Shown: positions 1 to 50,227 of the stretch, piece after piece
How positions within the stretch are numbered: position 1 is the first letter of the stretch
Layout of the letters: each line of letters begins with the position of its first letter
DNA from: Candidatus Zambryskiibacteriota bacterium
GTDB taxonomy: Bacteria > Patescibacteriota > Minisyncoccia > Phycocordibacterales > Zambryskibacteraceae
Assembly (NCBI GenBank): GCA_016180955.1
Contig: JACPAD010000006.1
Span: 1 to 50,227 of the forward strand
DNA length: 50,227 nucleotides
Reading direction: 5' to 3'
The notes under the pieces: generated by a model
What the model saw: the letters and a program-made list of their open reading frames with translations, nothing else
The model's database searches: none
What the model was told of the DNA's origin: nothing
Position numbers and translations under genes: made by a program

Positions 1-483
1 AGTGGAAGTGGTAACTGCCGGCGCTGCTATTGACCCTTGAATACCGGGAGCGGTAAGCAGTCCGGGTGGGACAACTTCTGACTTTCCGGCGCCTTGAGTG
101 ACGAGTTCGTTTAATCTGGCAGTTGTTCTCGGTCCGACTATGCCTACGGCTTCAATACCCTCTTTCTCCTGCAATCTCCTGACTGCTTGCTCCGTCAGAG
201 GACCGAAGTAGCCGGTGATGGGAGCCGAATAAAATTCCGGATATTTCTGCAAGAGGAAAGTCTGAAGCTCCTTGACATCCTCTCCGGAGAGTCCTCGAGA
301 GAGAGACCTGGTTAGGTTAAGCTCGCTTTTTACTTGAACAATTTGAGTTTTAAGCTCTTCTACTTGCGCTTGAAGTACTTTAATCTGCTCTTGGAGTTGT
401 TTGATGATCAGAGAGGGGTCTGTTTGGGCGAAGGCTATAACCGGACTTAAGGCGAGAACTACAGCTAGTAAAGATTTTTTCAT
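1..483 (-). CDS. Peptidoglycan-binding-domain protein, partial (3' end beyond window start); tandem paralog of the next gene
   Basis: Reverse translation from ATG at 483 gives MKKSLLAVVLALSPVIAFAQTDPSLIIKQLQEQIKVLQAQVEELKTQI..., then LSGEDVKELQTFLLQKYPEFYSAPITGYFGPLTEQAVRRLQEKEGIEAVGIVGPRTTARLNEL (PG_binding_1-like); nearly the same as 499..1539. Confidence 0.85.
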   Translation of the reverse strand, partial: MKKSLLAVVLALSPVIAFAQTDPSLIIKQLQEQIKVLQAQVEELKTQIVQVKSELNLTRSLSRGLSGEDVKELQTFLLQKYPEFYSAPITGYFGPLTEQAVRRLQEKEGIEAVGIVGPRTTARLNELVTQGAGKSEVVPPGLLTAPGIQGSIAAPAVTTST

Positions 484-498
484 AGTTTAATTATATCT

Positions 499-1539
499 TT
501 ACTTAAGAAATTGTTGCATCTGATACAAAACTTTCTGTATGGCTTCTAAAATACTTGCTAGCTGTTGATTCCCAGGCATAAGAAGGGAGGTAGTGGCTGT
601 GCTATTAGCCGGTGGAGTCGCGGGGGGAATAACAGTTAAAGTAACGCTTTGGCTCGAAGACACTCCCCCATATAAACCTGGCGGGGTGTAGCAATTGACC
701 GTGTAAGTAGTCGTTTCGGTTGGAGAAACTCGCTCTGAAGAATTTCTGTTAATGTAGCCATAACTACCATTGCTCCAAACCTTATAACAATCACTAGTGG
801 TGTCAGTGCCATTTGAGATGGTTAAAGTTGCCCATTGCCCAGCACTAGCCGTGATAGTGCTAGGACTAACTGATAGTGTAAAGGAAGGCGAGGGTGTAGA
901 TGCAGTCGAAGATGTTTGGCTACTTGTGTTAGTTGTGGCTGTAGTTGTATTTGTATTAGTAGTACTGGTAGCTGTAGTTGAAGTCGTCGTTACAGACGTT
1001 GCAGAACTAGCTGTCGTTGATTGGGCCGAAGTGGTAGTCTGTTGAGCTGGAGCAACGACTGGAGCTGTTACTCCTCCTCCGGTAAGCAGTCCGGGTGGAA
1101 TAGTTCCTGACTTGCCGGCGCCTTGAGTGATAAGTTCGTTTAATTTGGCGGTTGTTCTTGGCCCTACAATGCCTATAGCTTCAATACCCTCCTTCTCCTG
1201 CAACTTCCTCACTGCTTGCTCCGTCAAAGGACCAAAGTAGCCGGTAATAGGAGCTGAATAAAATTCAGGGTATTTCTGTGAGAGAAAAGTCTGAAGTTGT
1301 TTGACATCATCTCCGCTCAAACCTTGAGAAAGAGATCTGGTTAAGTTAAGTTCGCTTTTTACTTGGGTGATTTGAGTCTTAAGCTCTTCTACTTGCGCTT
1401 GAAGTACTTTAATCTGCTCTTGGAGCTGTTTGATGATCAGAGAGGGGTCTGTTTGGGCGAAGACCCAAGAAGCGGGGGTGAAGACAAAGATAGCCAGAAT
1501 CACTAAAGGAATTTTTGCATTCCCCGAGATTTTATTCAT
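499..1539 (-). CDS. Secreted peptidoglycan-binding-domain protein with Thr/Ser-rich linker
   Basis: Signal peptide, coiled coil, PG_binding_1-like repeat (GYFGPLTEQAVRKLQ), low-complexity T/S linker. Confidence 0.85.
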   Translation of the reverse strand: MNKISGNAKIPLVILAIFVFTPASWVFAQTDPSLIIKQLQEQIKVLQAQVEELKTQITQVKSELNLTRSLSQGLSGDDVKQLQTFLSQKYPEFYSAPITGYFGPLTEQAVRKLQEKEGIEAIGIVGPRTTAKLNELITQGAGKSGTIPPGLLTGGGVTAPVVAPAQQTTTSAQSTTASSATSVTTTSTTATSTTNTNTTTATTNTSSQTSSTASTPSPSFTLSVSPSTITASAGQWATLTISNGTDTTSDCYKVWSNGSYGYINRNSSERVSPTETTTYTVNCYTPPGLYGGVSSSQSVTLTVIPPATPPANSTATTSLLMPGNQQLASILEAIQKVLYQMQQFLK

Positions 1540-1556
1540 GGAATAATTGTGGTCGA

Positions 1557-4500
1557 TTAGCGGCGGAAGGGCGAGAGAAATGCTTCAAATATGTTCGCGA
1601 CTGATTGCATTACGCCTGTTTGTCCTGAATACGTGCAATAGCTTCCGTTCCATAGATGACCGGACGGGCATAGAAACGCCAGCGGCTTCACCAGACTTGA
1701 ACTAGAACTTGGTGTTGGGTAAGACGGCGTTGGATAGGACGGTGTTGGGTAGGAGGAATCGGGTGTTGGGTAAGATGGTGTTGGGTAAGATGGTGTTGGG
1801 TAGGAAGAAGACACACAAGCATTTCCATCCCAGTATTGACCAGACGAGCAGGAGCTCGATGTTTGGGAAGAGACACAGGTGCTTCCGTTCCAGTATTGTC
1901 CGGAAGCACAATCGGTGGTGGATGTATTTACACAGGCGCTTCCGTTCCAATACTGACCGGACGGGCATGATGCCTGGCGAGGAGTTGCTATACCAGTAGC
2001 AATTCGAGGCGCTTATGCATGAAGACTGGCTCGTATAGCTGCCACAAGATCCATAATTGGTATTGCCGGTGCCTGTAGATGTCACGCAGCTTGAACCGTT
2101 CCAGTACTGGCCCGACGAGCATGTAGCAGACGAGGAAGATTGGCAACTTGTATCCGCGCTGTCAATAAGACCGTCTGCATCGTTATCAATGCCATCGCTG
2201 CACAAGGAGGAGCCATAAGGGCCTTCGTAACCTCCGGTGGTAGTGGTAGAAGAGTGCTGACAACTGGAGTCTGCGTTGTCGATGAGATTGTCGCCGTCGT
2301 TGTCAATGCCATCGGAACACACGGCAGAACCAGCAGGACCCTCGTATCCTCCTCCGGATGAGGTAACAACCGCTAGACGGATACCATTCATCATTATCGG
2401 TTTTGTCATAACAGCTTGAATCAGCGGGATAATCGGTAGCGCCGTCATTATCATTGTCTCTGCCATCGGCGCACTGGGCAGTACCGGTAGTGATGTTACT
2501 GCCTGAACAACCAGAAATCGGTTCGGTTGCACAACTTCGCACAGTAGTTCCTCCAGGCATGACGTAGCTCGTCATCCCGCTGTTAAACCAGGCACTACTC
2601 ATAGAGTGACATCCTGAACCAAGAAGATTAATAAGCTCGGTAGAGCAGCTTCCTGAAACCGTTCCAGTCGATTGTTCTGCGGGACAGCTTGACGGCGCGT
2701 AGTTGCCTAGAGTCAGGTATTGCGGATAGAAGTATTGGCACGACGTTTGGGTGTTGAGTTGACAGTAGCGCGCGCCGGTCTTGTCCCAGCGGCTGTAAGC
2801 AAAGCCGGGGCATGAAGTGGCATCCCCTTTATACTCACCGGGGGTCGTTGTTCCATATCCTGTCCATGACCATGTGGTCGTAGATGTAGTAGTAAGAGCG
2901 ACGCATCCGTTCCCATCCCAGTACTGCGCGGAGGAGCAAGTTGTCGCCTTGCGGCATTTCTCCGTATCCGGCATGCCGAAGTCAACACTCGATTGTGTCC
3001 CTGCTCCAGAAAGCCATATATTTGAATTAGAGGAGACATTGGCGCAGGCCGCCTTCAACTCTGAAATTCGCGATTCCGAAGCGTCGGAGCGTATCCACGA
3101 GCGGAGTCCGAGCGAGTTCCAAACCTGCTCTCTTTGCCCGAACGGCACTGGAATAATATCCTTGTTGGACGTACAACCATAGATGAAGGCGGTTGAACAC
3201 TGCTGGAGTATGCCTCCCGGCGTTCGGTACTCGGTCATACTTTCGCTAAAGCAGTTGCCGCTCTGGTCCATGCTATGCCAGCCGGTGCCGTATTGCGCGC
3301 ATTGCTTTTCCGGTGGTATCTCGGGAACTGTGATATGGAAGGTTTGTAGACATTCTCCCTTGTCGCCGCGCGCTGTCGCTCCATTGAAACCAGACTCGTA
3401 ACAGTAAATGCGTGCTTCTTCAAAAGAGACAACAACCCGCCCGCCTCTGAAGGTGTACGGAAACTTTGTCGAGCGATCCTCAACTTTTGGCCTGCAAGTA
3501 TAGTAAGTACCGCACTCTGGTGAACTATACGCAGCTACCCGCTCTTCATTAATTCCACACGAGCTGACAGTAGGCATGGCAGGACAAATAACTTGTCTGT
3601 CATTGTCTTCAAACTTCGGCAATGTTCTGGTGTTGAAAGGAACACAGGCGCTGCGGACAAAACAGCCAAATTCGTTGATAGACTCTTGTCGATATTGTCC
3701 CGGAGGGCAAGGGGAATAATTGATAACGGCCGGGCAGAGAATAGTGTTCGGAGTTGTTGTCCCCTCTCGCAGTCGATTTCGGTACTCTTCCGTATAGATA
3801 ATCTGTGCTTCATCATATGTACGGCGGACATGCTCGTAGGCGCTATCGAGCTCTCTTATACCTTCATTTCCGAAGAATCGCTCGGCAATTTGACGGCATA
3901 CCGGAGGAATGGCTCCCCCTCCTTGTGTTCTTGTGCCGGGATTGAGGCAAAATGTGCCGCATCCTTGAAGCGTCCCATCGCCACAGGCAATGTCTCCATT
4001 CTCAAGCGCTTCTTTGAGCGCGGCCGTATTTTCTGTCTTTTCAACGTGGACGCGGTATTCCTCGGGAATATATCGTTGAACTGTCTCATGCTTCGCGAGC
4101 TTCGCGCAAGCGCGCAAAAGTTCAACCGAGGCGGTATCAGGATCCATGGCTCGGCATTCGTCAATGTCAACTCCGATTGTCTTTGCGACATCAACAATTG
4201 TACGTTTCTCCGTGACTTTCTCCGGCGTGAGATCAATGGTGCGCGCCAGTGTCGGGTTTGCGGTACTCAACTCTTGGGCAATTCTCGCCGCGACATTAAT
4301 AAGACATTCTGTGCTGACACATTGCTTGAACTCCTCAATAACACTTCCTTTAAACTGCGTAAGCAAAGCATCAACCTCGCGCTCTTGCTCTTCGGGGAAG
4401 AGATCATATTTCTTCCCTATCTCGGCACACTCGATGATGTATTGCTCCTGGTTACAAATCGCTCGCGCTTGGTCAACGCGAACCACCGGCGAATCGTAAA

Positions 4501-4621
4501 GTTCACTCAATTCGCGAAGAGCAGCATTAATATTTTCAGTTTCCGCATATGCGATTGAGCCAGTAAAGATGGCAGTTGCCGCAAGTAAAACGGATAGTCG
4601 TTTTTTCATATTATTGTTCAA
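1557..4621 (-). pseudogene. Large secreted Cys-rich protein split over three frames (frameshifts near 2380 and 1975), with CxDGxDNDxDGxxD repeats, CxSGQYWNGxxC repeats and a YPTP-repeat tail
   Basis: ORFs 2303..4621, 1702..2532 and 1557..1814 continue the same repeat types across frame changes (DNDNDGATDYPADSSC -> DGIDNDGDNLIDNADSSC -> SYPTPSYPTPSYPTP). Confidence 0.75.
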
Positions 4622-4874
4622 ATGGATTAAGCACTTTTTTCACCTTTTCAAAGGGATTTGTCTCAACAGTACTGAGCGGATTATCCGCCTTAAATGGATT
4701 TTCTGCCTTGGCCACTTCTTCCGCCACTTGCTCTGCAGCCGTCTTTTCAGTTGAAGGAACTATTATATAGAGCGAGTATACGAGCCAGACGACAACAAGA
4801 ATAACAAGAATAGCGATGACAAGAATCGCCATTTTTCGACGAGTAAAGGAAGAGAAGTCCGATGATAAGAGCAT
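4611..4874 (-). CDS. Small single-TM protein with NPF-rich tail (KADNPLSTVETNPFEKVKKVLNPFE)
   Basis: ORF with hydrophobic N-terminal helix; abuts the preceding gene. Confidence 0.65.
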   Translation of the reverse strand: MLLSSDFSSFTRRKMAILVIAILVILVVVWLVYSLYIIVPSTEKTAAEQVAEEVAKAENPFKADNPLSTVETNPFEKVKKVLNPFEQ

Positions 4875-4950
4875 GTTATTGTGCAGTTTCTAGAATAATA
4901 TGTTTATTATCCTACCGCCTATCCTTGTGCACAAGAGAGTTATACACACC

Positions 4951-5550
4951 CTACTGGCGCCTGTATCTGCCGATTAGTTCTGCTTCGGCAAGAATATGGT
5001 TTTGCATCGCTTCAAGAACTTCTTTTTTTGCGGCTCCCGGCTCGATATTAAGCACGGCGTCAAGCGCATAAAGTTTGAATATATATCTATGCTCGGACGG
5101 CTCGTATTGGGACGGAGGACACGGACCCACATAAGCGCTGCCGCCGGCGGTGTTTGCTCCGGGCGTACCCGTACCTCCCCCTTCTGGAATCTCTTGAGTT
5201 GCCGGTGGGATATTAAACAGAACCCAGTGGTCGAATACTCCGTCCGGCCTTAATTGTTTTGGCACATCCGGGTCATCCATAATGAGCGCAAGCGTTTTGG
5301 CTTCTGCCGGCACTCCGGAGATTGAGAGGGGCGGATTTGTTACCTTTTCTCCGTCGCAGGTGTATTTTACCGGAATTGACGCGTTGTGTTCGAACGCAGA
5401 GCTTGAGAGTCGCATTTGCATAATTATTGAATCTTCTTTACTAATAATCCCCTCCTCTGTTACGGCAGACCCTTCGAATAAGAACCAAACGAAGAGTATC
5501 ACGGCAACGAACGTAGCGATGACTAAAGATGTTCGCATGTAGTATAGCAA
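4951..5550 (-). CDS. YbhB/YbcL-family (PEBP, Raf kinase inhibitor-like) protein with N-terminal TM
   Basis: Motifs FEHNASIPVKYTCDGEKVTNPPLSISGVPAEAKTLALIMDDPDVP...DHWVLFNIPP, typical of bacterial PEBP. Confidence 0.9.
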   Translation of the reverse strand: MLYYMRTSLVIATFVAVILFVWFLFEGSAVTEEGIISKEDSIIMQMRLSSSAFEHNASIPVKYTCDGEKVTNPPLSISGVPAEAKTLALIMDDPDVPKQLRPDGVFDHWVLFNIPPATQEIPEGGGTGTPGANTAGGSAYVGPCPPSQYEPSEHRYIFKLYALDAVLNIEPGAAKKEVLEAMQNHILAEAELIGRYRRQ

Positions 5551-5565
5551 TTATACTAAGGCATT

Positions 5566-5884
5566 TCAGTTTTTAATAATATCTTTGATCTGCTTTATCC
5601 TTTCTTTCAGTTCACCTCGGACTGTATAAAATTTATAATCTTTTAGTATATCTAGTAGCAAGTGATTGATTTCTGACCTAAACTCTGGAGAAAGTGGTCG
5701 AAAACCGTCATCGACAAGCGGTAGCTCTGGTGGTAGGTAAATTATGAAATCGTATTTCTTAGCATTTTTTATAGCTAATTCACAAAACTCACTAAATTTA
5801 GGATTCTTATCAGCGTTTTTAACTTTTGTTTTGAGATAGACGATGGAATTAAGTGTACAACCATCAGATACAAACGATTGATTT
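5566..5884 (-). pseudogene. C-terminal fragment of an AAA/NadR-like P-loop ATPase, 5'-truncated
   Basis: KYDFIIYLPPELPLVDDGFRPLSPEFRSEINHLLLDILKDYKFYTVRGELKERIKQI resembles the C-terminal half of AAA_28-type ATPases; no Walker A upstream; runs into the end of the next gene. Confidence 0.55.
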
Positions 5885-6709
5885 TTATTTGCAGAAGTCG
5901 CTTTGTTTGCCACTAACACCGTCAGCTGAAGGCAGAGCCAGTACTTTTACCCTGTTTTCCGGAGAAATCCAATCAAACCAACATACCCCATATCTATATG
6001 TGTCAGAAGTATGTGAGGCTCTCCAGATAGGGTCCTTGGAAACTTCGTTTTCTTGGCGGTAGTCATATACACCCCAATCAAGAAAAGTATTGCCAGGCAG
6101 ACCAACAGCAGTAGCAACCACCTCACCCTTCTTAACATCAGTTTGAACAACAGCATTAGTACGAGAATCCAGAGTTTGAGGAAGCGGCAAAGTTTCGGCA
6201 AGCGCTTGAAATTTAGGCGCAAGAGTTAGAAGATGCCCCAGACGATATCGCACGCCGCATGGATGCTCAAATTCCATAGTGTACTGAATAATACCGTTTA
6301 CCGGATAGCGGGCGCCGACTACTACTGGTGCATCGATAGGTGCGGTCACGATAATTTCTTCCGGGCGAGAGTTATCAAATCTGAAACCGCCATGCGCCTT
6401 GAAATCTCCTCCACGCACTTGCCCTGGATACAAAACCGAAGTCGCTTTGTTTATATCTATCGGAAGATCGAAGACGAAAGGGTCCGGACAAAAAGCTTTT
6501 GAGGAAATGAGCGAAGGATTGTTCGGTGTTTGATATAGATTGGGCACGCTCGAGCTGGCCTCATTGACGGAAAGTGTGATATTTCCATTTTCCTCGTGTA
6601 CTTCAGCAGACTTTTTGTTTTTTGCGTAAAAAAGCAAACCTGTTCCTGCCGCCAAGGCCGCAACAACAATCAAAATTACAATTGGCGCAAATCCTAGAGT
6701 TCTCTTCAT
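5885..6709 (-). CDS. Membrane-anchored protein with M23-peptidase-like fold
   Basis: N-terminal TM; HGGFRFD..., IDAPVVVGARYPVNG, YRLGHL, VGLPGNTFLDWGVYD resemble M23/lysostaphin-type segments; catalytic set uncertain. Confidence 0.5.
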   Translation of the reverse strand: MKRTLGFAPIVILIVVAALAAGTGLLFYAKNKKSAEVHEENGNITLSVNEASSSVPNLYQTPNNPSLISSKAFCPDPFVFDLPIDINKATSVLYPGQVRGGDFKAHGGFRFDNSRPEEIIVTAPIDAPVVVGARYPVNGIIQYTMEFEHPCGVRYRLGHLLTLAPKFQALAETLPLPQTLDSRTNAVVQTDVKKGEVVATAVGLPGNTFLDWGVYDYRQENEVSKDPIWRASHTSDTYRYGVCWFDWISPENRVKVLALPSADGVSGKQSDFCK

Positions 6710-6745
6710 ATTTTAATTTTACCACTTAACTACAAAGAAAATGTG

Positions 6746-6916
6746 GCTCCCAAAGTATAGCATCGATATACCACTCTTTTTCAATAAAGAATTTATGGAA
6801 CAAATGCCTCAAAGATTAGCTTTAATCAAATTGATGAGAAATTTAGAAGAAACAGAAAAAGTTTGAAGATTGGTCTGAAAATCACTCTTTAACCCGAGTG
6901 GGAGGTAAATATACAA
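6746..6916 (+). repeat. Dispersed ~170-nt repeat, copy 1
   Basis: GCTCCCAAAGTATAGCATCGATATACCACT...GGTAAATATACAA; related to 10394..10563. Confidence 0.85.
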
Positions 6917-6979
6917 AAGGAAAACCCGTTGCCGACACACAACGGATTCTCCGTCGAGCATCAGAAACGGGTGTCATAC

Positions 6980-7237
6980 CTATAGGGTCGAAAGTGCGAA
7001 TCGATGACCGGCATTGAAGGCACTCTTAATCAGATGTGTCTGGTTCTCACAACAGTGCCAAACAACATCAACCACACTGTCGCCGAACTGTTGCTTGGCG
7101 AACTCCATTGCCACCTTGCGGTCAAAGCTATGGTATTCGACCATATAGGTGGGGATTCTGCACCCCATTCGGTCTCTCGGGGTTTCCATCTTGCGTACCT
7201 CTACCCGACTGCCGTTTGCTACGAGAGCGTAGAACAT
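6980..7237 (-). CDS. Hypothetical protein (orphan)
   Basis: 85-aa ORF, GGGAGG Shine-Dalgarno, downstream hairpin + T-run. Confidence 0.6.
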   Translation of the reverse strand: MFYALVANGSRVEVRKMETPRDRMGCRIPTYMVEYHSFDRKVAMEFAKQQFGDSVVDVVWHCCENQTHLIKSAFNAGHRFALSTL

Positions 7238-7603
7238 ATCAAGCCTCCCATGTTTTCTAAAGTAAAGTTAGCATATCCAAACAAAAAGTTCGACTTCTAC
7301 TTGGGTAGGTTCTATTAAGGCTCTAAATGCTCCATACCATCAATCTGGCTCACTCTGGCAGACGATTTTCGAACCATCGATTGGGTAAAAGAGTATCCTC
7401 ATCCTAGTGTGGAGTTAGAGCAGATAAAGTCATTGTTAGCTGTCTAGATCAGGGGGTGGGATATGACCCATATGAGTTTATAACTTAACGTCTCTTATTT
7501 GTCTCTCCTGCAAAATCTAGATTTTGCAAAGTTTCGCCAGTGAAAGTAAAAGAGCCAGCGAGAGAGTCGCGAATTGCTGACTCCCTTACTGGCTCCGAAG
7601 GAA

Positions 7604-8119
7604 CTACTTTTGAGTCTTGGTTCTCTTTTCAGTCCTGATGCCGTACTTCAGTTGAAACTGTGTACACCACGCCCCGACGTCATGGAGTTTCGCCTTAGCT
7701 GCAACAATGTCACTAACGGCCTTGTTGTTCAGCGGAATCCGATCAAGGAGTCGATGAGCGCTGTCGGCCGTCTCGCTGATGCCGAGGAGGATCTCTCTGA
7801 GTTCTTCGTCGGTGAAGACGCTCTTCGGACCTTCTGCCTTCGGGAAGATGCCTAGGATATCCCAGAGCTTATCGATGTCGCTACGAGAAATGGACTCCTT
7901 CGATTGAGGAGAGGTCAGGACTTCACATCTTTCTCTGATTTCCAGCTCTACCTCGATTTGGAACGGAGGCACGAGCTGACAACGTCGGATATTGATGAAC
8001 CGTCCCGCCCCTTTTTCTGCGCCAGGCATATGGACGTCATCCCACCGATCTTTGTTCTCAGTGATTGCCTTGCAGAGATCCGCGTACCCTTCTGGGCTAA
8101 CAACGATATTGATCTTCAT
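7604..8119 (-). CDS. Hypothetical protein (orphan; start moved to MKINIVV)
   Basis: ATG at 8119 preceded by GGGGGACAGT; strong terminator 3' of the stop (GAGCCAG...CTGGCTCTTTT). Confidence 0.6.
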   Translation of the reverse strand: MKINIVVSPEGYADLCKAITENKDRWDDVHMPGAEKGAGRFINIRRCQLVPPFQIEVELEIRERCEVLTSPQSKESISRSDIDKLWDILGIFPKAEGPKSVFTDEELREILLGISETADSAHRLLDRIPLNNKAVSDIVAAKAKLHDVGAWCTQFQLKYGIRTEKRTKTQK

Positions 8120-8359
8120 ACTGTCCCCCTGGGAGTCTATGCTCCTCAAGAACATTCGGGGCACCATCGCCCTCGAAAGGACTGATTCATAATATACCAA
8201 CACATACCTTGACTTGTCAAGGCAAGTGTGCTAGGATGAAGCGCAGAGATTACAGTCTGTTTGGGCTATCAGGACTGTATGAAGTCGTTCATCCTTTGCC
8301 CCAGCGAAAGCTGAAAGCGGATGACTTCTTGATAGGTTCAACCTTTCAAGGAGAAGACT

Positions 8360-8770
8360 ATGCTTACGACGACTTGCTCGATGTGTGGAAAAACATTTGA
8401 GAAGAACGAGAAGGTCAACAGCACTATGGCAGCTGCGGTTGGAAGAGATTCCAACGACATCTGCTACGCCTGCGCCCTCGAGAGGATCACTGGAGGTCAT
8501 GCGCCTGAAGAAGGAGACTTCAACAGCGCGCATCTCATCTCCGGAGAGATCTCGGACAAGGACCTCGGATACCTCATGGAGGATTTGCGGAACGTGGAAC
8601 TCGGCCGGTCGACGTTTGAACCCTACGAAGAGGATTCTGATGAAGACTGGGAAGACCCCGCTTGGTGCTATACGTGCAATAAGGACACTGCCTTCTGCAC
8701 GTGCTACAACTGCTCTAAGTGCGGTCTCAATCCCGATTTCTGCGAGTGTGAGGACACAGACGAGAAGTAG
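8360..8770 (+). CDS. Acidic Cys-rich, multi-CxxC (zinc-ribbon-like) hypothetical protein
   Basis: CSMCGKTF, CYAC, CYTCNKDTAFCTCYNCSKCGLNPDFCEC; AAGGAG Shine-Dalgarno; terminator after stop. Confidence 0.65.
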   Translation: MLTTTCSMCGKTFEKNEKVNSTMAAAVGRDSNDICYACALERITGGHAPEEGDFNSAHLISGEISDKDLGYLMEDLRNVELGRSTFEPYEEDSDEDWEDPAWCYTCNKDTAFCTCYNCSKCGLNPDFCECEDTDEK

Positions 8771-8776
8771 AACAAG

Positions 8777-8810
8777 GACCCGTCTAGCGAAAGCGAAGCG
8801 GGTCTTTCTT
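8777..8810 (+). terminator. Intrinsic terminator
   Basis: GACCCG...CGGGTC followed by TTTCTT. Confidence 0.75.
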
Positions 8811-8830
8811 ATTTCATATTAAAACTCAAT

Positions 8831-9322
8831 CTATTCGAATCCTGCCAGCTTAAGAATTTTATTAACAAAATCTCTTTTATTACTGATAAAGCCATTTTTA
8901 CCGGTCGGGTCTTGTAATATGAGGTCCTTTTTAATCAACTCACAGAGTTTATCTTTAGCTTCTTCAAATGTAGATACAATGTGTCCAGTTTTCTTCACAA
9001 ATTCAATGGACCATTTTGGATTTCTGGCTTCTTGCCAGATAATGATTAACTTATCACAAAAGTCTCCAGGTTTAGCTGTATTGTTTGCATAAAAATATCC
9101 AATTTCAATCCAAGTGGCTTCAGAAGGAGCTATGCCTGGATTGGCTACCATATAGTTTGCGGACTTGACCCCATTTAGATCATCTGGGAAAAATGTGTCT
9201 GGAGATGTTTGATCGGAATCAAATTCCCAGTCGTGGAAATCGCACTCAGAAATATCTTTAAATAATTCCTTCCAATTATTATCATGTTCGTTTGATTGTC
9301 CTGCCAGATATACTTTTTTCAT
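8831..9322 (-). CDS. Nucleoside 2-deoxyribosyltransferase-like protein
   Basis: MKKVYLAGQSNEHDNNWKE...FFPDDLNG...IAPSEATWIEIGYFYANN resembles Nuc_deoxyrib_tr fold proteins. Confidence 0.5.
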   Translation of the reverse strand: MKKVYLAGQSNEHDNNWKELFKDISECDFHDWEFDSDQTSPDTFFPDDLNGVKSANYMVANPGIAPSEATWIEIGYFYANNTAKPGDFCDKLIIIWQEARNPKWSIEFVKKTGHIVSTFEEAKDKLCELIKKDLILQDPTGKNGFISNKRDFVNKILKLAGFE

Positions 9323-9771
9323 ATTATTTTCTCTATAGCTTCAAGTTTAGTTTGAGTACTATTTAACTTTTTCTGTTGGCTTTTAAGATTTCTTTTATAA
9401 ACCAAGAGATAATCCTTTGGAGCTAATTCTCTAAACCGCACACCACCAATCTCTGTAACCCTTAGTTTTTCTATCTCAATACCCAATTCAATTAAATCAC
9501 TTTCTGGCTCAAATCCCACAGGACCCTCTCCTTTAGTAAATTCGTGCGGATAAGGAGCGTCTTGTTTATAGCCAATCTCAGCTAAAATTCTCATTAACTT
9601 ATCTAGGCCGTCAATTAAGTCTTTGTTGGGAATAACAATATCAGTATCATTTACTTCATCCAGTTGACCAACAATTCGATATAGACCAAGGGAACCATAT
9701 AACGTAGGTATCATGCCGTGTTTGTTGAGCACTCTCGTAATTTCTAGAAAAGATGAGAACTTCTTATCCAT
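9319..9771 (-). CDS. Nucleotidyltransferase-like protein
   Basis: YGSLGLYRIVGQLDEVNDTDIVIP resembles GSxxxG...DxD NTase motif; 4-nt overlap with the next gene. Confidence 0.5.
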   Translation of the reverse strand: MDKKFSSFLEITRVLNKHGMIPTLYGSLGLYRIVGQLDEVNDTDIVIPNKDLIDGLDKLMRILAEIGYKQDAPYPHEFTKGEGPVGFEPESDLIELGIEIEKLRVTEIGGVRFRELAPKDYLLVYKRNLKSQQKKLNSTQTKLEAIEKII

Positions 9772-9916
9772 ACTAGGAAAGTATAACAGAAGTTCAATTC
9801 CTCTTTGTAGGCCTTGAATATACGCCACCCGACATTATTTTTTAGGCAGGGTATATCACATTCGATAGTCTTGAAGCATTCTTCCTTGCATTACGTCTTT
9901 ATGTTATAATACGCAT

Positions 9917-10138
9917 ATGAAAAATATTATTCATTTCTCGGTATCAAAAGAAGGCAAGTTCTACACTGCTTCTGCAATCAACTTTGCCATTGTTACTCAG
10001 GCCAGAACTCTTGATAATTTGGCCAAAAACATCCAGGAAGCAGTTGAGGTGCACTTTCACGGCGAGAATATAAAAGAATTAGGGTTTTCTCCCAAGCCCT
10101 CTATCTTGGCTAACATAGAACTTCCGGCTCATGTCTAA
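9917..10138 (+). CDS. hicB: HicB-family antitoxin
   Basis: FSVSKEGKFYTASAINFAIVTQARTLDNLAKNIQEAVEVHF; overlaps a HicA ORF. Confidence 0.75.
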   Translation: MKNIIHFSVSKEGKFYTASAINFAIVTQARTLDNLAKNIQEAVEVHFHGENIKELGFSPKPSILANIELPAHV

Positions 10139-10373
10139 GCTCAGAGTTCTCTCTGGGAAAGATATTGTTAAATTTTTGCGAAAAGAAGGATTTGAAATTG
10201 AATATGGAAAAGGAAGCCACAGTAAATTATTTAAGTTGATTGGAGGAAAAAAAGAATCTATAACAATTCCCTTGCATAAAGAAATAGCCGAAGGCACTCT
10301 GCGTGCTATTTACAATCAAGCAAGTAAATTTATCTCCGAAGAAAAACTTAGGAAATATTTTTACACTAACTAG
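10131..10373 (+). CDS. hicA: HicA-family toxin
   Basis: SGKDIVKFLRKEGFEIEYGKGSHSKLFKLIGGKKESITIPLHKEIAEGTLRAIYNQA. Confidence 0.85.
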   Translation: MSKLRVLSGKDIVKFLRKEGFEIEYGKGSHSKLFKLIGGKKESITIPLHKEIAEGTLRAIYNQASKFISEEKLRKYFYTN

Positions 10374-10393
10374 GTTCGATTAAGACCAAAATT

Positions 10394-10563
10394 GCTCCCA
10401 AAGTATAGCATCGATATACCACTGCTTCTCAATAAAGAATTCATGGAACAAATGGCTCAAAGATTGGCTTTAATAAAATTGATGAGGAAAGTGGAAGAAG
10501 CTGAAAATGTTTAAAGTTGGTTTGAAAATTGTGGTTTAACCCAAGCAGGGGGTAAATATACAA
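10394..10563 (+). repeat. Dispersed ~170-nt repeat, copy 2
   Basis: Related to 6746..6916. Confidence 0.85.
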
Positions 10564-10606
10564 GCGAAAGGGACGGATTTCTCCGCCCCCTCGAATTGTG
10601 TTGTTA

Positions 10607-10861
10607 TTAGCCCATGAAGCTGTGCGCGTCTGGGTCGTCATGCACTTCGAGCGTATGGCGAACCTGTTCGCACACATTCTCGTATGACACTTTTCCCAAA
10701 TCCAGCGGCTTTCCGGAGTGGGCAACTACCACATGTTCGTCGTGTTCCACCGGCACGAGAACGAGCAGCGACTCCCTTCCTGTCGAGCGCTCCCACGAAC
10801 AGAGTGCATCAAGAAGACGTACAATCGCCTGGTCGCATTCCGGGTCGGGATGCCATCTCAT
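10607..10861 (-). CDS. Hypothetical protein (orphan)
   Basis: 84-aa ORF, AAAGGA Shine-Dalgarno, downstream GGGGCGGA-GAAA-TCCGTCCC terminator hairpin. Confidence 0.6.
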   Translation of the reverse strand: MRWHPDPECDQAIVRLLDALCSWERSTGRESLLVLVPVEHDEHVVVAHSGKPLDLGKVSYENVCEQVRHTLEVHDDPDAHSFMG

Positions 10862-10992
10862 AAATGGTCCTTTCTAGAATCTTGCTGTTCCGGTATCAAA
10901 GATTACATTTCTACCCGAGAAAATCAAATTTTGTTCGATTCCTACTCAGGTTTATGTCAAAATCTCCTTGGTTTTATTAGTGTTTCTAGCTG

Positions 10993-11065
10993 CTCCGCGA
11001 CCAGGGATCGAACCTGGGACATCCTCGTTAACAGCGAGGCGCTCTACCAGCTGAGCTATCGCGGA
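10993..11065 (-). tRNA. tRNA-Asn(GTT)
   Basis: TCCGCGATAGCTCAGCTGGTAGAGCGCCTCGCTGTTAACGAGGATGTCCCAGGTTCGATCCCTGGTCGCGGAG, full cloverleaf. Confidence 0.95.
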
Positions 11066-11156
11066 ATACGGGAAATCATAGCAAAAAAGCGGGTTGAATC
11101 AAGAAGCTTGGTTGAAATTTCTAAGGCTTTTGGTAAGTTTAGTTTAGAGGTGGACC

Positions 11157-11429
11157 ATGTTTTTTCCCATAACGCTGCCTGATAGGTATCTGGAGGAATT
11201 CACACATGCATTCCGTAATGCGTTCCCAGACAGCAAGACAGATGTCTCCACGACACTAGGGTTCGGAATTCGCGTGCCAGACGAGCGCGAGGCGAGTGTG
11301 CTTGCTTTCTTCGAACAATTCTGTGTCGCCAACAACTTGACACATCTCTTCGTGAGACAGGGGGAGGAGGGCTTTGAATTGCACGAGGTCGGAGAATTTA
11401 CAGCCAAGGACGACTTCGAGATCGTTTGA
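11157..11429 (+). CDS. Hypothetical protein (orphan)
   Basis: 90-aa ORF, AGAGGTGG upstream, terminator GCCGCTGA...TCAGCGGCgagTTTCTTTTT. Confidence 0.55.
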   Translation: MFFPITLPDRYLEEFTHAFRNAFPDSKTDVSTTLGFGIRVPDEREASVLAFFEQFCVANNLTHLFVRQGEEGFELHEVGEFTAKDDFEIV

Positions 11430-11521
11430 CACTGCTTGCCGCTGAACACAAAGTCTCAGCGGCGAGTTTCTTTTTATAAATAAGTGCTAAAATTAAAATG
11501 TTATAAATTTAAAAAATACTT

Positions 11522-11713
11522 ATGAATCAAAAAACTTATTATTCCGTAACGGGGGTAATCTTTCTTATCATTGCTGTCTTACATCTTCTTAGAATTCTCA
11601 ATAGCTGGCCAGCAGAAATTGGCATAGTGGCTGTGCCAATGTGGGCCAGCTGGGTAGCGGTAGTGCTTGCTGGTTATCTCTCTTACCACGGACTAAAGAA
11701 AAAAGTATTATGA
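11522..11713 (+). CDS. Small two-TM membrane protein
   Basis: Hydrophobic ORF, ATGA overlap with DoxX gene. Confidence 0.6.
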   Translation: MNQKTYYSVTGVIFLIIAVLHLLRILNSWPAEIGIVAVPMWASWVAVVLAGYLSYHGLKKKVL

Positions 11714-12105
11714 ACAGAGATAAATTGATGAATATAACGATGTTTTTATTGCGGGTTGTGTCCGGACTCTTGTTTATGCAGCACGGAGGGACGAAGCTCT
11801 TCGGCTGGTTCGGCGGCATACCGGGAGGAGAATTACCGACTTTAATGCTGGTGGCTGGTATTCTTGAGTTTTTCGGCGGCTTGGCTATCCTCTTCGGATT
11901 TCTCACCCGTCCGATTGCCTTTATTCTCTCCGGCGAGATGGCGGTGGCATACTTCCAAGCTCATTACTCAATAGAGGCCGTATGGCCGATTGAAAACGGC
12001 GGCGAACCGGCAGTACTCTTCTCTTTCATCTTCCTCTTCTTTGCCGCTCATGGCGCCGGTATGTGGAGTATAGATGCCTGGCTCAAGAGTCGCAGGAGAG
12101 CATAA
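11710..12105 (+). CDS. DoxX-family membrane protein
   Basis: MFLLRVVSGLLFMQHGGTKLFGWFGG...LEFFGGLAILFGFLTRPIA. Confidence 0.85.
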   Translation: MNRDKLMNITMFLLRVVSGLLFMQHGGTKLFGWFGGIPGGELPTLMLVAGILEFFGGLAILFGFLTRPIAFILSGEMAVAYFQAHYSIEAVWPIENGGEPAVLFSFIFLFFAAHGAGMWSIDAWLKSRRRA

Positions 12106-12238
12106 TTCTTATTGTCCACACTAATCCACAACATATCCCCCGAATTGTTCGAAAAAATGATTTGACAATTTGAAAGAGTGGAAAGAAAATAGTAATTAGG
12201 TCAATCTTCCCCACGTCGCTAAAGCTATGAGGGGTAAA

Positions 12239-12388
12239 AAGAGGAGCTTCCTTAACTTAAATACAAGGTCTCAAACCAGTGAGAGTTATGAGCCTCACAC
12301 CGAGACCAAATTAGAATATAAGCGGAACACTCCTCTAAAATGGGTTGGCCGCCTTAGCAGAAATCCCGCCTCCGGCGGGATTTCTGCT
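12239..12388 (+). other. Structured intergenic element ending in a strong terminator-like hairpin
   Basis: GAGGAG(12241)...CTCCTC(12330) enclosing GGTCTC(12267)...GAGACC(12302); then perfect 15-bp IR AGCAGAAATCCCGCC-tcc-GGCGGGATTTCTGCT (12356..12388). Confidence 0.45.
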
Positions 12389-12410
12389 TGTGCTATGCTA
12401 AAATCATTTA

Positions 12411-12938
12411 GTGAAAAAAATTCTTATTTTGATTGTTATTGCGGCCTTGGCTTTTTATATCTTCAAGGACGATTTGCTGGTTACTTCGAACACGACGCCG
12501 AAGGTGGATTCTAACTTCACCCCAGATCCGTCAAGTGCCACCTTCATCTTCGACGACGGACCAGTTACGTTAAGAGACGGCAGTAGCGAAACTATTGAGA
12601 GCGGTTTTGTGGAAGAAACAACACTGCTTGAAGAACTTTCTTACGGCGATATCAACGGAGACGACGAGCTTGATACGGCGGTGCTCCTCGTCCGCTCCGG
12701 CGGCGCCTCGGGAGTTTTTGTTTACGCGGCAGCTTATGTCTCCGGCCCAGTGGGCTACAGAGGCACGAATGCCATTTTTTTAGGCGACCGGATTTCTCCA
12801 CAATCGGTTTCTACCTCCAACAGAATTGTTACCGTGCACTATCTCGACCGGCGCGAAGACGAACCCTTCGCTGCCGAACCGACTGTACCTGCTTCCAAGC
12901 AATTCATATATCGCAACGGCCAGTTTGAGGAAAGGTAA
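12411..12938 (+). CDS. Membrane-anchored hypothetical protein
   Basis: N-terminal TM, 175-aa ORF. Confidence 0.65.
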   Translation: MKKILILIVIAALAFYIFKDDLLVTSNTTPKVDSNFTPDPSSATFIFDDGPVTLRDGSSETIESGFVEETTLLEELSYGDINGDDELDTAVLLVRSGGASGVFVYAAAYVSGPVGYRGTNAIFLGDRISPQSVSTSNRIVTVHYLDRREDEPFAAEPTVPASKQFIYRNGQFEER

Positions 12939-12964
12939 ATTTTGTGTTTTAATAGCTTGCCCTC

Positions 12965-14743
12965 ATGGAAATTAGAAACATTGCCATTATTGCGCACGTT
13001 GACCATGGAAAAACTACTTTGACTGATGCCCTGATGCGCCAAACTGGCATGGTAGAGCAAGGTTTTACGATGGACTCAAACGCGCTGGAACTTGAGCGCG
13101 GCATTACCATTTATTCCAAGAATGCTTCCCTATTCTATCGAGGCACTAAAATTAATATCGTCGATACTCCCGGACACGCGGACTTCGGTTCGGAAGTAGA
13201 ACGGGTCTTGCGCTCTATCGATACGGTGCTTCTGGTCGTTGACGCACAAGAAGGACCGATGCCGCAGACGCGCTTCGTCCTCAAGAAGTCTCTCGAGCTC
13301 GGCCTCAAGCCGATTGTGGTCATCAATAAGATTGATAAGCCCGCCGCACGGCCGGAGTGGGTACACGAAGCGGTGCTGGAACTTTTCCTTGAGCTTGGAG
13401 CAAATAACGAGCAAATAGACTTTTCCACTGTTTACGCCGAAGGCCGCGCCGGTATCGCGAAGAAAAGCCTGACCGATAAATCGAAAGATCTTGCTCCCCT
13501 TCTCGATGTAATCTTAGAAAAGGTGCCCGCTGCCGAGCAAAAACTTGATGCACCAGTACGCCTGCAGCCATTTAATCTGGCTTATGACAATTTCTTGGGG
13601 CGATTAGCTATTGCAAGAATTTACGAAGGGAAAATAAAGAACGGTCAGGATGTATATATAAAAGGTAAAAAGTCAAAAATTACCAAGTTGTATACATTCG
13701 AAGGACTGCAAAGAAAAGAAGTAGACGAAGCTCTTGCGGGAGACATCTGTATGGTAGCTGGCATTCCAGACATCTATATCGGAGACACTATTTCGGGAAC
13801 TCCGGATGCTGTTCCTCTGCCTAGTATCAAAGTTGACGAACCCACAATTTCTCTCAACTTCCTCGTTAACAACTCCCCTTTTGCCGGACGCGAGGGAAAA
13901 TTCGTTACTGGCCGCCAGATCCGCGAGCGACTAGAAAGAGAGCTAGAAGTAAACGTGGGGCTTAAAGTAGATTTCAGCAAAAATGACTATTATACCGTCT
14001 ACGGCCGCGGCGAACTTCACATTGCGATACTTTGCGAGAATATGAGACGGGAAGGATTTGAATTACAGGTCTCCCAGCCACAAGTCATTTTCAAAGAAAA
14101 TGATGGTGAGCTTGTCGAACCATTTGAGGAGATAATAGTCGACGTACCAGAAGAATTTTCCGGCACAATTATTTCCACTCTCACTTCCAGACGAGCCAAT
14201 ATTTTGGACATGAAAAATCATGAGAAGCAAATTAGAATCATTTTCGAAGCGCCGACCAGAGCGCTCTTGGGATATAGAGGGCAATTTATCGTAGATACGA
14301 AAGGCTTAGGCATACTCTCATCCCGCTTTACCGGCTTCAAGCCATACGCGGGAGAGATTGAACACAAGGATGTAGGGGCCATGATCTCGATGGAGGACGG
14401 CAAATGCCTCGCCTTCGCTCTCGATAATTTACAGTTGCGTGGCACGCTCTACGTCGAGCCGGGAGATGAGGTCTACACTGGGCAAGTTATAGGTAATTCT
14501 TCCAAAGGTGAAGACTTGTATGTAAATCCGACCAAGGGCAAACAGCTTACCAACATGCGCGCTTCCGGCTCGGACGAAGGCATTTATCTTTCCCCCGCCT
14601 GGAAGCTCGATATCGAACGGGCAATGGAGATCATGAATGAAGACGAATATATAGAAATTACTCCCTCTTCCGTCCGCCTCCGCAAAATTCTACTCACCCG
14701 AGAAGAGCGTTCAAAAGCCCAGCGAGCAGGTTCTAGGAACTAG
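12965..14743 (+). CDS. typA: Ribosome-associated GTPase TypA/BipA
   Basis: IAHVDHGKTTLTDALMRQTG...DTPGHADFGSEVERVL...NKIDKP; full-length. Confidence 0.97.
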   Translation: MEIRNIAIIAHVDHGKTTLTDALMRQTGMVEQGFTMDSNALELERGITIYSKNASLFYRGTKINIVDTPGHADFGSEVERVLRSIDTVLLVVDAQEGPMPQTRFVLKKSLELGLKPIVVINKIDKPAARPEWVHEAVLELFLELGANNEQIDFSTVYAEGRAGIAKKSLTDKSKDLAPLLDVILEKVPAAEQKLDAPVRLQPFNLAYDNFLGRLAIARIYEGKIKNGQDVYIKGKKSKITKLYTFEGLQRKEVDEALAGDICMVAGIPDIYIGDTISGTPDAVPLPSIKVDEPTISLNFLVNNSPFAGREGKFVTGRQIRERLERELEVNVGLKVDFSKNDYYTVYGRGELHIAILCENMRREGFELQVSQPQVIFKENDGELVEPFEEIIVDVPEEFSGTIISTLTSRRANILDMKNHEKQIRIIFEAPTRALLGYRGQFIVDTKGLGILSSRFTGFKPYAGEIEHKDVGAMISMEDGKCLAFALDNLQLRGTLYVEPGDEVYTGQVIGNSSKGEDLYVNPTKGKQLTNMRASGSDEGIYLSPAWKLDIERAMEIMNEDEYIEITPSSVRLRKILLTREERSKAQRAGSRN

Positions 14744-14811
14744 ATACTAGGTGCTAGGTGCTAGAAGGCCGCTCATCGTGGGCGGCCTTTTCGTTTGTCT
14801 AAATTTTCTCT

Positions 14812-14847
14812 TACGATTTAAATTTACTATAGTCGAATTAAATCGTA
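14812..14847. repeat. 36-nt palindromic element a
   Basis: TACGATTTAAATTTACTATAGTCGAATTAAATCGTA. Confidence 0.85.
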
Positions 14848-14883
14848 TACGTTACAAATGTCCTATAGGACAAGATTAACGTA
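14848..14883. repeat. 36-nt palindromic element b, abutting a
   Basis: TACGTTACAAATGTCCTATAGGACAAGATTAACGTA. Confidence 0.9.
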
Positions 14884-14961
14884 AAAAGTGCAGAACTAGT
14901 ACAAAGAAAAAGAAATTGACAGAATAGATTTTTAAGTACATGATATTAAATGGAGGTAAGC

Positions 14962-15120
14962 ATGGAGATTAAGTGTCCAAAGTGCAACAAGTCTGAAAAG
15001 GTCCAGATGGAGAGCGGGAACGGCCGAAGATTGGGCAACCAGTGGTTTGAGACGTACGTCTGCGGCGACTGCCACCACAAATTCGAGCAGTCCGAGGAGA
15101 TCAAGATGAGAGGGAACTAA
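14962..15120 (+). CDS. 52-aa zinc-ribbon protein
   Basis: MEIKCPKCNKSEKVQMESGNGRRLGNQWFETYVCGDCHHKFEQSEEIKMRGN; TGGAGG Shine-Dalgarno; terminator GGCCGCGA...TCGCGGCCTTTT. Confidence 0.75.
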   Translation: MEIKCPKCNKSEKVQMESGNGRRLGNQWFETYVCGDCHHKFEQSEEIKMRGN

Positions 15121-15202
15121 TCCGGCAGCACCGGCAATTTGATAGGACCTGAATGTGGCCGCGATGCATGCGTCGCGGCCTTTTCGTTTGGTTAATTTCT
15201 CA

Positions 15203-15238
15203 TACGATATAATCTATCTACAGCAAGATTAAATCGTA
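15203..15238. repeat. 36-nt palindromic element c
   Basis: TACGATATAATCTATCTACAGCAAGATTAAATCGTA. Confidence 0.8.
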
Positions 15239-15288
15239 TATAAGCTAGCCCCTAGTCCCAAGTCCCTAGCCCCTGTATAATAAGCCCC

Positions 15289-16050
15289 ATGTCTAAGCTT
15301 TCGACAGAGCCGTATAAGGGCGTGCAGGACTTCTATCCGGAGGATATGAAGATTCAAAATTACATTTTTGATACGTGGAAGAAGGTTGCCGAGAGGTTTG
15401 GGTATGAGGAATACAGCGCTTCCCCACTAGAGCCGACAGAGATATATACCGAAAAGTCCGGAGAAGAGATTGTCAACGAACAGACCTTTACCTTCACCGA
15501 CCGCGGCGGACGGTCTGTGACTCTGCGTCCAGAAATGACTCCGACCTTGGCGCGAATGGTGGCGGCACGAAGAAAGTCCCTGAAATTTCCACTGCGCTGG
15601 TACTCTATTCCTAATTTGTTCCGTTATGAAAGACCGCAACGCGGCAGACGCCGCGAACATTGGCAATTTAATGCCGACTTATTAGGAGTAATCGGTATTG
15701 AAGGAGATAAGGAGGTCCTCTCTCTGGCCTATGCAATTATGAAAGAGTTTAGAGCTAGAGACGAAGATTTCGAAATTAGAATCAATAATTCTGATATTGA
15801 CCTTTTCAGGGAAATTGCGCCGAATTTAGTCTTCGACCCAACACTTCTACGAGGGCAAACTTACTACACTGGAATGGTTTTTGAAGTCTTTGATACTAAT
15901 AAAGAAAATACGCGTGCACTAGCCGGAGGCGGAAGATACGATAACCTACTGGAAATATTCGGTGTTGAACCGGTGCCTGCCGTTGGCTTCGCTGTGGGAG
16001 ATATTACTATGGACGACTTTCTCGAAACACATAAATTACTACCGGGATGA
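15289..16050 (+). CDS. hisS: Minimal histidyl-tRNA synthetase-like protein (catalytic core only)
   Basis: Motif 2 FRYERPQRGRRREHWQFNADLLG, RGQTYYTGMVFEVF, motif 3 GGGRYDNLLEIFGVEPVPAVGFAVGD; lacks insertion and C-terminal domains. Confidence 0.75.
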   Translation: MSKLSTEPYKGVQDFYPEDMKIQNYIFDTWKKVAERFGYEEYSASPLEPTEIYTEKSGEEIVNEQTFTFTDRGGRSVTLRPEMTPTLARMVAARRKSLKFPLRWYSIPNLFRYERPQRGRRREHWQFNADLLGVIGIEGDKEVLSLAYAIMKEFRARDEDFEIRINNSDIDLFREIAPNLVFDPTLLRGQTYYTGMVFEVFDTNKENTRALAGGGRYDNLLEIFGVEPVPAVGFAVGDITMDDFLETHKLLPG

Positions 16051-16622
16051 GGAAAATAGTTTTCGATATCGAGACCAAAAACTTTTTTCACGATGTCGGC
16101 TCTTCAGACCCGGCCAAGCTTGATATCGCTCTTGTCGCTATCCATGATTCCGAGACAGACAGCTACTCTTCTTATCTGGAAAGCGAGCTAAATAAACTCT
16201 GGCCCATTCTCGAGCGTGCCGACATGCTCATCGGCTTCACTTCTGAACATTTCGACATGCCACTCTTAAACAAATATTATCCCGGTGACCTGACCAAAAT
16301 AAAGCACCTGGATATTCTTAAAGAAATTAAGCAGAGTTATGGCCGCCGTATGAAGCTCGACCAATTGGCGGAAGGCACTCTCGGCAAGCACAAATCCGGA
16401 CATGGTTCGGACGCGCTCAAATGGTGGCGAGCGGGTGAGATAGAGAGAATCAGGCAATACTGCATTGATGACGTGCGCCTGACCAAAGAACTCTACGACC
16501 ATGCCCGTGCAAACAATAAACTAATGTTCAAAGAAGGTGGTCAGCTTAAAGAAATAAAATTAGATACGGCCGAATGGGAGAAACCGAGCGAGAGCAAACT
16601 AACCTTCTCCCTGCCCTTTTAG
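16047..16622 (+). CDS. DEDD/RNase H-like exonuclease domain protein (YprB-like)
   Basis: MRKIVFDIETKNFF...IGFTSEHFDMPLLNKY...YCIDDVRLTKELYD; 4-nt overlap with hisS-like gene. Confidence 0.8.
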   Translation: MRKIVFDIETKNFFHDVGSSDPAKLDIALVAIHDSETDSYSSYLESELNKLWPILERADMLIGFTSEHFDMPLLNKYYPGDLTKIKHLDILKEIKQSYGRRMKLDQLAEGTLGKHKSGHGSDALKWWRAGEIERIRQYCIDDVRLTKELYDHARANNKLMFKEGGQLKEIKLDTAEWEKPSESKLTFSLPF

Positions 16623-16642
16623 ATGTTATAATAACTTCACTT

Positions 16643-17335
16643 ATGGAAACAGAATCAAACAAGTTTTTAGTCCCGCTTGCGATAGTTGTTGCCGGAGCAC
16701 TAGTCTCGGGAGCGATATATTTCGGTGATTCGACCCCCTCGACAAGTTCAGGGCGAACAACGGATAATGCCAATACGGATATAGATATTGCTCCGGTAAG
16801 CAATAAGGACCACATCCGCGGTGCCTCTTCAGCCCGATTCTTCGTCATCGAATACTCCGATACCGAGTGCCCATTCTGCAAAACCTTCCACGGCACTATG
16901 AAGGAAGTTCTCCGCACTTACGGCAATGACGTGGCATGGGTCTACCGCCACTTTCCCATAGAGCAGCTCCACGCTAAAGCCATTAAGGAATCGGAGGCGA
17001 CGGAATGCGCAGCGGAGCAGGGCGGCAATCAGGCGTTCTGGACCTACACTGACAAAGTCTTTGAAAGGACTAATTCCAACGACTCTTTGCCGGAAAGTGA
17101 ATTACCTAAAATCGCAGCCGATATTGGCCTTAACGTGGGACAATTCAACTCATGCCTCTCAAGCGGCAAATATGCTGAAGCAGTTAAGAAGAGTGTTGAG
17201 GCAGCTGTCAAAGCCGGCGCGCGCGGCACTCCTTACTCTGTCATAGTGGACCAGGAGGGTGAAGTAAAAAATATTATTAATGGCGCCGAGCCGCTTGCCA
17301 ATGTCAAAGCCAAGCTCGACGCGCTTCTAAAATAG
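16643..17335 (+). CDS. Membrane-anchored DsbA-like thioredoxin-fold protein
   Basis: TM + FVIEYSDTECPFCKTFHGTMKEVL...YRHFPIEQLHAKA...GARGTPYSVI. Confidence 0.9.
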   Translation: METESNKFLVPLAIVVAGALVSGAIYFGDSTPSTSSGRTTDNANTDIDIAPVSNKDHIRGASSARFFVIEYSDTECPFCKTFHGTMKEVLRTYGNDVAWVYRHFPIEQLHAKAIKESEATECAAEQGGNQAFWTYTDKVFERTNSNDSLPESELPKIAADIGLNVGQFNSCLSSGKYAEAVKKSVEAAVKAGARGTPYSVIVDQEGEVKNIINGAEPLANVKAKLDALLK

Positions 17336-17343
17336 CTTTATTA

Positions 17344-18867
17344 CTAGACTCTATCTACTAAATACTTATATATCGCATACATTGCATAAGTATCTAAAGT
17401 GCAGTACTTCCTCAAGTCCTCCATTACTTTTTCTTTCTTTTCTGGACTAAAACCCTTAAGCACAGATTCCATCCACAAGCGCTGGGCCTGCCCGCCGCCC
17501 GAAATGTCGAGTTCCTTATAAGTAAGAGTCGGCAGAAGCGCCGGCAAGACCGCCTTGATCGAGGCCGAGCCGAAGAAATCTTTGTCTACGAACCAGCCCT
17601 TAGAGAACGGGACCATCAAGTCAATCATTCTGTCGTTGAGATTTTGGAGAAAATTAGCATACTCCGGATAAAGAGCAGCCATTTCGCTGTTTCTGGCTTT
17701 TTCAAACTTCATACTCCAAGAAACGACCGAGCCGCTATTGTCAAAGTCTTCGGCAAGATGCTTAAGAAGCGCTGGCACCGGATCGGAGTTCTCGGTATGG
17801 AGATACTCTTTATGAACAAGTTCTGCACTAGGACTTGATAAGATATGAAGAGAATACTGGAATGGCACTTGTTGGTACGGGTGGTAGCCGTCAAAGGCTG
17901 GTATCACGCCGGCCAAGGTTTCGTAATCGAGAAAGTGCAAAGGATACTCCAGCTCTTTAAGAAAATTATTTATTTCTTCTTTATCAAAGTACTGTTCCTC
18001 CGAGCGCATGGCTCTCACTTGCCTCTCCTGTCTCTCGGTGAGCGGACAATCCAGCGGGATATCATTTAGCACTTCTATACCATTATCTTCGAGCCAAGCG
18101 ACGGTCTCCGGCTTTAAGCTGCAGAGTTTAAGGATGCTGTATTGCGGAAGTTCCCCTTTCACAGCTCTGTAAATATCGAGCCACTCGGCCATTTCATCCA
18201 TTCCGCCGTTAAGATGTCGAGGGGAAATGTCCGGCATGATCTTGCTTGAGAGAACTTTGAAGGCTTTACCGATATTCTCGAGTGTTTCGGGAATTGCCTC
18301 ACGCACTTTCTCCGTAACTTCTGTTTTGGCAGTTATGCTCTCTGGATCAATATCTCCTTTACGCACGTATTTATTATTTACATAGAGAACATAAGCGTTA
18401 CGGACAGTAAACCCAGATTTTTCAATAACAATGGTCTGGAAAGTAAGGTCCGGTATATGCTCCGGCTTTACGGAGGTTGAAGATTTAATTTCGTAGAGAT
18501 TAAAAGTCTTGTCGCTTACTCTCTCGAGTACATCAAAAGTGGAGGTTATATTTTCTATTTCGAGTCTCCCTTGAAGAATTACTTTAGTGCCTTTCTTTAT
18601 CTCACTGAGAGTTATTTGCGGCAGAGCGTAATACATTGTGCCGGAAAAGTCGCCATCTTCCTTCTTGTATCCAAGCTTTACCGCCTCGGGAAATAATTTC
18701 TCCGCATAGCCCTCGAACAAGGCGCCTTCGTCGAAGCGCAGTTGGAGCTCCTCATCCGGAACGGGAAGCTTGTCCTTATCGAACTTTTTGAGCCACAGCC
18801 AAGCTGGATGCTTGAGAAACATCATGAACTCGGACTTGGATACAACCATAGGTGTGTATTCTATCAT
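17344..18867 (-). CDS. DUF2779-type protein (PD-(D/E)XK nuclease-like N-term, DEDD-like C-term)
   Basis: VSKSEFMMFLKHPAWLWL..., LYEIKSSTSVKPEH..., HFLDYETLAGVIPAFDGYHPYQQVPFQYSLH. Confidence 0.85.
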   Translation of the reverse strand: MIEYTPMVVSKSEFMMFLKHPAWLWLKKFDKDKLPVPDEELQLRFDEGALFEGYAEKLFPEAVKLGYKKEDGDFSGTMYYALPQITLSEIKKGTKVILQGRLEIENITSTFDVLERVSDKTFNLYEIKSSTSVKPEHIPDLTFQTIVIEKSGFTVRNAYVLYVNNKYVRKGDIDPESITAKTEVTEKVREAIPETLENIGKAFKVLSSKIMPDISPRHLNGGMDEMAEWLDIYRAVKGELPQYSILKLCSLKPETVAWLEDNGIEVLNDIPLDCPLTERQERQVRAMRSEEQYFDKEEINNFLKELEYPLHFLDYETLAGVIPAFDGYHPYQQVPFQYSLHILSSPSAELVHKEYLHTENSDPVPALLKHLAEDFDNSGSVVSWSMKFEKARNSEMAALYPEYANFLQNLNDRMIDLMVPFSKGWFVDKDFFGSASIKAVLPALLPTLTYKELDISGGGQAQRLWMESVLKGFSPEKKEKVMEDLRKYCTLDTYAMYAIYKYLVDRV

Positions 18868-18915
18868 GTTGACCCCTCCACACCTCCCCTTGGCAGGGGA
18901 GGTATTAAAAAACCT

Positions 18916-18951
18916 TACGTTACAATTTGTCTACAGACAATAAATAACGTA
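18916..18951. repeat. 36-nt palindromic element d
   Basis: TACGTTACAATTTGTCTACAGACAATAAATAACGTA. Confidence 0.85.
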
Positions 18952-19017
18952 TACATCGACTTCCAGCTATAGCGTGAAGTTAATGTGTAGGATTTTTTAG
19001 AATAATTAGGTTAATTA

Positions 19018-19064
19018 GCCCCGACGCGCGAAGCGGTCGGGGTCCCGACCGGAGCGTCGGGAAA
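19018..19064 (-). terminator. Strong GC-rich hairpin downstream of rpoD/hicBA
   Basis: CCCGACGCTCCGGTCGGGACCCCGACCGCTTCGCGCGTCGGGG on minus strand. Confidence 0.5.
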
Positions 19065-19067
19065 ATT

Positions 19068-19132
19068 TTAATACCCCCTCAATCTATCTATTTTCTCGTG
19101 CTGTCTTATCTTCTCATGGGCTTTGGCTTCGA
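19068..19132 (-). repeat. 65-bp duplicate of the rpoD 3' end (distal copy)
   Basis: TTAATACCCCCTCAATCTATCTATTTTCTC[G]TGCTGTCTTATCTTCTCATGGGCTTTGGCTTCGA; one mismatch with 19681..19745. Confidence 0.95.
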
Positions 19133-19144
19133 GGTCTTAATCAT

Positions 19145-19375
19145 CTACTTAAGTAAGCGCTGCAGTTCTTTGGCAGAAATTTTAGCTTGGTTTAGTATCT
19201 GTCGAATTAACCACTTGGGTAAAGTGCCTGGATGAATGGGTACGGATGTCTGCCGAGTGGAATCAGCAACATGTTGTAATCTCACATGACTGCCGACTTG
19301 TCTTACTATCCGGAACCCAGCTTTTATTAAGACTTTAACGAGCTCTCTTGACCTGAATATCGGCAAGAAACTCAT
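19145..19375 (-). CDS. hicA: HicA-family toxin
   Basis: RSRELVKVLIKAGFRIVRQVGSHVRLQHVADSTRQTSVPIHPGTLPKWLIRQILNQAKIS. Confidence 0.9.
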   Translation of the reverse strand: MSFLPIFRSRELVKVLIKAGFRIVRQVGSHVRLQHVADSTRQTSVPIHPGTLPKWLIRQILNQAKISAKELQRLLK

Positions 19376-19653
19376 TAGGCAAGTTGAATAATGCGGGACT
19401 TTGGCAATTTACCGACGACCTTTCTGCTATCATCAATGATTATTTTATTTTCATTTATGACGCACTCGCAGTATAACTCCAAAGCTTCTTTAGCCATTTT
19501 CTTAGCTTTTACAAGAGTGCGACCAAAGGTAACAACTTGAGGCAAACTGACACCCTTCACCAAGTAAGCATTGTCGCTTTTGTTAAGCCAAATATTAACC
19601 TTGAAATCGCCATATTTTGTTCTGATAGAATATGTTTTTTTCATTTTTCGCAT
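19375..19653 (-). CDS. hicB: HicB-family antitoxin
   Basis: SDNAYLVKGVSLPQVVTFGRTLVKAKKMAKEALELYCECVINEN; start/stop overlap with hicA. Confidence 0.85.
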   Translation of the reverse strand: MRKMKKTYSIRTKYGDFKVNIWLNKSDNAYLVKGVSLPQVVTFGRTLVKAKKMAKEALELYCECVINENKIIIDDSRKVVGKLPKSRIIQLA

Positions 19654-19680
19654 ATCTATTATAACGCAGAAACGAAGAAA

Positions 19681-20913
19681 TTAATACCCCCTCAATCTAT
19701 CTATTTTCTCATGCTGTCTTATCTTCTCATGGGCTTTGGCTTCGATTTGGCGGATGCGCTCGCGGGTAACGCCAAAGACCTTGCCCACTTCTTCGAGCGT
19801 ATGAGTGTAGCCGTCAAGGAGACCATGCCTCATCTCAAGAATTTTTCTTTCTTTCGGCGGCAAGTCATTGAGAATTTCTCGTACTTGGTCTGAAACGATG
19901 CGACGCGATGAATCCTGGTCGGGAGAAAGAATCTTATCGTCAGCGAGAAAGTCGCCGAGCTTCGATTTGTCATCATCGGACTCCCCCACTGGCGTCTCGA
20001 GCGAGACGGTGGCTTGGTCAATCTTCTCTATCTGATAGATTTTGTCGACATCAAGATTCATTTCCATGGCAATCTCTTCCGGCAAGGGTTCGCGGCCGAG
20101 GTCTTGCGTTAGCCGACGCACTACTTGCTTATACTTGGCAATGGTCTCGACCATATGCACCGGCACGCGGATGGTGCGGCTCTGGTCGGCCAGAGCGCGA
20201 GTGATGGCTTGGCGAATCCACCAAGTGGCGTAGGTTGAGAATTTGAATCCTTTGGTCCAGTCGAACTTTTCCACCGCTTTATGAAGGCCGAGATTCCCTT
20301 CCTGAATAAGGTCGAGAAGCGTTAGGTCCGGACTGCGGTTGGCGTATTTTTTAGCAATGGAGACAACAAGACGGAGGTTGGCCTTCATCAAGAGATTTTT
20401 AGCATCCATATCTCCCGCTTCAATACGTTTGGCCAGTTCCTTCTCCATAGCGCCAGCAATCAAGGGATACTGGCCGATTTCGCGCAGATACATTTGGATG
20501 GAATCGTATGACGAGTCGCCTCTCGAGTAAGAATATTTCTTGTCTGTAACTTCCTTTGGAATCTCCAGGAGTCCGCCGCTTTCCAGTATGTCAATGCCGA
20601 GAGTATGGAGCTTCTCGTATAGTTCGTCCAGAAAAATAATATCATTCTCGATAGTCGGGAACTCGCGCAGTATTTCGTCATAAGTGACGAAGCCGCGCTC
20701 TTTGCCGCGAGCAATCAGTTTCGCGGTCTTAAGCGAGAGATCGAGCTCCCGTTTAGAAAGATTTTTTTTAACCTTCTTTTTTAAAGCAGTTTTCTTTATT
20801 TTGACTGCAGTCTTTTTAGACTTTTTGATAAGCTTCTTTTTAGAAGTTTCTTTTACTATTCTATTCTTTTGTTTACCCCGAGTATTCTCGAGGGGTTTTT
20901 TACTTTTTTTCAA
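19681..20913 (-). CDS. rpoD: RNA polymerase primary sigma factor RpoD/SigA
   Basis: [54 protein letters not shown]...[19 protein letters not shown]. Confidence 0.97.
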
Positions 20914-22532
20914 GACGCGTTTTATATTTTACAATGCTTTTTTCTGTTCGAGAATACTAATGTTCTTTAATACCTCTTGAATGCGCTTGGTGAGTTTTCT
21001 TGCTCGCTTCTCATCTTTAGACGTTTCAGCTCCCGAGAGCGCAACTTTAAGACCGGCAAGTTCTTCGTGCAATAACTCTTGGGAGAGATTGTCTTCAAGC
21101 TCTTTTTTTTCTTTCTTAAGCTCTTTTTTTTCGGGAGAGGCCTCCGGCAATTCCTTGATCCAGAGCTTCACTTCCCAAAGCCGCTCTTCAATCAATTCTT
21201 TGTGAGAACGTTCTGGTTTCTCCATCCCCTCCGGCCTGACTTGAGCATGCTCAAGTCCCTCCCCCTTGCCAAGGGAAAGGTTGGTGGAGGTCTTTCGCAA
21301 GTCATCCCAAATCACCTCCTCTTTGATGCCGGTGCGCGAGGTCATAAGTGAGACAAAGTGCGAACGTTCGATCGAACTCTGGAGAAGTGCTATCATCGGC
21401 AACACTTTCTTTTCAATCAATTTGCCCAGTTTACGGCGGTCTTTTTCTTCTTCCAGCGCGCGGTCAAGAAAGTGTTCGACGGCAGGCAACGCTTGCCGCA
21501 GAATCTCCTTCCAAGCTTCCGAACTAGACTTAACCATATCCGCGGGATCTTTTCCAATCGGCAATTTTGCGATTTTAACTTCAAGACCGAGGGAAAGAGC
21601 GAGTACTGTGGCCTTTTCCGCGGCCATTTGTCCCGCCTTGTCGCCGTCGAAGGCAAGAATGATACGGGGAGAGAGTTTCTTCAAACGTTCGAGATGGGCA
21701 CGGGTAAAAGCGGTGCCGGAAGAAGCCACAGTGTTGTCTACGCCGGCTTGGTGGCTAAGCACCAAGTCGATCTGACCCTCTACAAGCACGGCGTAATTTT
21801 TCTTTCTAATCTTCTCTTTTGCCTTATCCAGACCGTAAAGTATCTCGCTTTTGGTAAAAAGAATAGTATCCGGACTATTGAGATACTTGGGAAGTCCGGC
21901 TTCCTCTTGGAAGCCGGACTTCTTTAGTGCTCTTCCAGAAAAAGCAATAACTTCTCCGCTCGAGTCAGCGATAGGAAAGATTAGCCGGTCGCGGAAAACA
22001 TCATACGGCTCTTTGTTTGCCTCTGTTACCGGTTTGATAAGCCCTGCTTTGATAAGAACCTCTTTGCTGTAGCCGAGCGCCGATAAGTGATGGTAGAGAG
22101 TGCGCCATTCAGGCAGTGCATAGCCGATACGCCAATTTTTGAAGGACTCAGCATTTAAGCCGCGCGATAGAAGATACTTTCGCGCCGGCTCATTTTTTTT
22201 CAACTGATTTTCAAAGAACAATACGGCATCCTCAAGGGCGCGATACATCCGCTCTTTCTCGTCCCTTTCCCGGCTCGCTTCCGGACGATATTTAAGCTCA
22301 ACGCCTGCACGCTCCGCAAGCATCTTAAGCGCCTCGCGGAAGTCCAGTCCTTCAAACTCCTCAACAAAAGTAAAGATGTCCCCTTTGGCCCCGCAACCGA
22401 AGCAGTAGTAGCTTTGCCGCGAGGGCGAGACGAAGAATGAAGGAGTCTTTTCGTTATGGAAGGGACAGCGCGCTTTAAAACTTTGGCCGGCTTTTTCAAG
22501 CTTGACGTAGTTGCCGACGACTTCGGCTATAT

Positions 22533-26205
<3,673 letters not shown>

Positions 26206-26213
<8 letters not shown>

Positions 26214-29200
26214 GGGACGGATTATTTTTCTTTAGTTCTACATCGAGTGAAAGACCTCGAAGGTTATTCAGTAATACGTTAAAGGATGCGGGCAAGTTCG
26301 GTTCCGGTATCTTCTCGCTTTTTACTATTGCGTCGAAAGCGGCCGAGCGCCCAACGATATCATCCGACTTGATAGTCAGCATTTCACGGAGAGTATGCCC
26401 CGCGCCGTGACCCAAAAGCGCCCAGACCTCCATCTCACCGAAGCGCTGGCCGCCATTTTGAGCCTTGCCGCCCAAGGGCTGTTGAGTGATAAGCGAGTAC
26501 GGACCGATGGAGCGCATATGAATCTTGTCTTCTACCATATGATGAAGCTTTAAGACATACATGTAGCCGATGGCAATATCCTGGTCGAATGAAGCGCCAG
26601 TGCGGCCGTCAAATAGCTTGACTTTGCCGTTCTCGGCAATACCCGCCTTGGAGAGTTCCTCTTTAATCTCTTCTTCGGTGGCACCGGCAAAAGGCGGTAC
26701 AACCGCCTGATAATTCAAAGTATGGGCGGCCAGACCCAAATGCATCTCAAGAATTTGTCCGAGATTCATGCGGGAAGGTACACCAAGAGGCGTCAAGATA
26801 ACATCGATAGGAGTGCCGTCTGTCATGTAAGGCATGTCCTCGACTGGTAGGATTCTGGAGATGACTCCCTTGTTGCCGTGACGACCGGCCAGCTTGTCGC
26901 CGACACTGACATTTCTAAGCTGGGCTACCTGAATATTAATTTGTTTTAATACTCCTGAATCAAGCTTGTCGCCTTTCTCGCGAGAAAAGACCTGGACGGA
27001 GATGACGCGACCGCGCTTGCCACCTTCCATGCGCTTAGAAGTATCCTTGACGTCTCTGGCTTTCTCGCCGAAAAGCGAGCGCAGCAACCGCTCCTCGGGA
27101 GTAAGCTGACTCTCGCCTTTCGGCGTGATCTTGCCGACGAGGATGTCTCCCGGGCGGACTTCCGCACCGACGCGGACAATACCGTCTTCCGCAAGGTTCT
27201 TTAACTTGGATTCGCCGACATTGGGAATGTCGCAAGTGGTCAACTCCGGGCCGAGCTTGGTATCGCGGACGTTAACGGTAAATTCTTCGATGTGGACGGA
27301 TGTGAATTTGCTCTTCTCGACCAGCCGCTCGGAGATAATGATGGCGTCTTCGTAGTTGGCGCCGGACCAAGACATGAAAGCAACCAGCACATTCTGGCCC
27401 ACGGCCATTTGGCCATTGGCTGAAGAAGAAGTATCCGCTAGCACCGCGTCTTTCTTCACTTTCTCTCCGAGCTCGACTGATGGACGCTGGTGGAAGGCGG
27501 TAAAGCCGTTAGTCATTGAGAAGTTTACCAGCGGGAATTCGTGCTCTTTGCCTTTAGCGTCTTTTACTTTGATTATTTTAGCATCAACATGCGAGACTAC
27601 TCCTTCGACGTTCGAGAAGACGATGCGGCCCGTGTCGCGAATTGCCGTTTCCTCAATACCGGTGGCGACGAGCGGCATCTCTGGGACAACGCAAGGTGTT
27701 GCTTGTTTCTGCATGTTGGAACCCATGAGTGCGCGGTTGGCATCGTCGTGGTTTAAAAACGGGATCATGGAAGTGGCAACAGAAAAAGCCTGATTAGTAG
27801 CCACGTCCATAAAGTGGACTTGGGATTTGGGAGTAGTGGTGGGAGTCCCCTTGTGCCGCACTTCTATCATATTCGGCAGAAGCGTACCATCTTCAATCGG
27901 CGTAGCGGCATGAGCAATGTTGAAATTTTCTTCTTCCAAAGCATTCAAATACTTAATCTCGTGGGTGACAACGCTGTCTTTAACCACCGCATACGGAGTT
28001 TCAATCATGCCGAATTCATTGACTCTGGCGTAGGAAGAGAGACGTAGAATAAGACCGATGTTCGGACCTTCCGGAGTCTGGATTGGACAGAGCCTGCCGT
28101 AGTGGGAAGGATGGACGTCGCGCACTTCGTAACCGGCCCGGGCGCGGTTGAGGCCGCCCGGACCTAAAGCCGAGACGGTGCGCAAATGTTCAAGCTCCTC
28201 TAGAGCGTTAGTTTGCTGCATAAATTGAGAGAGCTGGTTGGTGGTGAAAAATTCCTTGATTCTCGCTTGTAGTGGCTTCGGAGAAATAAATTGGACAGGC
28301 AACGTAACATCGGTATCAATGGTGGACATCCTGTTTTGAATATTTCTCTTAATCTGGGCCATGCCCACGCGGATTTTCTGCTGGAAGAGTTCGCCGACAA
28401 AGCGCACGCGGCGAGAGCCGAGATGGTCTATGTCATCTTCCGTCGAACCAGGAGCGACATTGAGCTCAATGATGTGAGAAATGATGGTGACCAAGTCGGA
28501 GAGCGAGAGAGTGCGGCGCTCAATCTCTTTTGCGGTCTCTTTAACTCCGAAACGGTTGTTGAAGCGGAAGCGGCCTACGCGCGAGAGGTCGTAGCGTTCT
28601 TTGTCGAAGATGGAACGGACGAACTCAAGGGCATTTTCGGGAGATGCAAGGTCGCCATCGCGCAAGCGACGGTGAATCTCGACGGCCGCTTCATCAATAG
28701 AGGTTGTGTGATCTTTAGCTAGGGTCTTTTCAATAAAGTGCTTGGCGTGAGTATTGCTCTCGAAAAGCGCAAGAATCTTCTCGTTAGTGGCTACGCCAAA
28801 AGCGCGCAGAAGGGTGGTGATGGGAAACTTTCTCTTTCTGTCGATGCGTACATAAATGGTGCCATCCGCGTCCGTCTCAATCTCGATCCAAGCGCCGCGG
28901 CCGGGAATAATCTTGGCTCCGAAGGTTTTCTTGCCCTTAAGTTCTTGTGCGGTAAAGGAAACTCCGGTCGAGCGAGCCAGCTGCGGGACGATGACGCGCT
29001 CGATACCGGAAATGATAAAGGTGCCGTGAGTGGTCATGAGCGGCAGGTCGGCCATGAAAATCTCCTGCTCTTTCTCCGTACCCATTACCAAGTTTTTGAG
29101 CTTAACACGCACCTTAAGAGGGGCCTCATAGGAAGACTTCTTAATCTTGGCGGCGTATTCATCCGTCTTGGGTTCGGCGAGTTCGAAGTCGACGAAATCC

Positions 29201-29364
29201 AGTTGAAACTTTTTTTCCGAGAAATCCTTGATAGAAGAGAATTCGTCGAAGACCTCCTTAAGGCCTTTTTCAATAAGCCATTTGAAGGATTCAACCTGCG
29301 AGACCACAAGGTTAGGCATCGCTGTCAGGGGCTTCCTGAAGCGACCGAAGTATTTTTTCTGCAT
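26206..29364 (-). CDS. rpoB: RNA polymerase beta subunit
   Basis: GPGGLNRARAGYEVRDVHPSHYGRLCPIQTPEGPNIGL; GRHGNKGVISRI; 8-nt overlap with rpoC. Confidence 0.98.
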
Positions 29365-29484
29365 TAAAAAATAAGAATATTAAAAGAGAATAATAGAAGC
29401 CGCGATGAGCACTTACTTCGGCATCAGTAACTCAATCGGTCCCGCCGTCGCCAAGGCTATGGCGAGGCAAGCGAAGTGAAGGCT

Positions 29485-29513
29485 ATCTTAATATGACCCC
29501 TATTTCTTGTCAA
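29485..29513 (-). promoter_or_regulatory. Candidate sigma70 promoter for the rpoBC operon
   Basis: Minus strand TTGACA (29508-29513), 17-nt spacer, TAAGAT (29485-29490), upstream of rpoB. Confidence 0.55.
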
Positions 29514-29544
29514 GTTCTTGTACTAGTCTTACACTTTTTACATA

Positions 29545-29580
29545 TACGTTAATCTTGTCCTATAGGACATTTGTAACGTA
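29545..29580. repeat. 36-nt palindromic element e
   Basis: TACGTTAATCTTGTCCTATAGGACATTTGTAACGTA; exact reverse complement of element b. Confidence 0.95.
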
Positions 29581-29604
29581 TGAAGAACTAGATACATAAA
29601 GGAT

Positions 29605-30318
29605 TTATTTTTTCCTTTCCCGCTTCCACTTTTCAATCTCAGCATGATTCCCTGAAAGAAGAATTTTGGGAACGCGGTAGGATTTACCTTTATAATTAAA
29701 CACTTCCGGTCGGGTGTAGATTTCTGAAGTGGAGACGCGATGCTCTTCGAGAGAATTAATGTTGCCTAAAATACCCGGCACTTGCCGAGACATCACATCC
29801 ATAATAAGCATTGCCGGCAACTCTCCTCCTGTCAGTACAAATGGTCCGACAGAAATTTCCTCCATTTTGAAAATTTTCTTTACTCTGGCATCGATGCCTT
29901 CGTAGCGACCACAAACCAAAATAATATTTTTGTATTTCTTAATAGTTTTCTTTGCATAATCGTTAGTAAACTGCTTACCACGGGGAGACAGAAATATTAT
30001 TTTAGGTGCTAGGGACTTGGTTCTAGGTGCTAGCTTAGATTTCTTGATTGCAGATTCGATAGCTTGAACAATTGGTAAAGCTTCAATTACGAGCCCAGGT
30101 CCGCCGCCGTATGGCGGTCGGTCTACCCTTTTCCTAAACCAGCTTTGCTGGTCGGGCAATCCGCCTTTGGCGGATTTAGTCCATTTATTTTCCACGAAAT
30201 CGCGCGGGTTGTAGAAAGAAACTTTTATTTTTCTATCTTCTATGGCACGCTTTAAGATTGACTCGCCAAGATAAGAGTCGAAAGACTTTGGAAATAAAGT
30301 TACCAGATGAAAATGCAT
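29605..30318 (-). CDS. trmD: tRNA (guanine37-N1)-methyltransferase
   Basis: HLVTLFPKSFDSYLGESILKRAIEDRKI..., PPYGGGPGLVIEALP, LVCGRYEGIDARV, ISVGPFVLTGGELPAMLIMDVMSR. Confidence 0.97.
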   Translation of the reverse strand: MHFHLVTLFPKSFDSYLGESILKRAIEDRKIKVSFYNPRDFVENKWTKSAKGGLPDQQSWFRKRVDRPPYGGGPGLVIEALPIVQAIESAIKKSKLAPRTKSLAPKIIFLSPRGKQFTNDYAKKTIKKYKNIILVCGRYEGIDARVKKIFKMEEISVGPFVLTGGELPAMLIMDVMSRQVPGILGNINSLEEHRVSTSEIYTRPEVFNYKGKSYRVPKILLSGNHAEIEKWKRERKK

Positions 30319-30644
30319 TACTCCAGATTCAAATCATCCAACGCTTCGTCAAGGTCCTTGGAAGCGGCGGGCGTATCGGATATCCGGCGCGCGTAGCCCA
30401 TGACCGGTTCGTTTATCTTGAGATTGATGCGGGCGTTGTTCTTCATACCAACTACGCGCAGAAGAATGCGGATGGCCTTAGCGGTATTGCCAGAGCGGCC
30501 GATGACCTTACCCATATCTTCCGGATTGACATCTAGAGTCATTAAGACACCCATTTCGTCTACCGTTCTTTTAATCTTTACGTCTTCGGGGCGATTGACT
30601 AATGCTTTAATAACGTATTCCAGAAACTGTACGTCGTCTATCAT
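30318..30644 (-). CDS. KH-domain RNA-binding protein (KhpA-like)
   Basis: FLEYVIKALVNRPEDVKI...DMGKVIGRSGNTAKAIR. Confidence 0.9.
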   Translation of the reverse strand: MIDDVQFLEYVIKALVNRPEDVKIKRTVDEMGVLMTLDVNPEDMGKVIGRSGNTAKAIRILLRVVGMKNNARINLKINEPVMGYARRISDTPAASKDLDEALDDLNLE

Positions 30645-30660
30645 ATCTTTGTCGTTAAGG

Positions 30661-30975
30661 TTATTCTGTTGTTTTCTCTTCTGTCACCGGTTTTATTGTA
30701 TCATTTTTTGATTTTGCGTGGACGGCTATCTTTTTGCCGCGGATTATGCCTTTTTTAATGAGAAGATTATTAACGCTGTCGGTAAGCCCGACGCCCATGG
30801 AGAGCCAATGTTTGATGCGGTCTGGTTTAAAAGCCTCTGTCGATTTCCTCGGGTCATAAGAACCGAGCATTTCGACGAAGCGTCCGGATTTAGTCGAATT
30901 CTTGGAATCAGTCAAAACAAGCCGGAATGACGGCTCATGCTTTCTGCCAACTCTCTGCAATCGAACTTTTAACAT
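30661..30975 (-). CDS. rpsP: 30S ribosomal protein S16
   Basis: MLKVRLQRVGRKHEPSFRLVLTDSKNSTKSGRFVEMLGSYDPR. Confidence 0.96.
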   Translation of the reverse strand: MLKVRLQRVGRKHEPSFRLVLTDSKNSTKSGRFVEMLGSYDPRKSTEAFKPDRIKHWLSMGVGLTDSVNNLLIKKGIIRGKKIAVHAKSKNDTIKPVTEEKTTE

Positions 30976-31148
30976 TGCGATAGAATAACAAGAAATAACG
31001 CGAAATACAAGATACATTATAAGCCAGCGACCGCTTCCTTATAATGTAGAAGGAGATTTAATAAAAAGAACACCCCGCCAAACCGACGCCGGTTGGCGGG
31101 GGTTCATGCAGGGTGCGGAGCAGCCTTGATTCACCGAGATCGAGTCGG

Positions 31149-31379
31149 TCAGATGCGGACCAGCTTCGCCTCTCGCGCGATGTCGAGCGCGGAGACGAAC
31201 ATGTACGCCGATCCGACCCAGAAAGCCGAGATCATGAGCCAGATGACCAGCTTCGTCTGGAGGAGGGGTGCCGTCGCCATCATCTGAGGCTCCATGTCGG
31301 TGAACCACAGGAAGAGGACGAGAAGAGCGAGTCCCATGCACACGCAGTTGAGCAGTTCGTTCCGATGATATCTCGTCAT
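31149..31379 (-). CDS. Two-TM hypothetical protein (orphan)
   Basis: MTRYHRNELLNCVCMGLALLVLFLWF...; CCGGAGGTTCACATG Shine-Dalgarno; terminator ACCCCCGCCAACCGGCGTCGGTTTGGCGGGGTG. Confidence 0.65.
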   Translation of the reverse strand: MTRYHRNELLNCVCMGLALLVLFLWFTDMEPQMMATAPLLQTKLVIWLMISAFWVGSAYMFVSALDIAREAKLVRI

Positions 31380-31487
31380 GTGAACCTCCGGAATAGGGTG
31401 AAGCAGCTGCTTCACCATCTTTTTACATTATACACCTAGACTACCCTTTTGTCAAGCACTTTCTCGTTTATCAAAATTTAGCCTTAT

Positions 31488-32393
31488 TTATAGGTCTTTT
31501 TCTGCTTCCAAAAATTCGTCCAAATTTCCATCTAAAACTTTTTCTACTTGAGCGGTTTCGACATTTGTCCTATGGTCTTTGACCAATTTATAGGGATGCA
31601 GAACATAGGAGCGGATTTGGTTTCCCCACTCAATCTGGGTGGTCTTCGATATATACATGCCCTTTTCTTTGGCCTGCCTCTCCTCTTCCTGTATCTTATA
31701 GAGCTTGGCTTCGAGCATTCTTTGTGCCTTCTCCTTATTTTGCATTTGAGATCGTTCTGATTCAACGTGCACAGAAAGATTGGTCGGGATATGCACGAGA
31801 CGCACGGCTGTCTCTCTTTTATTTACATTCTGGCCACCAGGCCCGCTCGATTTTGATAACTCTACCTTGATATCTTCCGGCGGAATCTTGACTTCATCCG
31901 GCTTTTCAAACTTAGGAATGACTTCTACCATAGAGAAAGAGGTGTGACGTTTCTTGGTCGCAGAAAATGGAGAAATGCGCACTAGCCGATGCACTCCTGA
32001 TTCATTTCGGAGGACCCCATAGGGTCCGACGTCCTGCGTAGCCTTGTGCGGAGCAGGATTCTCGATATCCAAAGTAATATTCCTATACCCGCCGCGGTCG
32101 TTCTCATTTTTATGAACTATCGAATAACTCCAGCTCTTCTTCTCGAAAAGCTTAAGATACATTTCAAGAAGAATTCTGGAAAAATCTTCCGCGTCATCGC
32201 CGCCCGCGCCGGAGAAAATAGTCATGATTGCTGCACCCTTATCATATTTGCCGGCGCCTAGAAGTTCCGCTTTAAGATTATCAAGTTCACGTATAGCAGC
32301 TTGAGCAGTATCGCGGTCTGCCCAAAAATCCGCGGAGCCCATACGCTCTTCAATCGCTTCAATCTTTTTCTCCAGCTCTTTTTTATGGGTCAT
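31488..32393 (-). CDS. prfB: Peptide chain release factor 2
   Basis: RISPFSATKKRHTSF (SPF motif) and SSGPGGQNVNKRETAVRL (GGQ). Confidence 0.95.
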   Translation of the reverse strand: MTHKKELEKKIEAIEERMGSADFWADRDTAQAAIRELDNLKAELLGAGKYDKGAAIMTIFSGAGGDDAEDFSRILLEMYLKLFEKKSWSYSIVHKNENDRGGYRNITLDIENPAPHKATQDVGPYGVLRNESGVHRLVRISPFSATKKRHTSFSMVEVIPKFEKPDEVKIPPEDIKVELSKSSGPGGQNVNKRETAVRLVHIPTNLSVHVESERSQMQNKEKAQRMLEAKLYKIQEEERQAKEKGMYISKTTQIEWGNQIRSYVLHPYKLVKDHRTNVETAQVEKVLDGNLDEFLEAEKDL

Positions 32394-32394
32394 G

Positions 32395-32467
32395 AGCCGG
32401 AGGCGAGATTTGAACTCGCGGCTTACCCCTTACGAAGGGGTTACTCTACCAACTGAGTTACTCCGGC
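32395..32467 (-). tRNA. tRNA-Thr(CGT)
   Basis: GCCGGAGTAACTCAGTTGGTAGAGTAACCCCTTCGTAAGGGGTAAGCCGCGAGTTCAAATCTCGCCTCCGGCT. Confidence 0.9.
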
Positions 32468-32502
32468 ACTGCTTCGCTAAAGCTATGTAGTGCGAAGCAT
32501 AG

Positions 32503-32561
32503 AGCCAGAGGGGAGAATCGGACTCCCGGCCTACCCCTTACCATGGGGTTGCTACTCTGGC
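32503..32561 (-). tRNA. tRNA-Thr(GGT)-like, D-arm absent (59 nt)
   Basis: GCCAGAGTAGCAACCCCATGGTAAGGGGTAGGCCGGGAGTCCGATTCTCCCCTCTGGCT: acceptor, anticodon and T arms intact; only TAGCA between acceptor and anticodon stems. Confidence 0.75.
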
Positions 32562-32623
32562 AAATACGAAATAGCGGCTTTAATCTTATAGAAATTTGTG
32601 TTCTTTTGCAAAAACGAAATACT

Positions 32624-32986
32624 CTATTCTTTGCGCTTAAGGAGAAAGTATAAGGCAAGCGGTGCGCCCCAGTTGGCGAAGCGTTCGACGAAATCCCAGA
32701 TAGGCTGACCGACAATGGGCCGAAGAAGGGCTGTCCAGAATCCCCAGAATATTGCCCATAAAAGGACGGGTTTGACGGGTTTAAGCAGGATAAAAGTAGC
32801 TACAATAATATCGAATATCCCCACAAGCATTAAAAGGGTGGTGGCGGTACCGGCATCGCTTACTCCAAACTTGGCAAACCAGCCAATCCAGTCTGCTTTA
32901 CCCTGCAAAGCAAGTACCCCATGACCCAAGAATTCTCCAGCCACACCAACACGCAGAGCCCAGATCGCCTTTCTGTTGTTAGACAT
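32624..32986 (-). CDS. DoxX-like membrane protein
   Basis: LRVGVAGEFLGHGVLALQGKADWIGWFAKFG...MLVGIFDIIVATFIL. Confidence 0.65.
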   Translation of the reverse strand: MSNNRKAIWALRVGVAGEFLGHGVLALQGKADWIGWFAKFGVSDAGTATTLLMLVGIFDIIVATFILLKPVKPVLLWAIFWGFWTALLRPIVGQPIWDFVERFANWGAPLALYFLLKRKE

Positions 32987-33016
32987 TCACATAAGTATAA
33001 CAGATGAAAATAGAAA

Positions 33017-33364
33017 CTAACGGACGGTATGTGGATTAATTTTTAGAGAAGTTAGCCGCGCAAAAGTATCTTTGGCCAAAGCGAGGCCGACAAGAAATTC
33101 GGCGAGTATGATGAGTTTGATTGCGAGTACACTGTGGGAAAAAGCGGTGCTGAAGAAGGAGAAGGCGTTGCCGCTCGCTTCCACCGATGAAATAACGTTG
33201 AGGATGACATGGGGAATATCCACCATGGACACAAAGGTGATAAAGAGCGCGCCAAATAGGAAGAATTTCATAAAGAACGGCTCGACCATTTTTCTCAACA
33301 GATAAATGGTGTAAACGCGAATCATGACATTTCTTTTGAGCTCGATATTCGAATATGTTTTCAT
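33017..33364 (-). CDS. Membrane protein coupled to sigma factor gene
   Basis: TM segments; ATG overlaps the sigma gene stop. Confidence 0.6.
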   Translation of the reverse strand: MKTYSNIELKRNVMIRVYTIYLLRKMVEPFFMKFFLFGALFITFVSMVDIPHVILNVISSVEASGNAFSFFSTAFSHSVLAIKLIILAEFLVGLALAKDTFARLTSLKINPHTVR

Positions 33365-33936
33365 AGATGCGGATTTTGAATCAATGCTTTTTTAAAGTTA
33401 GACTTAGCGCGATGTACTCTCACCCTTAAGGTGTCCTCCGTTATTCCCTCAAGCTCGGCCAATTCTTGGTAATCCTTGCCTTCTACCACCAGCAAGCGCA
33501 GGAGGCGGGCGGCGCTCTCTGGAATCTTGGAGAGCACGAGAAAGAACCGTTCCATTCTTGATTCTTCTTCCAGCGGAGGCCTTGCCTCCGCTGATGCTAG
33601 AGAGTCATCATAACTTACCAATGATTTATCGCGCTTATGCTTCTTGTAATAGGAGAAACAGGTATTAATGAGAATTTTGTAAGCCCAAGACGAGAAGGCG
33701 GCGCTCTCTCTAAGCTCGAACTTCTGGGCGTTAAGATAAATCTTAGTAAAAGCAGTAAAAGCCTCCTGAACGATATCTTGGACATCTTCTTTATTGCCAA
33801 TTATACTTGTGGCCTTTCTGACAAAAGGCGCCTGATAACGGTCAACAATCTTGGAGAAAATCGAGGGATCACGAAGGCTCAAAAGAAGGAGTTCGCTATC
33901 GCTTGTTTTGTGAGCTTCCCTTTCCATTGCCTTCAT
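33361..33936 (-). CDS. ECF-like sigma-70 family factor
   Basis: DRYQAPFVRKATSIIGNKEDVQDIVQEAFTAFTKIY...LAELEGITEDTLRVRVHRAKSNFKKAL; start placed at internal ATG after the CTAACGGG element. Confidence 0.85.
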   Translation of the reverse strand: MKAMEREAHKTSDSELLLLSLRDPSIFSKIVDRYQAPFVRKATSIIGNKEDVQDIVQEAFTAFTKIYLNAQKFELRESAAFSSWAYKILINTCFSYYKKHKRDKSLVSYDDSLASAEARPPLEEESRMERFFLVLSKIPESAARLLRLLVVEGKDYQELAELEGITEDTLRVRVHRAKSNFKKALIQNPHL

Positions 33937-34204
33937 CCCGTTAGAGATAGGATGCGCTAGCGCATTCATAGTCTATTGTTGTTCTTTGATAATACCACAT
34001 GAGCAATCTCTAACGGGATTCACTATATATAACTCCAAGAAGAATGGAAATGTTACAAACTTTCATTCCCATACGTTCTGAATTAAGGACAATCAATGAC
34101 TTTCCCGTAATTTGTTCAATGATGCGCGGGCTAGTGGACGATGTTAGAACCAGCTTTGAGCATATAAATAATACCTCAATCTACATTCCAGCATTAGTGT
34201 CTTA

Positions 34205-34444
34205 ACAAAAAACTCCCCGTCAGGGAAGTTCTTTGTGGGAGTAGCAAGCGAGAGGTTCGCTTTTCAGCCCTCTGTTTTGCTCCTGTAGTGCTCGGCTGAA
34301 CTCTTGGTGTGCCCGTAAGCCACTGGTCGCTTTTTACCGCTACCTTCGTCCTTTCGGACAATCCACCGCACAAGGCGGATGACGGACTTAATTCACAACC
34401 TTTGTTTCTGACTAAAGTCAGAGAACACCAACTCTCACTACTCC
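34205..34444 (-). ncRNA. Structured ncRNA candidate of unknown family (~240 nt)
   Basis: No supported ORF; extended -10 TTTGCTATAAT just upstream; 5' GGAGTAGtGAGAG pairs with 3' CTCTCgcttgCTACTCC; internal TCTGAC-TTTA-GTCAGA and GTCC-GAAA-GGAC hairpins; terminator AACTTCCCTGACGGGGAGTTTTTTG. Confidence 0.55.
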
Positions 34445-34465
34445 GATTGAATTATAGCAAATTCG

Positions 34466-34933
34466 CTACTCAATAGACCCTCCGTGATAATGAGCACGAT
34501 AGACAAGCTCTTTCTGGCGGTAAATCTCCTCAACACCCGTAAATCGCTCCAGGTTGCCTTCTGGCGTGTTTCTATACTGCCAGCCATCGTTTTCATAGCT
34601 CCCAGCTCCACGCACAGGGATGATGTCAGAATACTCCTGCATTAGTGCCTTTCGCAGAAAGCTATAGACATCCTTTTCGCTTACTTCAGGATTAAGCACA
34701 TAGCCATAGTAATTCATACCCCAGACAGGTATATTCTCCTTATAGACAATCTCACCACCTATAAAATCTCTACCGCCAAAGTAGGTATCGTGATATATAA
34801 GATTACCTTTTTTAAAATGATAGTCTTCGGATTTAGGGCGTGAAGATGTCGCCTTAGGAGCATCTTTATTAGCGTAGGTGCTTTTATTCGCTTCTTCCAA
34901 GAAATCCGCCAGTTCTTTTGGGTCTATTTTCAT
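34466..34933 (-). CDS. DUF5680-like protein
   Basis: YFGGRDFIGGEIVYKENIPVWGMNYYGYVL. Confidence 0.6.
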   Translation of the reverse strand: MKIDPKELADFLEEANKSTYANKDAPKATSSRPKSEDYHFKKGNLIYHDTYFGGRDFIGGEIVYKENIPVWGMNYYGYVLNPEVSEKDVYSFLRKALMQEYSDIIPVRGAGSYENDGWQYRNTPEGNLERFTGVEEIYRQKELVYRAHYHGGSIE

Positions 34934-34934
34934 A

Positions 34935-35462
34935 TTATTGATTTATAACTTCTGGAAAATGTTTCCTTATAACTTGGTCAATATTAGAAGCTCTTTCAAT
35001 AACCATTCTTCTAATCCAAGTGTAGTTTTTATTACCAGAAACTATTCTCGTTGCCGTTTCTTCTCCTAAAATTTCTTTTAGAGCTAGAAATTCTAGTCGG
35101 CAAATCATGAGGTGATTATAAGTTGAATTTTCATTTCCGCCTCCTTCTGGCTTATCCATTGGAGCATTGGGAAATAAATTTTTAAGCTCACTTATAGCAA
35201 TATTCATCTGCTCTTCTTTATCTTTTTCAATCCAATGGAACTGCTCGTGTAAGAACTGCGCCATCATTCCCTCCTCGTTATCTTTCCACGCACTCAATCG
35301 GATTATAGGGAATGCTTTACCAGTAGCGTCTTGCTCTATAACAACATCTTTACACAAAATCCATCTATTCAAATTATATTTATTCAAAATCCGCTCAAGC
35401 AACTCCTTTGCCGTCTGTTCTCTTTCAGTATTGTTTTTTAGAGATATAGAAATTTGGGTCAT
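34935..35462 (-). CDS. Hypothetical protein with HExxH motif
   Basis: AQFLHEQFHWIEKDKEEQ. Confidence 0.55.
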   Translation of the reverse strand: MTQISISLKNNTEREQTAKELLERILNKYNLNRWILCKDVVIEQDATGKAFPIIRLSAWKDNEEGMMAQFLHEQFHWIEKDKEEQMNIAISELKNLFPNAPMDKPEGGGNENSTYNHLMICRLEFLALKEILGEETATRIVSGNKNYTWIRRMVIERASNIDQVIRKHFPEVINQ

Positions 35463-35751
35463 ATTAATTCAGGTCGGCAATAAAACTCTAATCTATACCC
35501 ATTTGGGTCATCAAACCAGATAAACTCCTTATTGCCATATTTATCTATCTTGGAGCTATTGCTGTAAAGTGCAGAACATCATTCCATAGGCAGTTTAGAG
35601 GTGGCACAGTAGCGGTGAGAAGTTGCTCTCTACCCACATACTTCTTGGCGTGCTCTGCATATATCTCTGGATGGGTTTCTTTAAGCACATTTAAAGGATA
35701 AAGGAGAGTGCCAAACATATTCTTAGGAATTTGGTGGTAAAGATACTCCAT
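35459..35751 (-). pseudogene. Chimeric remnant: N-terminal fragment of a conserved hypothetical joined out of frame to the C-terminus of a VOC/glyoxalase protein
   Basis: MEYLYHQIPKNMFGTLLYPLNVLKE...PLNCLWNDVLHFTAIA then stop; other frame reads SNSSKIDKYGNKEFIWFDDPNGYRLEFYCRPELI* (VOC C-terminus). Confidence 0.6.
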
Positions 35752-35756
35752 AAGTA

Positions 35757-36269
35757 TTAGCTTATTCCCAAAATTCTATTAAAAAACTCGTATTTCTTTG
35801 TTTGATATTGCTTATAGGTTAGGTCTTTGGTTTCTTCCTTGATATTCTCATATTCCTTGAGAAGTTCTCGGTTATTTTTGAGTAGATTAAATACCTCACG
35901 CTGGGCTTTGGTAGTTTCAGAAGTCGGGTCAGTAAGCCAGACATCTACACTAAAACCCTCTCTTTCAAAACTCCATCCTATAGAGTTAGCAGTTTGTCTT
36001 GAGGGTTCTCCAAAGAGTTTCTTAAAGTTATCAATATGTTTTGGCTGTTCTGATTTAATGCAGTAAGCACTAATATCAATATCTTCCTGCCCTAAAATCT
36101 TGAGTGCCAAAGAACCTAAAAGCATCACTTCCAACTCTGGCTCAACTGCCTTGATGCTAGAGATAATCTCTTCGGCGATTTCTAGCCCTCTAGGATTAAA
36201 TGACTTCACAACCATCTTCTGGTCATCTGGAACAGTAGCAAGGTATTTAGTTTGTCCTTCTGTAAGCAT
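35757..36269 (-). CDS. Nucleotidyltransferase-like (GrpB-like) protein
   Basis: EPELEVMLLGSLALKILGQEDIDISAYC...GFSVDVWL. Confidence 0.6.
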   Translation of the reverse strand: MLTEGQTKYLATVPDDQKMVVKSFNPRGLEIAEEIISSIKAVEPELEVMLLGSLALKILGQEDIDISAYCIKSEQPKHIDNFKKLFGEPSRQTANSIGWSFEREGFSVDVWLTDPTSETTKAQREVFNLLKNNRELLKEYENIKEETKDLTYKQYQTKKYEFFNRILGIS

Positions 36270-36319
36270 ACAAAAAGTATACCAGTTCAACGTCCCATAG
36301 AGATGTGAACTTTTGTGGC

Positions 36320-36574
36320 TTAACCCAAACTATTTCTAAGCATAATCCTTAGAGCTTTTCTGCCTGGACTTGTTTTGAAGTATTCTTCCCGTCTTTTAGC
36401 ATCTACTTTATCTTTATATGCCTCATAAAATACCAATTCCCATGGTGCATATGGTTTTGTTGAGGAAACTAATTTTTTATTATGCCTTTCAAATCGACTT
36501 TTCAAATCTGTTGAATAACCGACATAGATTTGATCAGTTTTATTTTTGCTTTTTAAAATGTAAACATAGAACAT
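36320..36574 (-). CDS. GIY-YIG nuclease domain protein (UPF0213-like)
   Basis: MFYVYILKSKNKTDQIYVGYSTDLKSRFERHN...KRREEYFKTSPGRK. Confidence 0.9.
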   Translation of the reverse strand: MFYVYILKSKNKTDQIYVGYSTDLKSRFERHNKKLVSSTKPYAPWELVFYEAYKDKVDAKRREEYFKTSPGRKALRIMLRNSLG

Positions 36575-36646
36575 ATTCAGGGCGGTCAGAAGTAGATTAT
36601 AAATCACTTCTGACCAGCCCCGAAGTGAACTTGTTCTACTTCGGGG

Positions 36647-36823
36647 CGCGAGTGACGGGACTTGAACCCGCAGCCTCGTCCGTGCATGTTATCCACTATT
36701 TTCATAATGGCATGGACTATATCTTCGCCATAAGTTGATACTTGAGAGTTTCAAACCATCTTTCGAATAGTAAGCTGCAGTATCCTACAGGGACGCGCTC
36801 TAACCAAATTGAGCTACACCCGC
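36647..36823 (-). tRNA. tRNA-Asp(GTC) interrupted in the anticodon loop by 102 nt (36685..36786)
   Basis: Exon 1 36787..36823 GCGGGTGTAGCTCAATTTGGTTAGAGCGCGTCCCTGT; exon 2 36647..36684 CACGGACGAGGCTGCGGGTTCAAGTCCCGTCACTCGCG; joined they form a complete 75-nt cloverleaf. Confidence 0.85.
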
Positions 36824-37333
36824 ATTGCTTATTCCGTAAAGCGTTTTTATTGCCTTATGGAAAAGTCTATGCTTGCGATTTAAATATAAACCGCGGCAGT
36901 TATTATGATACATTAGATTATATAAAGCAACACTATCTCGGTGGCTAAAAACTAACTCATACCCCCTTTCTTTTTTAACAATAAAACCACCAACAAAATT
37001 CAGACTAGAGTGTAAAGATTCTAAAAATTTGCGAGAACCACACGTGAATCGTGTTGTAAAAATCCATCTATTTTTATTCCTATCTTTAGCAAAATGCTGT
37101 TTAAAATAAATGCAACCGTCCCCGTCAAAATATCCCCTAACAAAATCGCCCAGCAAATTATTCGGTATTTTAGGAAAATCTACAATCAGACTTTTGTTGG
37201 GCGTAAATCCCAGTTTGATTAAATCTGCGAACATCTCCTTGCTACCAATCTGTAATCTATACCCCATTTTCCATTTAGCGTTTCTTTTATCTCTGGTGGA
37301 TATTTTATGATTTGACTTAAAGAGTTTCTTCAC
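36800..37333 (-). CDS. LAGLIDADG-family homing endonuclease, possibly N-terminally truncated; 3' end overlaps tRNA-Asp exon 1
   Basis: IPNNLLGDFVRGYFDGDGCIYFKQHF; RGYELVFSHRDSVALYNLMYHN. Confidence 0.8.
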   Translation of the reverse strand: MKKLFKSNHKISTRDKRNAKWKMGYRLQIGSKEMFADLIKLGFTPNKSLIVDFPKIPNNLLGDFVRGYFDGDGCIYFKQHFAKDRNKNRWIFTTRFTCGSRKFLESLHSSLNFVGGFIVKKERGYELVFSHRDSVALYNLMYHNNCRGLYLNRKHRLFHKAIKTLYGISNAGVAQFG

Positions 37334-37352
37334 TAAGAGAGGAGCGGATTGG

Positions 37353-37426
37353 TGTCGGCGGGAGGGATCGAACCTCCGACCTTGGGCTTATGAGTCCCAC
37401 GCTCTAACCAACTGAGCTACGCCGAC
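37353..37426 (-). tRNA. tRNA with CAT anticodon (elongator Met or Ile2), CCA encoded
   Basis: GTCGGCGTAGCTCAGTTGGTTAGAGCGTGGGACTCATAAGCCCAAGGTCGGAGGTTCGATCCCTCCCGCCGACA-CCA. Confidence 0.92.
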
Positions 37427-37508
37427 AGGTGCGTTCCAGAACTATATTATAAAATGTTGCTTCTCTCAAGAAAAAGAGTATAATTCGGACTTGTTTCGTT
37501 TTATTTAT

Positions 37509-37579
37509 AGCGGGTTGGAGGAGCAGTACCTCGACAGGCTCATAACCTGTAGGCGCCCGTGCAAATCGGACACCCGCAA
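37509..37579 (+). tRNA. Initiator-like tRNA-fMet(CAT), divergent T-arm
   Basis: AGCGGGTTGGAGGAGCAGTACCTCGACAGGCTCATAACCTGTAGGCGCCCGTGCAAATCGGACACCCGCAA: mismatched 1-72 pair, GAGG..CCTC D-arm, CAT anticodon. Confidence 0.8.
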
Positions 37580-37581
37580 CA

Positions 37582-38250
37582 CTAAATCATCCCGAATTCT
37601 CGAAAGACAGATTCAAAAAGCGCTATGACGCGTTTGGTCTCACGCTCATCCAACTGGAACTCTCCGCCGGCGTGAGCAATCTGATTACGGATCTTGTGTG
37701 CTTCCCAAGCGTTATCGAGAGTAAGCATATCGCTTTTATCGACTGCTTTAAGCATCTCCCCTATTGAGTCACCATGGTAGCTGGAGATGCGCAGAAGCTC
37801 TTCGAGCATAACATCCGCTTCAATGATGGCGAGCCGCCAATCCGCGGGGTTATTGGAGTTGGCATGCTCCAAAATTCTTACCCATCTCTCGTTTTCTTTT
37901 TCTGCGAGAGTTGTATTGGTATCGAGGAAGGTATCGTCAGGAGTAATCCCATAGATTTTCTCGTCTTCGCTCTCGACTTGCTGGAGCTTCATATAATTAT
38001 AGATAGCCCACACGATAGAAGCTCCCACCAGGAAGAGGACAGCCACTTTCCAGATAGGCCAGAACCGGATTAAAAAATCGGTTAGCGCCTGCCACCAACC
38101 CAAAAGTCCGGCGGCATCAAGAAGCCCCAGAAAGTATCCCGCTCTGCTCATAAGCGCTGCGAGGACGAAAAGACCGGCAAGAAGAAAAATGATTTCTTCT
38201 ACATGATTGGTGCCAAAGGCTGGAGCTTCTTTATTTTTATCATTGGCCAT
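37582..38250 (-). CDS. Hypothetical two-TM membrane protein
   Basis: TM segments then a soluble helical domain. Confidence 0.7.
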   Translation of the reverse strand: MANDKNKEAPAFGTNHVEEIIFLLAGLFVLAALMSRAGYFLGLLDAAGLLGWWQALTDFLIRFWPIWKVAVLFLVGASIVWAIYNYMKLQQVESEDEKIYGITPDDTFLDTNTTLAEKENERWVRILEHANSNNPADWRLAIIEADVMLEELLRISSYHGDSIGEMLKAVDKSDMLTLDNAWEAHKIRNQIAHAGGEFQLDERETKRVIALFESVFREFGMI

Positions 38251-38259
38251 ATGTGTAAT

Positions 38260-39552
38260 TCATTCTCCCATAAAGTCTTTTCCAGCGGCAAATAAATTGT
38301 CCTCTCTGCCCAAATCGGCGGTCAATTCAATACCCAAAGGTAGTTTACCTGCAAGGCCGGAGGGCAAAGAGATTGCAGGACAGCCACTGATATTGGCATG
38401 GACGGTAAAAATATCTTCAAGGTACATCTCCAGCGGACTCTTACTCTTCTCCCCCACTTTCCAAGCCGGTGAAGGAGTCGTTGGAGTAAGCATCATATCG
38501 ACTTCTTCAAATAAACTTCTCAATTCGGCAGTTATCAGGCGGCGTGCTGCCACCGCTTTGCCGTAATATTCATCGTAATAACCGGACGAGAGTACGTAAG
38601 TACCCAGAATAATTCTTCTCCGTACTTCTCGGCCGAAACCGGCGCCGCGCGTTTCAAAATAGTCATCAATGCCGTCAATACCCTCTTTATGCAAGCCGTA
38701 CTTTACTCCGTCAAAACGCGCCAGATTTGATGATGCTTCTGCGGGTGCAATGATGTAATAAACCGGCAGAGCATATTTAAGATTAGGCAATTCAACTTCT
38801 TTAATTTTGTATCCGAGAGATTTGAATTTCTCTACAGCCTCGGCAAAATTATTTCTGACTTCGTCAGAAATTCCTTCGCTTTCGACAAATTTCTTGGGAA
38901 TTCCGATAACTTTTAAAAACTTCCTGCTTGGTTTATAAGTATCATCAGAAATAGTGGTGCTATCCAGAGGATCTTGCCCCTTAATGACGTTGTATAAGAG
39001 TTCTGCATCAGAAACTGTTTTTGTAACCGTGCCAATCTGATCAAAAGATGAGACATATGAGATCAGCCCATTGCGTGAGACGCGCCCATATGTCGGCTTT
39101 AATCCAACTACGCCGCAAAATGCCGCCGGTTGTCTGATAGAACCGCCAGTATCGGAACCAAGAGCCATATCGCACATCCCAGAGGCAACAGACGCGGCCG
39201 CACCTCCCGAGGTACCGCCAGCCACTCGTCCAACATCGTGGGGATTTTTCGTTACTCCATATGCTGAATTTTCAGTAGAACTTCCCATGGCAAATTCATC
39301 CATATTGGTACGGCCCACAATGATGACCCCTGCTTCTTTTATTTTTTTTACCACAGTTGCGTCATATGGCGCGGTAAAATTCTCTAGCATCTTCGAACCA
39401 GCGCTCGCCTTATGACTACTAAAGAGCATATTGTCTTTGATAGAAATCTTTTTGCCGCTCAAGATACCATTTCCGTAAGATTTAGCGTCATCAAAAACTT
39501 CAAGAAAGGCGTGAATGTCTTTGTCTTTAATTTTAATTTCTTCCGGTGTCAC
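38260..39552 (-). CDS. gatA: Asp-tRNA(Asn)/Glu-tRNA(Gln) amidotransferase subunit A
   Basis: Amidase signature GGTSGGAAASVASGMCDMALGSDTGGSIRQPAAFCGVVGLKPTYGRVSRNGLI. Confidence 0.95.
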   Translation of the reverse strand: MTPEEIKIKDKDIHAFLEVFDDAKSYGNGILSGKKISIKDNMLFSSHKASAGSKMLENFTAPYDATVVKKIKEAGVIIVGRTNMDEFAMGSSTENSAYGVTKNPHDVGRVAGGTSGGAAASVASGMCDMALGSDTGGSIRQPAAFCGVVGLKPTYGRVSRNGLISYVSSFDQIGTVTKTVSDAELLYNVIKGQDPLDSTTISDDTYKPSRKFLKVIGIPKKFVESEGISDEVRNNFAEAVEKFKSLGYKIKEVELPNLKYALPVYYIIAPAEASSNLARFDGVKYGLHKEGIDGIDDYFETRGAGFGREVRRRIILGTYVLSSGYYDEYYGKAVAARRLITAELRSLFEEVDMMLTPTTPSPAWKVGEKSKSPLEMYLEDIFTVHANISGCPAISLPSGLAGKLPLGIELTADLGREDNLFAAGKDFMGE

Positions 39553-39842
39553 AGTATCTTCTTAACTTTTATGTAATTGCCATCTCGCGCTGGCGCTTGC
39601 GCTAAAATCCCTTCAGTATAGATACCAGATTCATGCGGCTCTCCGTCTTTTCGCAGCACATTGCGTATTGGAAACTTTTCTTCATTCTTAAGTCCTAAAT
39701 CCTGAACCTTAAATCCAGCATTCTTGATTTGTCCTACATAATCAAGAATGCTATCAAACTCATGTGACAAGCTTTCTGCTTCTGCATCGGAGATTTTGAT
39801 ACGAGCCAATTTAGCCAAATTTAAGACTTTTTCCTTATTCAT
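39549..39842 (-). CDS. gatC: Asp/Glu-tRNA amidotransferase subunit C
   Basis: VLNLAKLARIKISDAEAESLSHEFDSILDYVGQI; 4-nt overlap with gatA. Confidence 0.93.
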   Translation of the reverse strand: MNKEKVLNLAKLARIKISDAEAESLSHEFDSILDYVGQIKNAGFKVQDLGLKNEEKFPIRNVLRKDGEPHESGIYTEGILAQAPARDGNYIKVKKIL

Positions 39843-40062
39843 CCCATTAGAAATTTAAGTTCATAAGTCTATCTTTACATACTACCCGTTAAATTTCTAA
39901 CGGGACAAGTACGGTGATTTTAGCATAAAAAAGGACGGGGCTGGGACCCCGTCCTGCTGTTGCTTTGATTGAGTCGTGTCCTCCTCGCTTGGCAGCGGGA
40001 AGGTGGGTGCGTCTCTCTCGTCGGCAACAACTCCAAGACACTGGAACACTGGATTGCCAAGC

Positions 40063-40338
40063 TTACGGTCGACTTGCGACCGCCCCCTTTTCCGGTCCCC
40101 CAGAGTCTCGAGTCTCGCCGCGGTACATAACAGCTTCGAACTGCATGCGAATCGTCCGTCGCGCTTCTTCATTGACATTGGTACAGGGAATTGATACGCC
40201 ACGACCACGAACGCCGAACCACAAGGCTCGACTGGTAACACGATCGATCTCCACCTGTTGGCCCTCTAGGAAAGAACCAAACGGTTTGATCACCGTTGCG
40301 GTGACAGGGGTGGGTAGGTGTGCGCAAACAGTTGCCAT
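40063..40338 (-). CDS. Hypothetical protein (orphan)
   Basis: ATG at 40338 preceded by GTTCGGAGGTTCGT; downstream terminator GGACGGGGTCCCAGCCCCGTCCTTTTTT. Confidence 0.6.
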   Translation of the reverse strand: MATVCAHLPTPVTATVIKPFGSFLEGQQVEIDRVTSRALWFGVRGRGVSIPCTNVNEEARRTIRMQFEAVMYRGETRDSGGPEKGAVASRP

Positions 40339-40461
40339 ACGAACCTCCGAACAAAACGACTTACGTTGATAAGAAGGTGGATACTCCACTCTCCTTACCT
40401 CCGGCGGCGGGCGGATACGAATCACATGTACACCTCACATTCCTCGCACACTATACCTTAT

Positions 40462-40887
40462 TTATGATTTACTATCAAGCAACTTCATAAACTCTTGTTC
40501 ACTAAGGATTTTTAGCCCTAATTCTTCGGCCTTTTTGAGCTTATCCCCCGGTTCAACCCCCACCACCACATAGTCCGTATTCTTCGACACAGACTCCTTC
40601 ACTTCTCCTCCAAGCGCGCGGATTTTCTCCTTGGCTTCTTCGCGTGAGAGCTTTTTAAGTGTTCCGGTAAGTACAAAACTCAATCCGGATAATTTGTTCG
40701 AAGCTCGGCTTTGAACAGAAACTATGCGGACTTGCTTCAGAAGCCGCTCAAAAAGTTTTTTGTTTTCTTTGTCGGCAAACCAATCTGTTATCGAACGCGC
40801 CATAATCGGCCCCACTCCTTCGATATTCTGCAACTCTTCAAAAGTCGCCTTCGCGAAACGCTCCGGCGTATCAAAGTGTTCGGCCAA
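40462..40887 (-). CDS. ligA: NAD-dependent DNA ligase, C-terminal part (HhH + BRCT), TTG start
   Basis: EHFDTPERFAKATFEELQNIEGVGPIMARSI...LSGLSFVLTGTLKKLSREEAKEKIRALGGEVKESVSKNTDYVVVG. Confidence 0.85.
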   Translation of the reverse strand: MAEHFDTPERFAKATFEELQNIEGVGPIMARSITDWFADKENKKLFERLLKQVRIVSVQSRASNKLSGLSFVLTGTLKKLSREEAKEKIRALGGEVKESVSKNTDYVVVGVEPGDKLKKAEELGLKILSEQEFMKLLDSKS

Positions 40888-40888
40888 G

Positions 40889-42454
40889 TCACGCGCTGTC
40901 CTCCTCTATCGCTTTCAATAAATTGTCTATCGACTTCTCCCCAAAACGCTCAAGCACTTCTAAATCTCCCTTTTTGATGACAAAAATGTCGTCAAAGTTC
41001 GAGATGATTTCCGCCCCCATAAGCTGATTTATAACCTTCGGTCCCAAGCCGTCAATGTCGAAGACCCGCCTTGAAGCGAAGTGTGTGAGTTTGCGTCTCT
41101 GTTGTTCAAAAGAGTTCTTGGCCACACAACGATAAGCCGCCTGGCCCGGAATCCGTTCAATCTTGCCATCTCCGCCGCAGAGCGGGAAGTGTGTCGGGAA
41201 TTTGAATTCCTTCTCCTTACCAGTGCGTAATTCTTCAACCACTCTCACTACTTCTGGTATCACATCGCCGGCTTTCTGGAGGACTACTGTGTCTCCTATC
41301 CGAATGTCCTTGCGCCTTATCTCATCTTCATTATGAAGCGTAGCTCTTGAGACGATTGAGCCTGCCACCAGAGTAGGTCTCAAAATTGCAACTGGAGTAA
41401 GCACGCCCGTCCGGCCGATTTGAAGAGTGATGTCTTCCACAACCGTGGTCGTTTGTTCGGCTTGGAACTTGAAGGCAATGCCAAAGCGCGGAGATTTGCC
41501 TGTGTATCCAAGAGCATCTTGAAATTTCTTTTTATTCACTTTGACTACAATACCGTCCATAAGATAATCTTGTTTTTCTTTTTTCTTTTCCCACGTTTTC
41601 CAGTATCGGATAACCTCTTCTATATTTTCAAATTTTTTGAAATTGGGATTGACTTTAAAACCGAGTTCACGCAATAGTATGAGTTCTTTCTCTTGTGTAT
41701 CTGGCACAGAGGCAAGACCTATGTTAAACATAGGTCTTGCCTCTGTGGACAACCTTCGGTTTATCAAGGCAATATCATAAATGAAAGAATCCAGTTCCCG
41801 CGAACGGGTGACATTAGGATCAAGCTGACGGATGGAGCCAGCAGCAATGTTTCGCGGATTGGCAAACAATTCTTCACCGCGCCCCCTTCTCTCTCGGTTC
41901 AACTTCTCGAAAACACTTTTGGCCATCCAGATTTCACCTTCTACTATAATCGAGACAGGTTTCTTAAGTTTGAGCGGAATCGAGCCGATAGTGCGAACAT
42001 TGTTTGTAACATCCTCCCCAACACGACCGTCGCCGCGCGTTGCTGCCGTTTTCAAAATTCCATTTTCATAAGTCAGCACTACCTTCAGCCCGTCGATTTT
42101 GAGTTCCGCAAGATACTCCGGCGAAATTTTGAGATTCTTTTTGATTCTTTCGTCAAAAGCACGGATATCGCTTTCGTCGAAAGCGTCATTGAAAGACCAC
42201 TGGGGCACGGCATGCGTCACTTTCTCGAATTTCTCGAGCACTTTGGCGCCCACTCTTTGCGTGGGTGAATCCGGGGTAGCTAATTCGGGATATTCCACTT
42301 CGATTTCCTCAAGCTCACGCACCAGCGCGTCGTATGCCTCATCGGAGATTTCCGGCGCGTCATGCGTATGGTAAAGCTCACTGTGGCGCTTTATGGTCTT
42401 ACGGAGTTTGCTTGCCCGCTCTTCGATATCTTTCGCAACTTTCTTCATTATCAA
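40889..42454 (-). CDS. ligA: NAD-dependent DNA ligase, N-terminal part (adenylation, OB, Zn-finger, partial HhH)
   Basis: YLAELKIDGLKVVLTYENGIL (KxDG), NPRNIAAGSIRQLDP, ASRRVFDIDGLGPKVINQL. Confidence 0.93.
   Translation of the reverse strand: MIMKKVAKDIEERASKLRKTIKRHSELYHTHDAPEISDEAYDALVRELEEIEVEYPELATPDSPTQRVGAKVLEKFEKVTHAVPQWSFNDAFDESDIRAFDERIKKNLKISPEYLAELKIDGLKVVLTYENGILKTAATRGDGRVGEDVTNNVRTIGSIPLKLKKPVSIIVEGEIWMAKSVFEKLNRERRGRGEELFANPRNIAAGSIRQLDPNVTRSRELDSFIYDIALINRRLSTEARPMFNIGLASVPDTQEKELILLRELGFKVNPNFKKFENIEEVIRYWKTWEKKKEKQDYLMDGIVVKVNKKKFQDALGYTGKSPRFGIAFKFQAEQTTTVVEDITLQIGRTGVLTPVAILRPTLVAGSIVSRATLHNEDEIRRKDIRIGDTVVLQKAGDVIPEVVRVVEELRTGKEKEFKFPTHFPLCGGDGKIERIPGQAAYRCVAKNSFEQQRRKLTHFASRRVFDIDGLGPKVINQLMGAEIISNFDDIFVIKKGDLEVLERFGEKSIDNLLKAIEEDSA
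41705..41747. repeat. 21-bp perfect inverted repeat inside ligA
   Basis: CACAGAGGCAAGACCTATGTT-a-AACATAGGTCTTGCCTCTGTG. Confidence 0.97.
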
Positions 42455-42903
42455 TATATAGCGCGCACGGCGCGTTCCACCCGTCTGGGATTGCCGGCCT
42501 CACAGGTATTGTATCCCAGAGATTCTATCTCGGTCGAGCCGTCGTCGTCTTTGGTAACAGTGACGATGGCGCAATACGAATCGGGCAGGAAGTTGATGCG
42601 GTTAATGACACTTACCTTACTGCCGCCTACCACCCACTGATTTGTCGGATTGTTGGCGTCTTTGTTGCAAAAGATGGTCGAGCCGGTCGTGGTGGAGAAA
42701 GCACTCACTCCCAGAGAACTACCGATGTCCCAGAAAAGAGCGCATTCGATGCCTGTGTCGGCGGCGTAGAAGGCCTCTTGCGATTCCCGGCCGGAAGCAG
42801 AGATGAGTGATTGCCTGACGGCTAGAGACACTATGCCTGTGGCAATCAAGAGCAAAGTTCCCATTACGATAATCGCTATAAAAAGTGTAAATCCTTTGTT
42901 CAT
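42451..42903 (-). CDS. PilX-like pilus assembly protein
   Basis: MNKGFTLFIAIIVMGTLLLIATGIVSLAVRQS...AFYAADTGIECALFWD. Confidence 0.75.
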   Translation of the reverse strand: MNKGFTLFIAIIVMGTLLLIATGIVSLAVRQSLISASGRESQEAFYAADTGIECALFWDIGSSLGVSAFSTTTGSTIFCNKDANNPTNQWVVGGSKVSVINRINFLPDSYCAIVTVTKDDDGSTEIESLGYNTCEAGNPRRVERAVRAIY

Positions 42904-42905
42904 TA

Positions 42906-43436
42906 CTACCAATTTAAAATATTTTCCTTGGCTCTAAATTGCCTGTTGACGATGCCTTTCGACCAATCAATTGTCACTAGGATTGAAACTTCGTCCGCAT
43001 TTATCTCTGTTAGCATGATTTCTCTTCTGAAGACAGTAGCTGGCCAGGAAGAATTATAGCCGAAGAACCCTGTAGCTGTATCCTGCCGAACGACTTGGCA
43101 ACTGCCCGGCGCTCCGCTGCCGCACCTGGAAGCGAGATTGCTGAAAACGGGCGAGACGGTGCAGGCGTTGCCGAAATAGCACGGGTCGCTTGAATTGGCC
43201 GCTATGCCGGCAAGCCAATTTTGGTTCTTCAAGCCATTCTCGTCACGGATATTCCTAATTTGCTCGAATCCTTCCTGGGCCAGGTAGAAGGCGATAATCT
43301 GGTCCTTGGAGAAGATATAAGATGAGATGCCTGTCTGGATTGCGGAGAGTGCTCCTGTAATAGCAAGCACTAATATAGTGACCGCCACAAGACTTTCTAT
43401 AATGGTGAACCCTTTATTTTCATTTATAGTGAGCAT
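42906..43436 (-). CDS. Type IV prepilin (PilV-like)
   Basis: NKGFTIIESLVAVTILVLAITGALSAI. Confidence 0.85.
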   Translation of the reverse strand: MLTINENKGFTIIESLVAVTILVLAITGALSAIQTGISSYIFSKDQIIAFYLAQEGFEQIRNIRDENGLKNQNWLAGIAANSSDPCYFGNACTVSPVFSNLASRCGSGAPGSCQVVRQDTATGFFGYNSSWPATVFRREIMLTEINADEVSILVTIDWSKGIVNRQFRAKENILNW

Positions 43437-43443
43437 GGTCGAA

Positions 43444-43968
43444 CTATATATCCAGTGTGCGCTGGGAAACAAGAGTTTGCAGGGTAAAATTAGACCTACT
43501 CTTCCCTGTGCCTGCGTGGCTTTGGATCTTTATAATCACTTTTGGCTGGAGAGTGTTGCTCGTGCCCGCTCCCAGAGTGTAGAAAGTGATATCATCTATG
43601 GTAATTTCCGGAGCAGTAACTGCAATGTAGCCGCCGCTGCCAATTTGTTTCTCGATCGCTCCGCTATTCAAACGATAGGTTATCTGAATATCATCGCTTG
43701 AGAGAAAACTCACGAGAGTATCGCCCGAGGGACAATTTTGCGGTGTCGTGACAGTGCCTGAACCGCAGTGATAATTTTTGCCGAAGCGCATTTCTTTTGA
43801 CATGCTCTCGACAGCCAGATTGAGGTTGTTGAGCACCGTCTTGAGAGATTTCGATTTACGATTAGCGTCGAAGACACCCACAATCGAGCCCATGGAAATT
43901 GTCATCACGATGATAAAGGCCGACACGGCCACCATCAATTCAATCAATGTGAATCCTTTTTTCATCAA
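43444..43968 (-). CDS. Type IV prepilin (PilW-like)
   Basis: MMKKGFTLIELMVAVSAFIIVMTISMGSI. Confidence 0.88.
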   Translation of the reverse strand: MMKKGFTLIELMVAVSAFIIVMTISMGSIVGVFDANRKSKSLKTVLNNLNLAVESMSKEMRFGKNYHCGSGTVTTPQNCPSGDTLVSFLSSDDIQITYRLNSGAIEKQIGSGGYIAVTAPEITIDDITFYTLGAGTSNTLQPKVIIKIQSHAGTGKSRSNFTLQTLVSQRTLDI

Positions 43969-44582
43969 TATAATTTTTTTACTTCTTCTTCTAGAAATCC
44001 TTTAACTTTATTAAAAGAGACTTCGTGATTATGTTTGAAAATTATATTTTCAGTTGACACATCGCTAAAATAAATGAGGCTTTTCAGAATCAGGTTGTAA
44101 TCCAGATCGGGCATCTTTTCTTTGGCTTTTAAAAGCAGTGTGCCTAAAGATATTTGCTTTAAGATAAAATATAAATCGATATAATCTTTTTCAACGGCTC
44201 TGCTTACTACAGCAGACAATTTCATACAGCCAATATCCACTATTCCCGCAATGTTCAAAAATTCTTCTTTGATTAAGGGTTCCAGTAATAAATATGGATA
44301 CAAGAAAAAACTTAATTTTATCTTTCCATTCAAAATGATATTTAATGTATTGTTTTCTTCTGAAATTTTTGAAATATTTTCTTGGCCAAATATTTCAAGT
44401 AATTCTTTATATAGATCAAAGGTATTAAAACTTTTTTTGGTAAAGAAATCAAAATCAACACTATCCCTGTGTCCCAACTGTAAGGCCAGTCCTGTGCCGC
44501 CAGCAAGATAAAACCTGTCTTTTAAAAAAGAAAGCTTTGGCAAAACACTTATTCTTTCTTTATCCAAAATATCGTAAAACAT
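43965..44582 (-). CDS. AbiEii/AbiGii-type nucleotidyltransferase toxin-like protein
   Basis: FYLAGGTGLALQLGHRDSVDFDFFTKKSF. Confidence 0.85.
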   Translation of the reverse strand: MFYDILDKERISVLPKLSFLKDRFYLAGGTGLALQLGHRDSVDFDFFTKKSFNTFDLYKELLEIFGQENISKISEENNTLNIILNGKIKLSFFLYPYLLLEPLIKEEFLNIAGIVDIGCMKLSAVVSRAVEKDYIDLYFILKQISLGTLLLKAKEKMPDLDYNLILKSLIYFSDVSTENIIFKHNHEVSFNKVKGFLEEEVKKLY

Positions 44583-44583
44583 A

Positions 44584-44856
44584 TCATACTTTTCTTACGG
44601 TATTACCCGCTCTCACACCAAAAACAAAAGACCAGAGATTTAGAGATTTTTTGTTCCATTCTCCAGAAAAAGGATTTCTTATTGTTTCAATAATATCATC
44701 ATTGGAATAGACAGAAAAAAGCCAGTCAGTCGCTCTTTTTGTGCCGTAATTCAAAATATTTGTAATAATTCTTTTTTTGTCTTTTTGTAAATCAATTTTA
44801 GATAAATCATAAGACCAAAGAAAAGTCCCTATGAAATCTGGAATGTTATTATTCAT
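44584..44856 (-). CDS. Partner protein (DUF6922-like, putative antitoxin)
   Basis: FLWSYDLSKIDLQKDKKRIITNILNYGTKRATDWLFSVYSNDDI; directly upstream of AbiEii-like gene. Confidence 0.6.
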   Translation of the reverse strand: MNNNIPDFIGTFLWSYDLSKIDLQKDKKRIITNILNYGTKRATDWLFSVYSNDDIIETIRNPFSGEWNKKSLNLWSFVFGVRAGNTVRKV

Positions 44857-44973
44857 ATTATAATTATAGCATATTTTAATCAAAAACTCTACTAATGGGA
44901 TGCGCTAAAAAAATCCCGCTGAAATTATGTTTATCGGAAAATTACTGCACTTACAAAGCCACCACTAACCCAA

Positions 44974-45699
44974 CTATTGCCTCATCCACATCATGCCATT
45001 AGTTAGACCGGAGGGGTCAGCGGAGAGCGGAGTTAGCTTCATTGCGCCATTGACCTCCAACTTCGCTGCCGGGTTCGTCGTCCCGATGCCGACGTTGCCT
45101 CCGCCATCAATGCGTATGCGTTCTGCGCCATTTGCGCGGATCCCTACCCCGGGGCTTTGTCTGACAAAACCGCTTCCGTCATTCAAAAAGTAGCCTAAGC
45201 CGTCACCGGCGTTAACCAGGATGTTGCCGAGCGCGACCTCAAGCTTCTGGGCCGGCACCGCCGTCCCGATGCCGACGTTGCCGCCCAATGGATTTATCAG
45301 AAGGTTTCGCGCATTGGTCTGTGCTCTATCAAGAGCCTGAATCATTGGAAATTCGGTCGTATTGTCCTGGCCGATAGCCAAGCCCCAGGTAGAATTACTA
45401 TTGCCTTCAAACCAACCGGCGGCTCTGCCTTCAAACCAACCGGCGGCTCTTGAGACAGCATTACTCAAGTTTGTAGTACCAACTGAGCTGACCCTTGTAT
45501 GCAATAATGCCCTTGGACTTGTTATCCCAATGCCGACGTTGCCGCCGGTAAAGTAAATATTATTGCCAGAAGGCGTCCAAGAACCAGCCGCAAAAGCAAT
45601 GTTAGAAATACGTTCACGAGCGCCAAAAGGATTAGTGGCAAAAACAATTACTATAATAAGTAGGGTGAGATTGATGTAAAAAAAATTCTTGTTTTTCAT
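44974..45699 (-). CDS. Secreted tail-fibre-like protein (GNVGIGTxxPxxKLEV repeats)
   Basis: GNVGIGITSPRALLHT, GNVGIGTAVPAQKLEV, GNVGIGTTNPAAKLEVNG. Confidence 0.75.
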   Translation of the reverse strand: MKNKNFFYINLTLLIIVIVFATNPFGARERISNIAFAAGSWTPSGNNIYFTGGNVGIGITSPRALLHTRVSSVGTTNLSNAVSRAAGWFEGRAAGWFEGNSNSTWGLAIGQDNTTEFPMIQALDRAQTNARNLLINPLGGNVGIGTAVPAQKLEVALGNILVNAGDGLGYFLNDGSGFVRQSPGVGIRANGAERIRIDGGGNVGIGTTNPAAKLEVNGAMKLTPLSADPSGLTNGMMWMRQ

Positions 45700-45726
45700 T
45701 GTTATTTTAATTATACAATTGTAAAA

Positions 45727-46686
45727 TTACGGGAGCAAGCATAGAGATTTTATGCCGGCAGGAGTTTGAATGCGCATCTTTGAGGCATTTGGGTCAGATG
45801 AGTTTGTCAGCATTACTCCACGAATGGCGTTTTTGTAAATTCGCAGGTACGAGGTTGGGGAGCCCGGTTCCACGGCAACTCTACGCACCGCCCCGTCTTG
45901 ATAAATCCGCAATCCAATATCCACGCCGCCACTGCACCCAGAAGCAATCGGGGTTGGGTAAGAATAAGGAATTGGGGTTGGATATGGATAGGGGGTTGGG
46001 TAAACGTAAGGAGTTGGGTAAGGGTAAGGGTAGTAAGTAGATGTTACTGATACTTGACCGGTATTGTAGACATTAACCGATTTGCTACTTGCCCCTCCGG
46101 GAGATTTGAGTACTATCTTAGCCCCTATCGCGCCAGAAGGATTGATTGACCCCCCGCCAGTGTCGAAGAAAACGAGCCGCGCTTTGGTATCTGGACGCAC
46201 GAAACTGACATCAATTCTTCCGACATTACATAGATCGCCGCCAGAGGACCTGACAATGCATAGAGAATTTATATAGTTACCTCTAGATATGTTCACTTTC
46301 TCTATACATTCCGAGGACCCTCCTACAGGACATGCCCAGCTGCCATCATATATCCCGTTGCCGTTCCTGTCGGCAAAGGTGAGATACGCGCCGGAGGAGC
46401 CGGAACCAAGAAGACTGAAAGCGAGGCCGTATGAGGCGCTGAATTCGCTCGTGCCCGGGGAAAATTCTTTTACTCCTATGCCATAAGCCTGCGCTTGGGA
46501 GATCGTCAAACTGATTTCATCGGCCAAGTTAGATAAAGCGGCGTTTTCTGTATAAGTTGATTGATTCGAAACCACCACCGTCAGTATCACGGCCACTATG
46601 CCAATAGAAACAAGAAGTTCGAGGATAGTGAACCCCCTCGACAAAGCTCGGGGCAAACCACGATTATTTCTAAAATAGTGCAACAT
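45727..46686 (-). CDS. Type IV prepilin-like protein with YPTP/YPYP-rich segment
   Basis: SRGFTILELLVSIGIVAVILTVVVSNQST; YYPYPYPTPYVYPTPYPYPTPIPYSYPTP. Confidence 0.85.
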   Translation of the reverse strand: MLHYFRNNRGLPRALSRGFTILELLVSIGIVAVILTVVVSNQSTYTENAALSNLADEISLTISQAQAYGIGVKEFSPGTSEFSASYGLAFSLLGSGSSGAYLTFADRNGNGIYDGSWACPVGGSSECIEKVNISRGNYINSLCIVRSSGGDLCNVGRIDVSFVRPDTKARLVFFDTGGGSINPSGAIGAKIVLKSPGGASSKSVNVYNTGQVSVTSTYYPYPYPTPYVYPTPYPYPTPIPYSYPTPIASGCSGGVDIGLRIYQDGAVRRVAVEPGSPTSYLRIYKNAIRGVMLTNSSDPNASKMRIQTPAGIKSLCLLP

Positions 46687-47386
46687 GGAGAAGATCTAGA
46701 TCGAACATCAAACTTACCCAAGCGCCCAATATAATGAATGGCGCGAATGGCACTTCGCTCTTCATTGTAATATTTTTGCGAGAAAAAATCATTGCACTTA
46801 TCCCGTATGCGGCACCGAGCCAGAAAGCGAGCAGTATGGCGGAGAAACCATGCGTAGCGCCGAGAAGCAGCCCCACAGAAAGCCCCAGCTTGGCATCACC
46901 GAAACCCATAGCATAACCCTTGCTAAATAACCAAATGAGAGCAAAAAATGTAAATATGAGAAGAGCCGCGGCCAAATCCGAAATCCTAAATCCTAAATCC
47001 GAAACAAATGTCCTAAATACTAAAGATAAAATGATTGCTAGATAAACCAATTCGTCGGGAATAATTTTATGGTGGAGGTCATAAATCAGAATGATGATGT
47101 AAATACAAAACACAGGTAATATCCACAACGGAGTGGTTATAAATATCAATCCTGTAAGTATTTCTATAAGCGGATATCGCCAAGAGATTTTTGCTCCGCA
47201 ACTTCTGCACTTACCTTTCTGGATTAAAAAACTTAAGATTGGCGCGAGCTCAAACCACTGGAGAGTCTTGCCACACTTCGGACAGCTTGACCTTCCGCCG
47301 AAGTTTTTGTTGTTCCATCTCAAGCCAACGACATTCAAGAAACTACCCACAATGGTACCGAATACGAAAAGGATGACCGAAGTCAT
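46670..47386 (-). CDS. pilD: Prepilin peptidase (A24)
   Basis: GSFLNVVGLRW, CPKCGKTLQWFELAPILSFL, CRSCGAKISWRYPLIEILTG, GFGDAKLGLSVGLLLG. Confidence 0.95.
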   Translation of the reverse strand: MTSVILFVFGTIVGSFLNVVGLRWNNKNFGGRSSCPKCGKTLQWFELAPILSFLIQKGKCRSCGAKISWRYPLIEILTGLIFITTPLWILPVFCIYIIILIYDLHHKIIPDELVYLAIILSLVFRTFVSDLGFRISDLAAALLIFTFFALIWLFSKGYAMGFGDAKLGLSVGLLLGATHGFSAILLAFWLGAAYGISAMIFSRKNITMKSEVPFAPFIILGAWVSLMFDLDLLHVALF

Positions 47387-47417
47387 CCTTTAAGTATAAC
47401 AAACCAGAGAGTGGGCT

Positions 47418-47835
47418 TTATGGGCACTCCACTTCCCCGGCGATAAGATTTGCAGGAATTGACTTAGAGGCACCGGTACTGTCAACGCACCAGGCCGTGG
47501 TTGTACTTAAGAGTAATGCCGAGACCGCGTAAGCTGTGCCGTCAGTGTGACACGAGAGAGTAGCCCCCAATGGATAATTTGCCTGCGTGGAGTATGAGAG
47601 CATACCCGAGTCAGAATCTGCGAAGAAAGCGGCTGAGCATAAATCTGAAACCTCAGTACCGTAATGTCCGTTAGTATCGTAGTAAACCTCAGCCGCGGCG
47701 CGAATGCCGGAGAGCTGGGCCTTGACCTTAGCGTCATTGCCTTTGCCTCGCGCGGTATTGAGAGAGGCCAGCACTACGGACGAGAGGATGCCGATGATGG
47801 CAATGACTACCAAAACCCCTTTCTTTATTTATCAT
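47418..47835 (-). pseudogene. Type IV pilin lacking in-frame leader (MINKERGF | VVIAIIGILSS...)
   Basis: Upstream MINKERGF is out of frame with VVIAIIGILSSVVLASLNTARGKGNDAKV. Confidence 0.8.
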
Positions 47836-47850
47836 TCTTCAGCTTAAGAA

Positions 47851-48245
47851 TTAGCAACCTGTGGAGGTAATGGCAGTGCCTCTCAGCTTGGAGTTGCCGG
47901 CACTATCAACACACCAAGAGTTCGTACCCCCAGCTCCCGGCAGAAGCCCAGAAACCGCGTATGCCGTATTAGTTGAGTAACAAGTTAAAGTGGCACCGGC
48001 TGGGTAGTTCCCAGAGTTAGTGTATTGGGACATGCCTGATGCCGCGTCGGCAAACATGTTTGTGGTACAGCTGTTGGTAGAAGCGGGGCCGTAGTTACCG
48101 ACATTGTCATAATAAACCTCCGCTGCGGCACGCAGACCAGAAAGCTGGGCCTTGACCTTAGCGTCATTGCCTTTGCCTCGCGCGGTATTGAGAGAGGCCA
48201 GCACTACGGACGAGAGGATGCCGATGATGGCAATGACTACCGCCC
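47851..48245 (-). pseudogene. Type IV pilin lacking leader and start, fused to the end of pilC
   Basis: VVIAIIGILSSVVLASLNTARGKGNDAKVKAQLSGLRAAAEVYYDNVGNYG preceded directly by pilC C-terminal codons in another frame. Confidence 0.8.
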
Positions 48246-49444
48246 ACCGAGTTTGCAATATCGTATATGGGGATAAGTACGGAGGCCATGAGGACTCCGA
48301 CGCCAACACCTAAAAGCACAATCATAATCGGCTCAATCATTCCAACTAAGGTGTCAACGGCATTGATAACCTCTCTTTGGTAGAAACGGGCCATAGTGCC
48401 CAAAATCGAGCCAAGTTCGCCGGATTCCTCGCCCACTCGTATCATCTGGACAAGCATGCCGGGGATTTCTTCGTATTGCGAGAGTGACTGAGAAAATGAG
48501 CTCCCGCCTCTCACCGCAAGCAAACTCTCCTCTAGAATCTGCCTGTAAACTTCATTGCCTACCACGGCGGCGGTCACTTCGATAGCCTTGACCATCGGAA
48601 TACCGGAAAGAACCATAGTATTCATGTTATCGGCAATAATCGAAAGGTAGAGCTTCCTGTAAAGATTACCCACGTAAGGGATGTTGAGCCGGAAACGGGC
48701 CCACTGCGCCCGGCCTTCGGTTGTACGAGTGTAGCGGATAGCAAAGAATCCCAAGATTACTAAAGCAACCGATAGAACAAAGCCGTAATCAACGAAGAAG
48801 TCGCTTATGCCGAAGACGATTTGAGTATAGAACGGGATTTGTTGGCCGGATTCTACGATGATGGCGCTTATCTTCGGCACAATGACCGAAAACATCAAGA
48901 TCATCACCGCCACAAAGACGGTAATGACGAAAGCGGGATAGATTAGAGCGTTTCTAGCTTTGGAAACAACTTCGTAGTTGCGATCAAGATAATCAGCTAG
49001 GTAGTTAAAGGTGTCATTCAATTTGCCTGTCTCTTCGCCGGATTTGACCATGTTTACGTAAAATTCGGAAAAGAGGGCCGGATGTTTCGCCAAGGCCTTA
49101 GAGATGCTACTGCCTGACTGGAGATCGTCCGCGACTTGGCTCAAGCTCTTTTTAATAACCTCATTCTCCATCTCTCCGGAAAGAAGGGTAAAAATCTTTA
49201 ATGCGGACACTTGCGCCTCGAAGAGCGTAGCTACTTGTCTTGAAAGGATTACGATATCCTTATTTGAGACACCCGAGCCGAATCTCAATTTAGAGAGCCA
49301 CGATTCTTTCTCGGCCGGCTCGATCGAAGCGATGATAAGCCCGCGCTTCTGGAGAGAGCCGACCGCCACATCTAAAGAGACCGCTTCGATCGAGCCAACC
49401 ACCCGTTTCCCAGAATTTTCCAGAGCTTGGTAATTAAAAAGCAT
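48164..49444 (-). CDS. pilC: Type IV pilus inner-membrane platform protein PilC; native C-terminus (IYDIANSV) runs into pilin sequence out of frame
   Basis: LSRQVATLFEAQVSALKIFTLL...GEESGELGSILGTMARFYQREV...LIPIYDIANSVG. Confidence 0.93.
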   Translation of the reverse strand: MLFNYQALENSGKRVVGSIEAVSLDVAVGSLQKRGLIIASIEPAEKESWLSKLRFGSGVSNKDIVILSRQVATLFEAQVSALKIFTLLSGEMENEVIKKSLSQVADDLQSGSSISKALAKHPALFSEFYVNMVKSGEETGKLNDTFNYLADYLDRNYEVVSKARNALIYPAFVITVFVAVMILMFSVIVPKISAIIVESGQQIPFYTQIVFGISDFFVDYGFVLSVALVILGFFAIRYTRTTEGRAQWARFRLNIPYVGNLYRKLYLSIIADNMNTMVLSGIPMVKAIEVTAAVVGNEVYRQILEESLLAVRGGSSFSQSLSQYEEIPGMLVQMIRVGEESGELGSILGTMARFYQREVINAVDTLVGMIEPIMIVLLGVGVGVLMASVLIPIYDIANSVGGSHCHHRHPLVRSAGLSQYRARQRQ

Positions 49445-49448
49445 AATT

Positions 49449-50227
49449 TTAAATCATACGCTCGAGCGTCTTAGGATTGGAAGAGAACTGGAAGGCATTC
49501 TCTACCGTCACTTCTCCCCTTCTTACCAGGTCTGCCAGATATCTGTTCATGTCTATCATTCCCTCTTCTGAACCAGTTTCAATAACGGAGCCAATCTCGT
49601 GAGTGCGCTTATCGCGAATGAGATTGGCGATGGCGTTGTTGTTTATCAGAAGTTCGTATGCGGGAACGAGCCCTCCGGAGATGCGGGGCAGCAGACGTTG
49701 GGAAAAGATGCCTAAAAGAGACTCCGAGAGCTGGAGCCGGACCTGGCTCTGCTGGTCGGCTGGAAAGGAGTCGATGATGCGATCAACCGTCTGTGAAGCC
49801 GTATTGGTATGCAAAGTGGAGAGCACCAGGTGCCCCGTTTCAGCCGCAGTCACCGCCACTGACATGGTTTCTTGGTCCCTCATCTCGCCGACCATGATTA
49901 CATCGGCATCCTGCCGGAAGACGTCCCGAAGAGCGACGTGGAAGTCGGGAGTATCAAGCTTCACTTCCCGCTGATCGATGATAGCTTTCTTTGGTTTGAA
50001 GATGTACTCGACCGGATCTTCGATGGTGATGATGTGCTCGAGACGTTCTCGATTTATCGTCTCGAGCATGCTGGCCAACGTAGTCGATTTGCCGGACCCT
50101 ATCGGACCCACTACCACAAAAAAACCTTGTTGACGCTTGGCGAGTTGCTCGAGAATAGGCGGTAGGCCGAGTTCTTCGAAACTTTTCACTTCCGTAGGCA
50201 CCAATCGCATAGCCACGCTCACTTTGC
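49449..50227 (-). CDS. Type IV pilus ATPase (PilT/PilB-like), 5' end beyond window
   Basis: GPIGSGKSTTLASMLETINRERLEHIITIEDPVEYIF...GEMRDQETMSVAVTAAETGHLVLSTLHTNTA. Confidence 0.93.
   Translation of the reverse strand, partial: KVSVAMRLVPTEVKSFEELGLPPILEQLAKRQQGFFVVVGPIGSGKSTTLASMLETINRERLEHIITIEDPVEYIFKPKKAIIDQREVKLDTPDFHVALRDVFRQDADVIMVGEMRDQETMSVAVTAAETGHLVLSTLHTNTASQTVDRIIDSFPADQQSQVRLQLSESLLGIFSQRLLPRISGGLVPAYELLINNNAIANLIRDKRTHEIGSVIETGSEEGMIDMNRYLADLVRRGEVTVENAFQFSSNPKTLERMI

What the first reader, a model, noticed from the sequence alone, without database searches (positions are those of the whole stretch)
36647..36823. tRNA-Asp(GTC) split in its anticodon by a 102-nt group-I-like mini-intron
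Exons of 37 and 38 nt join into a complete tRNA-Asp (GTC, G73 discriminator). The insert lies between anticodon positions 35 and 36, follows a U and ends in G, as in group I introns. Exon CUGU can pair with intron GCAG to give a U.G pair at the 5' splice site. The insert holds AAGATATAGTCC (typical group I P7 3' strand), then CCATTAT-GAAA-ATAGTGG (P9-like, GNRA loop) just before the terminal G. At 102 nt there is no room for a normal P4-P6/P3-P8 core and I see no clear P7 5' partner. It is either a degraded or extremely reduced group I intron, or one needing trans help.
Basis: partly seen in the sequence, partly recalled or inferred. Interest (0 to 1): 0.82.

Follow-up and report, generated by a model that had tools for sequence, protein, structure and literature searches.

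The report
Core-deleted intron in a tRNA-Asp gene
A small bacterium's only detected aspartate tRNA gene is interrupted by a 102-base leftover of an ordinary self-splicing (group I) intron whose catalytic core has been deleted, so as written it cannot splice itself; this is most likely a broken or mis-assembled copy rather than a new kind of mini-intron.

Summary
On the minus strand, 36823..36647 is a tRNA-Asp(GTC) with a 102-nt insert (36786..36685) between anticodon positions 35 and 36. The insert is not a naturally minimal ribozyme. Relatives carry a full 203-236-nt group I intron at the same site of the same gene in the same neighbourhood; three of five tested pass Rfam RF00028 and their core shows covariation. 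Ours keeps P1, P2, the P7 3' strand, P9 and the terminal G, and has lost about 105 nt: part of P3, P4-P6, the P7 5' strand and part of P8. Nothing left can pair as P7. The deletion is unique: 1 of 397 genomes of the order, only chance matches in 84,980 species. No other group I core, tRNA-splicing endonuclease or RtcB was found in the assembled genome. The exons are intact, so the deletion is recent or an assembly or strain artefact; reads must decide. In passing: a free-standing LAGLIDADG endonuclease family abuts tRNA-Asp across the order, with or without the intron, often using the tRNA's U8-A9-G10 as stop codon. Our copy is truncated.

The parts
36647..36823 (-). tRNA-Asp(GTC) gene, interrupted; only tRNA-Asp found in the assembled genome
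   Evidence: Rfam tRNA 49.6 bits; ARAGORN tRNA-Asp i(39,102); own tRNA list
36787..36823 (-). 5' exon, 37 nt, ends CUGU at anticodon position 35
36685..36786 (-). 102-nt group I intron remnant, inserted between tRNA positions 35 and 36
   Evidence: alignment to 203-236-nt introns at the same site
36647..36684 (-). 3' exon, 38 nt, discriminator G73; no encoded CCA (CCC follows)
36775..36790 (-). P1: exon CUGU (36790-36787) with internal guide GCAG (36778-36775), U.G at the 5' splice site
   Evidence: conserved GCAGC in relatives
36755..36771 (-). P2 hairpin with GAAA loop
   Evidence: sequence; aligned with P2 of relatives
36744..36754 (-). TTGAAACTCTC: J2/3 and start of the P3 5' strand; its P3 3' partner is deleted
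36743..36744 (-). deletion junction (uncertain by a few nt): about 105 nt lost, comprising the rest of P3, P4, P5, P6, P7 5' strand, P3 3' strand and P8 5' strand
   Evidence: alignments; absent from 396 other genomes of the order
36732..36743 (-). AAGTATCAACTT: probable distal part of P8
   Evidence: aligned with P8 of relatives; inference
36714..36725 (-). AAGATATAGTCC: J8/7 and P7 3' strand, no 5' partner left
   Evidence: invariant in relatives; no pairing 5-mer in the insert
36693..36710 (-). P9 hairpin CCATTAT-GAAA-ATAGTGG
   Evidence: alignment
36685..36685 (-). terminal G of the intron
36803..37339 (-). LAGLIDADG homing endonuclease remnant: C-terminal about 170 aa, first LAGLIDADG motif lost; reading frame runs into the tRNA 5' exon
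   Evidence: Pfam; 67% identity to residues 53-223 of the 228-aa relative; alignment
37350..37426 (-). tRNA-Met just upstream; in intronless relatives it lies 1-2 nt from tRNA-Asp

Best explanation
The insert is a dead deletion derivative of the group I intron that many relatives carry in the anticodon loop of tRNA-Asp. One internal deletion of about 105 nt removed the catalytic core (part of P3, P4-P6, P7 5' strand, part of P8) and left both splice-site ends (P1, P2, P7 3' strand, P9, terminal G). As written, the transcript can fold a tRNA body and the P1 duplex but has no guanosine-binding site and cannot splice itself (inferred from anatomy, not tested). The tRNA appears single-copy in relatives and should be essential, and its exons are intact. 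So the deletion is either very recent or present only in the assembled sequence or part of the population, and living cells most likely have a functional tRNA-Asp allele that this assembly does not show (inferred). Next to it lies a truncated LAGLIDADG endonuclease, which in relatives forms a flanking partner of the intron, so both parts of a former mobile unit are broken here.
For: Full-length 203-236-nt introns at the same site and in the same neighbourhood (gatA, orf, tRNA-Met, tRNA-Met, tRNA-Asp) in relatives. Relatives score up to 53 bits for RF00028 (gathering 50) against 25.8 for ours. The core structure of relatives shows 15 pairs changed on both sides, above all 500 shuffles. Retained parts of ours are 83-89% identical to relatives, so outside the gap the intron has not decayed. 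No pairing partner for P7. The short form occurs in 1 of 397 genomes of the order and 1 of 31 of the family; the seven hits in 84,980 species genomes and three in IMG/VR lack the tRNA context and are chance or other introns. No detached core in the genome by RF00028 or a custom model.
Against: The tRNA-Asp exons are intact, and both 39-nt blocks matched in the intronless same-genus relative G015 are 100% identical, which would be odd for a long-dead gene. No other tRNA-Asp is found in the assembly, so a dead gene should be lethal unless a copy lies in the missing part (85% complete; tRNA-Phe is also missing). No splicing assay or reads are available.
Confidence: 0.86

Rival explanations
1. Assembly or strain artefact: the organism carries a full-length intron (or none), and the 105-nt gap comes from mis-assembly, gap closing, a chimera or a minority strain. 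This is a statement about where the deletion comes from and is compatible with the best explanation, so the confidences overlap.
For: The gene should be essential and has intact exons; the form is unique. The lost stretch contains the segments most conserved between species, such as GTAGAGACTAGATAC, which can tangle metagenome assembly graphs. Intron-bearing loci in several relatives lie near contig ends (L103, L111, L117).
Against: The two sides of the junction share no obvious repeat, so a pure graph error needs reads or gap filling that span it. The contig is otherwise syntenic with relatives.
Confidence: 0.42
2. Trans help: the remnant still splices because another RNA (a complete group I core) or a protein supplies the missing part.
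For: Both ends needed for P1 and the 3' splice site are kept; exons are intact; no other tRNA-Asp is seen.
Against: No group I core elsewhere in the 488 kb by RF00028 or by the custom model (best match is this remnant itself). No tRNA-splicing endonuclease (PF01974) or RtcB (PF01139). No relative has a similar arrangement.
Confidence: 0.06
3. A naturally minimal ribozyme that splices with 102 nt.
For: All end motifs are present.
Against: No P7 can form, and 54 of the 76 columns invariant among seven relatives fall in or at the edge of the gap (counted by hand); it matches only as a gapped derivative of a larger intron.
Confidence: 0.02
4. Not a group I intron at all, but a chance insertion or an archaeal-type (bulge-helix-bulge) tRNA intron.
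For: Position is in the anticodon loop.
Against: Homology to bona fide group I introns at the same position; no archaeal-type endonuclease.
Confidence: 0.01

Closest known systems
Full-length group I introns in tRNA-Asp(GTC) of the same order (e.g. L035/G021, L032/G005, L033/G018, L037/G050)
   Same: Same tRNA, same site (35/36), same P1, P2, P7 3' strand, P9 and terminal G, same neighbourhood
   Different: They are 203-236 nt with complete P3-P8; ours is 102 nt without the core
Bacterial tRNA group I introns in general: cyanobacterial tRNA-Leu(UAA), tRNA-fMet with I-SspI, tRNA-Ile2 of Acidovorax and Burkholderia (PMC3984707; PMC8450103); group I introns in CPR tRNAs noted in PMC8172020
   Same: Self-splicing intron inserted in a tRNA gene, typically in the anticodon loop
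   Different: Ours lacks the catalytic core; the endonuclease gene is outside, not inside, the intron
Collaborative (trans) homing of phage introns with a free-standing endonuclease (F-CphI with psbA; T4-like phages; reviewed in PMC3984707)
   Different: Bacterial tRNA gene instead of phage protein genes; a LAGLIDADG enzyme; cleavage site unknown; in our window both endonuclease and intron are truncated

Membership tests
tRNA (RF00005), tRNA-Asp | Complete cloverleaf with GUC anticodon after removal of the insert | tested here: met
   Rfam 49.6 bits, gathering 29; ARAGORN; fold of joined exons
Group I intron (RF00028) | U before 5' splice site, U.G pair in P1, terminal G | tested here: met
Group I intron (RF00028) | Score above the curated Rfam threshold (50 bits) | tested here: not met
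   25.8 bits, and that alignment reaches into unrelated upstream sequence
Group I intron (RF00028) | P3-P8 and P4-P6 domains with complete P7 (guanosine-binding site) | tested here: not met
   Deleted; no P7 5' partner
Group I intron (RF00028) | Common descent with bona fide group I introns at the same site | tested here: met
   83-89% identity of retained parts with full-length relatives
Group I intron (RF00028) | Guanosine-initiated self-splicing | not testable with these tools
   No RNA data or assay
LAGLIDADG homing endonuclease (neighbouring ORF) | Two LAGLIDADG motifs in the single-chain form | tested here: not met
   Only the second motif (GYFDGDG) remains; relatives have GFFAADG and GYFDGDG
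Collaborative homing pair (in relatives) | Free-standing endonuclease gene beside a gene that holds an ORF-less intron | tested here: met
   20 of 43 strong intron matches have the endonuclease directly 5'
Collaborative homing pair (in relatives) | Endonuclease cuts the intron-insertion site of intronless alleles | not testable with these tools
   Needs biochemistry

The most novel reading that the evidence does not exclude
The insert is real and fixed, and the only tRNA-Asp of this organism is matured from a coreless group I remnant by a catalytic core or protein supplied in trans, which would be a natural trans-complemented group I splicing system in a bacterium.
Probability: 0.05. Interest if true: 0.85.

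Novelty: new member of a known kind. Interest (0 to 1): 0.36.

Why it matters
By itself it is a broken copy of a widespread tRNA-Asp group I intron and a warning that an intron-interrupted, apparently essential tRNA in a metagenome-type assembly needs read support. It points to something more useful: in this order an ORF-less intron and a free-standing LAGLIDADG endonuclease meet at one tRNA gene. Intron only, endonuclease only, both, neither and broken versions all occur in related genomes. That makes the steps by which endonucleases and introns come together and decay directly testable in a cellular gene.

Tried and rejected
(1) Minimal ribozyme: rejected, no P7 and a clear larger parent. 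(2) Core transposed elsewhere in the genome (trans-splicing): searched with RF00028 and a custom covariance model; only this remnant and two sub-threshold RF00028 matches (E 0.37 and 1.9) appear. (3) The 239-nt full-length RF00028 match at 36693-36931: spurious 5' part, it uses endonuclease-coding and tRNA sequence as filler. (4) Second tRNA-Asp in the genome: none among 38 tRNAs; second hits in relatives were tRNA-Ile(GAT) where checked. (5) Same deletion elsewhere: patterns in 84,980 species, 397 genomes of the order, 31 of the family and IMG/VR found only chance or unrelated introns. (6) Protein-spliced tRNA intron: no PF01974 or RtcB in the genome. (7) Laying the whole genome in the Python box was not possible. 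(8) Literature: search terms on CPR tRNA introns gave only passing mentions. (9) One fold call failed on length and was replaced.

Full report
What was claimed and what is there. The finding lies on the minus strand. Exon 1 (36823..36787, 37 nt), insert (36786..36685, 102 nt) and exon 2 (36684..36647, 38 nt) are exactly as described. Rfam's tRNA model matches the whole span with 49.6 bits. ARAGORN with introns allowed reads tRNA-Asp(GTC) with a 102-nt intron, although the default run misses it. The joined exons fold as a cloverleaf with all seven acceptor pairs and discriminator G. Exon CUGU and intron GCAG pair with a U.G at the splice site; the insert ends in G; AAGATATAGTCC and a GAAA-capped P9 hairpin are present. 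No stretch of the insert can serve as the 5' strand of P7.

Relatives show the parent. A search of 61 related genomes found the same tRNA gene with larger introns. Seven clearly related introns (loci L032-L038) are 203, 205, 227, 213, 211, 220 and 236 nt long and align end to end with ours except for one large gap. Ours matches ...GCAGC-P2-TTGAAACTCTC and then resumes at AAGTATCAACTT-ATGGCG-AAGATATAGTCC-P9-G. The gap takes the end of the P3 5' strand, P4, P5, P6, the P7 5' strand, the P3 3' strand and the P8 5' strand, about 105 nt. The pairwise alignments scatter a few bases of P8 inside the gap, so the borders are uncertain by a few nt. The core of the seven relatives supports a standard group I fold: 94% of cells paired, 15 pairs with changes on both sides, above all 500 shuffles. 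Three of five relatives pass Rfam's group I threshold of 50 bits; ours scores 25.8 bits, with an alignment that borrows upstream coding sequence.

The short form is unique. A pattern for P2, J2/3 and P7 3' strand at short distance gave seven hits in 84,980 species genomes, none in a tRNA of this kind (the window's own record may be left out there). It gave one hit in 31 family genomes and one in 397 genomes of the order, both being this window. The normal spacing occurs in 22 of the 397, and the custom core model matches 133 of 397, with about 43 strong matches. Three IMG/VR hits are not of this kind: two are the same phage sequence, which looks like an ordinary group I intron, and one is a chance match.

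Can it work? Inferred, not tested: without P7 and P4-P6 there is no guanosine site and no self-splicing. I looked for help in trans. The assembled genome (488 kb, 7 contigs, 85% complete) has no other group I core by RF00028 or by the custom model, whose only match is this remnant with 17.9 bits. It has no archaeal-type tRNA endonuclease and no RtcB. It has 38 tRNAs against 43 in the near-complete same-genus genome G014. This is its only tRNA-Asp, and tRNA-Phe is missing altogether, so the assembly is incomplete. No relative inspected showed a second tRNA-Asp; second matches that were checked were tRNA-Ile.

How old is the deletion? The retained intron parts are 83-89% identical to relatives. 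P1, P2 and P9 are intact, and the two 39-nt exon blocks matched in G015 are 100% identical. A long-dead gene should have drifted. So the deletion is recent, or exists only in part of the population, or is an assembly error. I put the last two together at about 0.42. Reads decide.

The surroundings. Immediately upstream is an open frame (36803-37339) with one LAGLIDADG motif. It aligns with residues 53 onward of a 228-aa endonuclease in G021 that has two motifs, so ours has lost the N-terminal part. In G021, G050 and many others the intact endonuclease gene lies between tRNA-Met and tRNA-Asp and ends at or inside the tRNA. In same-genus relatives G014 and G015 without it, the two tRNAs are 1-2 nt apart and tRNA-Asp has no intron. 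Across the order, 20 of 43 strong intron matches have the endonuclease directly 5' on the same strand. Of 44 further endonuclease loci inspected, 34 abut an intronless tRNA-Asp, 2 an intron-bearing tRNA-Asp, 6 tRNA-Cys, and 2 could not be resolved. The association of endonuclease and intron is strong by a simple count (Fisher p about 3e-9) but the table is approximate and not corrected for relatedness. In many loci the endonuclease stop codon is the tRNA's own U8-A9-G10. This is the layout called collaborative homing in phages (PMC3984707), here in a bacterial tRNA gene. Where the enzyme cuts is unknown.

Verdict. It is a core-deleted derivative, not a new minimal intron. By membership it fails two defining features of an active group I intron (complete core, Rfam threshold) while meeting common descent.

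Noticed in passing
L122-L124, L128, L160-L193; window 36803-37339 as truncated copy: A LAGLIDADG endonuclease family (about 229 aa, two motifs) sits directly 5' of tRNA-Asp across the order, with or without an intron in the tRNA; in many loci its stop codon is the tRNA's U8-A9-G10.
   Followed up: partly
L194-L199: A related subfamily of the same endonuclease lies directly 5' of tRNA-Cys(GCA) and runs into that tRNA.
   Followed up: no
L083:3657-3937: An intronless tRNA-Asp preceded by a broken endonuclease remnant (in-frame stop, N-terminal part missing): either the intron was lost or the endonuclease came alone.
   Followed up: no
L081:2677-2992, L091:65-383, L122:525-809: Introns of 213-247 nt in tRNA-Leu(CAA) close to the tRNA-Asp locus, probably another group I intron family.
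   Followed up: no
L188, last 100 bases (contig end of G120:C21): A tandemly repeated fragment resembling a tRNA-Asp 5' end follows the endonuclease gene at a contig end, possibly an assembly artefact at this locus.
   Followed up: no
window 36320-36607 (-): A small GIY-YIG domain protein directly downstream of the tRNA; a homologue lies downstream of the intron-bearing tRNA-Asp in G021 too.
   Followed up: no
whole genome G000: No tRNA-Phe was found among 38 tRNAs, so either the assembly is incomplete or that gene is interrupted beyond detection.
   Followed up: no
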